Below are positions 1 through 64,000 of a stretch of 64,000 nt of DNA, piece after piece (position 1 is the first letter of the stretch; every line of letters begins with the position of its first letter). Made by a program: the position numbers and the translations under genes. This DNA comes from Bradyrhizobium prioriisuperbiae. GTDB taxonomy: Bacteria > Pseudomonadota > Alphaproteobacteria > Rhizobiales > Xanthobacteraceae. Under the pieces are notes generated by a model. That model saw nothing but the letters and a program-made list of their open reading frames with translations, made no database searches and was not told where the DNA came from. The stretch is taken from contig NZ_CP135921.1 in the NCBI RefSeq assembly GCF_032397745.1, positions 6,498,501 to 6,562,500 of the forward strand. The letters are read 5' to 3'.

Positions 1-348
1 GCCGGTGTCAAGGAGCACGACGGGTTCACCACCATTGCCGAAGACCATTTCCTGAAATATTTCGCCAATGGCGTGCCGAAGGCGGAAGCCGAGGTGCTTT
101 ACGCCGAGCAGCAGCCCGCTGCGGCATCCCTGTTCGGGCAGCGAACCACTGAGGCCGCCTGGCACAGCAAGCCGTCATGGTATGCCGTGTCCAAGCAGGA
201 CGAGACCATCAATCCGGATTTCGAACGCTTCCTGGCCAAGCGGATGAACGCCACGACCGTCGAGCTGGAGGCGGGGCATCTCTCTCTGGTTTCACATTCG
301 AAAGAGGTTGCCGACCTGATCCTGGCGGCCGCCGGACAGACAAAGTAA
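1..348 (+). CDS. Alpha/beta hydrolase, C-terminal part (5' end outside window)
   Basis: The open frame enters from the left edge and stops at TAA 346-348, leaving about 115 residues. The end has the look of an alpha/beta-hydrolase fold C-terminus. PSWYAVSKQDETINP resembles the strand and loop that carry the acid residue. ELEAGHLSLVSHSKEVADLI carries the likely catalytic His (AGH) followed by the last helix. The nucleophile elbow lies outside the window, so the substrate cannot be stated. Family members of this kind are often annotated only as alpha/beta hydrolases, some exported. Frame and family are secure; the function is not. Confidence 0.8.
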   Translation, partial: AGVKEHDGFTTIAEDHFLKYFANGVPKAEAEVLYAEQQPAAASLFGQRTTEAAWHSKPSWYAVSKQDETINPDFERFLAKRMNATTVELEAGHLSLVSHSKEVADLILAAAGQTK

Positions 349-470
349 CTGCCAGGCCGTGCAGGCTTCTTAGGACAAATCCGGCGGCCATTGAGCCGCC
401 GGCCCCACTTCGTTCGATCGTATGACGGCTCCCTTGCCGAAAATCGGTCGGGGGGCCATATCTGCGTCCC

Positions 471-1280
471 ATGACCGAATTCAATTCACTCCAGGACTTC
501 GTCGATCGGCATCAGCGCCTGTTCGTGTTGACCGGCGCCGGCTGCAGCACGAACTCAGGTATTCCCGATTATCGGGACACGCATGGACAATGGAAACGCC
601 AGCCGCCGGTCACCTATCAGGCGTTCATGGGAGAGGCGGCAACGCGCCAGCGTTATTGGGCGCGCAGCCTGATCGGATGGCGGCCGTTCGGCCGGGCCCA
701 GCCCAATGCCGCGCATCGGGCTTTGGCACGGCTTGAAGCAAGGGGCAGCTCCGAACTCATTCTCACCCAGAACGTCGATCGGCTGCATCAGGCGGCCGGC
801 AGCGACAAGGTGATCGATTTGCACGGCCGGCTCGATCTGGTCCGTTGCATGGGATGCGAACACAAGATCACGCGAAACGAGTTTCAGGACGAACTCAGCC
901 GATTGAACGCGGGCTGGATTGATCTGGAGGCGACCGATGCGCCCGACGGCGACGCCGATCTCGACATCCAGGATTTTTCCACCTTCGCAGTGCCGGCCTG
1001 CCGGCACTGCGGCGGCATCGTCAAACCGGACGTCGTGTTTTTCGGCGAGAACGTACCCCGCAGTTCCGTCGAGACCGCCACAGAGCACCTGCAACAGTCC
1101 GACGGCATGCTGATCGTCGGAAGCTCGCTGATGGTCTATTCGGGTTTTCGTTTTGTGCAGATGGCGGCCCGCGCAGGCATTCCGATCGCGGCGGTGAATC
1201 TGGGACGCACGCGGGCCGATGACATGCTGGCCTTCAAGCTGGAAGAGGCTTGTGAGACGGCGCTGGAGTTTTTGCTCTGA
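471..1280 (+). CDS. Sir2-family NAD-dependent protein deacylase
   Basis: A 269-residue sirtuin. The NAD-binding motif TGAGCSTNSGIPDYR lies at residues 21-35. TQNVDRLH at 99-106 and the catalytic His in LHG (residue 118) follow. Four zinc-ligand Cys form two pairs, CMGC (126/129) and CRHC (177/180). VGSSLMVYS is the late NAD-contacting loop. Known sirtuins of this type remove acyl groups from lysines using NAD and release O-acyl-ADP-ribose. The motif order and length fit a complete cytoplasmic enzyme. The substrate is unknown. Its last 47 bases overlap the 3' end of the convergent L,D-transpeptidase gene. Confidence 0.93.
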   Translation: MTEFNSLQDFVDRHQRLFVLTGAGCSTNSGIPDYRDTHGQWKRQPPVTYQAFMGEAATRQRYWARSLIGWRPFGRAQPNAAHRALARLEARGSSELILTQNVDRLHQAAGSDKVIDLHGRLDLVRCMGCEHKITRNEFQDELSRLNAGWIDLEATDAPDGDADLDIQDFSTFAVPACRHCGGIVKPDVVFFGENVPRSSVETATEHLQQSDGMLIVGSSLMVYSGFRFVQMAARAGIPIAAVNLGRTRADDMLAFKLEEACETALEFLL

Positions 1281-2598
1281 TCTGCGCTATTGCCTGGAGA
1301 CCTGCTGGGGCTTTCCAAAAAAATTCGCGCGCTTCCGCGGCGGCATCCAGCAACTGGTCGTCCTGTTCATAGATGTCGTCACGGAAATTGACGGTGCCGT
1401 CGCGCGTCATCCAGCCGGTCAGGTAGATCCAGGCCACGGGCACCTTCTTCGGCAGCGCCACGTTCTGCCGCTCGCCGGTGGCGATCGCGGCGTCGATCCT
1501 GGTGCGGTCCCAGTCCGCCGCGCCTTGCAGCAGCCAGGCCGCGAGATCGCGGATCTGGTCGACGCGCGCGCAACCATGGGAGTCGAAGCGGTAGTCCTTG
1601 CTCAGCAGGCTCTTCTGGTTGGTGTCGTGCATGTAGACGGCGTAGGCGTTCGGCATGTTGATCTTGAGCTGTCCCAGCGCGTTCCATGGCCCGGGCAACT
1701 GGCGAACGATGACGTTCGGCGTCTTGCCCTCGCTCCAATCAACAGTCGAGGGATCGATGACGCCGTCATGCTCATCATTCAGCTGCATATGCATGCGGTC
1801 GAGATAGCCCGGGTCCGTCCGCATGTGGGCCGCGATCTCATTCTTGGTGATGGAGGCGGGGACAGTCCATCGCGGGTTCAGGCTGATGTCGGTGATCTCG
1901 GCGGACACCGTCGGCGACGGCTTTTCGGTCTTGCCGACCACCACACGGTAGCGGTGCACGACCCTGTCGCCTTCGACCGCCTCGACATAGGCGGCGGGGA
2001 TGTTGACGGCCACGAACCTCTGGCCGAAGCCGAAATTGATGGCGGAGGTGCGCAGCAGCGACGCTTCCAGCTGCTTGCTGCGTTTTTCAACGGGGACATT
2101 GAGGGCGGCGAGGGTGCGCGGGCCGACGGTTCCAGTCTCAGGCAGGCCATGGCGCGCCTGGAAGTGTTTCACGGCGGCGGACACGGTGGCGTCGAAAGCT
2201 CCGGTGGCCTGGTCGGAGGCCAGATCTCCGGTGGCGATCAGCCGGCGTCGCAGCGCAGCGTCATTGGCGCCTTCCGTGCCCACCACGAACTTCGCATCCT
2301 TGGGCAGCATTGGCCATCCGCCTTGCGCGGCAAGGGCTGCGTATTTCTGAATGGCCTGCTTGAGGCGCTCCGCCGTTCCCTGGTCGAACGTGGGATCGGT
2401 GGTTGTGGGCAGGTCGCGCGTTGTCTTGAGAGCGAGCTCCGGTGTTTTCAGCTGTTCTACTGCGGCCGCGTTTGGTTGTGTCGGGGCCGCGGCCGCGACA
2501 CCCGTGGTCTTCCCAGCGGGCGGCGATGTCTGGGCGTGGGCCAGGGGAATGCCGAGGCCGGCTGCCGCAGCCAGCACGAAAACAGTCGTTCGCTTCAT
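1234..2598 (-). CDS. Periplasmic L,D-transpeptidase (YkuD domain, YcbB-like) with peptidoglycan-binding domain
   Basis: 454 residues with an N-terminal signal peptide (hydrophobic stretch ending AHAQ near residue 23). A peptidoglycan-binding domain follows at about 110-170 (AVKHFQARHGLPETGTVG). The YkuD catalytic domain is at about 195-360. It carries the active-site motif SHGCAR, with nucleophile Cys343, and an upstream His in YMHDTNQ (324). The family cross-links peptidoglycan between diaminopimelate residues. The long form with a lid before the catalytic motif resembles E. coli YcbB (LdtD). The start ATG directly precedes a clear signal sequence. The 3' end overlaps the sirtuin gene tail to tail. 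Confidence 0.92.
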   Translation of the reverse strand: MKRTTVFVLAAAAGLGIPLAHAQTSPPAGKTTGVAAAAPTQPNAAAVEQLKTPELALKTTRDLPTTTDPTFDQGTAERLKQAIQKYAALAAQGGWPMLPKDAKFVVGTEGANDAALRRRLIATGDLASDQATGAFDATVSAAVKHFQARHGLPETGTVGPRTLAALNVPVEKRSKQLEASLLRTSAINFGFGQRFVAVNIPAAYVEAVEGDRVVHRYRVVVGKTEKPSPTVSAEITDISLNPRWTVPASITKNEIAAHMRTDPGYLDRMHMQLNDEHDGVIDPSTVDWSEGKTPNVIVRQLPGPWNALGQLKINMPNAYAVYMHDTNQKSLLSKDYRFDSHGCARVDQIRDLAAWLLQGAADWDRTRIDAAIATGERQNVALPKKVPVAWIYLTGWMTRDGTVNFRDDIYEQDDQLLDAAAEAREFFWKAPAGLQAIAQIRAKTPAPSHKPLPA

Positions 2599-2749
2599 GG
2601 GGAGCCCACCGTGAATGAGGGCGGCAGCATAGGATCAGACCATCAACCATCCGTTAACGATGTTTTGGCCGTGGGGCAGGGGCGCGGCTGCCATCGGGGG
2701 CGATGTAGGAGCCCTCCAGCCGCTGCGGCAGCACCCTGTCGAGCTGCAC

Positions 2750-3202
2750 CTACCCTTGGCTAGTGCTCCCCCTCAGCTCGCGCGGAGCCACGGGATGCAC
2801 GAAGCGCGCCGGCGGGCGAGGCGCGCACTCCGACCGCTGAAGGAAGCCGCCACGCCGGCATGCTTGAATGGTGTAAGCGAATCTCCTGGCGCTATTGATC
2901 TCGAAGGAGAAGCGGCCGAGGCTTTCAAACTGCCTGCCGCAGGTGCCCACAACGCCGCCGCACTGGACGAAGACGTTGTAGTGGCTGATACCCACCAAAC
3001 GATTGCTTAGCGCCACCGTGATGAACAGTTTTGTGAAGCCGGGTCCGTGACGTACATTCAGTCTGCTCGTGGCGCAGACGCCGCCGGAGCAGGCCGCCTC
3101 TGCAGGCGAGCTGGTGAAAGCCACTAATCCAATCGACCCGGTCAATGCGACGGCGATGGCCATGAAGGTGCGCATCATTTTCGCTGCGCGAGTTTCAGTC
3201 AT
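2750..3202 (-). CDS. Small secreted Cys-rich protein of unknown function
   Basis: 150 residues. The start ATG has a good ribosome site (GGGAGG) about 5 bases upstream. A signal peptide spans roughly residues 9-36 and ends SPAEAA. The mature part begins ACSGGVCATSRLNVRHGPG, which resembles the opening of a bacterial SH3-like domain, with Cys pairs that could form disulfides in the periplasm. The C-terminus is basic and Pro-rich. No enzyme motif is visible. The upstream region carries a strong palindrome (3293-3313). The product is probably a periplasmic or surface protein; the function is not assignable from sequence. Confidence 0.65.
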   Translation of the reverse strand: MTETRAAKMMRTFMAIAVALTGSIGLVAFTSSPAEAACSGGVCATSRLNVRHGPGFTKLFITVALSNRLVGISHYNVFVQCGGVVGTCGRQFESLGRFSFEINSARRFAYTIQACRRGGFLQRSECAPRPPARFVHPVAPRELRGSTSQG

Positions 3203-3292
3203 ACGGCCTCCCGACGCTCTTTAAGGGGGCGCGTCCAGGACGCGGTCACCCGTCCAAGGAACCTGGCTGAGAAACAACCTACCGCTGCACTG

Positions 3293-3313
3293 TTGAAAAG
3301 TGTAACTTTTCAA
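3293..3313. promoter_or_regulatory. 21-bp palindrome, candidate operator upstream of the small secreted protein gene
   Basis: Perfect 9-bp arms TTGAAAAGT / ACTTTTCAA are separated by GTA. The site is about 90 bp upstream of the start at 3202 on the minus strand, in an AT-rich island of an otherwise GC-rich region. Two smaller inverted repeats lie nearby (GTTAC-N6-GTAAC near 3394-3409 and CGGCA-N5-TGCCG just before it). Arm length and centre fit a dimeric repressor site better than a terminator, because no T-run follows. The regulator is unknown. Confidence 0.45.
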
Positions 3314-3490
3314 AATAACAACCTCAAGATGTTTGAAAGCGGAGAGTGCGACCAGTTGAAGCATTGACATGATACACCGGCAGGAAGTGCCGCTGTTACA
3401 GAACAGTAACGGCGAATACATCGTGGTGATGCGCCAATCGGTATGGGATCGCAATATTCAATCGGGATCCGCAGGCTCGCCCGGCTCCCG

Positions 3491-4612
3491 TTACGTGTAG
3501 AACTCCTCGAGATCGAGCGGCAGCTTGATCTCGGTGCCGCGCTTGGCTGAAAGGTCCATCGCCATGGTCAGCAGCAGGTTGCGGTGACCCTGCGCGGCCG
3601 ACGCGTGCGGCGTCTTCAGGCCGGTGTGGATGCGTCCGAACCAGGAATTGGTTTCGTCGCGCATCGGGCCCCAGAGCTGGCCATCGTTCATGTCTCCCGG
3701 CGGATAGCTGGTGAGGAAATCGACATGGCGCTCGAACTCGGGCTTGTAATTGCGCGACGTATAACCGGCGCCGATCGGCTTTTCGGTCGCCATCACCAGA
3801 TCGCGGTGGGTGTCCTCGATGTCGATGACGCCCTCGGTGCCGACGATGCCGACTTGAAGACCATATACAGCGCCCGGCCAGACGTGGGGCAGGGCCCAGC
3901 TGATGTTCATGCTCCAGATCGTGCCGTCATCCATTGTGAAGATGCCGAAGGTCGAGTCCTTGGTGCCCAACATCCCGAGTGCCTTGTCGACCGAGCGGGC
4001 AAACACCGATACCGGCGTCTTGCCCTCCATCAGATACAACGACATATCGAGCGCGTGCGTCCCCGAGACCACCATCGGCGTCAGGTTCTGGCGCTGATTG
4101 GTCTTGCGGATGGTGGCGATCGGCACCATGCGATTCATGAATGCGCGCGTCACCACGGAGGTCACGTCGCCGATGTCGCCGCGGGCGAGCTTGCCCTTGA
4201 CCGCCTGGAAACGCCGCCGGAAGCGGTTGGTATAGCCCATTACGGCATCGACCCCGGCTTGTTCGATCGCCTTCAGCACCTTCGCGGATTCCCGCGCGTC
4301 GGTCGCCAGCGGCTTTTCAATGAACAGGTCCAGCTTGCGCTCGCACGCGGCCAGCAGCGGGCCGACATGGGCATTCTCATCGGTTGCAATGATCGCCGCC
4401 GTGACCTCGGGGCGCCTCAACAGCTCGTTGTAGTCGGTGGTGAAGAAATCGGCCTCGGCGTCCTCGGCAAGCTTCTGGCCGACCTCGGCGTTGGAGTCGC
4501 ACAGGCCAAGCCAGCCGATGCCGGGATAGTCGCGCGCGAACTCGGCCCGGATGCGGCCGATCGTGCCGCAGCCGATCACGGCCAAGCCGATGTCTTTTCG
4601 GTGGGATCTCAT
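3491..4612 (-). CDS. Gfo/Idh/MocA-family NAD(P)-dependent oxidoreductase (second of pair)
   Basis: 373 residues from the ATG at 4612. A TTG at 4645 would add 11 residues, but the ATG is closer to the Rossmann core. The N-terminus has the dinucleotide-binding pattern AVIGCGTIGRIRAEF. FIEKPLATDARES follows, the family's E-K-P motif with the catalytic/cofactor Lys. The C-terminal half is the substrate-binding alpha/beta domain (FGIFTMDDGTIWSMNISWAL). Family members oxidise or reduce sugars, inositols and related polyols. The gene lies 58 bp downstream of a paralogue (4671-5756) and downstream of a solute-receptor gene on the same strand, which suggests an operon for an imported carbohydrate-like or acidic compound. 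The substrate is not predictable. Confidence 0.9.
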   Translation of the reverse strand: MRSHRKDIGLAVIGCGTIGRIRAEFARDYPGIGWLGLCDSNAEVGQKLAEDAEADFFTTDYNELLRRPEVTAAIIATDENAHVGPLLAACERKLDLFIEKPLATDARESAKVLKAIEQAGVDAVMGYTNRFRRRFQAVKGKLARGDIGDVTSVVTRAFMNRMVPIATIRKTNQRQNLTPMVVSGTHALDMSLYLMEGKTPVSVFARSVDKALGMLGTKDSTFGIFTMDDGTIWSMNISWALPHVWPGAVYGLQVGIVGTEGVIDIEDTHRDLVMATEKPIGAGYTSRNYKPEFERHVDFLTSYPPGDMNDGQLWGPMRDETNSWFGRIHTGLKTPHASAAQGHRNLLLTMAMDLSAKRGTEIKLPLDLEEFYT

Positions 4613-4670
4613 CTCTTCGCCCTTCTGCAAAGCGGGGTGTTTCAAGAAAAGCTATTTTCGAATTGAAGCT

Positions 4671-5756
4671 CTACACCGGCGTGCGGAATTTCTTGTAGAG
4701 GTCCTGGACCGCGGACAGCGACTGGTTGTCGAGCGGAAGGCTGATGGGCGCCCCGGATTCCGCCGAGAGGTCCGCGCCGAGATAGGTCTCCATCACCCGG
4801 CGCGCGCTTTCCGGCGACACCATCGGCGGCTGGTCCCGCAACACGCATTCAAGAAAGTGTATCGTTTCGGGCCCCATCTGCCCGGCATAGACGTGATCGA
4901 CCCACTCGCCCGGCATCGTCGACATCGGATACTGCGTCCCGTCCTTCATCGTATTGAGCCAGTTGTCACGTTGCGTATCGTCGAGGAACAGCGAGCCTTC
5001 CGTTCCGGTGATCTCGATGGTCGTTGCGCAGTAGTTCGGGTAGCTCGGCGGCAGGTTCCAGCCCCCGCCGATCGAAACCAGCACGCCGTTGTCCATGGTC
5101 ACTGTGCTCCACATGATGTCATAGGAGCCGTTGACCGCCTGCATGTAGCCGTAGGCGCCCTGCGAATAGACACGGACGGGTTTCGCGGGCTCGAGCAGCC
5201 AGAACACGAAATCGAGGTCGTGGGTCGATTCCATCGTCGCCGGCGACAGCCGGCCCCGGCTCGAGATCTTCTTGCCGAGACTGCGGGACAGATGCCGGCT
5301 CACCATCACCGACACCGGTTTGCCCAGCGTGCCGTCGGTGATCTTCTTCTTGGCGTAAGCGAGCTTCGGATTGAAGCGCTGCGAATAGCCGATGGTGAAT
5401 TTGAGATTGGCGCGCCTGGCGATCTCGATCAGCTCATCGGCTTCGAACAGTTCGATCGCGATCGGCTTTTCCAGCAGCACGTGCTTGCCGGCGCGAAGGC
5501 AATCGCGCGCGATCGGATAGTGGTTGGATTCCGGCGTGGTCGAGATGTAGACCACCTTGATCCGGTCGTTCTCGATGATGTCACGGTAGTCGAGCGTCGC
5601 GGTGGCCGCGTCGGTCAGCGCCTTGACCTCCGCCAGGCGGTCGGGCCTGATGTCACAGATATGAAGCTTGTCGACGAGCGAGGAGCGCGACAGCGTTTCC
5701 GCCCGTATTCCCCCACACCATCCCGTTCCAATAACAGCGACTTCAACCTGTTGCAC
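4671..5756 (-). CDS. Gfo/Idh/MocA-family NAD(P)-dependent oxidoreductase (first of pair)
   Basis: The likely start is GTG at 5756, preceded by AGGAG eight bases upstream, giving 361 residues beginning VQQVEVAVIGTGWCGG. A longer frame up to 5864 exists, but its extra residues are only translation of an intergenic repeat. The Rossmann motif VIGTGWCGGIRAE is followed by LLEKPIAIELFEA (E-K-P motif), then the beta-sheet C-terminal domain with the family's ITGTEGSLFLDD segment. It is paralogous to the next gene. Together with the TTT-type receptor upstream (6010-7092) it looks like part of a catabolic cluster; the substrate is unknown. Confidence 0.9.
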   Translation of the reverse strand: MQQVEVAVIGTGWCGGIRAETLSRSSLVDKLHICDIRPDRLAEVKALTDAATATLDYRDIIENDRIKVVYISTTPESNHYPIARDCLRAGKHVLLEKPIAIELFEADELIEIARRANLKFTIGYSQRFNPKLAYAKKKITDGTLGKPVSVMVSRHLSRSLGKKISSRGRLSPATMESTHDLDFVFWLLEPAKPVRVYSQGAYGYMQAVNGSYDIMWSTVTMDNGVLVSIGGGWNLPPSYPNYCATTIEITGTEGSLFLDDTQRDNWLNTMKDGTQYPMSTMPGEWVDHVYAGQMGPETIHFLECVLRDQPPMVSPESARRVMETYLGADLSAESGAPISLPLDNQSLSAVQDLYKKFRTPV

Positions 5757-5798
5757 GCGTGTGTCTCCTGTTTTGCTCGTTGGAGCGGGATGAATTTG

Positions 5799-5957
5799 CG
5801 TTGAATCAGCTCCGTCATCCTGAGGTGGCCGTGCGCAGCGCGGCCCTCGAAGGGCGACGGCCAATGCTTAAGTAGAATCGGCCGTCCATCCTTCGAGGCT
5901 CGCCCAGCGGTGCAAGTGCACCGCAAGGCTCGCACCTCAGGATGACGGATTACGTTG
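5799..5957 (-). repeat. Dispersed intergenic palindromic repeat, copy 1
   Basis: The outer arms read CCGTCATCCTGAGGTG (from 5812) and CACCTCAGGATGACGG (to 5948), so the element can fold into a long imperfect hairpin. Inner arms pair around CCTCGAAGG and CCTTCGAGG. The flanks extend the match to CGTTGAATC on the left and ATTACGTTG on the right. A second copy lies at 22214-22350 in the opposite orientation. From general knowledge, similar CCGTCATCCTGAGG elements are abundant between genes in Bradyrhizobium and relatives. It lies between the TTT receptor gene and the Gfo/Idh gene, so it could modulate transcript stability there. Confidence 0.85.
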
Positions 5958-6009
5958 AGCGAACCATATCTCCTCATGCATCTAGAGTTTGTTTTCGGTG
6001 GGCGCCGCG

Positions 6010-7092
6010 TCAATCGGCGCGCACGCCGCTGTCTGCGATCACCCCGGTCCACTTGGCGGTTTCGCCGTCGATATAGCTCTTGAAGTCCTCCGGCGATTTG
6101 CTGCTGACGGCGATCGCGCCGCCCTTGCGCATGCGCTCCTGAATCTGCGGATCGGCGAGCACCTTGACGATCGCGGCGTGCAGCTTGTCGACGATCGGCC
6201 GCGGCGTGCCTGTGGGCACCATCACGCCCTGCCAGGATGACGTCACGAGGTTTGTCCAGCCGAGCTCGTACATGGTCGGTACGCCGGGCAGGTCGGCCAT
6301 TCGCTCCCGGGTGGTGACGGCGAGCGCCTTGACTTGCTTGTCCCTGACGAACTGCAGCGCGGACGACAGGGTCGTGAACATCAGGTCGACATGGCCGCCG
6401 AGAACATCCGTCACCGCCGGCCCGGCGCCGCCCTTATAGGGCACATGCACCATGTCGAGCCCCGCGTCCTTTTTGAACACCTCCATCTCCAGCCGATTGA
6501 GCGTGCTGCTGCCGGGCGAGGCAAAGGCAACCTTGCCCTGGTTCGCCTTCACATAGGCGATCAGCTCGCTGACGCTGTTGGCGGGGAAGTCGGGCCGGGT
6601 GATCAGGATGCTCGGCGTATCGGCGCAAATCGTGACGGGGCTCAGATCCTTGTCCGGCTTGAAACGCATGTTGGCGGCGTAGACGCCGGGATTGATCGAC
6701 ACGGTGCCGATATTGCCGAGAAAGGTGGTGTAACCGTCCGCCGCTGCGCGGGCCGCAACCTCGGTGCCGATGATGCCCGCAGCCCCCGGCCGATTGTCGA
6801 CCACGAGCTGCTGGCCAAGGATCTCGCTCACGCCTTGCTGGATGATGCGGGCGACGAAATCGGAAGCGCCGCCTGGTGCGAACGGCACGATCATCATGAC
6901 CGGCCGATTGGGATAGCTGCCGGCGTGGTTACTCGTGTCTTGGGCGGAGGCCGCTCCGCCGAACAAGAGCAGTGCGCAGGCGAGCGCCGCTGTGAGTCCG
7001 GTCCGAATTCGGCGTCGCCGGCACAAACCCGGCATGGCAGCGGCACCGTTCGCAAAGTCGATCGTTATCGACAGCGTGTCACCGTTCGCCAC
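6010..7092 (-). CDS. Tripartite tricarboxylate transporter (TTT/Bug) periplasmic substrate-binding protein
   Basis: Up to 360 residues. An internal ATG at 7035 (MPGLCRRRRIRTGL) directly precedes the hydrophobic signal segment ending ASAQ and may be the real start. The mature part has the Bug-family signatures YPNRPVMMIVPFAPGGASD, VDNRPGAAGIIGTE, FASPGSSTLNRL and VPYKGGAGPAVTDVLGG. Known members bind carboxylates or other small organic molecules in the periplasm. No TctA or TctB membrane components are encoded nearby, so this is an orphan receptor, as is common in beta- and alphaproteobacteria. Two Gfo/Idh dehydrogenases follow on the same strand and suggest the ligand is metabolised by them. 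Confidence 0.92.
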   Translation of the reverse strand: MANGDTLSITIDFANGAAAMPGLCRRRRIRTGLTAALACALLLFGGAASAQDTSNHAGSYPNRPVMMIVPFAPGGASDFVARIIQQGVSEILGQQLVVDNRPGAAGIIGTEVAARAAADGYTTFLGNIGTVSINPGVYAANMRFKPDKDLSPVTICADTPSILITRPDFPANSVSELIAYVKANQGKVAFASPGSSTLNRLEMEVFKKDAGLDMVHVPYKGGAGPAVTDVLGGHVDLMFTTLSSALQFVRDKQVKALAVTTRERMADLPGVPTMYELGWTNLVTSSWQGVMVPTGTPRPIVDKLHAAIVKVLADPQIQERMRKGGAIAVSSKSPEDFKSYIDGETAKWTGVIADSGVRAD

Positions 7093-7246
7093 GTCGCCCC
7101 CCTGACCGAATTTTTATGTCTTGTTCGTCATTCTCGGCGGTCCGATCAACGATGGTAATGATTCAGCTGGACTAGAAAAATGATTATTTCTACTCGCTTG
7201 CATTAGATTTATTGATACCTGGCCAGAGCTGGCACCGTAACCGTGA

Positions 7247-8347
7247 TTACGCCCGGCGCAGCGTGATCCGCGTCAGTTCCGAGGGCCGTCCGAGCCTGAG
7301 CGCAAAACCGGGCCAAAGCCCGGTGCCGTTGTTCACGTACAGCGTCATGCCATCGACGTCGTAGCGGCCCGAGACGTAGCCGGCGTTGGCGCGCGCGGCC
7401 AGCCGGTCAAGCCCGACCACCATTCCGCCGTGGGTGTGTCCCGACAGCTGCAGTGCGACGCCTTTCGCAGCGGCGCGCCGCGCCTCCCGCGGCTGGTGAT
7501 CGAGCAGGATGACGGTTACGTCCTTCGGTGCACCCTTGAGCGCAATGGCGAGATCCGGGGCGGGATGGCCGCTATGGACCGCCGACAGGTCGGTGACGCC
7601 GGCGATCACCAGTTGGCCGCCCTCGCGGTCGAGAACCACGTGATCGTTCTCCAGGACGCGCATCCCGATGGCGGCGTAGTGCGCCATCCACGCGCGATAG
7701 CCGAAAAAGTATTCGTGGTTGCCGGGGATGACGATGACGCCATCCGCCGCGCGCAGGCCCCGCAACGGCTCGACGTCCGCGCGCCGCATCGTCAGGCTGC
7801 CGTCGATCAGGTCTCCCGTCACCACGATCAGATCGGCGCCAAGGGCATTGGCCCGCGCGACCACGGCGCGCGTCCACGCCGCGGGGAAGAGGCGGCTGAT
7901 GTGAAGATCGGTCAGGTGCAGCAGCTTGTAGCCGTCGAATGGCGGCGCGAGCCCCGGGATGCCGATCTCGATATCCCTGAGCGGCGGCACCCGGATCGCC
8001 TGATGGACGCCGATCGCGGCCACTGCGGCGGCCACGGTGCCGATGGCATAACGGACATCGTCAGGCACAAACACGCCGCCGCCATGGACCGCCATCGCGA
8101 AGAGCGTTCCAAAGTCGAGCAGCAGTTGCAGCCCAGCGAGAAGGAAGATCGCAGCAAATGCCCAGTTGAACAGGATGACGACCGGGCGAGGGAATTCGGG
8201 TGCGAACACCGAACCCGAGGAGAGTCGGCTCCAGAAATGGTACTGCGAGGCCACGAGAAGCAGCACGGTCACCACGCACTTGACCGAAAGCGGCAACTGC
8301 AAAGGCCAGACGAACCGGGTGACGACCAGGAGGCAGGGCAGGCTCAT
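7247..8347 (-). CDS. Membrane-anchored metallophosphoesterase
   Basis: 366 residues from ATG 8347; a TTG-started frame reaches 8425 but adds only basic, non-hydrophobic residues. The first ~130 residues contain about four membrane segments. The catalytic domain follows with the calcineurin-like metal motifs in order: LHLTDLHIS, VVTGDLIDG, IPGNHEYF, LLDHQP and LSGHTHGG. This architecture matches YkuE/YaeI-type phosphoesterases, some of which act on lipid-linked phosphate such as UDP-diacylglucosamine-like substrates. The actual substrate here is unknown. The gene is the last before the Wadjet island and is co-oriented with it, 224 bp beyond jetD. Confidence 0.9.
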   Translation of the reverse strand: MSLPCLLVVTRFVWPLQLPLSVKCVVTVLLLVASQYHFWSRLSSGSVFAPEFPRPVVILFNWAFAAIFLLAGLQLLLDFGTLFAMAVHGGGVFVPDDVRYAIGTVAAAVAAIGVHQAIRVPPLRDIEIGIPGLAPPFDGYKLLHLTDLHISRLFPAAWTRAVVARANALGADLIVVTGDLIDGSLTMRRADVEPLRGLRAADGVIVIPGNHEYFFGYRAWMAHYAAIGMRVLENDHVVLDREGGQLVIAGVTDLSAVHSGHPAPDLAIALKGAPKDVTVILLDHQPREARRAAAKGVALQLSGHTHGGMVVGLDRLAARANAGYVSGRYDVDGMTLYVNNGTGLWPGFALRLGRPSELTRITLRRA

Positions 8348-8570
8348 TATGACGCGGAAAATCGGTCTTCTCCCGGGGATCGGTCGCGGAGCTAAGTGCT
8401 TAGGAGGAACCGGACACGTTCGCAATGATCATGGGGCGGCTTCGCCCGGGCTACGTTTTTTTGAATGGAAAAAGTGCGGAGTCCGCCCAACTAATTAACA
8501 AAGGAAACCCACGCTGTTCCAGTATGGTTTTCGCTTCCTCAAATCTGCGCGCGTAGCCTTTGATAACCGT

Positions 8571-9737
8571 TCACTCCTGATCAATGAATCGACCGTGTTT
8601 CACCAATGCGGGGATCACGATATTGTCGGCATAGCCGCAGCCTGTCGATAAGATCGGCTTCTGGCCGCCTTTCTTGGCCTCCTCCGGAGCGTGACCTTCC
8701 CCGGCATCGAGGCGAACTAACATAGGTGCGTAACCTGGCTCCCATGCTCGCGCGGAAGGGAAGATGGTTCGCAAGCTCGAAAGGATTGCCATGCCGGTAT
8801 GATCGAGATCGCCCCAGAAGGCCGCGCAGACATCGATGTTACTGTGGAATGCGGCATCGAAGGCCCGTATCTCACTTGCATTCGAGACAGTGTCCAGAGA
8901 ATAGAACGTCCTGCATCCGGATGGTTTTCGCATCCGTCCGGCCGTTCCCATGAAGCCGCTAGAGTAGATCAGAGCAGCGCCCGCGTATGGCGAGAATCGT
9001 CCATGCAGGAGCGCCTCTCTGGCGTCGCGGATGGCCCGCTCGAATGATGTCTTGTTCTCGACAAAGAGAATCCAGGAAAAAGGCCCCACAAAATAGACGT
9101 TTAGGTGGATCGGTTGCGCCGGGTAAGGGCACTCCGCCAATCCAAGCAGAGCAGCTACTAGGTCGGACCGGTTGTCGAGAACCTTCGATAGTCCCCAGAA
9201 CGTCCGGCTAGATACCTCACGCAGATATAGGGTTTCCCGGTGATCATAAAGGGCGCGGATTGAGATCAAACGACTGAAGACCTCGGTGGCGGATCGTCCA
9301 GGGATGGAGACCGGAACATCCAAGATAGCCGCCTTGATGTCGCTATCGAGGTCGCTCGAACGGACCAGGCAGCGCCATTCCTCTGAATATTTCAGGCCTG
9401 GCCGCGGGCGGTCGTAGAAAGCGCGAAGGCGATTCTCGTTGGCCAGGGCGGTCGAGATTTCGAATGCCGGCTGGCGGTTTTCGCGCGAGCCGTGGCGAGC
9501 CGCCCGGCGATAGGCGAGGGTTCCAATGCCAGCGTCGACGAGCACTTCAAGCACGTGCCATGCAATCTCGCGGTCGGCGTTGGTCTCTGCCTTGAATATC
9601 TCTGGCGCCGTATTCTGGTCGATTGGGATTCTGATCGCGTTCGTTCGGCCCTCCGGAAGTAATCTATCCAGCCGATCGAGCGCGTTCCCGAGAATGCGCT
9701 TCGCGAGCGGATCGCTGAGGGCGGTCTCGGGAGTCAT
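8571..9737 (-). CDS. jetD: Wadjet system nuclease subunit JetD
   Basis: 388 residues with the Toprim-type C-terminal domain of JetD (DUF2220-like). FVENKTSFE (Glu227) supplies the acidic metal ligand. FWGDLDHTG (Asp310, Asp312) is the D-x-D motif, and the chain ends in FIDQE. The N-terminal ~200 residues form the arm region seen in the family. In characterised Wadjet complexes JetD is the endonuclease that cleaves circular DNA after it is sensed by JetABC loop extrusion. The start codon overlaps the jetC stop (ATGA at 9734-9737), so it is translationally coupled. All expected acidic residues are present, so the nuclease should be active. Confidence 0.92.
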   Translation of the reverse strand: MTPETALSDPLAKRILGNALDRLDRLLPEGRTNAIRIPIDQNTAPEIFKAETNADREIAWHVLEVLVDAGIGTLAYRRAARHGSRENRQPAFEISTALANENRLRAFYDRPRPGLKYSEEWRCLVRSSDLDSDIKAAILDVPVSIPGRSATEVFSRLISIRALYDHRETLYLREVSSRTFWGLSKVLDNRSDLVAALLGLAECPYPAQPIHLNVYFVGPFSWILFVENKTSFERAIRDAREALLHGRFSPYAGAALIYSSGFMGTAGRMRKPSGCRTFYSLDTVSNASEIRAFDAAFHSNIDVCAAFWGDLDHTGMAILSSLRTIFPSARAWEPGYAPMLVRLDAGEGHAPEEAKKGGQKPILSTGCGYADNIVIPALVKHGRFIDQE

Positions 9738-12700
9738 TCTGCCGCTACGCCTACGTCTGTCTTGAATGGATTCGCGAGTTCGAACTTCGCCTTCACATCC
9801 CGGACCGTGTTACGACGGTGCTCTTCGTAGATTTCTGAGATCCGCTGTTGTTCAAGATCGACCTCGTCGATCCAAGTCTGCGATCCAGCCGTCGGCGCCT
9901 TTGAGAAGCTGATGCGCCGATTGAATACGTCCATCAGGGCTGCCATCGACTTGGTCGGCGCGGCGCAAACGAGCTGGAAACCCATTTCCTTGGTCAAGAA
10001 ATCGATGACGCGTCGGGTCCTGCTCTCGTCCATGTTCTTGAAGACCTCGTCCAGGAACAACGTGCGGAAATGCGAGATCTTCTGTTTCGAGAACAGTTTG
10101 AAACTCGCCGCGAAAACGGCGGCGCGGATGATGTAAAACGGCGTCTCGGCCTCTCCACCGGATCCCGTTCCCCACGTCGACAAGCCGCGCGGATCTCCGC
10201 CTTTCGAGGACTTCTCGAAATCGTATTTTTTGTAGTTCCGGTAGTCCGCGATCCGGTTGAGCTCCCGCATCGAATGTTCGATGTCATTCGACAAGAGAAG
10301 CAATCGGAGGGCTTCGAGCGTCGCCTTCTCCGCGGGGGCTAAGTCTGCCGCCGAGAATAGATCGGCCGGTCCGGCTTCGGTGCGTTCCCGCACGGCCCGG
10401 AATAGATCGAGATACTGACTGTACTCTTCGCGCAATGACTGCGTCATGAGGATCTTGTCGCCGGAGAAGCTGATGTCCTCCAGGCTTTTGTTGACGACGT
10501 CGATAGTTCGGTCCGGCCCCGTCACCCTCTGCAGGATGCGCAGACAGAAGTTTGAAGTGAACGATCTGGTGAATTGCTGTTCCGCCAGCACCAGCTTTTC
10601 GCGCTGCTCGACTAGGCCGGTATCCCGCTGGCGCCTTATTTGGTCGGCCACCTGCTCGAACTGGGACCGAAGCCACTCCGTCATGAGCTCGGGGGATGGC
10701 GAGGGGGAGGGATACTGAAGAGTGTGGGCTGCGATCTTCTGGTATTCGAGCGCTTCGCGATTGTAGTCGCGAAGCGTGTTTTCGGCGGCGTTCTTGGCGT
10801 CCTGCGCCCACGACCGCCGCTCGATGTTGCGGTCGTGGAACGACTTCACCGGCCGTCCCGATTCGATCTCCTGCCGGTACTGAGTTTCGTAGGGCATCAG
10901 TCTGATCGGCGGAACGCAGGAAAGCGCGTTCCTCCAGTTTTTTTCGGCGCGTTCGGCGTCGGGAGTTAGCTTGCTGATCTGAAGGTTTTCGTCGGTCGCT
11001 TTTTCATCGGCGATCCGGATATCACGGTTGAGTTCGCCGACTTTGGGAAGCAGATCATTCTTGCGCTCAGTGAACTCGGAGATCTTCCTTTTGGCTTCAG
11101 CAGCCTGCTGCTCTAGATCCGCAATGCTGGATACGTCGAGGCTTTCAAGTTCTTGAGTCGCAGCGTTGAGTTCCTTCCCTGCCGACTGGAATGACCCAAC
11201 GTCCAAGTCCTGCAGTTCGGCTTGCTTCGCTCGGCCCATCAGGGTGATGGCATTCCTGACGTTCTGTTCGCTGGTCGCCTTGCTTGTGATTTCCTTGCTG
11301 ATCTGCTCGATCGCAAGGGTGAGAATTTCGGCCTGACGGCGACGAACTTCGATGCCGAACACCAGCCCCTCGTCGGGCTCCGATCTGTTCCGGTAGTTGT
11401 ATCCCGCCACCGAGACACCGTCCTGCAGCAATCCGCTGCGGACGTCCTTCAACGCGTCCTCGGTCGCGACACAGACGCTCCGGCCGTAACGCGCGGTCAG
11501 GTAACCGAGCGCGACCCGGTCATCGCTCCTGAGCTTGCCGACTAACGAGTCCGGTACGGCCGTGCCCGCATCCCTGAGGGCCCGGCCTATCTGAGCCACC
11601 GAGGGGCGGGCGCCGCTGGCGTCGCGGTAGGAACGCAGCAGCGCGATGACCCGAGTCTCATACTCCGGTTCGTAGAGGATGGCGAATCTGTCGCCGCCGA
11701 TGAAGCCTTCCACCGCGTTTTGCCATGAAGGATCTTTCATCTCGACCACGTCGCAGAGTATGCGTGGCTTCGCCTCGGGCAGGACCCGTGCTAGGTGCGC
11801 GACAAACTCCGATACGCCGCGCGGATAGTTCGTCCGGCCGGACGCCAGCGCCTGACGCTTGGTCTCGCTGTCGCTGCGTTTCATTCTCAGCAAGTCCAGG
11901 TGTTGGCGCAACTTGTCGTGGGCGAAGAGGAACGTTTCGGCGACGGAGTCGACTTCAATGGTCCAGCCTGAACCGACGGCAGCGTCGATCGCGACGATAG
12001 CCTCCTGGAGGCTGGCAGCGGCACCGCCGTCGAGTCCATCCCTTACAGCGCGGAAGTGTGCTTCGATTTTAGGCAGGTCAATCCCGTCGATCTTCTCTCC
12101 GACCGCGGAAAGCCGTATCGCAGCGTCGCGCAGGTCGTCGATGCCTGAGCAGGCGGATATTGATTGCCGGATCACGTTCCGGGCGGCGCTCAGCGTGAGG
12201 GTGGCGCTCCGCAGCTTCTGTTCGAAGCTTCGGATCGTGTCGCTGCTCCGCGCGATCCGATCCTGGATGCCTAGTCGGATGCGATGAACGTCACTGTCGT
12301 TGATGCGTGACTTCAGCCTATCCCAGGCGTCGTTGTGGAATACCGTCTGGACGTCGCAGTCGACGATTTCTTTGTTGATCTCGCCAAGAGCGGCGGTGGC
12401 CCTCTCTTTCGCCTCGAGAGCTTCGTTGCGGCGGTTAACAGCATCCTGCAGCAGCCTAGCGGCTTCGAGTGCCGCAAACATCCACTCCTCGATGAAATGT
12501 TTCGCGCCCTCGGTGAGAAATCCGTTAGCCTCCTCCAGCAGCCGAACGTTGTTCTCCATCCGCTCGGCTTGTTGTCGCAGGTTCGAGACGTCGGTAATCG
12601 TGGTCTTAAGGGTTTCGATCATCCTGGCGTTGTCGTCGGGCTCCAGGATATCTTCTCGGATAAGCGCATCGATGTCGTCGGGCTGCCGATAGGCGATCGA

Positions 12701-13357
12701 GTTGACGAAGGCGCGCATGCAGCCTTCCGCCTCGCGCCGGTCTACCGGCGAGGATTGTCCCTTGAGGGTCGCGTAAAGACGACAGACGTATTCGGTCTTC
12801 GTGCTGTAGTCGCGCACGGAATCCCTGCCGAACTTCTTGCGAAGCGCGACAAGAAGCTCGTTGACTGGAATGACCTCCTCGGCACCGTCGACGATCCTGA
12901 TCAGGTCGGCCGCGCCGACCTTGGCGCCAAAGGCGATGATCCGGACGTCTTCCAGCGATTTGAAGACGGGCTGGTTCGCCAGCTTTTCGAGTCGCGCTTC
13001 CGTGCCCACGATGGCGGTGAACGGCTGGCCTGCTCCGTCGTCCCTCTCGTCCGGCTCGAAATAGAGGCCGGCATAGCCGTGGGCGCCGTGCTGGCGGTGC
13101 GGCTCGGCGCTGTCGTCGGCGCCAAGGACGTAGGACGCGATCGTTCGCTTCGTCTTTTTGCTCGACGAAGTCTCGCTCTGGGCCGAGTTATATTTGGCGA
13201 ACCGCAACTCGTTTCCCGTCATCACACTGATCACAGCATCGATGAACGAGGACTTTCCAGCGCCCGTTTCACCGCCGAGCAATACAATCTCGGCAAGTTG
13301 CACGTCGCCGATCGGGAGCTGGCCCCAGTTGACGGTCGTCACCTCCTTCATGATCAT
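9734..13357 (-). CDS. jetC: Wadjet SMC-like ATPase JetC (MukB/MksB-like)
   Basis: 1207 residues. The Walker A motif GETGAGKS is at 29-36, near the N-terminus. Long charged, heptad-like regions around 270-440 and 650-1000 fit an SMC coiled-coil arm, with a hinge-like globular part between (about 470-640). Near the C-terminus are the ABC signature GTGSGGE (about 1063-1069) and Walker B TLFLDEVF (about 1099-1106), followed by a D-loop-like segment. Family knowledge: JetC is the ATP-driven motor that extrudes DNA loops and, with JetA/B/D, recognises small circular plasmids. The start ATG overlaps the jetB stop by 4 bases; a second ATG two codons on is possible. The chain is complete, with no frameshift. 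Confidence 0.93.
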   Translation of the reverse strand: MIMKEVTTVNWGQLPIGDVQLAEIVLLGGETGAGKSSFIDAVISVMTGNELRFAKYNSAQSETSSSKKTKRTIASYVLGADDSAEPHRQHGAHGYAGLYFEPDERDDGAGQPFTAIVGTEARLEKLANQPVFKSLEDVRIIAFGAKVGAADLIRIVDGAEEVIPVNELLVALRKKFGRDSVRDYSTKTEYVCRLYATLKGQSSPVDRREAEGCMRAFVNSIAYRQPDDIDALIREDILEPDDNARMIETLKTTITDVSNLRQQAERMENNVRLLEEANGFLTEGAKHFIEEWMFAALEAARLLQDAVNRRNEALEAKERATAALGEINKEIVDCDVQTVFHNDAWDRLKSRINDSDVHRIRLGIQDRIARSSDTIRSFEQKLRSATLTLSAARNVIRQSISACSGIDDLRDAAIRLSAVGEKIDGIDLPKIEAHFRAVRDGLDGGAAASLQEAIVAIDAAVGSGWTIEVDSVAETFLFAHDKLRQHLDLLRMKRSDSETKRQALASGRTNYPRGVSEFVAHLARVLPEAKPRILCDVVEMKDPSWQNAVEGFIGGDRFAILYEPEYETRVIALLRSYRDASGARPSVAQIGRALRDAGTAVPDSLVGKLRSDDRVALGYLTARYGRSVCVATEDALKDVRSGLLQDGVSVAGYNYRNRSEPDEGLVFGIEVRRRQAEILTLAIEQISKEITSKATSEQNVRNAITLMGRAKQAELQDLDVGSFQSAGKELNAATQELESLDVSSIADLEQQAAEAKRKISEFTERKNDLLPKVGELNRDIRIADEKATDENLQISKLTPDAERAEKNWRNALSCVPPIRLMPYETQYRQEIESGRPVKSFHDRNIERRSWAQDAKNAAENTLRDYNREALEYQKIAAHTLQYPSPSPSPELMTEWLRSQFEQVADQIRRQRDTGLVEQREKLVLAEQQFTRSFTSNFCLRILQRVTGPDRTIDVVNKSLEDISFSGDKILMTQSLREEYSQYLDLFRAVRERTEAGPADLFSAADLAPAEKATLEALRLLLLSNDIEHSMRELNRIADYRNYKKYDFEKSSKGGDPRGLSTWGTGSGGEAETPFYIIRAAVFAASFKLFSKQKISHFRTLFLDEVFKNMDESRTRRVIDFLTKEMGFQLVCAAPTKSMAALMDVFNRRISFSKAPTAGSQTWIDEVDLEQQRISEIYEEHRRNTVRDVKAKFELANPFKTDVGVAAE

Positions 13358-14058
13358 ACGGCGGCATCCATTTCTATATCGTCGATGCCGGCCGAGGGCC
13401 CGGTCACGTCGTCTGAATTGTGGCTAGACTGCTGGATCGAGGCGACTGCCGCAGCTACTGCGCTGTCGTAGACCAGCGAGGCGATCTCCGGCCGGATGCT
13501 GATGACGGCATCTTCATCCTTGAGCTCATCGATATTGAATTCGGCGACGCCGTGCTTCTTCAGTTTCATGAAGATCGCCTTGCGATGCGAGTCCGCTGCT
13601 GGCAGATCGACCTTGAAGTTGACCTTCATTGCTGTGACGAACTCCGTCACCCTGACGGCGACCCGGCCGCCGGGACCTATCCTGCGTTCTACGATGAGTT
13701 CGTCGTAGAGCAGCTTCAGGGTCAGCAGTGCCGCCGTAAAGTCCTTATGAACGGCTCCCTTCAGTTCGCGCCGGATTTCGATCTCTTCACCGATATCCGG
13801 CAGGCCGATGTCGCGCGCGCCGAATGGCTGGAGGCGAAAATGCGAAGTGCTAGGATCGTGAAACAACGATGCGCCGTAGATGAACGCGAGCACATCCTGG
13901 ATCTCGTCCTGGCACCTTTGAGCGACCATGTAGAGAGCACGGTGCCGTACGCCGTCATCGCGCGAAAGGAAGCCGCGGCTGATGAGGAGCGCATTGATCG
14001 CCTGGAACTCCTCCAGCTTGACGTTCTTGGTCTTCAGCCGGTCCTGGATCGACTTCAT
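13354..14058 (-). CDS. jetB: Wadjet subunit JetB (DUF4194, MksE-like)
   Basis: 234 residues from ATG 14058, which begins one base after the jetA stop codon (TGA, complement of 14060-14062). A ribosome site, AGAGGG, lies inside the end of jetA. Upstream in-frame extension to 14106 would overlap jetA and is unlikely. The protein looks like a winged-helix kleisin-associated subunit of the DUF4194 type (FGARDIGLPDIGEEIEIRR, ALLTLKLLYDEL). In Wadjet it bridges the JetA kleisin and JetC heads, as MukE/MksE do. Identification relies partly on its position between jetA and jetC. Confidence 0.85.
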   Translation of the reverse strand: MKSIQDRLKTKNVKLEEFQAINALLISRGFLSRDDGVRHRALYMVAQRCQDEIQDVLAFIYGASLFHDPSTSHFRLQPFGARDIGLPDIGEEIEIRRELKGAVHKDFTAALLTLKLLYDELIVERRIGPGGRVAVRVTEFVTAMKVNFKVDLPAADSHRKAIFMKLKKHGVAEFNIDELKDEDAVISIRPEIASLVYDSAVAAAVASIQQSSHNSDDVTGPSAGIDDIEMDAAV

Positions 14059-14059
14059 T

Positions 14060-15493
14060 TCAAGCCCTCTGCGAGATCTTATGGTCGACGGTGCGAAATG
14101 CGCCATTAGAACGGCATTCGTCCCCCACCGAGACCGTCAGGCCGATCTCCGGACCGAGGCTCCGGACGATCTCGACGGCGGACATTGCTGCAAGCAGTTG
14201 GCGGGCATCGCCGACAGGCAGTTGCGTCACTGAGGTCGATCCGCCATTGGCCAGCACGGCGGCGTGGACGCGGCTGACCACCTCCTTGGCTGGCACTGCA
14301 AAGGCTGCGGTCATGGCGTTGCGGATGTCCGCCGCTAGCATTTCCTCCCGCGAGCGCTGCTTGCGGACGATCACGGTCGGTGTCCGTGCCCGGTCGGCGC
14401 GGTCTGCTATCTTGAGGTCGGCTGGATCGATCAGATCTGCGCGTAACGGGAATAGGTGGTGGAGCATCTCGCGGCAAATTTCGTCGCGCTCCTCGTCACC
14501 GGCCGCCGCGAACAAGCCGGCGAATCTGATCAGCGGATCGTCATTGCCGACGGCGCTCAGCTTGATCAGTCTGCCGATCAGGATCGCGTAGTTGGTCGAA
14601 AATTCGCCCACGACCCGATGGAGCTCTTCGTGTTTGATGTCCCGGGTCGACTCGACAACCCTGCGGATCCTCGCCAGCATCCAGGTGTGCAGCCGCTCGC
14701 CGTTGGCTTCCTCCTCTAGCGCCGGGTGCTCGTCCATCATCTTTCTGTCTGCCGCTTCCAGCACCGCGGGATTCATCGCCGCTATGCTTTCGGTTAGATC
14801 GACGATGTCAGAGGCGTGATTGTATATGTTATCGCTGTCGAAGTAGCGCGAGGCACGCTTGTCGAAATCGTTCACGCCAAGCATGTATCCGACGAGGGCC
14901 TCCTTCGAGGTCGAGAAGGAGTGCCCCATGATGCGGCGCTGGTGCTCGGTAAAGAGGTCGGAAACCTGGCAGACGTCGTCGAAGATGGTCGAGGCGTACT
15001 CGTAAGCGTCGACCAGATATTCGTGGTTGCCTTCTTCGGAGAAGGCCTTTAGCGCCCCCTTGCAAGCGCGCACGCTGCGTTGGCGCGCAACTGATGTCTT
15101 GCGCCTGGTATCCGCGAACATCTTGGCGATCCGCTTGCCCTCCGGCGTGAAGCGCCAGAGTACCTTGAGGTAGGCGGAGTCGTTGTATTCCTCGATTACG
15201 CCAAAGCGCTTCAGGCGCTTACGCACCTTGTCGGCGTAGTCGCGATCGTCACCGGCGCAATCGAGCTCCTCGTCGCCTTCTTCGCCGGAAAAGATCAAAG
15301 ACCGGTTCTTATCCAGCGCGTCCACTATGATTTCTGTCAGCGCGAGCCGGTCCAGTACGATCTCATAATCGGCATTCACCCCAAGCGTGCGTTCGTAGAT
15401 TTCTGTAACCACCTCGAAAAACACGGCGCGATGCCTGCCGGTAAACGGCCGGAATATGTCAACGCGTGCCTTAGATAGGAAGTGATCTTGCAT
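14060..15493 (-). CDS. jetA: Wadjet kleisin subunit JetA (MksF-like)
   Basis: 477 residues from ATG 15493; the frame reaches 15553, but this ATG has an AAGAG site and starts the recognisable N-terminus MQDHFLSKARVDIFRPF. FFEVVTEIYERTLG and the following winged-helix-like segment (YLKVLWRFTPEGKRIAKMF) resemble the JetA/MksF kleisin N-terminal domain. The remainder is helical and charged. The N-terminal pattern looks closer to Wadjet type II (DUF5716-like) than to type I (DUF3375). That subtype call is from memory and moderate. The operon order jetA-jetB-jetC-jetD is canonical. A putative LexA-regulated promoter lies 264 bp upstream of the ATG. Confidence 0.85.
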   Translation of the reverse strand: MQDHFLSKARVDIFRPFTGRHRAVFFEVVTEIYERTLGVNADYEIVLDRLALTEIIVDALDKNRSLIFSGEEGDEELDCAGDDRDYADKVRKRLKRFGVIEEYNDSAYLKVLWRFTPEGKRIAKMFADTRRKTSVARQRSVRACKGALKAFSEEGNHEYLVDAYEYASTIFDDVCQVSDLFTEHQRRIMGHSFSTSKEALVGYMLGVNDFDKRASRYFDSDNIYNHASDIVDLTESIAAMNPAVLEAADRKMMDEHPALEEEANGERLHTWMLARIRRVVESTRDIKHEELHRVVGEFSTNYAILIGRLIKLSAVGNDDPLIRFAGLFAAAGDEERDEICREMLHHLFPLRADLIDPADLKIADRADRARTPTVIVRKQRSREEMLAADIRNAMTAAFAVPAKEVVSRVHAAVLANGGSTSVTQLPVGDARQLLAAMSAVEIVRSLGPEIGLTVSVGDECRSNGAFRTVDHKISQRA

Positions 15494-15756
15494 GGAAACT
15501 CTTAGTAGCCACAGCGAAAATACACAACGCGAAGGTGCAATCCTATGCTTCAAGCTCGGCTGAGACTAGACCGAACCCAGCTATCCATTGGGACGAAGAA
15601 ATGCTGAGTTCAAAATGAGAGACAGCATCGGAAGGGCCGATCGGTAGAAGGCTGGCGGGCCTCATCGCCCTCCACGCGTAAGGCGCGCCGTTCGGCCGAC
15701 CGCACCGGTTAGCTGCCGCTACGGCTGGGAATCTCAAGCCAGCTCATGCGCGCATC
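15494..15756 (-). other. Long leader between the Wadjet promoter and jetA
   Basis: About 260 bases without a recognisable gene. On the minus strand a very short frame (MSWLEIPSRSGS, ATG at 15747) begins almost at the predicted transcription start. A 64-codon TTG-started frame runs 15737-15543 with no known family features. GC-rich inverted segments (around 15690-15720) could fold in RNA. It may be an untranslated leader, a leader peptide region, or remnant sequence. Nothing here is supported strongly enough to call a gene. Confidence 0.4.
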
Positions 15757-15785
15757 ACAATAGAACAAAATAAGAACACTGTCAA
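15757..15785 (-). promoter_or_regulatory. Predicted sigma70 promoter of the Wadjet operon
   Basis: Read on the minus strand: -35 TTGACA (complement of 15780-15785), a 17-base spacer (15763-15779), then -10 TATTGT (complement of 15757-15762). The -35 is a perfect consensus and the -10 matches 4 of 6. Transcription would start near 15750 and run into jetA at 15493 with no other convincing gene between. The spacer is occupied by a LexA-type box. This is sequence inference, with no expression data. Confidence 0.65.
15763..15777. promoter_or_regulatory. Alphaproteobacterial LexA (SOS) box in the Wadjet promoter
   Basis: GAACAAAATAAGAAC is an exact GAAC-N7-GAAC direct repeat (GTTC-N7-GTTC on the minus strand), the established LexA operator consensus of alphaproteobacteria. 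It lies wholly between the -35 and -10 of the promoter facing jetA. That is where bound LexA would block RNA polymerase. Chance occurrence of an 8-base fixed pattern somewhere in 64 kb is expected once or so, but chance placement exactly in a good promoter spacer is much less likely. No SOS gene such as imuA is visible beside it. Confidence 0.65.
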
Positions 15786-15940
15786 ACAAGCCGCCATTAT
15801 TGGACGGGGAATTTCGGAAGCGAACCTTCTTCACAGCACGCAAGTTGCGATCCACACACTAGGGCCCGTCCTCAATTAGAGGATTCCCCGGCAGATTATC
15901 GCGTGATTCATAGGCAGTCAGCTGATTCGGGAGCTGACAG

Positions 15941-16698
15941 ATGCGCCGCTACGCCCTTCGGGACGATCAATGGGACAGGATCGAGGAGTTTTTACCCGGC
16001 CGCAAAGGGCACGTTGGGGTCACCGCCAAGGACAATCGGCTGTTTGTCGAGGCGGTGCTGTACCGTTATCGCGCCGGGATTCCCTGGCGGGATTTGCCGG
16101 AGCGCTTTGGCGATCCGATCAAGGTTCACACGAGGTTTTCACGCTGGGCCAAGAGCGGTGTGTGGAAGAAGTTGTTTGAGATGCTGGCGAGCGATGCCGA
16201 CAATGAGTACGCGATGATCGACAGCACAATCGTGCGGGCGCATCAGCACAGTGCCGGGGCGCAAAAAAAGCGGGCGAAGACGAGGCGCTCGGGCGCAGCA
16301 AAGGCGGGTTAAGCACCAAGATTCATGCGCTCGTCGATGCGCTGGGCAATCCGCTAGGGTTCAAACTTACGCCCGGCCAGGCCCATGATTTGCAAGGCGC
16401 CGATGCTCTGCTGCCGGACATGGCGGCCAATACCTTGCTGGCAGACAAGGCCTACGATGCCGACCAGCGGGTGATCGAACCGTTACTCGCCCGGGCAAAA
16501 TCGGTCGTGATCCCGCCAAGAGGCCACCGCCAAATCCAGCGCGACTTCGATAAAGACGCCTACAAGGCGCGCCATCTCATCGAGAACTTCTTCTGCAAAC
16601 TCAAGCAGTATCGCGCCATCGCAACCCGCTACGATAAAACTGCGAGAAATTTCCTTGCCGCAATCCACCTCGCCGCTGCTATCATTTGGCTCAATTGA
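15941..16698 (+). CDS. IS5-family DDE transposase made by programmed -1 frameshift
   Basis: The first frame (15941-16312, 123 residues, MRRYALRDDQWDRIEEFLPG) holds the N-terminal helix-turn-helix region and the first catalytic Asp (AMIDSTIV). The second frame continues with GGLSTKIHALVDALGNP, the second Asp (LLADKAYDAD) and the catalytic Glu (HLIENFFCKLKQYR), ending at 16698. Slippage at 16264-16270 joins them into about 252 residues, the normal length for the family. Without slippage only a truncated, inactive 123-residue protein is made, which commonly limits transposition. No other lesions are seen. Confidence 0.9.
16264..16270 (+). other. Slippery heptamer A_AAA_AAG for -1 frameshifting
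   Basis: Seven A followed by G gives the classic X-XXY-YYZ arrangement in the phase of the first transposase frame (codons CAA AAA AAG). Moving back one base puts the ribosome exactly in the frame of the second half. This is a known control point in IS5-group and IS3 elements. Confidence 0.85.
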
Positions 16699-16781
16699 GG
16701 ACAGGCCCTAGTCCAACTGCCCGAATGGCCAGCCTGATCATCAACGGCAAAAGCGGGACTCAGATGTACGGCATTAAAAAC

Positions 16782-16809
16782 AAGAAGCCCGCCATTTGGC
16801 GGGCTTCTT
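16782..16809. terminator. Bidirectional hairpin terminator at the nrdJ 3' end
   Basis: A perfect 12-bp stem AAGAAGCCCGCC / GGCGGGCTTCTT with loop ATTT. On the minus strand it is followed by TTGTTTTTAA, a T-run fitting termination of nrdJ, which ends 49 bases before it at 16859. On the plus strand the run is weaker. Part of the right arm (CGGGCTTCTTCAGTTTT) is repeated immediately after, at about 16817-16833. Confidence 0.8.
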
Positions 16810-16858
16810 CAGTTTTCGGGCTTCTTCAGTTTTACTGACCGAGCGCTAGATCATCCGC

Positions 16859-19800
16859 TCACGAGCACCCGGTCGTGCTGCCGCACGTATCGCACTTCAT
16901 GCACGTGCCGTTCCGCACCAGCGTGAAGTTGCCGCACTCGCCGCACATCTCGCCCTCATAGCCCTTGGCCTTGGCTTCCGCCCGGCGTTCGGCCTTTGAC
17001 GGAGCAAGCTGCGCCGCCGTGCCGGCCTTGCTCCAAGCTTGCGCTTCCAGCCGTTCGGTCGGCGACAAATCGGCCTCGACCTCGGCCTTCAGCGCGGTGG
17101 CGCCTTCGAACTGGGAGGAGACGTCGCTGCCATGACGCGCGGTGGCACCGGCAGAGGCGATCGAGGTGACATTGCCGGAGGCGCGGGTTTCGGGTTCATG
17201 CGCGCCGCCCTGCATCACCACCAGTTTGTCGGTGCGCGAGCGGGTCAGGCCCTTCGACAGGTACTTGTTGGCGGGCGCGGGTTCCGGCGACTTGCCTTCT
17301 TCCACACCCTTGCCGAGTGCATCGAAGTTCGACTCGGTCGGATCGACATGGGCGAGGTCGAACCGCGACATGTAGCTGACAGCGAGTTCGCGGAACACAT
17401 AGTCGAGAATCGAGGTCGCATACTTGATGGAGTCGTTGCCCTGCACTGGCCCTGCGGGTTCGAAGCGGGTGAAGGTGAAGGCGTCGACATACTCCTCCAG
17501 CGGCACGCCGTATTGCAGGCCCAGCGACACCGCGATGGCGAAGTTGTTGATGAAGGAGCGCAGCGCCGCGCCTTCCTTGTGCATGTCGATGAAGATCTCG
17601 CCGATGCGGCCGTCGTCGTATTCGCCGGTGCGCAGGTAGACCTTGTGGCCGCCGACCACCGCCTTCTGGGTGTAACCCTTGCGGCGATCCGGCATCTTCT
17701 CGCGCTCGCGCATCACCACGATGCGCTCGACCAGCTTCTCGACGATCTTTTCCGACACCTGGACGGCACGGGCGGCCATCGGCTTTTCCATCAGAGACTC
17801 GATGGCATCCTCTTCCTCGTCGTCGTCGGAGATGAGCTGCGAGTTCAGCGGCTGCGACAGCTTGGAGCCGTCGCGATAGAGCGCGTTGGCCTTCAGCGCC
17901 AGTTTCCACGACAACAGGTAAGCGGACTTGCAGTCATCCACCGTGGCGTCGTTCGGCATGTTGATGGTCTTGGAGATCGCACCCGAGATAAAGGGCTGCG
18001 AGGCCGCCATCATGCGGATGTGGCTTTCCACCGACAGATAACGCTTGCCGATCTTGCCGCAGGGATTGGCGCAGTCGAACACCGCATAGTGCTCGGCCTT
18101 CAGATGCGGCGCACCTTCCACGGTCATGGCGCCGCAGACATGGATGTTGGCGGCCTCGATCTCGCGCTTGGTGAAACCGATCGAGGCCAGCAGGTCGAAG
18201 GTCGGGGCGGCGAGGGCCTCGGCGCTGACGCCGAGTGTCTCGCGGATGAAGTCTTCACCCAGCGTCCACTTGTTGAAGGCGAACTTGATGTCGAACGCCG
18301 TCGGCAACGCCTTCTCGATCTTGGCGATCGCCTCGTCGGTGAAGCCCTTGGCCTTCAGCGTCGAATGATTGACGCCGGGCGATTGCGCCAGCGAGCCGTG
18401 GCCGACCGCATAGACCTCGATCTCGGCGATCTCGCTTTCACGATACCCCAGCCGGCGCAAGGCCGCGGGCACCGCCTGGTTGATGATCTTCCAGTAGCCG
18501 CCGCCGGCGAGCTTCTTGAACTTCACCAGCGCGAAATCAGGCTCGATGCCGGTGGTGTCGCAATCCATGACGAGGCCGATGGTGCCGGTCGGCGCCACCA
18601 CCGTGGTCTGGGCGTTGCGGAAGCCGTGGGTTTCGCCTGATGACAGCGCCAGATCCCAGGCCGCGATGACGTGGGTGACGAGGTCGGGCTGCGGGCAGCT
18701 GGCGTGGTCGAGCGGCACCGGATTGACGGCGAGCGCTTCGTAACCAGCCGCATTGCCATGGGCGGCGCGGCGGTGATTGCGGATCACCCGCAGCATATGG
18801 CTGGCGTTCTTCTTGTAGGACGGGAAGGTGCCGAGCTCCTTGGCCATCTCCGCCGAGGTCGCATACGCCACACCGGTCATGATCGCAGTCAGGGCGCCGC
18901 ACAGCGCGCGGCCTTCCTTGGAGTCGTAAGGCAGGCCCATGTTCATCAAAAGGCCGCCGATGTTGGCGTAGCCGAGGCCCAGGGTGCGGAATTCAAACGA
19001 GAGTTCAGCAATCGCCTTGGACGGGAACTGGGCCATCATCACCGAGATTTCGAGCACGACGGTCCACAGACGGCACAGGTGCTCATAGGCCTCGACATCG
19101 AAACGGCGGGTCTCGACATCGTAGAAGGTGATCAGGTTGGCGGAGGCCAGATTGCAGGCGGTGTCGTCGAGGAACATGTATTCGGAGCAGGGGTTGCTCG
19201 CGCGGATGTCGCCGGACGACTTGCAGGTGTGCCAGTCGTTCATGGTGGTGTTGAAGTGAAGGCCGGGATCGGCGCTGGCCCAGGCGGCATAGCCGATCTT
19301 TTCCCAGAGGTCGCGTGCTCTGAGGGTCTTCACCACCTTCTTGTTGGTGCGGCCGATCAGGTTCCAGTCGCTGTCGGTCTCGACCGCGCGCAGGAAGTCG
19401 TCCTTCAGCGAGACCGAGTTGTTCGAGTTCTGGCCGGATACCGTGAGATAGGCTTCCGAATCCCAGTCGGTGTCATAGGTGTCGAACTGGATGTCGGTGT
19501 AACCCTGCCTGGCGAACTGGATGACACGCTTGATGACGTTGTCGTTCACCAGGGCACGGCGTGCCAGCTTGATCTCACGGCGCAGCGCCGGGTTCTTTTC
19601 GGCATCGAAGCAATCGTCGCCGGATCCCTCGCAATTGACACAGGCCTTCAGGATCGCCTTGAGGTGCTTCTGGTTGATCTTGGAGCCGGTGACCAGCGCC
19701 GCGACCTTCTGCTCCTCTTTCACCTTCCATTCGATGTAGGTCTCGATATCCGGATGGTCGGCGTCGACGACAACCATCTTGGCCGCGCGGCGCGTGGTGC

Positions 19801-20614
19801 CGCCGGACTTGATCGCGCCCGCCGCGCGGTCGCCGATCTTGAGGAAGCTCATCAGGCCGGACGAGCGGCCGCCACCCGACAGCTTCTCGCCTTCGCCGCG
19901 CAGTCGCGAGAAGTTCGAGCCGGTGCCGGAGCCATATTTGAACAGGCGCGCTTCACGCACCCACAGGTCCATGATGCCGCCCTCGTTGACGAGGTCGTCA
20001 TCGACGCCCTGGATGAAGCAGGCATGCGGTTGCGGATGCTCGTAGGCCGATTTCGACTTGGTCAGCTTGCCGGTCTTCCAGTCCACATAGAAGTGGCCCT
20101 GGCCCGGGCCATCGATGCCATAGGCCCAGTGCAAGCCGGTGTTGAACCACTGCGGCGAGTTCGGCGCGACCATCTGCTTGGCCAGCATGAAGCGCAGCTC
20201 GTCATAGAACGCGCGGGCGTCGTCCTCGGAGGAATAATAGCCGCCCTTCCAGCCCCAGTAGGTCCAGCAGCCGGCGAGGCGATCGAACACCTGCTTGGAG
20301 GAGAGCTCGCTGCCGAAGCGCTCGGCCTCGGGGAGGTTGGCCATTGCGTCAGTGTCGGGCACCGAGCGCCACAGCCACGACGGCACGGTCTCTTCCTCGA
20401 CCTTCTTGAGAACCTTGGCGACGCCGGCCTTGCGGAAATACTTCTGGGCGAGAACGTCTGAGGCGACCTGGGACCAGACCTGCGGCACCTCGACATTCTC
20501 GAGCCGGAACACCACCGACCCGTCGGGATTGCGAATCTCGCTGGTCGTCAACCGGAATTGAATGTCCGCGTAGGGGGACTGGCCGTCCTTGGTGTAGCGC
20601 CGATCGATCCGCAT
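16859..20614 (-). CDS. nrdJ: Vitamin B12-dependent (class II) ribonucleoside-diphosphate reductase
   Basis: 1251 residues, the long alphaproteobacterial form. The core carries the class II/I active-site signatures [20 protein letters not shown] and GQNSNNSVS. Near the end are radical/thiyl-site and redox-Cys segments. The C-terminus has a zinc-ribbon-like Cys cluster ([10 protein letters not shown] and [13 protein letters not shown]) that rereduces the active site in this subtype. It converts ribonucleotides to deoxyribonucleotides using adenosylcobalamin and works with or without oxygen. The start ATG at 20614 begins [12 protein letters not shown]. It is monocistronic, closed by a strong terminator. 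No ATP-cone is obvious at the N-terminus. Confidence 0.96.
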
Positions 20615-21279
20615 TTTATTCTCGCCCCGTCTTGTGCCGGCGGTCTGCTCGTTGGCGACCCCCGGCAGATTTCCATTCGCGTGCGTTGCCGCCCGCAGTT
20701 CCAGCCGGTAGTCCCGGCTCTATTCAACGCCCCAACTGTCAACGCGTGAAGCCGCGTTTCGCTCGTTTGTGGGGCTCAAAACCCCATTATTTCGCGTGCC
20801 GGGGCCCGGTTCCGCCAGGGATAGGCAAGCCGTTCGTCCGTTGCCTTTTCGGCCTCGGAGCGGCGTGCAGGACCCTGTCAGGAGGTGCCCGGCGGGACAC
20901 AAAACCATTCGCGCCGAACAGTTCGAAAACTAGGACAACTGCGTGACGCCCGTCAAGGAATAGTACGGGTTCCTGAATCAAATACTAAATATGGGGGAAT
21001 GTGGGGAAAACCAGGGGGCCGAGCCGCGTCCTGATGTCTGCAAGTATCGGTGAGTCCTCAGGGATTCGAAAGCCAAAATAATTTATTCGAGGGGCCTTTC
21101 CCAGGACTGCTCCCGCTGTTCACAGGGCGGGTTCCAGATGAATAAATTGCTTGCATACCCAAAGACTCGGCCATGCGGGCAGAACCGCATGGCCGTCCCG
21201 GCGGCAGCCCCGGTGGCGGGGTGCCGCTTTTGCGGTCATTCTGGCCGCGAATCTCCAGCTCCAGTGCTCAATCCCCATC
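20615..21279. other. Divergent intergenic region between nrdJ and an exporter gene
   Basis: 665 bases with no gene I can support. A candidate minus-strand promoter for nrdJ is TTGACG (complement of 20951-20956), a 17-base spacer and CTAGTT (complement of 20928-20933). That would give a ~300-base leader. Just upstream is an AT-rich patch (20975-20995, ATACTAAATATGGGGG) only loosely like an NrdR box. A weak GGCGGTCT resemblance to a B12 box near 20639 is not accompanied by other cobalamin-riboswitch elements. Short frames here have no family features. Confidence 0.4.
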
Positions 21280-22203
21280 ATGACAGCCCTGAATGACGGC
21301 CGCGCGACGTCGCGGAACGCGACGAATGCCGCCGGCTCACGGGGCAGGGGCGGACTCGTGTTCCTGCTCATCACCTCGGTCGGCTGGGGCCTGAACTGGC
21401 CGGTGATGAAGCACCTGCTCACCGAGTGGCCGCCGCTGTCCGCGCGCGGGCTGTCGGGCGTGGTGGGCGGAGCCCTGCTGCTGATCATCGCCATGGTGGG
21501 CGGACAGAGCCTGCGGGTGCCACGCGACCAATGGGGCCGGCTGCTGCTGTCGTCGCTGCTCAATATCAGTTCGTGGATGACGCTGATGGGGCTGGCGCTG
21601 CTGTGGCTGCCCGCCAGCGAAGGCGCCGTGATCGCCTACACCATGCCGGTGTGGGCTTCGGTGCTGGCCTGGCCGATTCTCGGCGAGCGGCTGACGCTGC
21701 TGCGGGTGATCTCGCTGCTGCTGGCGTTCGGCGGACCGCTGGCGCTGATGGGCGGCAACGGTGTCGCTGCCAGCATGGAAAAGCTGCCGGGTATCATCCT
21801 TGCGATGGCCGGCGCATTCCTGTTCGCGCTCGGCACGGTGGTCGCCAAGCGGCTGCCGGTCAGACTGCCGGCGATTACGTCCGCGGCCTGGCAGATCACG
21901 GTGGGATGTCTGCCGCTGGTCGCCGCGGGGCTGCTGCTCGAGGATCCGCAGATCAGCGCGCTGTCGGCGGTGGGCTGGGCGTCGCTGGTCTATATGACCC
22001 TGATCGTGTTCTGTCTCAGCTATGTGACCTGGTTCGCGGCACTGGCGCGGCTGCCCGCATCAGTCGCCGCGATCGGGACGCTGCTCGTTCCGGTGATCGG
22101 CGTCGTCGCTTCGGCGGTCTTTCTCCACGAGCCGCTCGGCGCCGGCCAGATCACCGCGCTGGTCATGACGGTGGCCGGCGTGGTGCTGGCGACGCGGTCT
22201 TGA
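21280..22203 (+). CDS. DMT-superfamily (EamA) exporter
   Basis: 307 residues from ATG 21280 (MTALNDGRATSR); a frame open to 21151 adds basic, non-homologous residues. Ten hydrophobic segments are arranged as two EamA repeats. The first begins LITSVGWGLNWPVMKHLL, a typical GxN-P EamA opening. The second begins near GIILAMAGAFLFALGTVVAKR. Family members export amino acids, purines or drugs across the inner membrane; the substrate here cannot be read from sequence. It is followed by the second copy of the dispersed palindrome, which begins 10 bases after the stop. Confidence 0.88.
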   Translation: MTALNDGRATSRNATNAAGSRGRGGLVFLLITSVGWGLNWPVMKHLLTEWPPLSARGLSGVVGGALLLIIAMVGGQSLRVPRDQWGRLLLSSLLNISSWMTLMGLALLWLPASEGAVIAYTMPVWASVLAWPILGERLTLLRVISLLLAFGGPLALMGGNGVAASMEKLPGIILAMAGAFLFALGTVVAKRLPVRLPAITSAAWQITVGCLPLVAAGLLLEDPQISALSAVGWASLVYMTLIVFCLSYVTWFAALARLPASVAAIGTLLVPVIGVVASAVFLHEPLGAGQITALVMTVAGVVLATRS

Positions 22204-22213
22204 TGCGCCCGCG

Positions 22214-22350
22214 CAACGTAATCCGTCATCCTGAGGTGGCCATGCAAAGCATGGCCCTCGAAGGACGACGGCCCGTACGCAAGCTCCTTGGCCGTCGTCC
22301 TTCGAGGCGCGCAAGAGCGCGCACCTCAGGATGACGGAGTCGATTCAACG
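22214..22350 (+). repeat. Dispersed intergenic palindromic repeat, copy 2
   Basis: The arms CCGTCATCCTGAGGTG (from 22223) and CACCTCAGGATGACGG (to 22337) match copy 1 at 5799-5957. The flanks show it is inverted relative to copy 1: CAACGTAAT is on the left here and ATTACGTTG on the right there. The inner stem pairs GGACGACGGCC with GGCCGTCGTCC, and the core is about 22 bp shorter than copy 1. It lies between the exporter and BA14K genes, which converge. A foldback RNA of this size could stop transcription or protect 3' ends. Confidence 0.85.
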
Positions 22351-22369
22351 TAAACTCATATGGCCAACG

Positions 22370-22396
22370 AAAAAGGGCAGCTCTAACGAGCCGCCC
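22370..22396 (-). terminator. Rho-independent terminator of the BA14K gene
   Basis: On the minus strand the stem GGGCGGCTC / GAGCTGCCC (one G-T pair) with loop GTTA is followed by TTTTT (complement of 22370-22374). It lies 25 bases after the stop codon of the BA14K gene, which ends at 22421. The geometry is typical for intrinsic termination. Confidence 0.8.
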
Positions 22397-22420
22397 CCTC
22401 ACGCGAGACAGTAAATTGCC

Positions 22421-23050
22421 TTACGGGCAGGAATGTCTCAGGCCGTCATAGCCGAGATAGGTCCCAGACGCCGTGTCGTAGGAGCGATAGGTCTGCTGGC
22501 AATAGGCAACGGTGTCGCCGTCGGCCGGAGCTTCGCTGTAGGTGACCTCGGGGGCGACCGGGGCGTCGTAAGCGTAACTGTCGCCGTAGTAGCCGTCGTC
22601 GTAATAACCGTAGCCACCGTAGTACGACCCATAGGCTGCGCCGGCCGCCAGGCCTGCTGCGAGGCCAATGCCGGGGCCGATCCAGCGGTGGCCGTTCCAA
22701 TGACGTCCGCCTCCATTCCAGTGACCGCCGCCATTCCAGTTACGGCCCGCGACAGCGGGACTGGTGGCTGCAAAGCTGCGACCGGCGAAACCGGCGCCGC
22801 CGCCCGGGCGCGCGGCGAAGCTGGGACGGGCCGCGAAACCTGCGCCACCGCCGCGGAAGCCACCGCCGCCGCCGCCGTGGAAAGCCATACCGCCACCGCG
22901 GAAGCCACCGCCGCCGCCATGAGCGACTGCGCCGCCACCACGACCGCCGCCGCCGCGGCCACCGAATCCCTGCGCGTCAGCGGATGACGACATCAGCACG
23001 GGCGTGATCGCGAGAAGCGCGGCTGCACCGGCAATTTTGAGATTGATCAT
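22421..23050 (-). CDS. Glycine-rich secreted BA14K-family protein
   Basis: 209 residues. The signal peptide MINLKIAGAAALLAITP ends SADAQ near residue 27. A Gly-rich low-complexity region (GGGGGFRGGG-type repeats) runs to about residue 90, then HWNGGGRHWNGH. A hydrophobic Gly/Ala zipper (GLAAGLAAGAAYGSYYGG) follows, then a Tyr/Asp-rich stretch. The chain ends with the BA14K signature YCQQTYRSYDTASGTYLG and a final HSCP. BA14K proteins were first described as Brucella immunoreactive and carbohydrate-binding surface proteins and are widespread in Rhizobiales. The role here is probably envelope related. Low-complexity DNA makes the opposite strand look open; those frames are shadows. Confidence 0.82.
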   Translation of the reverse strand: MINLKIAGAAALLAITPVLMSSSADAQGFGGRGGGGRGGGAVAHGGGGGFRGGGMAFHGGGGGGFRGGGAGFAARPSFAARPGGGAGFAGRSFAATSPAVAGRNWNGGGHWNGGGRHWNGHRWIGPGIGLAAGLAAGAAYGSYYGGYGYYDDGYYGDSYAYDAPVAPEVTYSEAPADGDTVAYCQQTYRSYDTASGTYLGYDGLRHSCP

Positions 23051-23505
23051 CGTTGTCTACTCCAGAGGTCTGATCGGGCAACGTCCGCTGGAACGAAGAG
23101 TTCCGCGTTTCGCGCCAGCTGTCTGACCTGCGTGCAGAGCATCGCAGAGCGCGGCTGTATCGCTGCTGAATGGATTGCGTTGAAATCGTGTTGAGTGGCT
23201 GCACGATCGTGGCGCTTCGCCATGATCTCAAGTCGCGCCATTCGACATTTCGTCGGCCGCGATCGTAAGCACGATCAACCTCTCGCGAGGTGCCGATGTT
23301 CGAACTTTAGTAAAACTGCATTTTATCAATTGGATGGCGTCTTTTTCGGTGAAGATGGATGAGATTGTTCGGTTGGTTCGCATGCGCGCGATGGGGATCG
23401 GCGGGAAGGCTGCTTCCCGCGGTGCATCAAGCGACTGCCGGCGCTGGACAATCCTGCTGTCGGGTGTCATCACAGGCGATCGGTCAACGCCCCGGATTCC
23501 TGACG
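23051..23505. other. Intergenic region between BA14K and NDUFA12-like genes
   Basis: 455 bases with no convincing gene. It should contain the divergent promoters of the two flanking genes. Visible are a small hairpin GGAAC-GAAGA-GTTCC near 23089-23103 and an AT-rich patch around 23306-23335 (TTTAGTAAAACTGCATTTTA), a plausible promoter zone for the rightward gene. No RNA gene signature was seen. Confidence 0.4.
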
Positions 23506-23916
23506 ATGAAGCAGTTTTTCCTGAAGCTTTTCACCTGGTGGAGCAGCCAGACCTTCGGCACCCAGCTGTGGACCTGGCGCTTCGGCGAGCTGGTCGGCGA
23601 GGATGAGGGCGGCAACCGATATTACCGGACCACTGGCGGCAAGATCGACCCCTCGCTCGGATTCGAGCGGCGCTGGGTGGTCTATAACGGCTACGCCGAA
23701 GCCACGCGTATTCCGGCCGGGTGGCATAGCTGGATGCACCACACCGTGGATACGCCGCCGACGGAGGAGGCCTACAAGCCGCGCGAGTGGGAAAAGCCGC
23801 ACCGTCCGAACATGACCGGCACGCCGCAGGCCTATCGGCCGTCCGGCTCGACGCTTGCGGCCGGCAAGCGGCCGAAGGCAACCGGCGACTACCAGGCCTG
23901 GACGCCCGGCCAGTAA
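23506..23916 (+). CDS. NADH:ubiquinone oxidoreductase accessory subunit, NDUFA12 family
   Basis: 136 residues from ATG 23506 (MKQFFLKLFTWWSSQTFG); the frame is open upstream but without conserved residues. FGTQLWTWRFGELVGEDEGG and GFERRWVVYNGYAEATRIP are the conserved core of the 17.2-kDa complex I subunit family, and WHSWMHHTVDTPPTE follows. In mitochondria and alphaproteobacteria this peripheral subunit stabilises complex I. Its neighbours in Rhizobiales are commonly a DUF2155 protein and aat, both present further right here but separated by extra genes. No catalytic role is expected. Confidence 0.93.
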   Translation: MKQFFLKLFTWWSSQTFGTQLWTWRFGELVGEDEGGNRYYRTTGGKIDPSLGFERRWVVYNGYAEATRIPAGWHSWMHHTVDTPPTEEAYKPREWEKPHRPNMTGTPQAYRPSGSTLAAGKRPKATGDYQAWTPGQ

Positions 23917-24048
23917 GAGGGGCTTGTAGAGAGAGGGATTGGGCGCCAGCCGGGCTCCCGGACCTCTTGTCGCGGCACCTGAACTCCGCAAGATTTGTCA
24001 AAACCGTCTATGCTCTACCTGCCTCGCACCAATCACGAGGTTATAGGC

Positions 24049-24948
24049 ATGAGCATCGCGTCTGCACACATCACCGCAAGTCTTGTCAAAGCAAGCCGCG
24101 ACGAGCGGGTCGACTATAACGACCGTCTCAATCGCGTGACGGCGTATATCTACGATCATCTCGACGACGACATCGACCTGAACCGGCTGGCAGAGGTCGC
24201 CTGCCTGTCGCCGTATCACTGGCATCGCGTCTATCACGCCATGCACGGGGAGACGATCGCCACCACGGTGCGGCGGCTGTGGCTGCATCGCGCGGCGGGC
24301 TATCTCGCCTACAGCGCGATGCCGATGGACGAGATCGCGGCGAAGTCCGGCTATTCCAGCGTTGCGGCCTTCACGCGGGCCTTCCACACCGACTACGGAC
24401 TGCCGCCGGCGCAATACCGCAAGGAGGGCGCGCATGCGGTGTTCCGGGCCTCGCAGAGCGATGCCGACGTCAGCTCCTACGAGATCACAATCAGGCAGGT
24501 GGCGCCCATGACGGCTGTCGCCATCGATCACACCGGCTCGTACATGCAGGTCGGCAGGGCGTTCGACCCGCTGTTCGGCTGGTGCGCCATGAAGGGCCTG
24601 CTCAGTGCCGAGGCGCGCGCCTTTGGAATCTTCTACGACGATCCGATGGCGGTGCCGGAAGCCGAATTGCGGTCGCGCGCCTGTGTGGTCGTGAAGACGG
24701 CGGTCACCGTCGAAGCGCCGGTGTTGCAGGCGGAGATTCCCGGCGGCCGATGCGCGGTGCTGCGTCATCGCGGTCCCTATGCGACCATGCGGGCGGCCTA
24801 TCAGTGGCTGTATGGCACGTGGCTGACTCAGTCAGGCGAAGAGCCCGCGGACGCGCCGGTGTTCGAGGAATACCTCAATAATCCTCGCGACACCGCGCCG
24901 AGCGATCTGTTGACCGATATCTATCTGCCGCTGGTGGCGCGTTCATAG
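24049..24948 (+). CDS. AraC-type regulator with GyrI-like effector-binding domain
   Basis: 299 residues from ATG 24049, which has a GAGG site 8 bases upstream; in-frame starts at 23995 (TTG) and 24010 are alternatives. Two helix-turn-helix units lie in residues about 25-125 (LNRLAEVACLSPYHWHRVYH and MDEIAAKSGYSSVAAFTRAF). A GyrI-like/SOUL-type small-molecule binding domain follows from about 140 (YEITIRQVAPMTAVAIDH to IYLPL). This Rob/SoxS-plus-GyrI layout is typical of regulators sensing hydrophobic toxic compounds. The next gene starts only 10 bases after its stop, so the two are probably co-transcribed. Confidence 0.9.
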   Translation: MSIASAHITASLVKASRDERVDYNDRLNRVTAYIYDHLDDDIDLNRLAEVACLSPYHWHRVYHAMHGETIATTVRRLWLHRAAGYLAYSAMPMDEIAAKSGYSSVAAFTRAFHTDYGLPPAQYRKEGAHAVFRASQSDADVSSYEITIRQVAPMTAVAIDHTGSYMQVGRAFDPLFGWCAMKGLLSAEARAFGIFYDDPMAVPEAELRSRACVVVKTAVTVEAPVLQAEIPGGRCAVLRHRGPYATMRAAYQWLYGTWLTQSGEEPADAPVFEEYLNNPRDTAPSDLLTDIYLPLVARS

Positions 24949-24957
24949 GGGGCAGCG

Positions 24958-25377
24958 ATGGGAAAATCACCGGCAAGATCCTGGACCGAAAAATTCGAGA
25001 GCTCGAAGCCGCACGAAGTGAAGCCGGTTCCGATCAACATCGCCGGCATGAAGAAGGGCGAGATCATGCTGGTGCCGTCGCCGCGGATCGTCGCCGATTT
25101 CATTGCGCGAATTCCGGCCGGCGAGAGCATGGACGTGAGAACCCTGCGCGAACGGCTGGCGCGCCGATACAAGGCCGAGGTGACTTGTCCGATCACCACC
25201 GGCTTTCATCTGCGCACGGTGGCGGAGGCCGCGCTCGAAGCCAGGAGCAGGGGTGCAGCGCTCACGGAGATCACGCCGTTCTGGCGCGTGCTGGACGAGC
25301 ACGCGCCGACCACGGAGAAACTTTCCTGCGGCACAGCCTTCGTAAAAAAGCTGCGCCGGCGGGAAGGCCTGCGTTAG
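24958..25377 (+). CDS. MGMT-family-like small protein lacking the PCHR active site
   Basis: 139 residues, basic N-terminus. It resembles the group of short proteins annotated as MGMT family or methylguanine-methyltransferase-like: IPAGESMDVRTLRERLARRY and CPITTGFHLRTVAEAALE, then ITPFWRVLDE. In true methyltransferases the acceptor motif is PCHR. Here the corresponding place reads TCPITTG (Cys77), so alkyl transfer is doubtful and a DNA-binding role like alkyltransferase-like proteins is possible. It is tightly coupled to the upstream AraC/GyrI regulator. The family call is by eye and moderate. Confidence 0.65.
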   Translation: MGKSPARSWTEKFESSKPHEVKPVPINIAGMKKGEIMLVPSPRIVADFIARIPAGESMDVRTLRERLARRYKAEVTCPITTGFHLRTVAEAALEARSRGAALTEITPFWRVLDEHAPTTEKLSCGTAFVKKLRRREGLR

Positions 25378-25385
25378 CCAGCGAT

Positions 25386-26084
25386 CTAGGATGCGGCCTG
25401 CCTCAGGTGTTCAGCTGCAGTCTCGATCGCGATGCGGCGCCGTTCCCGCGACGGCGCGAGCAGCGGTTCAAGGCGCGCCAGCACCTCGGGCGGTGCAATG
25501 TCGGGCGAGCCGGCGTTGAATGGCGGTGCCGGATTGTATTCGAGGCCAAGCTGGATCATTTCGGCTGTGGTTTGGCCGGCAAGCTCGGCGGCAAGCGTCA
25601 GCGCGAAATCGATGCCGGCGGTGACACCGCCACCGGTGAAGCGGTTACGGTCGACGCAGACCCGCGTCTTCTCAGGCGTTGCACCAAACGCCGCAAGATG
25701 CTGCATCGCCGACCAGTGGGTGGTGGCGCGATAGCCGTCGAGCAGACCGGCTGCCCCCAACACCAGTGATCCGGTGCACACCGACGTGACATAACGCGCG
25801 CCGGCGGCCTGCTTGCGCAGGAAGTCCAGCGTCTCGGCATCGTTGACCATGTCGTCGGTGCCGCTGCCGCCGGGCACGCAGATCACATCGAGCTGCGGGC
25901 AGTCCGCGTAGGTGATGGTCGGAAGCAGCGCCAGCACGGCGTCGCTCGGCACCGGTTCGATCCGCTTCCAGATCAGATGGACTTTCGCGCCGGGCACCCG
26001 TGAAAACACCTGGAGCGGACCGGTGAGATCGAGTTGCGTCAGCTTCGGAAACACGAGCAGGCCGATATGGATGGTGTCCGGCAT
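25386..26084 (-). CDS. DJ-1/PfpI-family isonitrile hydratase-like protein
   Basis: 232 residues from ATG 26084; the frame extends much further upstream but only across the divergent promoter and the neighbour gene. The motif order closely follows Pseudomonas isonitrile hydratase (InhA): FPKLTQLDLTGPLQVFS, VHLIWK, DVICVPGGSGTDDMV, then VTSVCTGSLVLGAAGLLDG with the nucleophile Cys and RATTHW, GGGVTAGIDFALTLAAEL, and LEYNPAPPFNAGSP. The known enzyme hydrates isonitriles to N-substituted formamides. A GlxA/AraC regulator is encoded divergently 109 bp away, matching the inhA-inhR type of arrangement. Confidence 0.85.
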   Translation of the reverse strand: MPDTIHIGLLVFPKLTQLDLTGPLQVFSRVPGAKVHLIWKRIEPVPSDAVLALLPTITYADCPQLDVICVPGGSGTDDMVNDAETLDFLRKQAAGARYVTSVCTGSLVLGAAGLLDGYRATTHWSAMQHLAAFGATPEKTRVCVDRNRFTGGGVTAGIDFALTLAAELAGQTTAEMIQLGLEYNPAPPFNAGSPDIAPPEVLARLEPLLAPSRERRRIAIETAAEHLRQAAS

Positions 26085-26193
26085 GGAATTCTCCGCGGGG
26101 GATGTGTTGACAGCGGCCATTCGAGCATGGTTGGCTCTTGTCACAAATGGCATAATTCCCTCGTTTCTAGACATTGTTCCAACGGGTATCTCC

Positions 26194-27153
26194 ATGGCCG
26201 GCACGATCGGAGTTCTGATTTTCCCGGACTTCCAGCTGCTCGACGCCGCCGGGCCGATTTCGGCGTTCGAAATCGCCGGGCGGTTGTCGGGCCGGCGTGC
26301 CACGATCCGCACGCTTGCCCTGGAGGCCGGTCCGGTTCGCAGTTCGTCCGGCGTGGAGATGCTTGCCCGCAGCATCAAGGGATGTGGTCCGCTCGATACC
26401 CTGATCGTGGTGGGCGGCGAGGGGACGCGCGCGCCGACATTGTCGGAGCCGATCATCGCTTTTGTGACCGCCGCTGCACGCCGGGTCCGGCGGATCGCCA
26501 GCGTCTGTTCGGGCGCCTATGTGCTGGCGCAGGCGGGCCTGCTCGACGGCCGCCGCGCCACCACCCATTGGGGACGCAGCAGCCACTTCCTGGCGACCTA
26601 TCCCAAGGTGCGGCTGGAGCCCGATCGCATCTACGTCAAGGACGGCAATGTCTGGACCTCGGCGGGTATCAGCGCCGGCATCGATCTCGCGCTGGCCATG
26701 ATCGCCGAGGACGACGGCGACGAGATCGCCAAGGACACCGCGCGCCAGCTCGTGGTCTATCACCGCCGCGCCGGCGGGCAGTCGCAGTTCTCCACGCTGC
26801 TGGAATTGAAGGAGCCGACGGGGCGCTTCAAGCCGCTGCTGGCGTGGGCGCGGGAACATCTGGAGCAGCCGCTGACGGTCGAACGGATGGCGGAGCAGGC
26901 TCACATGAGCTCGCGGCACTTCACCCGCGCGTTCATTGCCGAGACTGGCATGACGCCGTCGAAGGCCGTGGAGAAGCTGCGGGTCGAGGTTGCGAAGACG
27001 CGGGTGGAGTGCATCAGCGAGCCGATCGAGGAGATCGCCAGGCAGACCGGATTTCGCGATCCGGAACGCATGCGGCGCGCTTTTGTCCGCGCCTTTGGGC
27101 AGCCGCCGCAGTCCCTGCGCCGGGCTGCGCGGTCGGGGCAGCCGTCTGCGTAA
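26194..27153 (+). CDS. GlxA-type AraC-family transcriptional regulator with DJ-1/PfpI domain
   Basis: 319 residues from ATG 26194. The N-terminal DJ-1-like domain (VLIFPDFQLLDAAGPISAF, RIASVCSGAYVLAQAGLLDG, RATTHWG, ISAGIDLALAMIAED) is followed by two C-terminal AraC helix-turn-helix units (VERMAEQAHMSSRHFTRAF and IEEIARQTGFRDPERMRRAF). The N-domain is clearly related to the adjacent hydratase-like protein, suggesting it senses the same or a similar ligand. Divergent placement 109 bp from that gene makes it the likely activator of that gene. Confidence 0.92.
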   Translation: MAGTIGVLIFPDFQLLDAAGPISAFEIAGRLSGRRATIRTLALEAGPVRSSSGVEMLARSIKGCGPLDTLIVVGGEGTRAPTLSEPIIAFVTAAARRVRRIASVCSGAYVLAQAGLLDGRRATTHWGRSSHFLATYPKVRLEPDRIYVKDGNVWTSAGISAGIDLALAMIAEDDGDEIAKDTARQLVVYHRRAGGQSQFSTLLELKEPTGRFKPLLAWAREHLEQPLTVERMAEQAHMSSRHFTRAFIAETGMTPSKAVEKLRVEVAKTRVECISEPIEEIARQTGFRDPERMRRAFVRAFGQPPQSLRRAARSGQPSA

Positions 27154-27293
27154 AGCGCGTGGGATCACGCCCCTAACCTTATGCTGCAAGCGGCTTTTCC
27201 GCCCTTTCCCCGCCGTATTCAGCGTGTTAACCCGATGACAGCGAGTGGCGATAGACTGTGCCGTAACCCGATTCGCCGATTGAAACGCGCGAG

Positions 27294-28295
27294 ATGCTCC
27301 GAACCGTAACCTTGGTTGCCCTTGCGACGCTGGCCGTCGCCCCGGTGATGTCGCTTGCGCCGACCGCGCACGCGCAGATCGGCAACATTTTCTCGAACGC
27401 GCCGCCGCGTCCGCCAGGCAATGTTCCGGCCCCTCAAGACCAGGATGAGGAAGAGGTTCCGGATTTGCCGGCACAGGGGCGTATTTTGCCAATCCCCAGC
27501 CGTCCGCAGCCGGGCGTGGGCGTGCCGCCTCCCGGATCGGTGCAGTCCCAGCCATTGCCGCCTCCGCCGGGCACGACCGTTGTTCCGCAGAACCAGCCGG
27601 GTGTTGCGACCGCGCCGCCGGCCGGGCCGGGTGGTGTCGCCAACGCGCCGGCGCAGCCGAATCCGTTGCCGGGCCTGCCGCCCGGTCAGCGTCAGCCGCG
27701 CGGAACACCGCAAACCGGCACCCCGCCAACAGGGGCACCGCCAACGCCCGCCACCCTGCAGCCGGGCGACGAAATCGTCACCGAACCGCCGGCGCAGAAG
27801 ATCGTCAACAAGAAGGCGGTGTTCTCCGGGCTCGACAAGATCACCGGCCGTATCATCAATTTCGATGTCGATATCGGCGAGACCGTGCAGTTCGGCGCGC
27901 TGCGGGTGAAGCCCGACGCCTGCTACACACGGCCGGCGACGGAAGCGACCAACACCGATGCCTTTGTCGAGGTCGAGGAAATCACCTTGCAGGGCGAGGT
28001 GAAGAAGATTTTTTCTGGCTGGATGTTCGCGGCCAGTCCGGGACTGCACGGCGTCGAGCATCCGATCTATGACATCTGGCTGACCGACTGCAAGGCGCCG
28101 GACCAGACGGTTGCGACCCAGGTCGATACGCCTCCGCCGCCAAAGCCCGCGCCGCCACCGGCGCAAAAGCGCCAGACCGCTCGGCAGCCCGCACCACAGC
28201 CTGCGCCGCCTCCGCAGGGATATATCCCGCCGGCGCAGCCGCGGCCGCAGCCTCAGCAGCAGCCATCCGGCTTCTTCCCGCCGTTCCGCCAATAA
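27294..28295 (+). CDS. Proline-rich periplasmic DUF2155 protein
   Basis: 333 residues. The signal peptide ends TAHAQ near residue 28. A long Pro/Gln/Gly-rich linker runs to about residue 165. The DUF2155 domain spans about 175-265: VFSGLDKITGRIINFDVDIG, FGALRVKPDACYTRPATEA, FSGWMFAASPGLHGVEHPIY, then DIWLTDC. A second Pro-rich tail follows. DUF2155 is found in alphaproteobacteria beside aat and accBC, and its biochemical role is unknown. The two conserved Cys may form a disulfide in the periplasm. Confidence 0.9.
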   Translation: MLRTVTLVALATLAVAPVMSLAPTAHAQIGNIFSNAPPRPPGNVPAPQDQDEEEVPDLPAQGRILPIPSRPQPGVGVPPPGSVQSQPLPPPPGTTVVPQNQPGVATAPPAGPGGVANAPAQPNPLPGLPPGQRQPRGTPQTGTPPTGAPPTPATLQPGDEIVTEPPAQKIVNKKAVFSGLDKITGRIINFDVDIGETVQFGALRVKPDACYTRPATEATNTDAFVEVEEITLQGEVKKIFSGWMFAASPGLHGVEHPIYDIWLTDCKAPDQTVATQVDTPPPPKPAPPPAQKRQTARQPAPQPAPPPQGYIPPAQPRPQPQQQPSGFFPPFRQ

Positions 28296-28454
28296 GGCAG
28301 CGTGACCGGTCGCGGCCGCGCACACCAGGGTTTCCAGCAAACCGGATTGCGGTTCATCGCAAGAAAATCCAAGCTTCGCACAGCGTCACGTCGCAAAATC
28401 GACGTTCGCGAGGGCGCATGATGCGCCGTCTCCGTTTAACGTAAAGGCTGTGCC

Positions 28455-29282
28455 ATGACCGTTTCCGTTGCGCAGAAGCGCGCCGACTTTCGCAAGCTGC
28501 ATGAGAGTGGCTGTTTCGTACTGCCCAATCCCTGGGATCTCGGCAGCGCGCGCCTCCTGGAGTCGCTGGGCTTCAAGGCGCTGGCGTCGACCAGCGCCGG
28601 ATTTGCCTGGTCGACGGCACGGCCGGACTACGGCCTGAGCTGCGACGATGTGGTGAACCACCTGCATGTGCTGTGCGCCGGCTCCGATCTGCCCGTCAAC
28701 GCCGACTATGAAAACGGTTTTGCCGACGATCCGCAGGGCGTCGCCGCCAATGTGCGCAGGGCGGTCGACGCCGGTGTCGCCGGCCTCTCGATCGAAAACC
28801 GCTCATCCGACAAGGCCAAGCCGCTTTATGACAACGTGCTCGCGGTCGAGCGCATCAAGGCGGCGCGTGCGGCCATCGATTCCGATCGCAGCGGCGCCGT
28901 GCTGGTGGCGCGATGCGAAGGGTTTCTGGTGGGAGAGGCCGACCTTGATGCCACCATCGCCCGCCTGGTTGCGTTTGCGCAGGCCGGCGCCGATTGCCTC
29001 TATGCGCCTGGACTGCGGACCAAGGAGCAGATCGCGACGGTGGTCAAAGCCGTGGCGCCGAAGCCGGTCAATGTGCTGGTCGGAGGTGCTCCCGGTTTCA
29101 GCGTGGCCGAACTCGCCGAACTCGGCGTGCGTCGTGTCAGCGTCGGTGGCGCGCTGGCGCGCACCGCGTGGGGCGGCTTCATGCGTGCGGCGAAGGAGAT
29201 CGCGGAGCACGGGACGTTCTCGGAATTCAGCAATGGCTATCCGGGTGGCGATCTGCAGAAGGTGTTCGCGCAGCGAGGCTGA
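28455..29282 (+). CDS. Isocitrate lyase/PEP mutase superfamily enzyme
   Basis: 275 residues. The TIM-barrel phosphoenolpyruvate mutase/isocitrate lyase fold is indicated by FVLPNPWDLGSARLLESLGF, STSAGFAW, VNADYENGFADDP (metal-binding Asp/Glu), GLSIENRS, LVARCEGFLVG and GADCLYAPGLRTKEQI. The usual KKCGH loop of isocitrate lyase is absent, so it is more like the broad PEP-mutase/oxaloacetate-hydrolase-like group. Family members cleave or form C-C or P-C bonds in small carboxylates. The precise reaction is unknown. It ends one base before the stop codon of the convergent aat gene. Confidence 0.9.
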   Translation: MTVSVAQKRADFRKLHESGCFVLPNPWDLGSARLLESLGFKALASTSAGFAWSTARPDYGLSCDDVVNHLHVLCAGSDLPVNADYENGFADDPQGVAANVRRAVDAGVAGLSIENRSSDKAKPLYDNVLAVERIKAARAAIDSDRSGAVLVARCEGFLVGEADLDATIARLVAFAQAGADCLYAPGLRTKEQIATVVKAVAPKPVNVLVGGAPGFSVAELAELGVRRVSVGGALARTAWGGFMRAAKEIAEHGTFSEFSNGYPGGDLQKVFAQRG

Positions 29283-29283
29283 C

Positions 29284-29958
29284 TCAAGCCTCAGTGAGAA
29301 CGGCCAGCGCCTCACGGCCTGACACCGGGCGATCGAGCGGCAGACTGGTAAAGTCGCCGATGCCATCCAGCGCGTCGTCGAGCAGCGTACGATACCGCGT
29401 GCGCGACACCTCGACGGCGCCCAGACTGCGCAGATGCTCGGTGACGAACTGGGTGTCGAGCAGCACGAAGCCGCCGGCCACCAGCCGCGCGACGAGGTGC
29501 ACCAGCCCAACTTTGGAGGCATCGCGTGCGCGGTGAAACATGCTTTCGCCGAAAAACGCCCGTCCCAGGCTGATGCCATAAAGTCCGCCGGCCAGATCGT
29601 CGCCGTCCCAGACCTCGACGCTGTGGCAGTGGCCGATCTCGTGCAGCGCCGTGTAAAGCTCGCGGATGCGCCGGTTGATCCAGGTGTCCTCGCGCCCGGC
29701 CTGGGGCGCCGCACAGCCGTCGATGACCTGTCGAAACGCAGTATCCACGGTGACACGGAAATGGTCGCTGCGGACGGTGCGGGCGAGGCGGGACGAGATG
29801 TGCAGGCCGCGCAGCGGAATGAGGCCGCGGTGCTCGGGCTCGACCCAGAAGATGGTCGGGTCGTCGGCGCTCTCGGCCATCGGAAAGATGCCGCAGGCAT
29901 AGGCCCGCAACAGCACTTCCGGCGTGATTTCGGACGAGGTGGAGTCGCGCGACGTCAT
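29284..29958 (-). CDS. aat: Leucyl/phenylalanyl-tRNA--protein transferase
   Basis: 224 residues. The family signature runs [78 protein letters not shown] and FGESMF, and the end region [19 protein letters not shown]. It adds Leu or Phe to N-terminal Lys/Arg of proteins, marking them for ClpAP degradation (bacterial N-end rule). In Rhizobiales aat normally lies near accBC and DUF2155, as here, with a signalling module now between aat and accC. Confidence 0.95.
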
Positions 29959-30008
29959 AGCCTTTTATAGCAGGACGGGGCGATCGATGCGACGGTTGCC
30001 GTCCCCTG

Positions 30009-31085
30009 CTATTTTGCCGGGATAGCGGTGGCGGTGGTGCGCGGGAAACGCAGGACAATGCGTGTTCCCTGATGCGCCGGGTCGCGCTCGCTGGTGGCGC
30101 CGAGCTTGGTTGCCATCGCGCCGACGATGCGCTGGCCCATCCCGGTCGAGCGAGGATCCGGCCTGGTCTGAAAGCCGACGCCGTCGTCTTTGATCGCCAG
30201 CTCAAGGTTCGATCCGTCGGCGCGCAGGTCGACATGGATTGGGCCGGCGCCGTCGGGATAGGCATATTTGACGGCGTTCATCACCAGTTCGTTGACAATG
30301 ATACCGATGGCGACCGCGCGATCCGGGTCGATCTCGATCGCCTCGGACGTCAGCGTCAGCCGCGACATTCGGTTGCCTTCCGCAGAGCGGCGCAGGTCCT
30401 CGAGCAGCGCCTCGAGATACTGGTTCAGCATCACGCTCTTGAGGTCGTGCGATGTGTAGAGACGCCGATGCACCTGCGCCACCGCGGCCACCCGTCCCAT
30501 GGCGTTGGTCAGCGCGGCCTTGACGTCATCCTGGGTGCTGCTGGTGGCCTGCAGATGCAGCAGCGACGCGATGATCTGCAGGCTGTTTCCGACACGGTGA
30601 TTGACTTCGCGCAGCAGCACCTCGCGCTCGGCCGCCAGTGCGGCGTAACGGTCGCGCGCGATGCGGATTTCCTCTTCGGCGGCAAGCTGCGCGCGCAGGA
30701 TGTGCGAGCGTTCCAGCGCGCTGGTCACAGCGACATGGAGCAGGGTGATGAAATCGCCGTGGGTGTCCTTGACCAGATAGTCGGCGGCGCCGGCCTTCAG
30801 CGCGGTCACCGCGATGCTGGAATCCTGCGACGCCGTAACGAACACCACCGGCGGCGCGTCCGCAATGGCCTGGATCTGCTCGAGCGTCTCCAGTCCGTCG
30901 AGGCCCGGCATGTACTGGTCCAGCGCCACGACGTCGATACCGCCCTGGCTGATACGGGCGACGCCGTCGGCGCCACTGCTGGCGTGCTCGACTGCGAAGC
31001 CCTGATGTCGCAGGCCGCGATCGACCAGCCGCGCCAGCGCGGCGTCGTCGTCGATGTAGAGGAGCGTGGGCGTTTCGCTGGTCAT
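30009..31085 (-). CDS. Receiver-domain histidine kinase (HisKA_2/HWE type)
   Basis: 358 residues. An N-terminal CheY-like receiver has the phospho-acceptor Asp56 (VVALDQYMPG) and conserved Lys106. A helical linker follows, then a HisKA_2 dimerisation segment LLREVNHRVGNSLQIIASLL with phospho-His163. The ATPase domain comes last (IVNELVMNAVKYAYPDG, IKDDGVGF). Such kinases are controlled by phosphorylation of their own receiver rather than a sensor. The start overlaps the preceding response regulator by 4 bases, and that gene overlaps a CHASE3 kinase, so all three proteins probably form one relay. Confidence 0.92.
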   Translation of the reverse strand: MTSETPTLLYIDDDAALARLVDRGLRHQGFAVEHASSGADGVARISQGGIDVVALDQYMPGLDGLETLEQIQAIADAPPVVFVTASQDSSIAVTALKAGAADYLVKDTHGDFITLLHVAVTSALERSHILRAQLAAEEEIRIARDRYAALAAEREVLLREVNHRVGNSLQIIASLLHLQATSSTQDDVKAALTNAMGRVAAVAQVHRRLYTSHDLKSVMLNQYLEALLEDLRRSAEGNRMSRLTLTSEAIEIDPDRAVAIGIIVNELVMNAVKYAYPDGAGPIHVDLRADGSNLELAIKDDGVGFQTRPDPRSTGMGQRIVGAMATKLGATSERDPAHQGTRIVLRFPRTTATAIPAK

Positions 31086-31522
31086 GCGTCGGCGGGCGGG
31101 ACCTGGATCACCGAGAAGAACAGCCCCAACTGGCGAATGGCGTTGGCGAAGCTCTCATAATTGACCGGCTTGGTGATGTAGACGTTGCATCCGAGCTCGT
31201 AGCAACGCTTGATTTCCTGGACATCGTCGGTGGTGGTGAGCACCACGACCGGCGCGGCCTTGAGATGCGGACTTTCCTTGACGCGCTTGAGAATGTCGAT
31301 CCCGGTCATGTCGGGCAGATTGAGATCGAGCAGGATCAGCAGCGCGCTGCCCTTGTGGGCGTTTCCCTGGGCGTCGCTGCCGAACAGATATTTGAGCGCA
31401 TCGGTGCCGTTGGTGAACGGCACGATCTCGTTATTGACGCCGGCTCGACGAATATTGCGTTCGATCAGACGAGCGTGTCCCTCGTCATCCTCGATCATGA
31501 TGATTTTCACGGGCAGGCTCAC
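31082..31522 (-). CDS. Single-domain response regulator (Rcp1-like)
   Basis: 146 residues, receiver only. Acidic pocket IEDDEGHARL, phospho-Asp66 in LLDLNLPDMTG, switch Thr in VVVLTTTDD, and Lys in YITKPVNYESF. The long alpha2-beta3 loop (KYLFGSDAQGNAHKG) and PVNYESF ending are typical of the phytochrome-associated Rcp1 group. It has no output domain, so it passes phosphate between kinases. It overlaps genes on both sides by 4 bases (ATGA-type junctions), consistent with equal, coupled synthesis. Confidence 0.93.
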   Translation of the reverse strand: MSLPVKIIMIEDDEGHARLIERNIRRAGVNNEIVPFTNGTDALKYLFGSDAQGNAHKGSALLILLDLNLPDMTGIDILKRVKESPHLKAAPVVVLTTTDDVQEIKRCYELGCNVYITKPVNYESFANAIRQLGLFFSVIQVPPADA

Positions 31523-33018
31523 GACCGTCGTCCTTCCTTGATCTGGTTGAGGGGCAGGGTCACGATAAACGTGCTGCCGTTGTTGAGTTCCGAATCGACG
31601 CTCATTGAGCCGCCGAGACGTCGCACCAGGGCACGCACGTGCGCAAGCCCGATCCCCTGGCCGGGACGATCCTGCGTGCCGGCGCGGCGAAACAGTTCGA
31701 AGATGCGCTGATGATCCTTGGGGTCGATCCCGCGTCCGTTGTCAGATACCTCGAAAATTGCAAATCCCAGCTTGCGGCGGCCCCGCACGACGATCTGGCC
31801 CGGAACTCCGGGGGTTAAGTATTTCAGTGCGTTATCAATCAAGTTGGAGAAGATTTGTTCCATTGCCAGGCGGTCGCCAAAGACGCCGGGCAGCTGCTCC
31901 ACTTCGATATGGGCCTCGGCTTCGAGGGCCTGGTGGGCCACCGTTGCACCGATACCCTTGACCAGTTCTTGCATATCGAGCGACTCGGGGCGGAATTCGC
32001 GGCGCCCCTCGCGCGTGAGATTGAGGATCGCCGCGATCAGCCGGTCCATCTTGCCGATCGACGATTTGATGAAGCCGAGCGCTTCGGAAAAATCGTCGGC
32101 CAGCTTTTTGTCTTCGTCAGCGAGAACTGGTTGGTGCGGTTCGGCCGTCGGCGGCGCGCCTGCCTGGGCGTCGTGCAGCTTGGCGATCCGGTTGAAGATG
32201 TCGGAGCGCAGCTCTTCGAGCTCGCTGGTGAACCCCATGATGTTGACAAGCGGAGAGCGCAGATCGTGACTGACGATGTAGGCGAAGCGCTGGATCTCCT
32301 CGTTGGCCTCGCGCAGGTCAACCGTGCGTTCGTCGACCATGGCCTCGAGGTTGAGATTGTTGTCCCGCAGCCTCTGGTCGGCCTGATCGCGCTCCCTTGA
32401 GCTTTGCCGCACTAGATAGATCGACAATCCGCCGAGCAAGACGATGAGGGCCGCGCCGGCAAGGGTGACGACCGTCGACAGCGAGCGGCTGCGGCTGGCG
32501 GTCTCGCCACGCAGCGCCAGCAACCGGTCTTCCTCGCGCTGCATGCGGTTGGAAATGTCACCGATGAGATTGACCGTGGCCGGCGGTCCGCTGTTGCGGA
32601 TCATGTCCATCGCGGCCGCCAGGTCGTTCCGCTTGATCAGGTCGATGGATGTCTGCAATTCTTTCAGCCGCGCTTCTGCCGCCGCGCGCAGATCGGCTGT
32701 GTTGCGGATCTGGATCGGGTTATCCGTTGTCAGGCGCGCCAGCGTGTCGGTCGCGGGGATGACTTCGGCGGCTCCGCGCTCGTAGTCGTCGAGGAATTGG
32801 CGGTTCTGGGTGAGCAGATAACCGCGTGCCGCGCTCTCCGCGCTGCGCAGGTCGAGCAGGACGCGGGAGATCTGGTTTTCCGCCTCGATGGTGTGGACGA
32901 CCCAGGCGGCTTCGTTTCGCGCCACGTTGAGCAGATACAGCGAGGTCGCGCCGATTGCGATCAGGATCGCGAAGCCCGCGGAGAGCAGCGCAATCTGCCA
33001 GATTGTTCGTTGTCGCAT
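31519..33018 (-). CDS. CHASE3-domain membrane sensor histidine kinase
   Basis: 499 residues from ATG 33018; a GTG five codons upstream is possible. An N-terminal membrane helix (IALLSAGFAILIAIGATSLY), an extracytoplasmic CHASE3 domain (LLDLRSAESAARGYLLTQNR) and a second membrane helix near VVTLAGAALIVLLGG come first. A coiled linker leads to HisKA with phospho-His in YIVSHDLRSPLVNIMGF, followed by the HATPase domain (NLIDNALKYLTPG, DNGRGIDP, GIGLAHVRALVRRLGG). First gene of the three-gene relay. The CHASE3 ligand is unknown. Confidence 0.93.
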   Translation of the reverse strand: MRQRTIWQIALLSAGFAILIAIGATSLYLLNVARNEAAWVVHTIEAENQISRVLLDLRSAESAARGYLLTQNRQFLDDYERGAAEVIPATDTLARLTTDNPIQIRNTADLRAAAEARLKELQTSIDLIKRNDLAAAMDMIRNSGPPATVNLIGDISNRMQREEDRLLALRGETASRSRSLSTVVTLAGAALIVLLGGLSIYLVRQSSRERDQADQRLRDNNLNLEAMVDERTVDLREANEEIQRFAYIVSHDLRSPLVNIMGFTSELEELRSDIFNRIAKLHDAQAGAPPTAEPHQPVLADEDKKLADDFSEALGFIKSSIGKMDRLIAAILNLTREGRREFRPESLDMQELVKGIGATVAHQALEAEAHIEVEQLPGVFGDRLAMEQIFSNLIDNALKYLTPGVPGQIVVRGRRKLGFAIFEVSDNGRGIDPKDHQRIFELFRRAGTQDRPGQGIGLAHVRALVRRLGGSMSVDSELNNGSTFIVTLPLNQIKEGRRS

Positions 33019-33062
33019 GGCGCTATCGGGCACTAATGCCTATGCCCATCTGGCCGAAAAAG

Positions 33063-33081
33063 AGCCGGGCTATTCCCGGCT
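33063..33081 (-). terminator. Terminator after accC
   Basis: On the minus strand AGCCGGG / CCCGGCT forms a 7-bp stem with a 5-base loop, followed by CTTTTT. It lies about 140 bases after the accC stop and 45 bases before the sensor kinase start. It therefore separates the aroQ-accB-accC transcript from the kinase module. Confidence 0.7.
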
Positions 33082-33216
33082 TTATATGGTCTGCAATGCT
33101 CTGCAATCGAAATACCCGTTCCACGGAAATGTCCCGCCGTGTAACGCGGAGATGGGGGATCGGTTCCCGATCGGAGATGCGATTGCTCGGATACAATGCG
33201 TGAGCCGCGATCGGCC

Positions 33217-34569
33217 TCACTCCGTGGCCGCGCCTCGGGCCAGATATTGTTCGAGCCAGTGGATGTGATAGTCGCCGTCGATGATCTCGGGTTCGCGCAC
33301 CAGCGCGCGAAACAGCGGCAGGGTGGTTTCGACACCGTCGACCACCATTTCATCGAGCGCGCGACGCAGCCGCATCAGGCATTCCGCGCGGGTCTTGCCA
33401 TGGACGATCAGCTTGCCGACCATCGAGTCGTAATAGGGCGGGATCACATAACCCTGGTAGGCAGCAGAATCGATCCGGACGCCGAGGCCACCCGGCGGAT
33501 GATACTGCGTGATCTTGCCGGGGGACGGGCGGAAGGTGACGGGATTTTCCGCGTTGATGCGGCACTCGATCGAGTGACCGCTGATGGCGATGTCCTTTTG
33601 CGCGACCGGCAGTTCGCCGCCGGCAGCAACCCGGATCTGCTCCAGCACCAGATCGATGTCGGTGATCATTTCGGTCACCGGATGTTCGACCTGGATGCGC
33701 GTGTTCATCTCGATGAAGTAGAATTCGCCGTCCTCATAGAGGAACTCGATGGTGCCGACGCCGAGATACTGCATGTCGCGCATCGCCTTGGCGCAGATCT
33801 CGCCGATCCGCGCGCGCGCGGTGGCATCGAGTACCGGAGAGGGGCCTTCTTCCCACACCTTCTGATGCCGGCGCTGCAGCGAGCAATCGCGTTCGCCGAG
33901 ATGGACCGCGCCACCGCGGCCGTCACCGAGAATCTGGATTTCGATGTGCCGCGGCCTGGTGAGGTATTTCTCCAGATAGACCGTGGCGTCGCCGAAGGCG
34001 GATTTGGCTTCATTGCGGGCGGTCGAGAGCGCCAGCGCCAAATCGGCTTCGGTCTGGGCCACCTTCATGCCGCGTCCACCGCCGCCGGCGGCCGCCTTGA
34101 CCAGCACCGGGAAACCGATTTTTCGGGCGATCTCCAGCGCATCGTCCTCGGGCCCGACCCCGCCGTCAGAGCCGGGCACGACGGGAATGCCGAGCTTGAT
34201 CGCGGTTTTCTTGGCCTCGATCTTGTCGCCCATCAGGCGGATGTGTTCGGCCTTGGGACCGATGAAGTGCAAATTGTGGTCGGCCAGGATCTCCGCGAAG
34301 CGCGCGTTCTCCGACAGGAAGCCGTAGCCCGGATGCACGGCATCCGCGCCGGTGATCTCGCAGGCGGCGAGCAGGGCCGGCACGTTGAGATAACTGTCCT
34401 TCGAAGGCGGCGGCCCGATGCAGACGCTCTCGTCCGCAAGCCGCACATGCATGGCATTGGCGTCGGCGGTCGAATGCACCGCGACGGTGGCGATGCCGAG
34501 CTCCTTGCAGGCGCGCAGCACTCGCAATGCAATCTCGCCGCGATTGGCTATCAAAATCTTGTCGAACAT
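33217..34569 (-). CDS. accC: Biotin carboxylase subunit of acetyl-CoA carboxylase
   Basis: 450 residues, full length. MFDKILIANRGEIALRVLRA starts the biotin-carboxylase N-domain. ATP-grasp features follow: VKAAAGGGGRGMKVA (Gly-rich loop), GERDCSLQRRHQKVWEEGPS, and EMNTRIQVEHPVTEMITDID (catalytic and Mg sites). It carboxylates biotin carried on AccB with ATP and bicarbonate, the first half-reaction of fatty-acid synthesis. It is encoded 22 bases downstream of accB in the order aroQ-accB-accC, the usual Rhizobiales arrangement. Confidence 0.97.
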   Translation of the reverse strand: MFDKILIANRGEIALRVLRACKELGIATVAVHSTADANAMHVRLADESVCIGPPPSKDSYLNVPALLAACEITGADAVHPGYGFLSENARFAEILADHNLHFIGPKAEHIRLMGDKIEAKKTAIKLGIPVVPGSDGGVGPEDDALEIARKIGFPVLVKAAAGGGGRGMKVAQTEADLALALSTARNEAKSAFGDATVYLEKYLTRPRHIEIQILGDGRGGAVHLGERDCSLQRRHQKVWEEGPSPVLDATARARIGEICAKAMRDMQYLGVGTIEFLYEDGEFYFIEMNTRIQVEHPVTEMITDIDLVLEQIRVAAGGELPVAQKDIAISGHSIECRINAENPVTFRPSPGKITQYHPPGGLGVRIDSAAYQGYVIPPYYDSMVGKLIVHGKTRAECLMRLRRALDEMVVDGVETTLPLFRALVREPEIIDGDYHIHWLEQYLARGAATE

Positions 34570-34591
34570 CGCAGCGGGGCCTTCGGCAGAA

Positions 34592-35086
34592 TTATTCGAT
34601 GATGACCAGCGGCTCGCCGAATTCCACCGGCTGGCCGTCTTCGATCAGGATTTGGGTGACGGTTCCCGCGCGCGGCGCCGGAATCTGGTTCATGGTCTTC
34701 ATGGCTTCGATGATGAGCAGAGTCTCACCGGCCTTGACCTTGCTGCCGACGTCGATGAACGGCTTGGCGCCGGGCTCGGAGGCCATGTAAGCGGTGCCGA
34801 CCATGGGCGAGGGCACGACGCCGGGATGTTTGGAGATGTCCGCCGCAGCGGCGACGGCGGCCGCGCCTGGGGCCACCATGACCGGCTGAAGCGCCGCCGG
34901 CAGCACTGCCGATGTCGTGATGTTGCGCGCAACTCGCACGCGCAGGCCCGCACGCTCGATCTCGATCTCGGTGAGATTGGTCTGGTCGAGCAAGGTGGCG
35001 AGATCGCGGATCATCTCGCGCTCCTCGGTCAGCTTGCCGTTGGTCGGCTCGGAAGCGGTGGATTTGTCTTGCGGCTGACTGGCCAT
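34592..35086 (-). CDS. accB: Biotin carboxyl carrier protein of acetyl-CoA carboxylase
   Basis: 164 residues from ATG 35086 ([10 protein letters not shown]); a TTG at 35107 is a less likely start. The N-terminal helix ([19 protein letters not shown]) interacts with AccC, an Ala/Pro linker follows, and the C-terminal biotinyl domain has the biotin-accepting Lys130 in EAMKTMNQI. The common bacterial motif is EAMKMMN; Thr replacing the second Met is a mild variation. Co-transcribed with aroQ upstream (gap 38 bases) and accC downstream. Confidence 0.96.
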
Positions 35087-35124
35087 GTGTCGATCCGAAA
35101 CTCTCAAATGTCGAATGGAAGATA

Positions 35125-35580
35125 TCAGGCTTTCGCCGCGATGCCGATCTTGGCGGCAAGACCCAGGATCGCGAGCCGATACCCCTCGATACCGAAGCCG
35201 GCGAGGCTTGCGAACGCCGCCTTGGCGATGAAGGAATGGTGACGGAAGCTTTCCCGCGCATGGACGTTGGTCACGTGCACCTCGACGGCGGGCAGGTTGA
35301 CGCCGGTCAACGCGTCATGCAGGGCGATGGAGGTGTGGGTGTAGCCGCCCGCATTGATGATGATGCCCGCGGCCTTTTGAGCGCCGGCCTCGTGGATGAA
35401 GTCGATCAATTCGCCTTCGCGGTTTGATTGACGGCAGTCGACATCGAGGCCGTAGCGGGCAGCCGTCTCGCGACACAGCGCCTCGACGTCGGCCAGGGTC
35501 GCGTGACCGTATTTCTCGGGTTCGCGGGTGCCGAGCAAATTCAGGTTCGGACCGTTGAGGACGAAGATTGTCTTTGCCAT
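35125..35580 (-). CDS. aroQ: Type II 3-dehydroquinate dehydratase
   Basis: 151 residues from ATG 35580 ([17 protein letters not shown]); an ATG seven codons upstream also exists. Signature segments are [17 protein letters not shown] (with catalytic Arg/Tyr of the lid), [27 protein letters not shown] and [16 protein letters not shown] (catalytic His). It converts 3-dehydroquinate to 3-dehydroshikimate in the shikimate pathway. The tight link to accBC is conserved in many proteobacteria. Confidence 0.96.
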
Positions 35581-35826
35581 CCAGAATCCAGCTAAATCCA
35601 TGCCGCAGAGTCTGGCGGGTTATAGGTAACCTCGCCCGCAAGGGGAAGCCCGGGAGGTCCGCCATCCCGGCCTAAAAGCTTCATGTGGCTGACAAAACCC
35701 TTGCGGGAACAGCCGGATAATCGGCATTAACCAATTCTTAACGAATGTGGCGGCGATGGTGTTGAAATCGCTGGGATATTATCCCGCCGCCATTTCGGAC
35801 GGCGGCAGGATCAGGACATCAGGCTC

Positions 35827-36588
35827 TCAGCAGGTGGCCTTGCCGCAGCGGGCTTCGCCGATCTTCTTGGTCAGATTATCCAGCCCGACCGCGCCCACCA
35901 CGACCTGCTTGCCGATAACGTAGCTCGGGGTGCCGTTCAGGCCCATGTCCTCGGCGAGCTTGAAATTCTCCTCCAGGGTGGCCCGCACCTCCGGGCTCGC
36001 CATGTCCTTGTCGAGCCGCGCCATGTCGAGGCCGGCCTCCTTGGCCGCCGCGACCGCCCGCGCCTTGTCGGCCTGGCCGCGACCGCTGAGCAGCTTCTGG
36101 TGGAAGTCGAGATACTTCTTGCCCGTCGGATCCTGCATGCGCACGGCGACTGCGACTTGGGCGGCTTCGACCGAGCCTGGGCCCAACACCGGGAATTCCT
36201 TCAGCACGACCTTCAGCTTCGGATCGGACTTCATCAGGCTGAGCATGTCGGTCATGGCATGCTTGCAGTAGCCGCAATTGTAATCGAAGAACTCGACAAA
36301 GGTGACGTCGCCATCACGGTTGCCGACAACCACGCCACGCGGCGAGTTGAAGATGACGTCGGCATTCTTCTTCACCGCCGCCTGGTGCTTTTCTGCTTCC
36401 GCGACCGCCTGCCGCTTGGTCAGTTCGGCCGACATCTCCTCGAGCACTTCGGGGTGGGCGACGAGATAGTCCTTGATGATGCGCTCGATCTCGCCGCGCT
36501 GCGTGTCCGAGAAGCTCTGCGCTCGCACGGCCACAGGCGCGACGCAGAGGGCGAGGGCGACGATGGCGAGGCTGCGAAATGTCGGCAT
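35827..36588 (-). CDS. DsbA-family periplasmic thiol:disulfide protein
   Basis: 253 residues. The signal peptide ends VRAQ near residue 24. A helical N-terminal extension (IERIIKDYLVAHPEVLEEMS) is typical of ScsC/Com1-like DsbA proteins. The thioredoxin-fold active site is FDYNCGYCKHA (Cys105/Cys108) and a cis-Pro loop reads NGTPSYVIGKQ. Likely an oxidase or isomerase of exported proteins. Two C-terminal Cys (near ARCGKATC) may form an extra disulfide. It lies upstream of aroQ in the same orientation, separated by about 250 bases. Confidence 0.93.
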   Translation of the reverse strand: MPTFRSLAIVALALCVAPVAVRAQSFSDTQRGEIERIIKDYLVAHPEVLEEMSAELTKRQAVAEAEKHQAAVKKNADVIFNSPRGVVVGNRDGDVTFVEFFDYNCGYCKHAMTDMLSLMKSDPKLKVVLKEFPVLGPGSVEAAQVAVAVRMQDPTGKKYLDFHQKLLSGRGQADKARAVAAAKEAGLDMARLDKDMASPEVRATLEENFKLAEDMGLNGTPSYVIGKQVVVGAVGLDNLTKKIGEARCGKATC

Positions 36589-36753
36589 TTCAGATCCTTT
36601 GAAAATCTCTGTTCAACCTGTGGCTCAAGCCTGATCGATTTGCGTTAAATCGGACTTTAGCGATTATATTTCCGTTCTGCTGCATGATCGTGTCGAAAAG
36701 CCGGTGTGGTCGGCCCTGCGCCAGTCTTCGTGCGCCAGTTTCTTGTTCCCTTA

Positions 36754-38220
36754 TCAGTTTTTTTGTCCCGGCATCGGTTTGGCTGACACGATGTCATCCG
36801 CCTTGACCCAGCCCGGGGTTCCGACCGCGAAGCGGGTCTTGGCGCGGGATGCGAGATCGCGCGCGGTCTTGCTGTCGCCGCGCATGAAGGCCGCCTGGGC
36901 CGATGCAAGATCGGCTTCCGCATAGTTACCCTTGCGGCCATACGCCATTGCGAGCTGGGTATAGCCAATGGGAGCTTCCGGTTCTCTGCTAAGGGCGGCG
37001 CGCAAAATAGCGATCGCCTCGTCCGCGTACGCTGTATTATCCGATGCGACCAGGGCCTGCCCAAGTAACATCTCGATGAGGGGGGCGTTATTTGACAGTT
37101 GCACCGCCTTGCGCAGCGGTGCGATCGCCTCCGCCGGCTTGCCGCCTTCCAGCAGGGCCTGGCCCCGGACCTCATAGAAATAGGCATTGGCCGGTTGTTC
37201 CCGGATCAGGCCGTCGATCTGGGCCAGCGCCAGCCGCAGATCGCCGTGACGGTAGGTCGAAATCGCCCGCGCATACCTGGCCGGCAGGGTGTCGTTGGAG
37301 GACGGATACTTGCGCGCCACGGTATCGGGCCGATCCATGAAGCCGGAGATTTTCGCGCGCATCAGCTCGTGCCTCAGCTGCAGCGCCGGATCGTCTTTCT
37401 TGTCCCAATACGGGCTCGAGCGCGCCAGCTGTTCCAGCGCGTTGACACGTTCGGCCGGCATCGGGTGCGACATCAGGTAGGGATCGGAGCCCTGGGCGGC
37501 GAACAGGATCTGGTCGGAAAACCGCTTGAAGGTCTCGTGCATGCCCTTCGCGGACTGCCCCGTCGCGGTGAGGAACTTCACGCCGGCCTTGTCGGCGTTT
37601 TCTTCCTGCTGGCGCTGATATGACAGCAGGTTCCTGCGGATGACCTCCTGCGGCGCACTGATGGCGGCCGCGCCGATGCTCGCCGCACCGTTGTTGCTGT
37701 TGCTGCGCGCCCCGGCGACCATGGCGCCGACGCCAAGCAGCATCGCGATGATGATCTGGGTTTGCGCCTGCGCCAGTTGCTCGCGCAGTTTCGACAGGTG
37801 GCCGCCTGCGAGATGGCCGGTTTCGTGGGCCAGCACGCCGATGATCTGGTTCGGCGTCTGCGAATCCATCAGCGCGCCGTAATTGACGAAGATGCGCCGA
37901 CCATCGGCGACGAAAGCATTGAACGAGCGATCGCTGATGATGGTGACCTGGATGTTCTGCTTCTCCAGACCCGCCGAACGCAGGATCGGGCGGGTATAAT
38001 CGCGCAGCAACTGCTCGATTTCGGCGTCGCGCAGGGTCGGCGGGCCCTTGGCCTGCTGGGCGGAAGCGGGCATCGATCCCCATGCCACCGCGGCGGCGGT
38101 GATCATCGCCGTGATGCGTCCGGCGATCGGCCATCGACCGGGGCCGCGCCGCCCGCGGCCATGCCCGGCAGATCGCGGCGATGACGGCGACCGATCGGGC
38201 TGAAGGAGCGATGGCGGCAT
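36754..38220 (-). CDS. M48-family periplasmic metalloprotease with TPR repeats (BepA-like)
   Basis: 488 residues from ATG 38220 (MPPSLLQPDRSPS); a TTG/other start up to 38328 is less likely. A twin-arginine-poor but basic leader is followed by a hydrophobic segment ending ASAQQ. The zinc protease motif HETGH lies in IGVLAHETGHLAGGHLSKL, with the third ligand region near QQEENADKAG. The C-terminal ~170 residues are TPR-like (ANAYFYEVRGQALLEGGK, IGYTQLAMAYGRKGN). E. coli BepA with this layout does quality control of outer-membrane protein assembly. The neighbour is a DsbA-like folding factor, consistent with envelope proteostasis. Confidence 0.92.
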   Translation of the reverse strand: MPPSLLQPDRSPSSPRSAGHGRGRRGPGRWPIAGRITAMITAAAVAWGSMPASAQQAKGPPTLRDAEIEQLLRDYTRPILRSAGLEKQNIQVTIISDRSFNAFVADGRRIFVNYGALMDSQTPNQIIGVLAHETGHLAGGHLSKLREQLAQAQTQIIIAMLLGVGAMVAGARSNSNNGAASIGAAAISAPQEVIRRNLLSYQRQQEENADKAGVKFLTATGQSAKGMHETFKRFSDQILFAAQGSDPYLMSHPMPAERVNALEQLARSSPYWDKKDDPALQLRHELMRAKISGFMDRPDTVARKYPSSNDTLPARYARAISTYRHGDLRLALAQIDGLIREQPANAYFYEVRGQALLEGGKPAEAIAPLRKAVQLSNNAPLIEMLLGQALVASDNTAYADEAIAILRAALSREPEAPIGYTQLAMAYGRKGNYAEADLASAQAAFMRGDSKTARDLASRAKTRFAVGTPGWVKADDIVSAKPMPGQKN

Positions 38221-38389
38221 GTTTTCCAAGATGAATTTGGCGTCTAAGATGGCGGTCGAACGGCTATGGATTCTCTGAATTCTGCCTAACAAACCGCCGA
38301 ATACGGCAACAGAGCGGCATCTTCGCACAGTCGCGCTCCGGAACCGTTTTCACGCACCCTAATAGCAGATTTGATGCTGGATTGAGACC

Positions 38390-39586
38390 TTGAGCGACAA
38401 TTTGAAAGATCGGGCAACCAGGCTTTTGACCCCCTCGGGCCGCAGCGACGTTCCCCCCTTTATGGTGATGGACGTCATGGCGGCCGCGGCGCGGATCGAG
38501 GCCTCCGGCGGTCATGTCATCCACATGGAGGTGGGCCAGCCTGCGGCGTCCGCCCCGTCGGTCGCCATCGCCGCAACCCATGCCGCACTGGACCAGGGCC
38601 GGATCGACTATACCTCGGCGCTCGGCATTCCCTCGCTGCGTGCCCGCATTGCCCGCCATTATCGGGAGACTTATGCATGCGACGTCGATCCCGAGCGGGT
38701 CATCGTCACCACCGGCTCGTCTGGAGCGTTCATCCTGGCCTTTCTGTCGATGTTCGAGCCGGGCGATCGGATCGCCGTGACCGTGCCGGGCTATCCGCCC
38801 TATCGCCACATCCTGACGGCGCTGGGCTGTGAGCCCGTGCTGATCGAAACCACCAATGACACCCGCCATGCGCTGACTGGCGAGATGCTGCTCGCAGCAC
38901 ATCGCAAGACGCCACTGAAGGGCGTGCTGGTAGGAAGCCCAGCCAACCCGACCGGGACGATGATGACGCGGGAGGCGCTGGCGACCCTGATCGCGGCGGC
39001 GGAAAGCGAGGGTATCCGCTTCATCTCCGATGAAATCTATCACGGCCTCGATTACGCGTTCCCGGCCGTTACCGCTGCGGAACTGTCGCCGCATGCGCTG
39101 GTGATCAATTCGTTCTCGAAATACTTCTGCATGACCGGCTGGCGGGTCGGATGGATGGTCGCGCCGGAGCCGCTGGTGCGGCCGATCGAGCGGCTGCAGC
39201 AGAATCTGGCGATCTCAGTGCCGATGCTGTCGCAGGTCGCCGCCGAAGCCGCGTTCGATGGCCGCATCGAAATGGATGCCGTCAAGCACAGTTATCAGGA
39301 CAACAGGAGCGTGCTGATCGAAGGCTTGCCGAAGGCCGGGCTCGACCGGTTTCTTCCGGCGGATGGGGCGTTCTATCTCTACGCGGACGTCTCGAAATTC
39401 ACCGATGACAGCTTTGTGTTCGCGACACGAATGCTGGAAGAGGCGCATGTGGCCGCGACGCCTGGAGTCGACTTCGATCCGATCCACGGCCGGTCCTTCA
39501 TCCGTTTCTCATATGCGCGCTCGACCGACGACATGCGCACCGCCGTCGCGCGCATTACGCGCTGGCTGGGGCAGGCTTCGTTTTAG
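38390..39586 (+). CDS. Class I/II PLP-dependent aminotransferase
   Basis: 398 residues, apparent TTG start at 38390 (MSDNLKDRATRLLTPSG); no nearer ATG exists before conserved sequence. Family features are IHMEVGQPAASAP, YTSALGIPSLRARIARHY, TTGSSGAFILAF, PGYPPYRH, GSPANPTGTMM, SDEIYHGLDY (PLP Asp/Tyr) and SFSKYFCMTGWRVGW with the Schiff-base Lys244. It resembles aspartate/valine-type aminotransferases of fold I; the substrate pair is not predictable. Monocistronic, divergent from the M48 protease. Confidence 0.93.
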   Translation: MSDNLKDRATRLLTPSGRSDVPPFMVMDVMAAAARIEASGGHVIHMEVGQPAASAPSVAIAATHAALDQGRIDYTSALGIPSLRARIARHYRETYACDVDPERVIVTTGSSGAFILAFLSMFEPGDRIAVTVPGYPPYRHILTALGCEPVLIETTNDTRHALTGEMLLAAHRKTPLKGVLVGSPANPTGTMMTREALATLIAAAESEGIRFISDEIYHGLDYAFPAVTAAELSPHALVINSFSKYFCMTGWRVGWMVAPEPLVRPIERLQQNLAISVPMLSQVAAEAAFDGRIEMDAVKHSYQDNRSVLIEGLPKAGLDRFLPADGAFYLYADVSKFTDDSFVFATRMLEEAHVAATPGVDFDPIHGRSFIRFSYARSTDDMRTAVARITRWLGQASF

Positions 39587-40125
39587 CCGTGCGACTGCGA
39601 TGGCTCCCGAGGCGTGGCGCAATTGCGGCATCGCAGCGTATCGCCAGTCTGCCGTGGACGCCGTCGGTCCCGTTCACAAACGCGGGGTCTGCACGCGAAT
39701 AGCATTGGCAGTCCCCCGATCGGACCGTATAGGGTGCGACAGTATGTCCAATCCGACGGGGGGACCTCATGTCACCAACAACAATGCCGGCAACAGCCGG
39801 AAAAAAAGCATCGAAGCCCTGGTACAAGGTTCTCTATGTGCAAGTGCTGATCGCCATCGTGCTCGGTGTGCTGCTGGGCTGGCTGGAGCCGGGCATAGCC
39901 ACCAACGACTGGATCAAGGCGCTTGGTGACGGCTTCATCAAGCTGATCAAGATGGTGATCGCACCGATCATCTTCTGCACGGTGGTGTCGGGGATCTCCC
40001 ACATCCAGGACGCCAAGAAGGTCGGGCGCATCGGCGTCAAGGCGCTGGTCTATTTCGAGGTCGTGTCCACCCTGGCGCTGCTGATCGGACTTGTGGTCGG
40101 CAACCTGGCCCGTCCCGGTGCCGGC

Positions 40126-41324
40126 CAGGGGAATCGCATATGGCTTTGCGTCCCCTATTGCATTGGAAGGCAAGACGGATTCTGAACATGACTCCCGGAT
40201 CACGGAGGGAGTCGGATGGAGCAGTTCAGGAGCAGTTTTCGGCAACTGCCGGACCCGCGGGCGGAGAATGCAAGGCACGACCTGCTGGAAGTGTTGTTCA
40301 TCGCGCTGGCGGCAACGTTGTGTGGGGCGGAGTCCTGCTCGGATATGGCGGACTTCGGCCAGTCCAAAGAGGGGCTGTTGCGGCTGTTCCTGCGTCTGGA
40401 GCATGGCATCCCGAGCCACGATACGTTCAGCCGGGTGTTCCGCCTGCTCAAGCCGCAGGCCTTCGAGAACGCATTCCGTCGTTTCATGGCCGCCTTTGCC
40501 AAGGCCAATGGGCTCAAGCTTTCTGGAGTGGTGGCAGTCGACGGCAAGGCTTTGCGCGGGGCCTACGAACGCGGTGGCAAGGCCACGCCGCTGCATCTGG
40601 TCAACGTCTTTGCGGTGGACGCCCGTATGGCTTTGGCCCAGCAGAAAGCACCCGGTCGCAACGAGACGGCGGGCGCTTTGGAAGTGCTCGAGCTTCTGTC
40701 CCTCGAAGGCTGCATCGTTACAGCCGACGCACTGCATTGCCACCGAGCCTTTGCGGCAGCGGTGCGCGAGCGTGGCGGCCACTATGTTCTGGCGATCAAG
40801 GCAAACCGCGGGCGTTTGTTCACCGCGGTTACGCAACAGTTTGCGCGATCGGGCAAGCGCAGCGTCGCCGAGCAGATCAACCAATCCACCCACGATCGGC
40901 GCGAAGCTCGGCGCGCGACCATCATGCGCAATACCAGCTTGGCCACCCTCTACGGCTTCCCGGGCGCGGCTGCGGTGGGCCGCGTCACATCGCGCAGGCG
41001 CTTGCGGGGTCGGCGGGCCGATGCCCCGGCCGTGCGATACTATTTGCTGTCCAAATACATCTCCCCCAAGCGGCTGCTGCACGTCACGCGCAGTCACTGG
41101 GGCATCGAGAACCAGCTTCATTGGGTCCTCGACGTCCATTTCGCCGAGGATGGCAATCGTGCGCGAAAAGACAACGCTCCCGAGAACCTCGCCATTCTGC
41201 GAAGGCTGGCCCTCAACATTCTGCGAACTCACCCGGATCGAGCTTCTCTGCGCCGCAAAATCAAGCGCGCCGGCTGGGACGATACCTTCCTCATGCAGAT
41301 CCTCAGCCATATGCGATAGCCCTG
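40126..41324 (+). mobile_element. ISAs1-family insertion sequence, complete, inside dctA
   Basis: 1199 bp. The ends CAGGGGAATCGCATATGGCT (left) and CAGGGCTATCGCATATGGCT (right, complement) match at 18 of 20. Exact 10-bp target duplications CGGTGCCGGC lie at 40116-40125 and 41325-41334. It carries one intact transposase. Perfect duplications and an otherwise undamaged target indicate a recent insertion. Confidence 0.95.
40216..41319 (+). CDS. ISAs1-family transposase
   Basis: 367 residues. The N-terminal motif DPRAENARHDLLEVLFIALA and the segment GIPSHDTFSRVFRLL are typical of the family. The DDE residues are likely in VAVDGKALRG, VTADALHCH and the ENQLHWVLDVHFAEDGNRAR block, with HWGIENQLHW the best-known signature. 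Complete from start to stop; the stop overlaps the right terminal repeat. Should be functional. Confidence 0.95.
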   Translation: MEQFRSSFRQLPDPRAENARHDLLEVLFIALAATLCGAESCSDMADFGQSKEGLLRLFLRLEHGIPSHDTFSRVFRLLKPQAFENAFRRFMAAFAKANGLKLSGVVAVDGKALRGAYERGGKATPLHLVNVFAVDARMALAQQKAPGRNETAGALEVLELLSLEGCIVTADALHCHRAFAAAVRERGGHYVLAIKANRGRLFTAVTQQFARSGKRSVAEQINQSTHDRREARRATIMRNTSLATLYGFPGAAAVGRVTSRRRLRGRRADAPAVRYYLLSKYISPKRLLHVTRSHWGIENQLHWVLDVHFAEDGNRARKDNAPENLAILRRLALNILRTHPDRASLRRKIKRAGWDDTFLMQILSHMR

Positions 41325-42335
41325 CGGTGCCGGCTTTGGCGGCGCCATGGCCAACGCCCAGGCGGTTTCGACTTACGCAAAGCAGGCGGAGGCGCAAAAG
41401 AGTGTCGACTTCTTCCTGCATATCATCCCCGATACCGTGGTCGGGGCCTTCGCTAACGGTGAAATCCTGCAAGTCTTGTTGTTTTCGATCCTGTTCGGCT
41501 TCGCGCTGATGGCATTGGGCGAGCGTGGGCACACCCTGCGATCGTTTATCGATGACGGAGCGCATGCGGTGTTCGGCGTGATTGCCATCGTCATGAAGGC
41601 GGCGCCGATCGGCGCGTTCGGCGCCATGGCGTTCACGATCGGAAAGTTCGGCACGGGAGCGATCCTGAACCTGCTCGGCGTGATCGCCACATTCTACATC
41701 ACGGCCGCGTTGTTCGTGTTCGTCGTGCTGGGTCTGATCGCGAGGACGGTCGGTTTCTCGATCTTCAAGTTCGTGGCTTATATCAAGGACGAACTGCTGA
41801 TCGTGCTGGGCACGTCATCGTCGGAAAGCGCGCTGCCGTCGTTGATGGAAAAGCTCGAGCGGGCCGGGTGTTCGAAACCGGTGGTCGGGCTTGTCGTGCC
41901 GACCGGCTATTCCTTCAATCTCGACGGCACCAATATCTACATGACGCTGGCGACGCTGTTCATCGCGCAAGCGCTGAGCATCGATCTGACCCTGGGGCAG
42001 CAGATCACGATCCTGATCGTCGCCATGCTGACCTCCAAGGGCGCTTCCGGTATCACCGGCGCGGGCTTCATTACGCTCGCCGCTACCCTGGCGGTGGTCG
42101 ATCCGCGACTGGTCCCCGGCATGGCGATCGTGCTCGGCATCGACAAGTTCATGAGCGAATGTCGAGCGCTGACGAACCTGACCGGCAACGGCGTCGCCTG
42201 TGTTGTCGTCGCCTGGTGGGAGGGTGAACTCGATCGCGAGAAGCTGAATGCGGCTTTGAGTGCGCAGGTCGATCCGTCCGATGTCGAGACGGCGGTCACC
42301 ACGGGCTGACGGGTTCCAAGGTACGCTTCAAAAGA

Positions 42336-42364
42336 AAACGCCCGGCACATGGTGCCGGGCGTTT
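42336..42364. terminator. Bidirectional terminator between dctA and rne
   Basis: A perfect 13-bp stem AAACGCCCGGCAC / GTGCCGGGCGTTT with a 3-base loop. It is 26 bases after the dctA stop (42309) and 24 bases beyond the rne stop (42389) on the other strand. A-rich and T-containing flanks on each side allow intrinsic termination in both directions for these convergent genes. Confidence 0.85.
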
Positions 42365-42388
42365 CCATATCGATGAAGCGTTGAGGGG

Positions 42389-45300
42389 TTATTCCCCGTT
42401 GCCGAACCGGCGCGACCACCAGCCGGCGCGTCGCGGCGCGGATGCCTCCGTCGCTGCAGGTTCCGGCGCAGGCTCATGTGTTGCGGCTGAGTGCGAAGGT
42501 TCCTCGACGCGCGTCTCCTGGTGGGGAGCCGTCGTCGTGTCGGGCTCAGTCTCCGGCTCGACGAAGAAACTGACCTTTTCCCGGATGGTCGAACGACGCC
42601 GCGGCTTGTCGGTCTCGTCGGAACCACGATCGTCGGTTGTTTCACTCGTAGCGGCGACAGGGCTTGCCTGCGGCGGTTCGACCGGCGCGGGCTGCGGATC
42701 GTGCCAGCTGCTGGAGGCTGCGGGGGATTGCTCGGGCTGCGATGCAGGGGCCGCGAGATCGGCGACGGCCTCCGCCGCCTCCGGAATCGAGGGCGGAATG
42801 AATTCGTCGGCGATCGCAGCAACCGATCCTTCTGAATTCGAGCCTTCCGAACCCAAACCTTCTGAGCCTTCCTCATTGCCACCACGCCGGCGACGGCCAC
42901 CACGGCGTCCGCGCCGCCGCGGGCGGCGTTCGCCGTTCTGATCGGCACGGTCCTGGCCATCGCGCTCCTCGGAGTCATCTTCCGACGATCCCGATTCTTC
43001 GCCTTCGGAAACCTCAAGCTGGTCACCTTCGGCTGCAGCGACGTCCGGTGCTGCTTCCTGATCGTCGGACTGGGTGCCCGGATCACGTTGATCACCGGGA
43101 CGTCCACGGCGCCGACGACGGCGCTTGCGGCGCCGCCCGCTGTCGTCCTCGGCGGCTTCTCCGGTCTGCGGGCCCTCGGCAATCTCTTCGACTTCGTCGG
43201 TCTCGCCGTCGAGCTCGGCATCGAGCAGTTCATCCTCCTCGAACGGCTCTTCCAGGGCTGGCGGCGCCGCCGCGGCCTGGGCCACGAGCAGGGCCTTTGC
43301 TGCCTCGAGGGTATGCACCTGTTCGCCGCGATCGATCACGAACGACTGCTGGCCGCTGACGGTCGGGTCGGCGATCACCGACAGGGTGACCTTGAAGCTG
43401 TTTTCCAGGTCGCGCAGATGGCCGCGCTTGTGGTTGAGAACGTACAACGCAACCTCGGTGCGAGTCCGCACCACCAGATTGTGCGTGGCGCCCTTCATCA
43501 GGACCTCTTCCAGGCCGCGCAGCAGCTGCAGCGCAACGGAGGCGACGGAGCGGACGTGGCCGGTGCCGCCGCAATGCGGGCAGGGCTCGGTCGAACTCTC
43601 CAGCACGCTGGCGCGGATGCGCTGGCGCGACATCTCCAGCAGGCCGAAATGCGAGATCCGTCCGACCTGGATGCGCGCGCGGTCGTGCTTGAGGCACTCG
43701 CTCAGCTTGCGTTCGACGGAGCGGTTGTTGCGCTTCTCGTCCATGTCGATGAAGTCGATGACGATCAGGCCGGCGAGATCGCGCAGGCGCAGTTGTCGCG
43801 CCACTTCCTCGGCCGCTTCGAGGTTGGTCTTGAGGGCCGTATCCTCGATGTGATGCTCGCGGGTGGAGCGTCCGGAGTTGACGTCGATCGAGACCAGCGC
43901 CTCGGTCTGGTTGATGACGATATAGCCGCCGGAGCGCAACTGCACCGTCGGCGAGAACATGGCGTCGAGCTGGCTCTCCACGCCCATCCGGGAGAACAGC
44001 GGCTGTCCGTCGCGATATTGCCTGACCGCGCGGGTATGCGTCGGCATCAGCATCTTCATGAAGTCGCGGGCTTCGCTGTAGCCGGCGTCACCGGCCACCT
44101 GGATCTCTTCGATTTCCTTGTTGTAGAGGTCGCGCAACGACCGCTTGATCAGCGATCCCTCTTCATAGACCAGGTTGGGGGCCTGCGACTTCAGCGTCAG
44201 GTCGCGAACGGTTTCCCACATCCGGATCAGGTATTCGAAGTCGCGCTTGATCTCGGGCTTGGTGCGCGAGGCACCGGCGGTGCGCAGGATGATGCCCATG
44301 CCTTCCGGAACATCGAGGTCCTGCACCACTTCCTTCAGGCGCGAGCGATCCTGGGCCGAGGTGATCTTGCGGCTGATGCCGCCGCCGCGTGCGGTGTTGG
44401 GCATCAGCACGGCGTAGCGGCCGGCGAGGGACAGGTAGGTCGTCAGCGCGGCGCCCTTGTTGCCGCGCTCTTCCTTGACCACCTGCACCAGCATGACCTG
44501 GCGGCGCTTGATCACTTCCTGAATTTTGTACTGTCGGCGCGGGCGGAAGGTGCGCTCGGGCACCTCTTCGAGGGCATCGTCGCCACCGACGGATTCGACA
44601 GCTTCCTCTTCGCTGCCCTCTTCGTCGTCGTCTTCGTCCTCGTCGTCATCGTCTTCGTCGCCGTCGTCGGCATGGGACGGCCCGGCGGTGTGCTCATCGT
44701 CGTGGTGCGAGACGAGGTCCGCGTGCTCGTGATCCGCGTGCTCGTGGTCGCCATGATCGGCGTCGTGGCCCTCGTCCTGATGATCGTCTTCCTGCGCTGC
44801 GGCGGCTCTCGCCTCGGCGGGATGGTGATCATCGTGCGCAGGTTCCGAGAACACAGGTGCCGAAAACAACGGAGCGGAATCCGCGCTCTCCGTGCGGGCG
44901 ACCGCGGGGGTCTCGGCGGACGTGTCGTGTTCGCCGTGCCCGTCGTTATGTCCGTGGGCCTCGACAGCCGTTGCATCCGGATGGGAATGCGCGTGGTCGT
45001 GATGATCATCGCCGTGGTCGTGATCATGCCCGTGATCGCCATGATGCGCGTGGTCATGCGTCTCATGATCACGGGCTTCATGCGCGTGATCGCCATGAGC
45101 ATGATCGTGCGAATGATCAGGAACGTGCTCGTCGTGGTGTCCGGCCTCGAAAGGCTGCGGCGCGATCGCGGGATCGACAGTTGCGCCCTCGACGACCTCG
45201 CTCCTCACGCGCTCGCCATGGCCGCGGCGACGGGCGCCGCGATGGCGCGAGCGCCGACGGTTGGAGCGGTTCTCGGTTTCCTCTTCAGCTTCGCGATGAG

Positions 45301-45586
45301 CGCGCTCGTCTGCCTCGATCAGCGCCTGCCGATCGGCGACGGGGATCTGGTAGTAGTCGGGATGAATTTCGCTGAAGGCGAGGAAGCCGTGGCGGTTGCC
45401 ACCATATTCGATGAAGGCTGCCTGCAGCGACGGTTCAACGCGGGTGACCTTGGCGAGGTAGATATTGCCGCGAAGCTGTTTGCGTTGGGCGGACTCGAAA
45501 TCAAACTCTTCGACGCGATTGCCGCGGACCACCACGACCCGGGTTTCTTCCGGATGGGTGGCATCGATCAACATCTTGTTGGGCAT
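42389..45586 (-). CDS. rne: Ribonuclease E/G with large His/Asp-rich insertion
   Basis: 1065 residues from ATG 45586 (MPNKMLIDATHPEETRVVV); the frame open to 45688 lies in the leader. The S1 domain begins at about 38-80 (RGNIYLAKVTRVEPSLQAAF) but is interrupted by an insertion of roughly residues 95-350: an Arg-rich part, a His/Asp-rich part (about 149-306) and an acidic run (308-330). The S1/5'-sensor then resumes (RQYKIQEVIKRRQVMLVQVV). DNase-I-like and Zn-link parts follow (SIDVNSGRS, VIDFIDMDE, CPHCGGTGH). The C-terminal third is disordered with Arg-rich RNA-binding patches (RRPRRRGRRGGRRRRGG), a degradosome scaffold. The enzyme starts most mRNA decay and rRNA processing. Confidence 0.95.
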   Translation of the reverse strand: MPNKMLIDATHPEETRVVVVRGNRVEEFDFESAQRKQLRGNIYLAKVTRVEPSLQAAFIEYGGNRHGFLAFSEIHPDYYQIPVADRQALIEADERAHREAEEETENRSNRRRSRHRGARRRGHGERVRSEVVEGATVDPAIAPQPFEAGHHDEHVPDHSHDHAHGDHAHEARDHETHDHAHHGDHGHDHDHGDDHHDHAHSHPDATAVEAHGHNDGHGEHDTSAETPAVARTESADSAPLFSAPVFSEPAHDDHHPAEARAAAAQEDDHQDEGHDADHGDHEHADHEHADLVSHHDDEHTAGPSHADDGDEDDDDEDEDDDEEGSEEEAVESVGGDDALEEVPERTFRPRRQYKIQEVIKRRQVMLVQVVKEERGNKGAALTTYLSLAGRYAVLMPNTARGGGISRKITSAQDRSRLKEVVQDLDVPEGMGIILRTAGASRTKPEIKRDFEYLIRMWETVRDLTLKSQAPNLVYEEGSLIKRSLRDLYNKEIEEIQVAGDAGYSEARDFMKMLMPTHTRAVRQYRDGQPLFSRMGVESQLDAMFSPTVQLRSGGYIVINQTEALVSIDVNSGRSTREHHIEDTALKTNLEAAEEVARQLRLRDLAGLIVIDFIDMDEKRNNRSVERKLSECLKHDRARIQVGRISHFGLLEMSRQRIRASVLESSTEPCPHCGGTGHVRSVASVALQLLRGLEEVLMKGATHNLVVRTRTEVALYVLNHKRGHLRDLENSFKVTLSVIADPTVSGQQSFVIDRGEQVHTLEAAKALLVAQAAAAPPALEEPFEEDELLDAELDGETDEVEEIAEGPQTGEAAEDDSGRRRKRRRRRRGRPGDQRDPGTQSDDQEAAPDVAAAEGDQLEVSEGEESGSSEDDSEERDGQDRADQNGERRPRRRGRRGGRRRRGGNEEGSEGLGSEGSNSEGSVAAIADEFIPPSIPEAAEAVADLAAPASQPEQSPAASSSWHDPQPAPVEPPQASPVAATSETTDDRGSDETDKPRRRSTIREKVSFFVEPETEPDTTTAPHQETRVEEPSHSAATHEPAPEPAATEASAPRRAGWWSRRFGNGE

Positions 45587-46290
45587 ATGAAAACTCTCGG
45601 CGGCGGAGCGCGCGTCTGTCAGCCGGCGCAATGCGCGCGGCGGGGTACCGCGACGGTCCACCTGATTCGGGGGTGAGGGGAAGGCCAAAAGGCAACCCGA
45701 GGCGCTCTGCCGACCACGAGCGAGACGCAGGCTGGCGCGCGAACACGTCGCGTCGTCCTGGCGCAGTCGTTGCGTGGGGGTTCGGCAGCACAGTCTGGCG
45801 CATCAAGCGTCGGCCCGTTCTATACAGTGCGGCAGGGGAGCCGCGGTAATCATCGCTGGCGGGCCAGCGCGGCGCGGGTGCGCTCGCCGGTTGATTGCAA
45901 ATCGCCGCCTTGCGGCCGCGATAACCGATTGCGACATGCGAACCCAAAGTCCTGGAGGAGGTTATTCACCTGGACCGGGTGGCCACTCGGGCTTGAAACC
46001 GCAGCTTCCGCCGGTCGCGCACTGCGCTGGCCGTGGAGGGCTTCGGAAAGGCACGCAAGACCCGCGAACAAACTCTCATTCGAAGGACCGGCGCTGCACC
46101 GGGAGGCTAACGCGACACAACCGGTAGTTTATGCCGTCAGCCCAAGATACATACGTTGATTGGGGGGCCGTGGCAAGGGAAGCGTCTCCGGCCTGCAACA
46201 CTCGACCTGAATCGATTTCGCGATCTTAAGGCCTGATTAACCCTGTGGTTTTAATCGGGTAGTAAGGTCAGCACGGAGGCTCGGGATTCG
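45587..46290. other. Divergent region between rne and amiC, including the long rne leader
   Basis: 704 bases with no supported gene. A long rne leader is expected, since RNase E in other bacteria autoregulates through its 5' untranslated RNA; no enterobacterial rne5 structure is recognisable here. Near amiC there is an inverted repeat GATTAACC / GGTTTTAATC around 46236-46257, 34 bases before the TTG start, which could overlap the promoter. A GGAGG at 46275-46279 serves amiC. Confidence 0.4.
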
Positions 46291-47607
46291 TTGGCTAGCC
46301 GCGCAAACCAGCGTGTTTTGCTTCGGGTCGCACTTGTGTGCGCCGCAGCATTGCTGTGTCTCGGAGGAACTGCCGGGCAGGCCGTTGAAAGTCAGTCGGT
46401 GCAGCCGGTGGTTGCGGCCATTTTTCCAGTCGCGTCCGACGTGCGTATCGCCGGGGACGACAAACAAACCCGTTTTGTCCTGGATCTCGACCGTAAGATC
46501 GACGTGCGGGCCTTTACGTTGGCCGATCCCTACCGTGTGATTCTGGACGTTCCCCAGGTCAATTTTCAGCTTCCGGCGGGAGTTGGCCAAGCGGGCCGCG
46601 GCCTGATCAAGGCGTTCCGTTATGGACTTGTCATGCCGGGCGGCTCGCGCATCGTGTTCGACCTGACAGGACCGGCAAAAATCGAAAAGGCCTACGTGCT
46701 CGACGCTGCCAATGGACAGCCGTCGCGCCTGGTCGTGGAACTGGCAACCGTCGATAAGGCGACGTTCAAGCAAGCCATGGTGGTCCAAGCCTTGGTGGTC
46801 GACGGCAAAACCCAGCTGCGCCCGTCGGTCGACGAGCAGGCCAAGACGACCGTCGTTGCAGACGCGGCCGGAGCTCCGAAGGGACCCGGCGGACCCGATT
46901 TGCGGCCGGTGATCGTCATCGATCCCGGGCATGGCGGTATCGACAACGGCACCGTGGCAGCCAGCGGCGAAGCCGAGAAAACGCTGGTGCTCGACTTTGC
47001 GAAGGCGCTGCGCGAGCACATCGAAAAAGGCGGTAAATACCGGGTGGTGATGACCCGCAGCGACGATACCTTCATCCCGCTCGGGGAACGGGTGCGGATC
47101 GCCCGCAATCAGAAGGCCGCGCTATTCGTCTCGATTCATGCCGACGCGCTGCCCCGCGGCGAGGGCGATGCGCAGGGCGCGACCGTCTATACGCTGTCCG
47201 ACAAGGCGTCGGACGCCGAGGCGGAACGGCTGGCGGAATCCGAAAACAGGGCCGATGCCATCGGTGGCGTCAATCTCACCGAAGAGCCGACCGATGTCGC
47301 TGACATCCTGATCGACCTTGCCCAGCGCGAGACCCGGACCTTCTCCAATCGGTTCGCCCGGCTGGTGGTGAACGAATTGAAAAATGTCGCGCGCCTGCAC
47401 AAGCATCCGCTGAAATCAGCGGGCTTCAAGGTGCTGAAGGCGCCCGACGTGCCTTCGGTGCTGGTCGAGCTCGGTTACGTGTCCAACAAGGACGACCTGC
47501 AGCAGCTGGTGTCGGAAAACTGGCGGACCCGGACAGTCGGTTCCATCGGACAGGCCGTCGAGGCGTTCTTCGGCAAACGGGTGGTTTCCGCAGGCTCGGA
47601 ACACTGA
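46291..47607 (+). CDS. amiC: N-acetylmuramoyl-L-alanine amidase with AMIN domain
   Basis: 438 residues, TTG start with GGAGG about 11 bases upstream. Signal peptide LLRVALVCAAALLCLGG. The AMIN domain spans about 40-145 (FVLDLDRKIDVRAFTLADPY, GSRIVFDLTGPAKIEKA), targeting the septum. The Amidase_3 catalytic domain follows from about 205: VIVIDPGHGGIDNG (Zn His), Glu region, LFVSIHADALPRG (Zn His), and SVLVELGYVSNKDD with catalytic Glu. It cleaves stem peptides from glycan strands during daughter-cell separation. Next to ponA, a common cell-wall pairing. Confidence 0.93.
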   Translation: MASRANQRVLLRVALVCAAALLCLGGTAGQAVESQSVQPVVAAIFPVASDVRIAGDDKQTRFVLDLDRKIDVRAFTLADPYRVILDVPQVNFQLPAGVGQAGRGLIKAFRYGLVMPGGSRIVFDLTGPAKIEKAYVLDAANGQPSRLVVELATVDKATFKQAMVVQALVVDGKTQLRPSVDEQAKTTVVADAAGAPKGPGGPDLRPVIVIDPGHGGIDNGTVAASGEAEKTLVLDFAKALREHIEKGGKYRVVMTRSDDTFIPLGERVRIARNQKAALFVSIHADALPRGEGDAQGATVYTLSDKASDAEAERLAESENRADAIGGVNLTEEPTDVADILIDLAQRETRTFSNRFARLVVNELKNVARLHKHPLKSAGFKVLKAPDVPSVLVELGYVSNKDDLQQLVSENWRTRTVGSIGQAVEAFFGKRVVSAGSEH

Positions 47608-47736
47608 CGGATCAGTATTTATTTAGAGGCTGCGAGCCCTAGTTTGGCCACAGCCACCGCAGTATAAAAAATCGATATGCCGCCCCCGGAATCGGCCGGG
47701 ATTGCGCATGGATGGGCTTGGGGACGGAAAGAGCGA

Positions 47737-50226
47737 ATGCGGTTGCTGCTGCGGTTCATGGGGTTCCTGTTTGCAGCCGGAACAATCGTATTCCTGGTCG
47801 GCGTCGCTGCCGCAGCCGGGCTGATCTGGCATTACTCGAAAGACCTGCCGGACTATTCGCAGTTGCAGGACTATGAGCCGCCGGTGATGACCCGCGTGCA
47901 TGCGGCCGATGGATCGCTGCTCGCTGAGTATTCCAAGGAACGGCGGCTGTATCTGCCGATCCAGGCGATCCCCAAACCGGTGATCAACGCGTTCCTCGCC
48001 GCCGAAGACAAGAATTTCTATGAGCACGGCGGTATCGACTTCTCGGGCCTTGCGCGCGCGGCGCTGCTGTATGCCCAGAATTTCGGTTCGAACAAGCGCC
48101 CTCAGGGCGCCTCGACGATCACCCAGCAGGTCGCGAAAAATTTTCTTCTGACCAACGAGGTGTCGTTCACCCGCAAGATCAAGGAAGCGTTGCTGGCGAT
48201 GCGCATCGAGCGCGCCTATTCCAAGGACAAGATCCTCGAGCTTTATCTGAACGAGATCTTTCTCGGCCTCAACGCTTACGGCATCGCGGCAGCCTCGCTG
48301 GTGTACTTTGACAAATCGGTCAACGAACTGACCGTCTCGGAAGCCGCCTATCTCGCGGCGTTGCCGAAAGCGCCGTCGAATCTGCATCCGGTGCGCAACC
48401 GCGACCGCGCCATCGAGCGCCGCAACTATGTCATCGATCGTCTCTTGGAAAACGGCTGGATCAAGCAGGCTGAAGCCGACAAGGCCCGCAAGGACCCGCT
48501 GATCGTCACCAGCCGTTCCAATGCCGCACACATTTTCGCCGGCGAATATTTTGCCGAGGAAGTCCGGCGCGACATCTTCGAGCGCTACGGCGAAAAGAAG
48601 CTCTATGAGGGCGGCCTGTCGGTCCGCACCACACTGAACCCCAAGCTGCAGATTGCTGCGCGCAAGGCGCTGACTGATGGCCTCATTGCCTATGATGAGG
48701 CGCAGGGTTGGCGCGGCGCGACCAGCAAGCTCGACATCTCCGGCGACTGGGGTCCGAAGCTTGCCGATGTGAAAGCGCTCAACGACATTTCGCCGTGGCG
48801 GATGGCGGTGGTGCTGGAGACCAGCGACCAGTCGGCGCGGATCGGATTCCAGCCCGGGCGTGAACTCGGCGGGGCGGTGTTGAAGGAGCGGCAGACCGGC
48901 TTGATCAGCCTCGACGGAGTGAAGTGGGCGCGGCCGACGTCGGGGCCGACACGCGGCAAGACGCCGTCATCGATCTCCCAGGTGCTGTCGCCCGGGGACG
49001 TGATCTATGTCGATCCGCTGGTCGCCAAGGATGGCACCAAGGTCGAAGGCCAGTTCCGCCTGCGGCAGCTGCCGGAGATCTCCGGCGCGCTGGTGGCGAT
49101 GGATCCGCTGACGGGGCGCGTCCAGGCCATGGTCGGAGGCTTCTCGTTCGACCAGAGCCAGTTCAACCGTGCCACGCAGGCGTATCGCCAGCCGGGATCG
49201 TCTTTCAAGCCGCTGGTGTATTCGGCGGCGATGGACAACGGCTACACGCCGTCGACCGTAGTGATCGACGCGCCGATCGAGGTCGATCAGGGCGCCGGCA
49301 TCGGCATCTGGCGACCGGAGAACTATTCGACCGGCAAATACTACGGGCCGACCACACTGCGCCAGGCGCTGACCAAGTCGCTCAATACCGTGACCGTGCG
49401 GCTGGCGCAGGACGTCGGCATGCCGCTGATCGGCGAGTATGCCAAGCGCTTCGGCGTCTATGACGAACTGCCGAACTATCTGTCCTACGCGCTTGGCGCG
49501 GGCGAGACGACGGTGATGCGCATGGTCACCGCCTATTCGATGTTCGACAATGGCGGCAAGCGGATCAAGCCGACCTTGATTGATCGGATCCAGGATCGTT
49601 ACGGCCGCACCATCTTCCGGCATGATCAGCGGGAATGCCGCGGCTGCGACGCCGACACCTGGAAAAACCAGCCTGAGCCGACCCTGGTGGACCGGCGCGA
49701 GCAGGTGCTCGATCCCATGACCGCCTACCAGATCACCTCGATGATGGAGGGCGTGGTCCAGTACGGCACCGCGACCGTGGTGAAGGAGGTCGGCAAGCCG
49801 ATCGCGGGCAAGACGGGAACGACCAATGACGAGAAGGATGCCTGGTTCATCGGCTTCTCGCCGGACGTCGTGGTCGGCGTCTACATGGGCTACGACAAGC
49901 CGAAGCATCTCGGCCGGGGCGGCACCGGTGGCCATCTTGCGGCCCCGGTGGCAAAGGATTTCCTGAAGATGGCGCTTGCCGACAAGCCGGCGATTCCGTT
50001 CCGGGTTCCGGCCGGCATCAAGCTGATCCGGGTCGATCCGAAGAGCGGCACGCGGGTTAGCCCGGGGTCGGGCGGTCCCTCGATCCTTGAGGCCTTCAAG
50101 CCGGGCACGGCGCCGCCGGACAATTATTCGGTGATCGGCGTGGCCGATGCCGACGGGCGATCGATGCAGATGTCGCCTGATGCCGACCGCGCCATCATGC
50201 GGCCGGGCACCGGCGGGCTTTATTGA
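47737..50226 (+). CDS. ponA: Class A penicillin-binding protein 1A
   Basis: 829 residues from ATG 47737. A single membrane anchor (FMGFLFAAGTIVFLVGVAAA) comes first. The GT51 glycosyltransferase domain has catalytic Glu90 (AAEDKNFYEHGGIDFSG) and QGASTITQQVAKNF. An OB-like insert follows, then the transpeptidase with SxxK at Ser488-Lys491 (QPGSSFKP), SxN in TKSLNTV, and KTGT at 692-695. A pair of Cys (ECRGCD) lies in the transpeptidase region. Bifunctional polymerisation and cross-linking of peptidoglycan. Follows amiC by 129 bases; a complex palindrome lies just downstream. Confidence 0.96.
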   Translation: MRLLLRFMGFLFAAGTIVFLVGVAAAAGLIWHYSKDLPDYSQLQDYEPPVMTRVHAADGSLLAEYSKERRLYLPIQAIPKPVINAFLAAEDKNFYEHGGIDFSGLARAALLYAQNFGSNKRPQGASTITQQVAKNFLLTNEVSFTRKIKEALLAMRIERAYSKDKILELYLNEIFLGLNAYGIAAASLVYFDKSVNELTVSEAAYLAALPKAPSNLHPVRNRDRAIERRNYVIDRLLENGWIKQAEADKARKDPLIVTSRSNAAHIFAGEYFAEEVRRDIFERYGEKKLYEGGLSVRTTLNPKLQIAARKALTDGLIAYDEAQGWRGATSKLDISGDWGPKLADVKALNDISPWRMAVVLETSDQSARIGFQPGRELGGAVLKERQTGLISLDGVKWARPTSGPTRGKTPSSISQVLSPGDVIYVDPLVAKDGTKVEGQFRLRQLPEISGALVAMDPLTGRVQAMVGGFSFDQSQFNRATQAYRQPGSSFKPLVYSAAMDNGYTPSTVVIDAPIEVDQGAGIGIWRPENYSTGKYYGPTTLRQALTKSLNTVTVRLAQDVGMPLIGEYAKRFGVYDELPNYLSYALGAGETTVMRMVTAYSMFDNGGKRIKPTLIDRIQDRYGRTIFRHDQRECRGCDADTWKNQPEPTLVDRREQVLDPMTAYQITSMMEGVVQYGTATVVKEVGKPIAGKTGTTNDEKDAWFIGFSPDVVVGVYMGYDKPKHLGRGGTGGHLAAPVAKDFLKMALADKPAIPFRVPAGIKLIRVDPKSGTRVSPGSGGPSILEAFKPGTAPPDNYSVIGVADADGRSMQMSPDADRAIMRPGTGGLY

Positions 50227-50232
50227 CCCGGG

Positions 50233-50282
50233 ATTGCGTTCCCGGGAACGCAATTGCTTTCCCTGGAACGCAATTGCGTTCC
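50233..50282. repeat. Paired perfect palindromes downstream of ponA
   Basis: Two nested inverted repeats: 50233-50254 (22 bp, centred on CCCGGG) and 50265-50282 (18 bp, GGAACGCAATTGCGTTCC). Both are built from the same TTGCGTTCC / GGAACGCAA arms, so the arms can pair in alternative ways. The position 7 bases after the ponA stop and 92 before prfB suggests a transcript-end or stability element. No T-run follows. Confidence 0.7.
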
Positions 50283-50373
50283 GGGGGTGGAGCCGCTACA
50301 TCCCGGTTGTCATCATACCCAGCGAATCGACTTCGATACCGTCGAAGCCAATTAAGCGTTGCAAAGCAAAGTT

Positions 50374-51505
50374 ATGCGCCCTGAAATTGAAAGACTTGTC
50401 GAAGAGATCAAGCAGTCAGTCGGGCTGCTGAGGAGGCATCTTTGACGTCGATGCATCGACGGCCCGACTTGCGGAGCTGAACAAGCTCGCGGAATCTCCT
50501 GATCTCTGGAACGATCCCCAGAAAGCCCAGAAGCTGATGCAGGAGCGCACGGCGCTTGAGGATTCGCTCGGCGGCATCGGCAAGGTCACGCGTGAACTCG
50601 AGGATCAGGTCGGCATGATCGAACTCGGCGAGGCCGAGAACGATCAGAGCGTGGTGGTCGAGGCCGAATCTGCCCTTCAAGCCCTGAAAAAAGAGGTTGC
50701 GCGACGCGAGCTCGAAGCCCTGCTGTCGGGTGAGGCGGATGGCTTCGACAGCTATCTGGAAGTTCATGCTGGAGCAGGAGGAACCGAGAGCCAGGACTGG
50801 GCCAGCATGCTGTTGCGCATGTACACCCGCTGGGCCGAGCAGCATGGCTTCAAGGTCGAATATCTCGAAGAGACCGAGGGCGAAGAAGCCGGCATCAAAT
50901 CCGCGACCATCCAGATCTCGGGCCGCAATGCCTATGGCTGGCTGAAGACCGAGGGTGGGGTGCATCGTCTGGTGCGCATTTCGCCATTCGATTCCAACGC
51001 ACGGCGGCATACGTCGTTCTCGAGCGTCGCGGTGTTTCCGGTGGTCGACGATCGCATCCAGATCGACATCAAGGAATCCGACGTGCGCACCGACACCATG
51101 CGCTCCGGCGGTGCCGGCGGTCAGCACGTCAACAAGACGGAATCGGCCGTTCGTTTGACCCATATCCCGACCGGAGTTGCTGTGGTTTGTCAGGCCGGAC
51201 GTTCGCAGCACAAGAATCGCGCTCAGGCGTGGGACATGTTGCGGGCCCGGCTCTACGAAATCGAATTGAAGAAGCGGGAAGCCCAGGCGGTTGCCGATCA
51301 GGCCGCCAAGACCGATATCGGCTGGGGTCACCAGATCCGCTCTTACGTGCTGCAGCCCTATCAGATGGTGAAGGACCTGCGCACCGGCGTTCAGACGTCG
51401 GATACCCAGGGCGTGCTGAACGGCGAACTCGACGAGTTCATGGCGGCGACGCTGGCGCAGAAGGCGTTCGGAACGTCGCCCGGCGCGATCGAAGACGTCG
51501 ACTAA
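50374..51505 (+). CDS. prfB: Peptide chain release factor 2, with programmed +1 frameshift
   Basis: Begins ATG 50374 ([19 protein letters not shown]) and reaches an in-frame TGA at 50443-50445 after 23 codons. A +1 shift at CTTTGAC continues as [20 protein letters not shown] to the stop at 51505, about 376 residues in total. RF2 features: ISPFDS with the UGA/UAA-recognising SPF tripeptide and [15 protein letters not shown] with the catalytic GGQ. An SD-like AGGAGG lies just before the shift site. Low RF2 makes the ribosome pause at UGA and shift, so RF2 regulates its own synthesis. Confidence 0.96.
50440..50446 (+). promoter_or_regulatory. prfB: prfB programmed frameshift site CTTTGAC
   Basis: The canonical CUU UGA C element with AGGAGG spaced 3 bases upstream (50431-50436). 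The downstream open frame only makes RF2 if one base (T at 50443) is skipped. The arrangement matches the well-studied E. coli mechanism. Confidence 0.95.
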
Positions 51506-51597
51506 GCAGGCGGCCGCATGGCACGGCTTCCCGGAAAACGGGTGGCCGTGGTTGCCGGAGCGGTGATACGGCATCCTCGTTTTGTCGAGGACTGCAG

Positions 51598-52518
51598 GTG
51601 CCTGCGAATTCCACCATCGACGGCGGCACATGGGGCCGTCTTGGATTGCTGTCCGTGCTGTGGGGCGGCTCGTTCTTCTTCAACGGTGTTGCGGTCAGGG
51701 ATCTGCCGCCGCTGACGATTGTTTTCGTCAGGGTGGCACTCGCCGCCGTCTTGCTCTGGCCTGTCCTGGAATTCGCCGGACTGAAGCTCCCATCCAGCAT
51801 AGCCGGCTGGTGGCCGTTCATTGGAATGGGACTGCTCAACAACGTAATCCCGATGTCGTTGATCGTCACCGGGCAGACGGAGATCGCAGCGGGCATGGCC
51901 TCGGTGCTCAATGCGACGACGCCGATCTTTAGCGTCCTGGTACTGGCGGCGTCCGGGGATGAGCGACTGACCATGCCGCGGATCGCCGGCGTGATCTGCG
52001 GGTTTGCCGGCGTTGTTGTGTTGCGCGGCGCTATGTTTGCTGCGCCCGGTGAGACTGTCGGCATGACGCTGTGTGTGGTGGCGGCGCTGAGTTACGGGCT
52101 GGCTGGGCTGTGGGGACGGCGCAAGCTTGCCGGTGTGCCGCCGCTGGTCGCGGCTGCAGGGCAGTTGACCGCGTCTGGCGTGATGATGGCGGTGCTGGCC
52201 GCGGCCGTGGAGCATCCCTGGCAATTGCCCGTGCCGGGCATTGCGACGTGGCTGTCGTTGCTGGGACTTGCATCCTTGTCCACGGCGTTCGCCTATATCC
52301 TGTTCTTTCAGATCCTGGCGCGCTCGGGTGCGACCAACGTCATGCTGGTGACGCTATTGGTTCCGATCACGGCGATCCTGCTCGGATACCTGGTGCTCGG
52401 CGAGCGGCTCGGTGCGCGCGAGGTTCTGGGGGCGCTCATGATCGCCAGCGCGCTTTTGATCATGGATGGGCGGATCCTGCGCATGGTCCGGAGAGAGCGA
52501 CCGACGACAACGCCATGA
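51598..52518 (+). CDS. DMT-superfamily (EamA) exporter
   Basis: 306 residues from GTG 51598 with GAGG 7 bases upstream; the frame is open further back but only overlaps prfB. Ten membrane segments in two EamA repeats: LLSVLWGGSFFFNGVAVRDL opens the first and GMTLCVVAALSYGLAGLWGR the second. It ends with a basic cytoplasmic tail (RMVRRERPTTTP). It resembles the exporter at 21280 only in fold; conserved Gly/Pro positions differ. Substrate unknown. It converges on the carbamoyltransferase gene with a 25-base gap. Confidence 0.9.
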   Translation: MPANSTIDGGTWGRLGLLSVLWGGSFFFNGVAVRDLPPLTIVFVRVALAAVLLWPVLEFAGLKLPSSIAGWWPFIGMGLLNNVIPMSLIVTGQTEIAAGMASVLNATTPIFSVLVLAASGDERLTMPRIAGVICGFAGVVVLRGAMFAAPGETVGMTLCVVAALSYGLAGLWGRRKLAGVPPLVAAAGQLTASGVMMAVLAAAVEHPWQLPVPGIATWLSLLGLASLSTAFAYILFFQILARSGATNVMLVTLLVPITAILLGYLVLGERLGAREVLGALMIASALLIMDGRILRMVRRERPTTTP

Positions 52519-52543
52519 GCGCGCGATCGTTCGTGGCAGGGGG

Positions 52544-54673
52544 TTAAACCGACTGCGCCCCGACTGTCCGCTTGGCGCTCCAGGTCTCGAACCAGCCGGT
52601 GAAGCGGCCGCTGTCGCGGTCGCCGCCATGCCAGACCGCGAACACCTGGCCGTCGCTGCCGACCATCAGAACCACGTCGAGGCCCTTTGATTTGCGCAGG
52701 GTCTCGACGGCGTGCAGGGGCGTCTGCGCAATCGGCCCCGCCACATTGAACGACGTGTTGACCGAGACCTCGACGCCGATATGGCGTCCCAGCGCCTTCA
52801 GATAGGCATGGGTCAGGGGATCGTCGTCCTCGCGCACGATCTGCACGCGTCCGGTGCCGTCGGCATGAATGACCGCCGGAATTTTGTCCTGTGCATGCGG
52901 TTTCGCGCGCGCCGTCAGCACCATGTAATTGTAGGCGTTGTAGTCCGCGTCGGAGGCGCCATCGAGCAGGTCGAAATAGGCAAGCGCGGCCTCGCGCGTC
53001 GCCATCGGTGCCAGCGGGCGGATGGCCTCGCGGTATTTCACCCGTTCGTTCAGCCGCTCGCGGGTGCCGGCATCGCAGGGGTTGGCGAGGATGGAGCGGT
53101 GGCCCAGCGCGCGCGGTCCGGTTTCCGCCGCGCCTTGATAGAGCGCAATGACGCCGTTCTCCGCGACCATGTAAGCCATCAGATCGGCAATAGCTTCGCG
53201 TCCAGCTGTGGTGGAGATGTCGCCGATTTTTCGCGACGCGATTTCTGGTGCCGCGAGGGCCTGCGCGATGTCGTCCGAGGTCGGCGAGGGGCCACAGTAG
53301 AAGGCGTGGCTAATCGGAGCGCCGCGCGCGGCGCCGGCCATATGAGCAAAGTGCCATGCCGCGCCCATGGTGACGCCGGGATCGCCCGGTGTCGGCGGCA
53401 CCCACAGATGCAGGCGCGCGTCGCGGTTCTGTGCGTCGGCGAACCAGGCTTTGTCGAAATGCTCCAGCAGCCGCATGTTGCCGACCGCGTTGAGCGCCAC
53501 GCCGCCGGTCAGCACCAGCCTGTTGGCGCCGGTCCTGCGCAGCAGGTCGTCGACGATATGGATCATCGCGTCTTCGAACACCATCTGGGTGGCGGCGGCC
53601 TTGTCGAGACGGTACTGGGTGTCGGGACGGTGATGGATGTCCTCGACGCGCAACATGGCGTCGGGATTCCACAGCTCGTTCGGCTTCAGTGGAGGTCCGA
53701 GCAGATCGATCAGGGCCGGCGAGTAGGGCTCGACAAAGGGATCGCTGTGCCAGTGGGCGAGCGCGCGATTGAGCTTGATTTCGCCATTGGTGCCGAAATG
53801 AAGCACCTCGCGCAGCCGCTTGTAGTAGCGGTTGCTGTCACGGTTGGTGTCGCCCCAGGCGGCGGCGCCCATGTAGCGGCCTTCGCAGGAGAGCCAGGTC
53901 CAGCCCCCCTGGGTCGAGGAGATCACGCTGTAGAATGCGCCGAGCGAGTCGAACAGGCTGTCATTGGAGTAGAGCTGGCGCATCTCACCGGCCAGCGTCA
54001 CGTACAGCGAAATCGATCCACGATCGCCGGTGCCGTCGAGTACCGCGATCGCGACCGGCTCGTTGGTATCGTTGAACGGCGAGACGGCGAATGAATACCA
54101 GGCGTGGTTGTCGTGGTGCGACATCAGGATCAGCGGCACACGGCTGTCGCGCCCGAGCTGCCGCCCAACAATTTTGGGCGTCCGCGTCATGGTCTCGATC
54201 TGGCGCGGATCCATCGCAACCGTATTGGCCGGATGCAGCAGTTTGAAACTGCGCGGGGCTTCTTCCAGCACCGAGCGGATTCCCATGCCGATCAGCGCCG
54301 GATAATCCCAGGTGGTCAGCCAGGCTGCGATATCGTCGACGTCGCGGCCCAAACCGTGCAGCGTCGCCACCATGGCGTCGATGGACAGTCTTGGATACTC
54401 GGTGGAATGCTTGTGGCCGGAAAAGCGCTCCTCTTCGTTATTGACGATGAGGCGCGGGCCGCCGGCTTTGGTCACCTCAATTAGCGCCACGCCGGAATTG
54501 TGTGTGCCCGACGGGCCGATGCCGGCGAGATAAATGGTCTCGCCTCGCGCCAATCGTTCGCGAACATGGGCGATCCGCTGCTGCGCGAACGTGCTGTCCA
54601 GGCTGTGAAAGCCCAACGCTTTCAACAGCCGCGCGCTAAGCCAGCGAGCCGTTGAAAACCCCACGCTGCCCAA
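52544..54673 (-). CDS. NodU/CmcH-family carbamoyltransferase
   Basis: Up to 709 residues; the TTG at 54673 and a GTG at codon 4 are candidate starts. The N-terminal Kae1-like domain has GIGPSGTHNSGVALIE, NNEEERFSGHKHS, metal/substrate His in SHHDNHAWYSF (186/187/190) and LDGTGDRGSISLY. The C-terminal YrdC-like half has GGVALNAVGNMRL, TGPRALGHRSILANP, REAIRPLAPM and EVSVNTSFNVAGPI. Relatives carbamoylate Nod factors (NodU), antibiotics (CmcH, NovN) or other hydroxyl groups using carbamoyl phosphate. No nod genes or biosynthetic cluster are visible here, so the acceptor is unknown. Confidence 0.9.
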   Translation of the reverse strand: MGSVGFSTARWLSARLLKALGFHSLDSTFAQQRIAHVRERLARGETIYLAGIGPSGTHNSGVALIEVTKAGGPRLIVNNEEERFSGHKHSTEYPRLSIDAMVATLHGLGRDVDDIAAWLTTWDYPALIGMGIRSVLEEAPRSFKLLHPANTVAMDPRQIETMTRTPKIVGRQLGRDSRVPLILMSHHDNHAWYSFAVSPFNDTNEPVAIAVLDGTGDRGSISLYVTLAGEMRQLYSNDSLFDSLGAFYSVISSTQGGWTWLSCEGRYMGAAAWGDTNRDSNRYYKRLREVLHFGTNGEIKLNRALAHWHSDPFVEPYSPALIDLLGPPLKPNELWNPDAMLRVEDIHHRPDTQYRLDKAAATQMVFEDAMIHIVDDLLRRTGANRLVLTGGVALNAVGNMRLLEHFDKAWFADAQNRDARLHLWVPPTPGDPGVTMGAAWHFAHMAGAARGAPISHAFYCGPSPTSDDIAQALAAPEIASRKIGDISTTAGREAIADLMAYMVAENGVIALYQGAAETGPRALGHRSILANPCDAGTRERLNERVKYREAIRPLAPMATREAALAYFDLLDGASDADYNAYNYMVLTARAKPHAQDKIPAVIHADGTGRVQIVREDDDPLTHAYLKALGRHIGVEVSVNTSFNVAGPIAQTPLHAVETLRKSKGLDVVLMVGSDGQVFAVWHGGDRDSGRFTGWFETWSAKRTVGAQSV

Positions 54674-54810
54674 ACGGGGATACCGGGGACCGATGCGCGT
54701 CTCAGCCAGAACTCAACTCCAGGAAACCGGATTGCGGACCATTCGTTCGGGGCCGCAGAAAACACGTTTCGGGATGGCCGACAAGGATCGGACGAATGCT
54801 GGAACCGCGG

Positions 54811-56184
54811 TCAGTTCGAGCTGAGCCGGACGCCCGCGCGCAGGAATTTCTGCGGATCGACCGCTTCGCCCTCGATCCGGGTCTCATAGTGCAGATGCGG
54901 GCCGGTCGAGCGTCCGGTCGATCCCACGGCGCCGATGATCTGGCCGATCTTGATGATGTCGCCGACCTTGACCTTGATGTCCGACAGATGCCCGTAGCGT
55001 GTGGAGAGGCCATTGCCGTGGTCGATTTCGATCATCCGCCCGTAGCCGCCGCTCCAGCCGGCGTTGTCGACCCTGCCGTTGGCGGTCGCGCGGACCGGAT
55101 CACCCATCGAGGCCCGGAAGTCGAGGCCGGTGTGCATCGCAGGACGCCCCAGAAACGGATCGGTGCGAACACCAAAACCGGATGAGAATTCGACCTCGCC
55201 CAGCACCGGCTTGCGGTAGGGGACTAGCGACAAGGTCCGGTTCAACCTGTCGATCTGCGTCCGTGTCACGTTGATCCGGTAGATCTGGCGCTCGAAGGTC
55301 TCGGCGTCCTTTGGCGGTTTGACCGGCACAAACGGCCCGCCGACGCCGCCACGGGGCGGCGGCGGTGCCGCGCCCTGCATCTGGTTGAGATCGAGGCCGA
55401 GATCAGTGAAGACGCCACGCATGCGTCGGATGCGCGATTCGTATTGCTCTTCGACCGCATTCAGGGTGGCGATCTGGCGGGTCTCGACCTGATCGAGCGA
55501 TGTCTGCAGTCGCACCAGGGTGGTGTCGAGACCCTGGATCTTGGCGAATTGGGTTGGCTGGTTGGTCGTCGGCGCGGGTGTACGCGACTCCAGCCGGGCT
55601 TCCCGGTCCGGCGGCGCGACAAAAATCACGGTGTCATTGATCGGCGACGGCTTCGGAATTGCGGAACTGCCGGAATCGCTCGACAGGCTGCTGCGCGGTG
55701 CGGGTTTGATCGAGCCCGTCACTCCGACATCCGGCATCGCGGTCAGCGCCGATGCGCGCGATTCCAGTGCGGTCTGTCGGCGGACGATCTGGTCGAGCTT
55801 CTGGTCGAATTGCTCCTGGTCGAGCAATTGGCGGCTGGTGGTGCGGTCGAGCCGGGCGCGCAGTTCTGCGATGCGGTCTTCGTAGGCATATTGCATGGAT
55901 GCCTGCCGGGCGAGCAGGCGGGTGAGGACATCGTCCCGGAACGCAAAATAGGTCGCCGTCGCAGCCGACCACGCCCCCATGATGACGACGGTTCCGACCA
56001 CGATCCAGAACACCACCGGCCCGAAACGGACCTGCTTGCCGGCATGGGCGATGGTGTAGCTGCTCTGGGCCGCCGGACTTGGCGCGGGAGTCAGGAGCGG
56101 AGCAGGGCGGCGAGCATGCGGCCGCGCATGATCATGCGGCTGATAGTGTGAATGATCTGCCTGGTGGTTCGCTCGGTACGACAT
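54811..56184 (-). CDS. M23-family peptidoglycan metallopeptidase, membrane anchored with coiled coil
   Basis: 457 residues from ATG 56184 with GGGAG upstream. A His/Pro-rich cytoplasmic N-terminus is followed by a membrane helix near residues 56-80 (FWIVVGTVVIMGAWSAAT), then a coiled-coil region (about 90-140 and 215-270) and a Pro-rich segment. The LytM/M23 domain carries zinc motifs HTGLDF and HLHYE (GSTGRSTGPHLHYETR). Such proteins cut peptide cross-links or activate amidases (an amiC homologue is encoded at 46291). All zinc ligands are present, so it is probably catalytic rather than an inactive activator. Confidence 0.92.
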   Translation of the reverse strand: MSYRANHQADHSHYQPHDHARPHARRPAPLLTPAPSPAAQSSYTIAHAGKQVRFGPVVFWIVVGTVVIMGAWSAATATYFAFRDDVLTRLLARQASMQYAYEDRIAELRARLDRTTSRQLLDQEQFDQKLDQIVRRQTALESRASALTAMPDVGVTGSIKPAPRSSLSSDSGSSAIPKPSPINDTVIFVAPPDREARLESRTPAPTTNQPTQFAKIQGLDTTLVRLQTSLDQVETRQIATLNAVEEQYESRIRRMRGVFTDLGLDLNQMQGAAPPPPRGGVGGPFVPVKPPKDAETFERQIYRINVTRTQIDRLNRTLSLVPYRKPVLGEVEFSSGFGVRTDPFLGRPAMHTGLDFRASMGDPVRATANGRVDNAGWSGGYGRMIEIDHGNGLSTRYGHLSDIKVKVGDIIKIGQIIGAVGSTGRSTGPHLHYETRIEGEAVDPQKFLRAGVRLSSN

Positions 56185-56288
56185 CAGCACTCCCGCAACT
56201 CGCCGCGGATACACAGGGGCGGCGAGCTCTACTCCGAGCCTGATTTGACCTCCTCATGGTTAATTTTTGGAAAACGGTTTTGGTTGAA

Positions 56289-56915
56289 TTAGAGCGATCG
56301 GACCGCGGCAAGCACCTCTTCGGCGTGTCCTTCGACCTTCACATTGCGCCATATGCGCGCGATCTTGCCGTTTGGGGCAATCAGAATTGTTGTGCGAATA
56401 ATTCCGAGGAACTTCCTGCCATACATCGATTTTTCGCCCCAGACTCCATACGCTTTCAACATCTCCTGTTGCTCATCTGAAATAAGAGGAGTTTGCAGTT
56501 TATGTTTGTTTCTAAACGACTCTTGCTTTTTGGAGGAGTCCGCTGAGGCGCCGACGACATCGGCCCCGGCGGCAGCGAACTCCTTGGCGAGTCGGCTGAA
56601 GTCGATGGCCTCCTTGGTGCAGCCCGGGGTGTCGGCGCGGGGGTAGAAAAACAGCACCAGCTTTCGGCCAGCATAGTCGCGCAGCGAAGCGCGCTGCCCG
56701 CCGTCGCGTGGCAGGTCGAACGCCGGCGCCGTCTGTCCTTCGCTCAGAATGGGCGCCAAGGGTGTTTTTGCCGGTGCAGGGGCCTTTGATGAAGATTTCT
56801 TCACCGAAACAGTTTTAGATGTCTTCAAACTTGCGCGGGCGGCAGTTTTGGCCGCGGCCTCGAGGGGCTTCCCGGAAGGCTTCGAGGGAGATTTCTTGCG
56901 CGTTTTCTTGGACAT
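56289..56915 (-). CDS. bcp: Single-Cys BCP-type peroxiredoxin with Lys/Ala-rich tail
   Basis: 208 residues. The first ~50 are Lys/Ala/Ser-rich (MSKKTRKKSPSKPSGKPL), like a histone H1 or bacterial nucleoid tail. The BCP thioredoxin-fold domain follows (FDLPRDGGQRASLRDYAG). The peroxidatic Cys99 is in PRADTPGCTKEAIDF. The second Cys five residues later, used by many BCPs to resolve, is absent, and there is no other Cys in the chain. Reduces H2O2 or organic peroxides with an external thiol. Transcribed toward the M23 gene, 105 bases away. Confidence 0.92.
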   Translation of the reverse strand: MSKKTRKKSPSKPSGKPLEAAAKTAARASLKTSKTVSVKKSSSKAPAPAKTPLAPILSEGQTAPAFDLPRDGGQRASLRDYAGRKLVLFFYPRADTPGCTKEAIDFSRLAKEFAAAGADVVGASADSSKKQESFRNKHKLQTPLISDEQQEMLKAYGVWGEKSMYGRKFLGIIRTTILIAPNGKIARIWRNVKVEGHAEEVLAAVRSL

Positions 56916-57221
56916 ACGCCTTCCTTTCGTCGCTTTCGGCGGGTCTCTAACGGGGCAGGGATTCCCGCGGCCGGGGTGCGGTAATCTGTTTGTTGGCGCG
57001 GTGCAAATCTGACCAGTGGAGCGTAGGGTGGCAAGGGATTCTCGAACCCCAGCGTTTCCGGATCAGAGCAGCCGAGCGAAAGAGTACAAGAGTACATTTG
57101 AACCGGGGAATGGGCAGCGATGCCGGCAAACGAGCGATCGTTAGACGTCGACGCTCGCGCTTTGGCCGGCAACCATCCTCAACGACAGCGCCATTATCGA
57201 GAGACCCTAAACCAAGAGGCA
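56916..57221. other. Divergent promoter region between bcp and the AsmA-like gene
   Basis: About 300 bases (about 200 if the AsmA-like gene starts at ATG 57120). No RNA gene is supported: GGGGTTCGAGAATCCC on the minus strand (around 57035-57050) looks like a tRNA T-arm but lacks the rest of a cloverleaf. An ATG at 57120 opens 34 extra codons of poorly structured sequence. Confidence 0.4.
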
Positions 57222-60200
57222 ATGGTAAGAACTGAGCCCAAACAGGCGCGGAATTCGCGTGCCGACGATCAGTTGTCCGAGTGGGACGACGCTGGCTGGC
57301 AGCTTCATGACGATGAAGCGGCCGGCGCGCGTGCGCGTCGGCTGCTGGCGAGCCCGTCGGGATCGGTGTTGGACCATTGTGGTGACTGGCTGCGCGGTCT
57401 GCGGCGCAACCTTCTCGGTGCGCGCTGGGTCAGACTGCTGGCGACAATAGCCGCCGTGCTGCTGGTGGTGTGTGCCAGCAGCTTCGGGATTCTCTGGTGG
57501 CGGCTTGGCACCGGGCCGATCAACCTCGATGTGATGACGCCATGGCTGGTGAAGGCGATCGAGGACAATCTCGGAAGGGATCACACGGTCGAAGTCGGTG
57601 GCACGCAGATCGAGCGGGCCGGGCGAGTCCGCATCGCGGTACGGATCCGCGATATTGTCGTTCGTGATCGCGCGAAAGCGGTGGTTGCGAGTGCACCGAA
57701 AGCGGAAGTCCGAATCTCGACCATGGCGTTGCTGCTCGGGCGTCTGCGCGCCGAGAGCCTCAATCTTGTCGGCGCCGAGTTGTCGGTCCGCATCACCCCG
57801 GACGGCCGGGTCATCGTGTCGACAGGAGACAACGCCCGGCCGCTGGCCACCGCGCGCGCGGTGCCGGCCTCCGCGCCAACACAGGTCGTGCCGCTGCAGG
57901 CTCCTACGCCGCTGCCAACGGGAGCGGCTCCGGCCGGCAAATCCGTTGTCGCTCCCGCTTCTCCAGTTGCGCCACTGAGCCCGACGACCGGTGGGCTGGC
58001 AGGCGTGCTGGCAGGGCTCGACTGGCTCGACGGCCTGGGCAAGAGCGGCCTCGACGGCGAGAATCTCGACGAGGTCGGCCTCAAGAACGGCAACCTGATC
58101 GTCGACGACCAGCGTACTGGTAATCGCCTCACATTCGAGAACATCAGTCTGAGCCTGCGCCGTCCAAGCGGCGGCGGCGTTGCGGTCAGTCTCGGGGAAG
58201 ATGGCAAGAACGCCTGGTATCTGCGGGCCACCGTCGGCGCGCCATCCAACGGGGTGCGTTCGATCGATCTGCAGGCCGACAAGGTGCCGTCGAAGAACAT
58301 CCTGCTCGCATTGCGGATGAAGGAATTGCACTACTCTGCGGATATGCCTCTGAGCGGGCGGATCCGCGGAGAAATTGGTCGCGACGGCCTGCCGACCTAT
58401 CTCAACGGCAAGGTGACGATCGGCGCGGGACGCATCATCGATTTCGACACGCCTGATTATCCGATGGATATCGACCAGGCGGACGTCAACATCGAATGGG
58501 ATGCCGGGCGGCGCGTCATGGTCGCGCCGTTCCAGATCGTGTCGGGCACCAATCGCATCACGCTGCTCGCCCATCTGGAGCCACCGAACGACAGCGTGCC
58601 GAACTGGCAGCTCGGCTTGAGCGGTGGCACCATCCTGTTCGGTGGAGCAAAAGGCGACGAGCCGCTGATCTTCAACCGTATCGCGGTTCGCGTTCGTTTC
58701 GACACCGACAATCGCCGCGTGCTGCTGACGCAAATGGATTTCAGCAATGGCGAGATCAGCATCGCCGGCTCAGGAAGCGTGGACTATTCGACATCCGAGC
58801 CGCGCCTGACGCTGGGACTGGCCGGCACGCCGATGCCGGTGTCCGCCCTTAAGCGTATCTGGCCCATCGTGATTGTGCCTGAGGTCCGGGAATGGATCAT
58901 CGAACGGGTCGACAAGGGAACGCTGCAACGCATGGAAATCGGCGTCAATGCGCCTGTGCACACGCTGTCACGCAGCGGGCCGCCGATTCCCGACGATGGC
59001 CTGGCGATTACCTTCGTCGGCAGTAACGTGACGATGCATCCGGTCGATGAGTTGCCGGGATTGCGCGACGCCGATCTGCGGGCGCGGGTGACAGGCCGTA
59101 CTGCGACCATCAACATCGGACAGGCGGCGGTCGACACTCCGGCGGGCCGCAAGCTCACCGTGTCCGACCTGGTGTTCGAGATTCCCGACTTCGTGCCGAA
59201 GCCGCCGCCGGCGCGGGTCCGCTTCCGCATCGATGGAACGGTTCCGGCGGCAGCGGAGATTCTCGCCTCCGATCGCCTCAGCGAATTCAGCGGCTCGACA
59301 CCGATCGACCCCAACAACAGCAAGGGCAATGTTTCCGCGCAGGTGATGCTGGGTCTGCCGATCAAGCGAGCGCTCAGCAAGGCGGATACGACCTACACCG
59401 TCAACGTCGATCTCAACGGCTTCTCGGCCGAAAAGATGGTGATGAACCAGAAGCTCGAGGGCAACGCGCTGAAGGTGGTGGCCAACAACCAAGGCTATCA
59501 GGTTAAGGGCGACGTCAAAATCGGCGGCCAGCCCGCCAGCCTCGAGTACCGCAAGCTGAACGATGGCGATGCCGATGTGCGCTTGCAGGCGACCCTCGAC
59601 GACGCGAGCCGCGCCAAGCTGGGGGTCGATCTCGGGCCCGCGGTCTCCGGCGCCATTCCGGTGAAAATGACCGGCAAGATCGGCGCGCCTGATCGTGAAA
59701 ATCGGCTTGGCATCGAGGCCGATCTCACCGCGGCAAAGATCGACAATATCCTTCCGGGCTGGGTCAAGGTCGCCGGCAAGGCGGGTCGGGTCGTTTTCAA
59801 TGTGGTGCAGAAGCCGCAATCGACCCGGTTGGAAGATATCGTCATTGACGGCGGCGGCGTGCAGATCAAGGGCGCGCTCGAAATCGACCAGAATGGCGAC
59901 GTCATGAACGCGGCGTTCCCGACGTTTGCGCCCTCGGAGGGCGACAAGGCCTCGCTGAAGGCGGAGCGGGGAGCCGACGGCGCGTTGAAAGTGACCATGC
60001 GCGGCGATGTGTTCGACGCGCGCGGTTTCATCAAGTCTGCCGTCTCCGGCAAGGACGCCGACACCAAGAGCAAGCAGAAAGCGCTCGACCTGGATCTCGA
60101 TCTGAAGATGGGGGCGGTGGCCGGCTACAACGGCGAAGCCGTCCGCAGCGTCGATGTCAAGCTGTCGCGCCGCGCGGGCGTGGTGAAGACATTCCAACTG

Positions 60201-60881
60201 AGTGGCAAGCTCGGCCGTGATACGCCGCTGATCGGCGACATGCGCCGCAAGAATCAGGGCCGCGAGTTGCTGAACGTCGAAACCAACGACGCCGGCGCGC
60301 TGCTGCGCTTCACCGATTCCTATTCCAAGGTAATTGGCGGCAAGATGTTGCTGGCGATGGATCCGCCGGCGTCCGATGCTTCCGCCCAGGAAGGCCTGCT
60401 GAACGTCTATGACTTCTCGGTCAAGGGTGAGGCGTCACTGGATCGGACTGTCGCCAACGGGCCGGCTGGCACATCAAGTGGCGTCGGGTTCTCCCACCTG
60501 CGCGCGGAATTCACCCGGCAAAGCGGGCAGCTGTCGGTTCGCGAAGGCATGTTGCGCGGGCCGACGGTCGGCGGCACCATCGAGGGCAGCATCAACTATC
60601 CCGCCAACCAGGTGCGGATGAGCGGCACTTTCGTGCCGGTGTATGGGCTGAACAATATGTTCGGCCAGATCCCTGTGTTCGGGCTATTGCTTGGCGGCAG
60701 CAATGAAGGTCTGTTTGGCATCACCTACGAGGTGGTCGGGTCACCCAGCGCGCCGGTGCTGCGGGTGAATCCAGTCTCGGCCATCGCGCCAGGCATCGTC
60801 CGCAAGGTTTTCGAGTTCGGAACGGGCAAGCAGAATAATCAGAGCGACAGCTTCACGGCTCCGTCACCGAACAATAACTGA
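57222..60881 (+). CDS. AsmA/YhdP-like giant envelope protein (DUF3971)
   Basis: 1219 residues from ATG 57222 (MVRTEPKQARNS); ATG 57120 would add 34 residues and is a real alternative. A cytoplasmic N-terminus leads to one membrane helix (LLATIAAVLLVVCASSFGIL), then a very long periplasmic beta-rich chain with repeated LxxLxG patterns (VVASAPKAEVRISTMALLLG, VSGTNRITLLAHLEPPND). The end has the AsmA C-terminal signature VRMSGTFVPVYGLNNMFGQI, PVFGLLLGGSNEGLFGITYE. E. coli relatives (YhdP, TamB, AsmA) are thought to carry phospholipids across the periplasm to the outer membrane. Confidence 0.88.
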   Translation: MVRTEPKQARNSRADDQLSEWDDAGWQLHDDEAAGARARRLLASPSGSVLDHCGDWLRGLRRNLLGARWVRLLATIAAVLLVVCASSFGILWWRLGTGPINLDVMTPWLVKAIEDNLGRDHTVEVGGTQIERAGRVRIAVRIRDIVVRDRAKAVVASAPKAEVRISTMALLLGRLRAESLNLVGAELSVRITPDGRVIVSTGDNARPLATARAVPASAPTQVVPLQAPTPLPTGAAPAGKSVVAPASPVAPLSPTTGGLAGVLAGLDWLDGLGKSGLDGENLDEVGLKNGNLIVDDQRTGNRLTFENISLSLRRPSGGGVAVSLGEDGKNAWYLRATVGAPSNGVRSIDLQADKVPSKNILLALRMKELHYSADMPLSGRIRGEIGRDGLPTYLNGKVTIGAGRIIDFDTPDYPMDIDQADVNIEWDAGRRVMVAPFQIVSGTNRITLLAHLEPPNDSVPNWQLGLSGGTILFGGAKGDEPLIFNRIAVRVRFDTDNRRVLLTQMDFSNGEISIAGSGSVDYSTSEPRLTLGLAGTPMPVSALKRIWPIVIVPEVREWIIERVDKGTLQRMEIGVNAPVHTLSRSGPPIPDDGLAITFVGSNVTMHPVDELPGLRDADLRARVTGRTATINIGQAAVDTPAGRKLTVSDLVFEIPDFVPKPPPARVRFRIDGTVPAAAEILASDRLSEFSGSTPIDPNNSKGNVSAQVMLGLPIKRALSKADTTYTVNVDLNGFSAEKMVMNQKLEGNALKVVANNQGYQVKGDVKIGGQPASLEYRKLNDGDADVRLQATLDDASRAKLGVDLGPAVSGAIPVKMTGKIGAPDRENRLGIEADLTAAKIDNILPGWVKVAGKAGRVVFNVVQKPQSTRLEDIVIDGGGVQIKGALEIDQNGDVMNAAFPTFAPSEGDKASLKAERGADGALKVTMRGDVFDARGFIKSAVSGKDADTKSKQKALDLDLDLKMGAVAGYNGEAVRSVDVKLSRRAGVVKTFQLSGKLGRDTPLIGDMRRKNQGRELLNVETNDAGALLRFTDSYSKVIGGKMLLAMDPPASDASAQEGLLNVYDFSVKGEASLDRTVANGPAGTSSGVGFSHLRAEFTRQSGQLSVREGMLRGPTVGGTIEGSINYPANQVRMSGTFVPVYGLNNMFGQIPVFGLLLGGSNEGLFGITYEVVGSPSAPVLRVNPVSAIAPGIVRKVFEFGTGKQNNQSDSFTAPSPNNN

Positions 60882-60907
60882 TCCGCAGGGATATCGATGT
60901 CGGCCGG

Positions 60908-62161
60908 TCAAACCGGCCGCAGCAGCACGTGCTTCTTGCGTCCCAGCGACAGCTTGATCACGCCTTCCGGGGTGAGGTGCGAGGCGTTGATGCTCAGCTT
61001 CTCGTCGCTCACCGGTGCATCATTGACGCGGATGCCGCCGCCCTTGATCTGCCGCCGCGCTTCGCCGTTCGATGCCACGAGCTCCGCCTTGACGAACAGC
61101 GTCAGCACGCCGATCCCGCCGTCCAGCTCGGCGCGGGGAATGGTGAGGGTCGGCAGGCTTTCGGCAATCGCGCCTTCCTCGAAGGTGCGGCGTGCCGTCT
61201 CGGAGGCGGCAACAGCAGCGTCGCGGCCGTGCACGAGAGCGGTCGCTTCCGTCGCCAGGATCTTCTTGGCTTCGTTGATTTCCTGGCCCTGCAGCTTGCT
61301 CAGCCGCGCGACTTCGTCGAGCGGCATCACGGTGAACAGTTTCAGGAAGCGCTCGACGTCGTCGTCCTCGGTATTGCGCCAGAACTGCCAGTAATCGTAA
61401 GCGCTGAGCTTATCGGCGTTGAGCCAAATGGCGCCCGCCGCGGTCTTGCCCATCTTGGCGCCGGTCGAGGTGGTGAGCAGGGGCGAGGTCAAAGCGAACA
61501 GCTGCGCATTCGCCATGCGCCGGCCCAGATCGATGCCGTTGACGATGTTGCCCCACTGATCCGAGCCGCCCATCTGCAGCACGCAGCCGGTGCGCTTGTG
61601 CAGTTCGACGAAATCGTAGGCCTGCAGGATCATGTAGTTGAATTCGAGGAACGACAGCTCGTGCTGCCGCTCCAGCCGCAGCTTGACGCTGTCGAAGGCC
61701 AGCATCCGGTTGACCGAGAAATGCTTGCCGACGTCGCGCAGAAAATCGATGTAGTTGAGTGGCGCCAGCCAGTCGTTGTTGTTGACCATGATGGCGTCGG
61801 TCTTGCCGTCGCCGAAGGCGAGAAATTTGTCGAACACGGTGCGGATGCCGGCGAGGTTCTCCGCGATGTCGGAATCGGTCAGGATCTTGCGGGATTCGTC
61901 CTTGCCCGAGGGGTCGCCGACGCGGGTGGTGCCTCCGCCCATCAGCGCGATCGGCTTGTGTCCGGTCTGCTGCATCCAGTGCAGCATCATGATCGGCAGC
62001 AGCGAGCCGACATGCAGCGAGGGGGCGGTACAATCAAACCCGATATAGCCAGTAATCGGCCCCTTCTGGGCCAGCGCGTCCAGCGCCTCCGGCTCGGAGA
62101 CCTGGTGGATAAACCCACGGCTTTGCAGCACGTTCAGGAAATCGGATTTAAAGGCGGTCAT
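60908..62161 (-). CDS. tyrS: Tyrosyl-tRNA synthetase
   Basis: 417 residues from ATG 62161 ([17 protein letters not shown]); the longer frame to 62425 is translation of the promoter and anmK start. Class I features: [10 protein letters not shown] (HIGH motif), [14 protein letters not shown] (Tyr/ATP pocket), and [13 protein letters not shown] (KMSKS loop, here KMGKT as in the bacterial TyrRS group). An S4 RNA-binding domain follows at the C-terminus ([20 protein letters not shown]). Charges tRNA-Tyr. Divergent from anmK. Confidence 0.97.
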
Positions 62162-62345
62162 GTGTGTGTGGTCTGCTTGATTAAATGGTAACCGCTTCGA
62201 ACGAGGTTCGCTCGAGGGCTCTGCCGCGGGGACGCGCCCTGTGGCATTATAAGAACTGGATGTTCGACACAAGGTTGGGCTCCCGTCGGCCGGCACAGCG
62301 GCATTGCTGCCGGTTCCCGGCACCCCTCCAGAGGCCGTTGCTGCC

Positions 62346-63452
62346 ATGGTCATGACCGCGATCGGATTAATGAGCGGCACCTCGCTTGACGGGGTGGACG
62401 TTGCGCTGATCGAGACCGACGGCAAGCAGGTGACGTCGTTCGGACCCTCCGGTTATCGTCCCTACAGCGCGCAGGAGCGATCACTGTTGCGCCATGCCCT
62501 GGTCGATGCCGTTAATCTGCCCAACCGGGAGGCGCGGCCAGGCGTTCTCAGCGAGGCGGAGCGTGCCGTCACGGTGGCGCATGCGGAGGCGGTGGCTGCC
62601 TTCACCGCGCAGCATCATATCGCGCGAGAACAAATCGATATCGTCGGCTTTCATGGTCAGACCGTGCTGCATCGCCCCGAGCAACGCATGACGGTCCAGA
62701 TCGGCGACGGCCTGGCGCTGGCCAAGGCCATTCATATTCCGGTCATGCACGACTTCCGTGCCGCCGACGTCGCCGCCGGTGGGCAGGGGGCGCCGCTCGT
62801 CCCGGTCTATCATCGGGCGCTGGCGACGGCGCTGGGCCGCGAGGGGCCGATCGTGGTGGTCAATATCGGCGGTGTCTCCAACATCACCTATATCGACGGC
62901 TTCGATGCCCTGATCGCCTGCGACACCGGGCCGGGCAATGCACTGCTTGACGACTACATGTTTCGCACCACCGGCCAGCCGTTCGACCAGGACGGCCGGC
63001 TGGCCGTGCAGGGCACGATCGATGAGGGCTGGGTCGCGCGCGCCCTGCAGCATCCGTTTTTCGGCCAGCGTCCGCCCAAGTCGCTGGACCGCAACCAGTT
63101 CGCGTCGCTGGTACTGCCGAACATGATGTCGGCCGCCGACGGTGCCGCGACGCTGACCGCGTTCACGGTCGAAGCGATCGTCAGCATCATTCCGCAACTG
63201 CCGAAATCGCCGGGCAGCTGGATCATCGCCGGCGGCGGCGCCCGTAACCTGATGATGTTGCGGATGCTGCGGCAGCGGCTCGATCCGGCGCGGGTCGAAG
63301 TCGCCGATTCGCTGGGCTGGGCGGGCGACGCCATCGAGGCGCAGGCGTTCGCATTCCTGGCGGCGCGCAGCCTGCAGGGGCTGCCGCTGAGCTACCCCGC
63401 GACCACCGGCGTAGCGATGCCGATGACCGGCGGCGTCATCGCTCGTCCCTGA
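62346..63452 (+). CDS. anmK: Anhydro-N-acetylmuramic acid kinase
   Basis: About 368 residues; ATG 62346 or 62352 (two codons later) both fit just before [17 protein letters not shown], the ATP-binding loop. Other signatures: [54 protein letters not shown] and [12 protein letters not shown]. It phosphorylates 1,6-anhydro-MurNAc from cell-wall turnover to MurNAc-6-P. Beside tyrS, as in many proteobacteria. Confidence 0.96.
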
Positions 63453-63494
63453 TCCCGATCACGGCTGCTTGATCCGAAACCAGCGGGTTTCTTA

Positions 63495-63530
63495 CATTGA
63501 AACCCCCTCATTGAGAAACCCCCTCATTGA
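63495..63530 (+). repeat. Short tandem repeat after anmK
   Basis: CATTGA occurs three times, separated by two AAACCCCCT-type spacers (GAAACCCCCTCATTGA in nearly identical form twice). It is preceded by a small hairpin GAAACC / GGTTTC at 63476-63491, which may be a weak anmK terminator. Probably replication slippage. Confidence 0.65.
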
Positions 63531-63536
63531 CTTTTT

Positions 63537-63569
63537 CATGCATTTGCATCTTGATACATGCAGTTGCAT
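63537..63569 (+). promoter_or_regulatory. Direct repeat candidate operator upstream of the GST gene
   Basis: CATGCATTTGCAT (63537-63549) and CATGCAGTTGCAT (63557-63569) match at 12 of 13 and are 20 bp apart, two helical turns. Each contains TGCA-N2-TGCA, so each half is itself a small palindrome. They lie 25-57 bases before the GST start. The pattern suits a dimeric regulator binding twice on one face of DNA. Confidence 0.5.
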
Positions 63570-63593
63570 TTAACTGGCCAAGGGAGGGTATTC

Positions 63594-64000
63594 ATGCCCG
63601 GGAAACTGAAGCTGATCAGCCACAAACTGTGTCCCTATGTGCAGCGCGCGGTGATCGCACTGACGGAAAAAGGCGTCGCGTTCGAGCGCATCGACATCGA
63701 TCTCGACAACAAGCCGGACTGGTTTCTGGCCATTTCGCCGCTCGGCAAGACGCCGGTCCTGCAGGTCGGCGACAAGGCGATTTTCGAATCCGCCGTCATT
63801 CTCGAATATCTCGAGGAAACCCAGCCCAATCCGCTGCACCCGACCGATCCGCTGACGCGGGCCGAACATCGGGCGTGGATCGAATTCAACTCCGCGGTGC
63901 TTGGCGATATCTGGGGTCTCGAGACCGCCAAGGACGAGGCAACGTTTCGCGCCAAGGTCACGGCGGTCGAGCAGAAGTTTGCGAGGCTGGAAACCCGGCT
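63594..64000 (+). CDS. Glutathione S-transferase, N-terminal part (continues past window)
   Basis: ATG 63594 with AGGGAGGG upstream; about 135 residues visible. The thioredoxin-like GST N-domain is clear: LISHKLCPYVQRAVIALTEK (with a CPY active-site region), VAFERIDIDLDNKPDWFLAI, SPLGKTPVLQV (cis-Pro), FESAVILEYLEE (glutathione gamma-Glu site). The helical C-domain begins at LTRAEHRAWIEFN. The CPYVQR motif suggests a Cys-type omega/beta-like GST. Substrate unknown. Confidence 0.92.
   Translation, partial: MPGKLKLISHKLCPYVQRAVIALTEKGVAFERIDIDLDNKPDWFLAISPLGKTPVLQVGDKAIFESAVILEYLEETQPNPLHPTDPLTRAEHRAWIEFNSAVLGDIWGLETAKDEATFRAKVTAVEQKFARLETR

What the first reader, a model, noticed from the sequence alone, without database searches (positions are those of the whole stretch)
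15757..15785. LexA box inside the promoter driving the Wadjet operon: SOS-controlled Wadjet?
TTGACA, a 17-base spacer and TATTGT face jetA, and the spacer contains an exact alphaproteobacterial LexA operator, GAAC-N7-GAAC, from 15763 to 15777. No other gene lies between this promoter and jetA. This would place an SMC-type DNA-cutting defence under DNA-damage control, a coupling I do not know to be described for Wadjet. Induction could link plasmid entry, which produces single-stranded DNA, to defence.
Basis: inference. Interest (0 to 1): 0.88.

Follow-up and report, generated by a model that had tools for sequence, protein, structure and literature searches.

The report
SOS repressor site controlling Wadjet defence
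The promoter of a plasmid-cutting bacterial defence operon carries what looks like a strong binding site for the DNA-damage repressor LexA, and several relatives carry such a site before the same gene, so this defence is probably switched on by DNA damage; no experiment has tested this yet.

Summary
GAACAAAATAAGAAC lies at 15763-15777 inside the spacer of a 10-of-12 sigma-70 match facing a complete type I Wadjet operon, jetABCD. The bare motif GAAC-N7-GAAC is at chance level (3 in the window, 2.34 expected). This copy stands out: GAACAAAA[C/T]AAGAAC occurs at 7 places in 9.08 Mb, and a matrix from six SOS-gene boxes gives it 23.5 bits, next in the window 14.1. Four of those six boxes were found with a pattern like this site; a matrix from recA and lexA alone does not single it out. 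Conservation is the stronger support: exact boxes lie within 400 bp upstream of jetA in 5 of 10 alphaproteobacterial loci, this one included, in three species at exactly -56 in otherwise divergent DNA. No shuffle of nine upstreams reaches three (0 of 4000). Five loci lack it. I conclude that LexA represses this operon and SOS induces it (0.84). The complete listings for Wadjet with LexA or SOS response show no such report. Binding, induction and benefit are untested.

The parts
15763..15777 (.). Predicted LexA operator GAACAAAATAAGAAC (GTTCTTATTTTGTTC on the jet strand)
   Evidence: Exact match; 23.5 bits with the six-gene matrix, next in window 14.1 (partly circular); same 15-mer at two other places in the genome
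15780..15785 (-). -35 hexamer TTGACA
15757..15762 (-). -10 hexamer TATTGT, directly next to the box
15494..15756 (-). about 260-nt leader; no small ORF recognised as shared with the L051 leader
   Evidence: Frames of window and L051 leaders printed and compared by eye; alignment; transcript extent inferred
14060..15493 (-). jetA, 477 aa, start ATG at 15493
   Evidence: PADLOC JetA1 1.6e-69; 10 of the 11 relatives of 80% identity or more are 477 aa
13354..14106 (-). jetB ORF (real start may be about 14058, next to the jetA stop, as in the 234-aa L051 copy; inference)
   Evidence: PADLOC JetB1 7.9e-38
9734..13357 (-). jetC, SMC-like ATPase, 1207 aa
   Evidence: PADLOC JetC1 3.7e-237; AAA_29 and SbcC_Walker_B
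8571..9737 (-). jetD, predicted nuclease subunit, 388 aa
   Evidence: PADLOC JetD1 2.1e-96
15863..16707 (+). IS4/IS5-family insertion with CTAG on both sides (15859-15862, 16708-16711), upstream of the promoter and outside it
   Evidence: Inverted repeats, transposase domains, ends read by eye
16782..16809 (-). terminator-like stem after the class II ribonucleotide reductase gene (nrdJ, 16859-20614), which would separate it from the jet transcript
   Evidence: 12-pair stem with T tail (two such sites found where shuffles give 2.1); domains of the gene

Best explanation
The operon jetABCD is a member of the LexA (SOS) regulon. In undamaged cells LexA sits on 15763-15777, between the -35 and -10 hexamers, and blocks RNA polymerase. 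When single-stranded DNA forms RecA filaments, LexA cleaves itself and the operon is transcribed, so the plasmid-cutting complex is made or raised during DNA damage or replication trouble. Shown here: the site, its place in the promoter, its likeness to boxes of the genome's SOS genes, the intact operon, a cleavable-type LexA, and recurrence of a box upstream of jetA in relatives. Inferred: binding, repression, induction and any benefit. The likeliest benefit is to keep a DNA-cutting machine low in healthy cells and to raise it when foreign or excised circular DNA replicates.
For: Promoter geometry: box inside the 17-base spacer, next to the -10. Seven GAACAAAA[C/T]AAGAAC sites in 9.08 Mb with differing flanks. 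Among the 21 places are sites before uvrA and comM (L046, L032), dinB (L040) and between SRAP genes (L047); recA and lexA, found without that pattern, have GAAC-N7-GAAC boxes too. Six-gene matrix 23.5 bits against 14.1 for the next site in 64 kb. Two Caulobacter SOS genes share the published box GTTCttgttatGTTC (PMC12700426, passages), close to GTTCttattttGTTC here. LexA encoded with Ala-Gly, Ser and Lys in the usual motifs (motif meaning recalled). Relatives: L051 (G095, JetA 96%) has a box at -294 with 13 of 15 letters kept, both changes inside N7, while upstream of the -35 only 29 of 76 columns agree. G280, G894 and G286 have the box at exactly -56 from the ATG (printed as -59, counted there from the end of the ATG) in otherwise divergent DNA. 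Chance: 0 of 4000 shuffles of nine upstreams give three or more; P about 1.2e-6 for 4 of 9 without the window, about 5e-5 for 3 of 8 without L051 as well.
Against: No binding or expression data. Five of the ten loci lack an exact box within 400 bp (G346, G880, Methylopila, Mesorhizobium; G504). A matrix from recA and lexA alone does not single the site out (third in the window at 11.96 bits, or outside the top four), and four of the six boxes of the better matrix were found with a pattern resembling this site. Of the 21 places the backwards control suggests that about 10 are chance; some lie by genes with no known SOS link, such as an MMPL transporter (L034) and an outer-membrane protein (L045). 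The G286 and G280 boxes score 12.3 and 16.9 bits with the six-gene matrix (G894 22.2), though recA, lexA and comM score 16.8, 14.0 and 14.9 when left out of their own matrix. Against L051, other 25-column stretches of the leader are as conserved as the box stretch, 17 to 18 of 25. The leader is long, so another promoter nearer jetA is possible, though none was found. Six betaproteobacterial plasmid copies show no E. coli-type box near jetA. The 400-bp limit was chosen after seeing the -294 site.
Confidence: 0.84

Rival explanations
1. Chance match: a GAAC-N7-GAAC site that happens to lie in an AT-rich promoter, with no LexA function.
For: The bare motif is at chance level in window and genome; half of the ten loci lack it; a recA-lexA matrix does not single the site out.
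Against: Near-identical 15-mers recur in the genome at 7 places; recurrence upstream of jetA and fixed position in three species.
Confidence: 0.08
2. The box is real but belonged to another SOS gene, and the jet operon was dropped behind its promoter.
For: The operon lies beside an IS element, and the DNA upstream of the -35 does not match that of L051 (29 of 76 columns).
Against: The box lies between promoter hexamers facing jetA with no ORF of 100 aa or more between; L051 also has it before jetA; it sits at -56 of jetA in three other species. No imuA-type gene was named among the 9 window ORFs scanned.
Confidence: 0.04
3. LexA binds here, but a second, LexA-independent promoter in the leader gives most jet expression, so SOS control is slight.
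For: Long leader of about 260 nt; the 61 columns before the ATG are well conserved with L051, 51 of 61; several loci do without the box.
Against: No promoter-like site found in the leader, but the scan covers only a sigma-70 consensus; in three relatives the box lies at -56, leaving little room for another promoter.
Confidence: 0.15

Closest known systems
Alphaproteobacterial SOS regulon (GTTCN7GTTC = GAACN7GAAC boxes; Caulobacter, PMC12700426, passages read)
   Same: Same operator type; presumably the same kind of repressor action (recalled)
   Different: Known members are mainly repair, mutagenesis and division genes (recalled); no Wadjet operon among them in the listings and passages seen
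Type I Wadjet (JetABCD)
   Same: All four genes, order and adjacency; PADLOC type I models match
   Different: A LexA-boxed promoter; [quoted passage not shown]
CapK/CapS DNA-damage control of immune operons (PMC13373217, abstract and outline)
   Same: Defence operon switched on by DNA damage through ssDNA
   Different: There a dedicated local kinase-repressor pair; here the cell's global LexA
BrxR-family WYL regulators of defence islands (PMC9122601, passages)
   Same: Regulator of defence loci, co-localised with Wadjet among other systems
   Different: Local regulator encoded near the defence genes; no ORF of 100 aa or more lies between promoter and jetA here
RecN, an SMC-like protein under LexA in E. 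coli (recalled)
   Same: SMC-like protein induced by SOS
   Different: RecN repairs breaks; Wadjet cuts circular DNA (both recalled)

Membership tests
Alphaproteobacterial LexA regulon | GAAC-N7-GAAC operator overlapping the promoter | tested here: met
Alphaproteobacterial LexA regulon | Operator fits a matrix of the genome's own SOS genes better than other sites | tested here: inconclusive
   Met with six genes, of which four boxes were found by a pattern like this site; not met with recA and lexA alone
Alphaproteobacterial LexA regulon | Genome encodes RecA and a cleavable-type LexA | tested here: met
   (motif meaning recalled)
Alphaproteobacterial LexA regulon | Operator recurs upstream of orthologues beyond chance | tested here: met
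   5 of 10 loci, 4 of 9 without the window; 5 lack it
Alphaproteobacterial LexA regulon | LexA binds, and transcription rises with DNA damage in a LexA-dependent way | not testable with these tools
   needs bench work
Type I Wadjet | jetA, jetB, jetC, jetD adjacent, same strand, matching type I models | tested here: met
Type I Wadjet | JetC with both ATPase parts | tested here: met
   AAA_29 and SbcC_Walker_B both above cut-off; single residues not checked
Type I Wadjet | JetD catalytic residues intact | not tested
   full-length ORF and profile match; no solved chain matched by sequence
Type I Wadjet | Restriction of plasmids by cutting circular DNA | not testable with these tools
   needs transformation or conjugation assay
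CapK/CapS or BrxR-type local control | Regulator gene encoded immediately upstream of the defence operon | tested here: not met
   No ORF of 100 aa or more lies wholly between 15553 and the IS frame at 15903; beyond the IS is a ribonucleotide reductase gene

The most novel reading that the evidence does not exclude
SOS control is a selected, recurrent feature of type I Wadjet in this family of alphaproteobacteria: Wadjet is part of the DNA-damage response and is made at the moment when SOS also releases or amplifies circular mobile elements (excised ICEs, prophages, entering plasmids), so that it destroys circles just as they form.
Probability: 0.33. Interest if true: 0.82.

Novelty: new variant of a known kind. 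Interest (0 to 1): 0.66.

Why it matters
In the papers seen, little is said on how Wadjet expression is controlled; a LexA site in the promoter gives a ready experimental handle. If right, DNA damage and conjugation would raise plasmid restriction, which bears on gene exchange in soil bacteria and on how SOS, usually seen as a promoter of gene transfer (recalled), can also police it.

Tried and rejected
Rejected as evidence: bare motif counts (at chance). The other GAAC-N7-GAAC sites of the window, at 25139 and 30276, are not among the twelve best matrix sites. Betaproteobacterial plasmid copies (six of seven hits fetched) were scanned for an E. coli-type box, a pattern recalled: the only site with at most one mismatch lies at -1097 in L056. 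A viral-contig scan for JetA found no relative. JetD and JetC matched no solved chain at E 0.001, so catalytic residues were not checked. 397 genomes of G504's family gave no match with A1, G504 itself included, so that empty answer shows nothing. G504 is only a partial profile match, positions 4-140 at E 9.5e-5. The shuffle test used nine upstreams, without G504. The site rates of Mesorhizobium and G504 were assumed; the others were measured.

Full report
Observation. On the minus strand it is TTGACA, a 17-base spacer, then TATTGT; the spacer holds GTTCTTATTTTGTTC, that is GAACAAAATAAGAAC on the plus strand at 15763-15777. The promoter scan of 15400-16900 scores it 10 of 12; the one other match, 9 of 12, is on the plus strand inside the IS element; shuffles give 0.7 such sites.

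The operon. jetA, jetB, jetC and jetD lie in order on the minus strand with overlapping or adjacent frames, and PADLOC type I Wadjet models match all four, best E-values 1.6e-69, 7.9e-38, 3.7e-237 and 2.1e-96. JetC has both ATPase parts above Pfam cut-off. I take the ATG at 15493 as the jetA start: 10 of the 11 relatives of 80% identity or more are 477 aa, and L051 keeps this ATG. The box begins 284 bases before it. Between promoter and jetA there is no ORF of 100 aa or more, and by eye no small frame shared with the L051 leader. Upstream lie an IS4/IS5-family element (15863-16707, flanked by CTAG) and a class II ribonucleotide reductase gene with a terminator-like stem; the insertion leaves 77 bases between itself and the -35.

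More than chance? The bare pattern is not: 3 in the window against 2.34 in shuffles, 224 in the genome against 197 for the backwards control. GAACANNNNNAGAAC has 21 places against 10 for the control, so about half of the 21 may be chance. Seven read GAACAAAA[C/T]AAGAAC, including this one, with differing flanks. Boxes of the general type stand before recA and lexA, found by looking upstream of these genes; and, among the 21 places, before uvrA and comM (L046, L032) and dinB (L040) and between two SRAP genes (L047). Others of the 21 lie by genes with no known SOS link, such as L034 and L045.

The matrix. From the six genes above it gives 23.5 bits here and 14.1 for the next site in 64 kb. This is partly circular, because four of the six boxes came from a pattern like the jet site. 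From recA and lexA alone the jet box is third in the window, 11.96 bits against 12.31 for the best, and with their two imperfect boxes added it is not in the top four. Two or four sites make a poor matrix, but this result does not support the claim. What does support it is the recurrence of near-identical 15-mers in the genome and the published Caulobacter box GTTCttgttatGTTC, shared by two SOS genes there (PMC12700426, passages).

LexA. One lexA (TIGR00498 over its cut-off) and one recA are encoded; the LexA has the Ala-Gly, Ser and Lys motifs of a self-cleaving repressor (motif meaning recalled).

Relatives. JetA of this kind is rare. Counting the window's own genome where it was searched: 6 of 391 genomes of the family, one of them a fragment; 2 of 397 of the order; 5 of 265 of genus g25, one a fragment and two already seen; 2 of 385 of the class with the PADLOC model. 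The search of 397 genomes of G504's family gave nothing, but did not find G504 itself either. The genome-contig scan gave four loci, three of which duplicate the above. Ten distinct loci could be compared. Exact boxes within 400 bp of jetA stand in G000 (-284), G095/L051 (-294), and G286, G280 and G894, all three at -56 (one search prints -59, counted from the end of the ATG). None stands in G346, G880, Methylopila or Mesorhizobium, nor in the very divergent G504.

Is that chance? Each genome has about 0.01 sites per 400 bp (assumed for two of ten). Four of nine without the window has P about 1.2e-6; three of eight without L051 as well, about 5e-5. In 4000 dinucleotide shuffles of nine upstreams none reached three. 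The backwards pattern occurs once in these nine upstreams, in G280 at about -394. The species are related and the 400-bp limit was set after seeing -294, so these numbers are guides.

Context of the boxes. Against L051, whose jet region is 91% identical over 6.7 kb, the DNA upstream of the -35 has 29 of 76 columns identical, the leader 111 of 221, the last 61 columns before the ATG 51, and the box 13 of 15 with both changes inside N7. The box is better kept than the stretches on either side of it, but other 25-column stretches of the leader reach 17 or 18 of 25 too. G280, G894 and G286 share little upstream except TGTTCT-NN-AA-N-GTTC at one spacing. G880 shares the last bases of G280's leader but not the box, and blastn finds no match between window and G346 more than five bases upstream of the ATG, so the box can be lost. 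PADLOC, run on four of the nine other loci, finds jetB and jetC (or its start, where the locus ends) in L051, L054, L071 and L069, and jetD in L054 and, in part, near the contig end of L051.

How it most likely works. LexA bound between -35 and -10 blocks the promoter; RecA-ssDNA triggers LexA self-cleavage and frees it. That is established SOS logic (recalled) applied to this anatomy. What the cell gains is inference: a cutter of circular DNA kept low until replication trouble, conjugative entry or excision of mobile elements. Absence of the box in half of the loci argues that such control is not needed for the system to persist.

What is known. The held library has 5.39 million PMC papers. 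The complete listing for Wadjet with LexA has one paper; its main text shows Wadjet once, in a list of systems near BrxR, and LexA not at all. The complete listing for Wadjet with SOS response has two papers, each with Wadjet once; I saw only the listing. Broader searches list only part of their hits (complete with 8; 25 of 2,595; 20 of 44; 15 of 1,656; 15 of 38; 15 of 38) and no listed title or abstract start reports SOS control of Wadjet; one listed paper, PMC6579920, holds Wadjet, JetA, mitomycin and promoter and was not opened. Papers on DNA-damage control of other immune operons by local regulators exist (PMC13373217, abstract and outline). So the parts are known and the coupling appears new within what was searched.

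Noticed in passing
L047:1501-1515: One LexA-type box (GAACAAAAAGAGAAC) lies between two divergent frames with SRAP domains.
   Followed up: no
L049:1501-1515: Box GAACAAAACAAGAAC at the start of a PA0069-family radical SAM gene, a possible SOS member of unknown role.
   Followed up: no
L031, L036, L038, L041, boxes at 1501-1515: Exact GAACAAAA[C/T]AAGAAC boxes beside small ORFs without any NCBIfam match; candidate unnamed SOS genes.
   Followed up: no
L050:1321-1353 and L055:1354-1379: recA and lexA each have one full box plus an adjacent or overlapping imperfect one.
   Followed up: no
window:15863-16707: IS4/IS5-family element with two transposase frames, CTAG on both sides, inserted between the ribonucleotide reductase gene and the jet promoter.
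   Followed up: partly
L051:11137-14761: jetC of this metagenome-assembled genome reads as two overlapping frames; assembly error or broken gene, left as it is.
   Followed up: no
L070:1300-1500: G880 shares the end of G280's jetA leader but has no box: a natural case without the site, useful as a comparison.
   Followed up: partly
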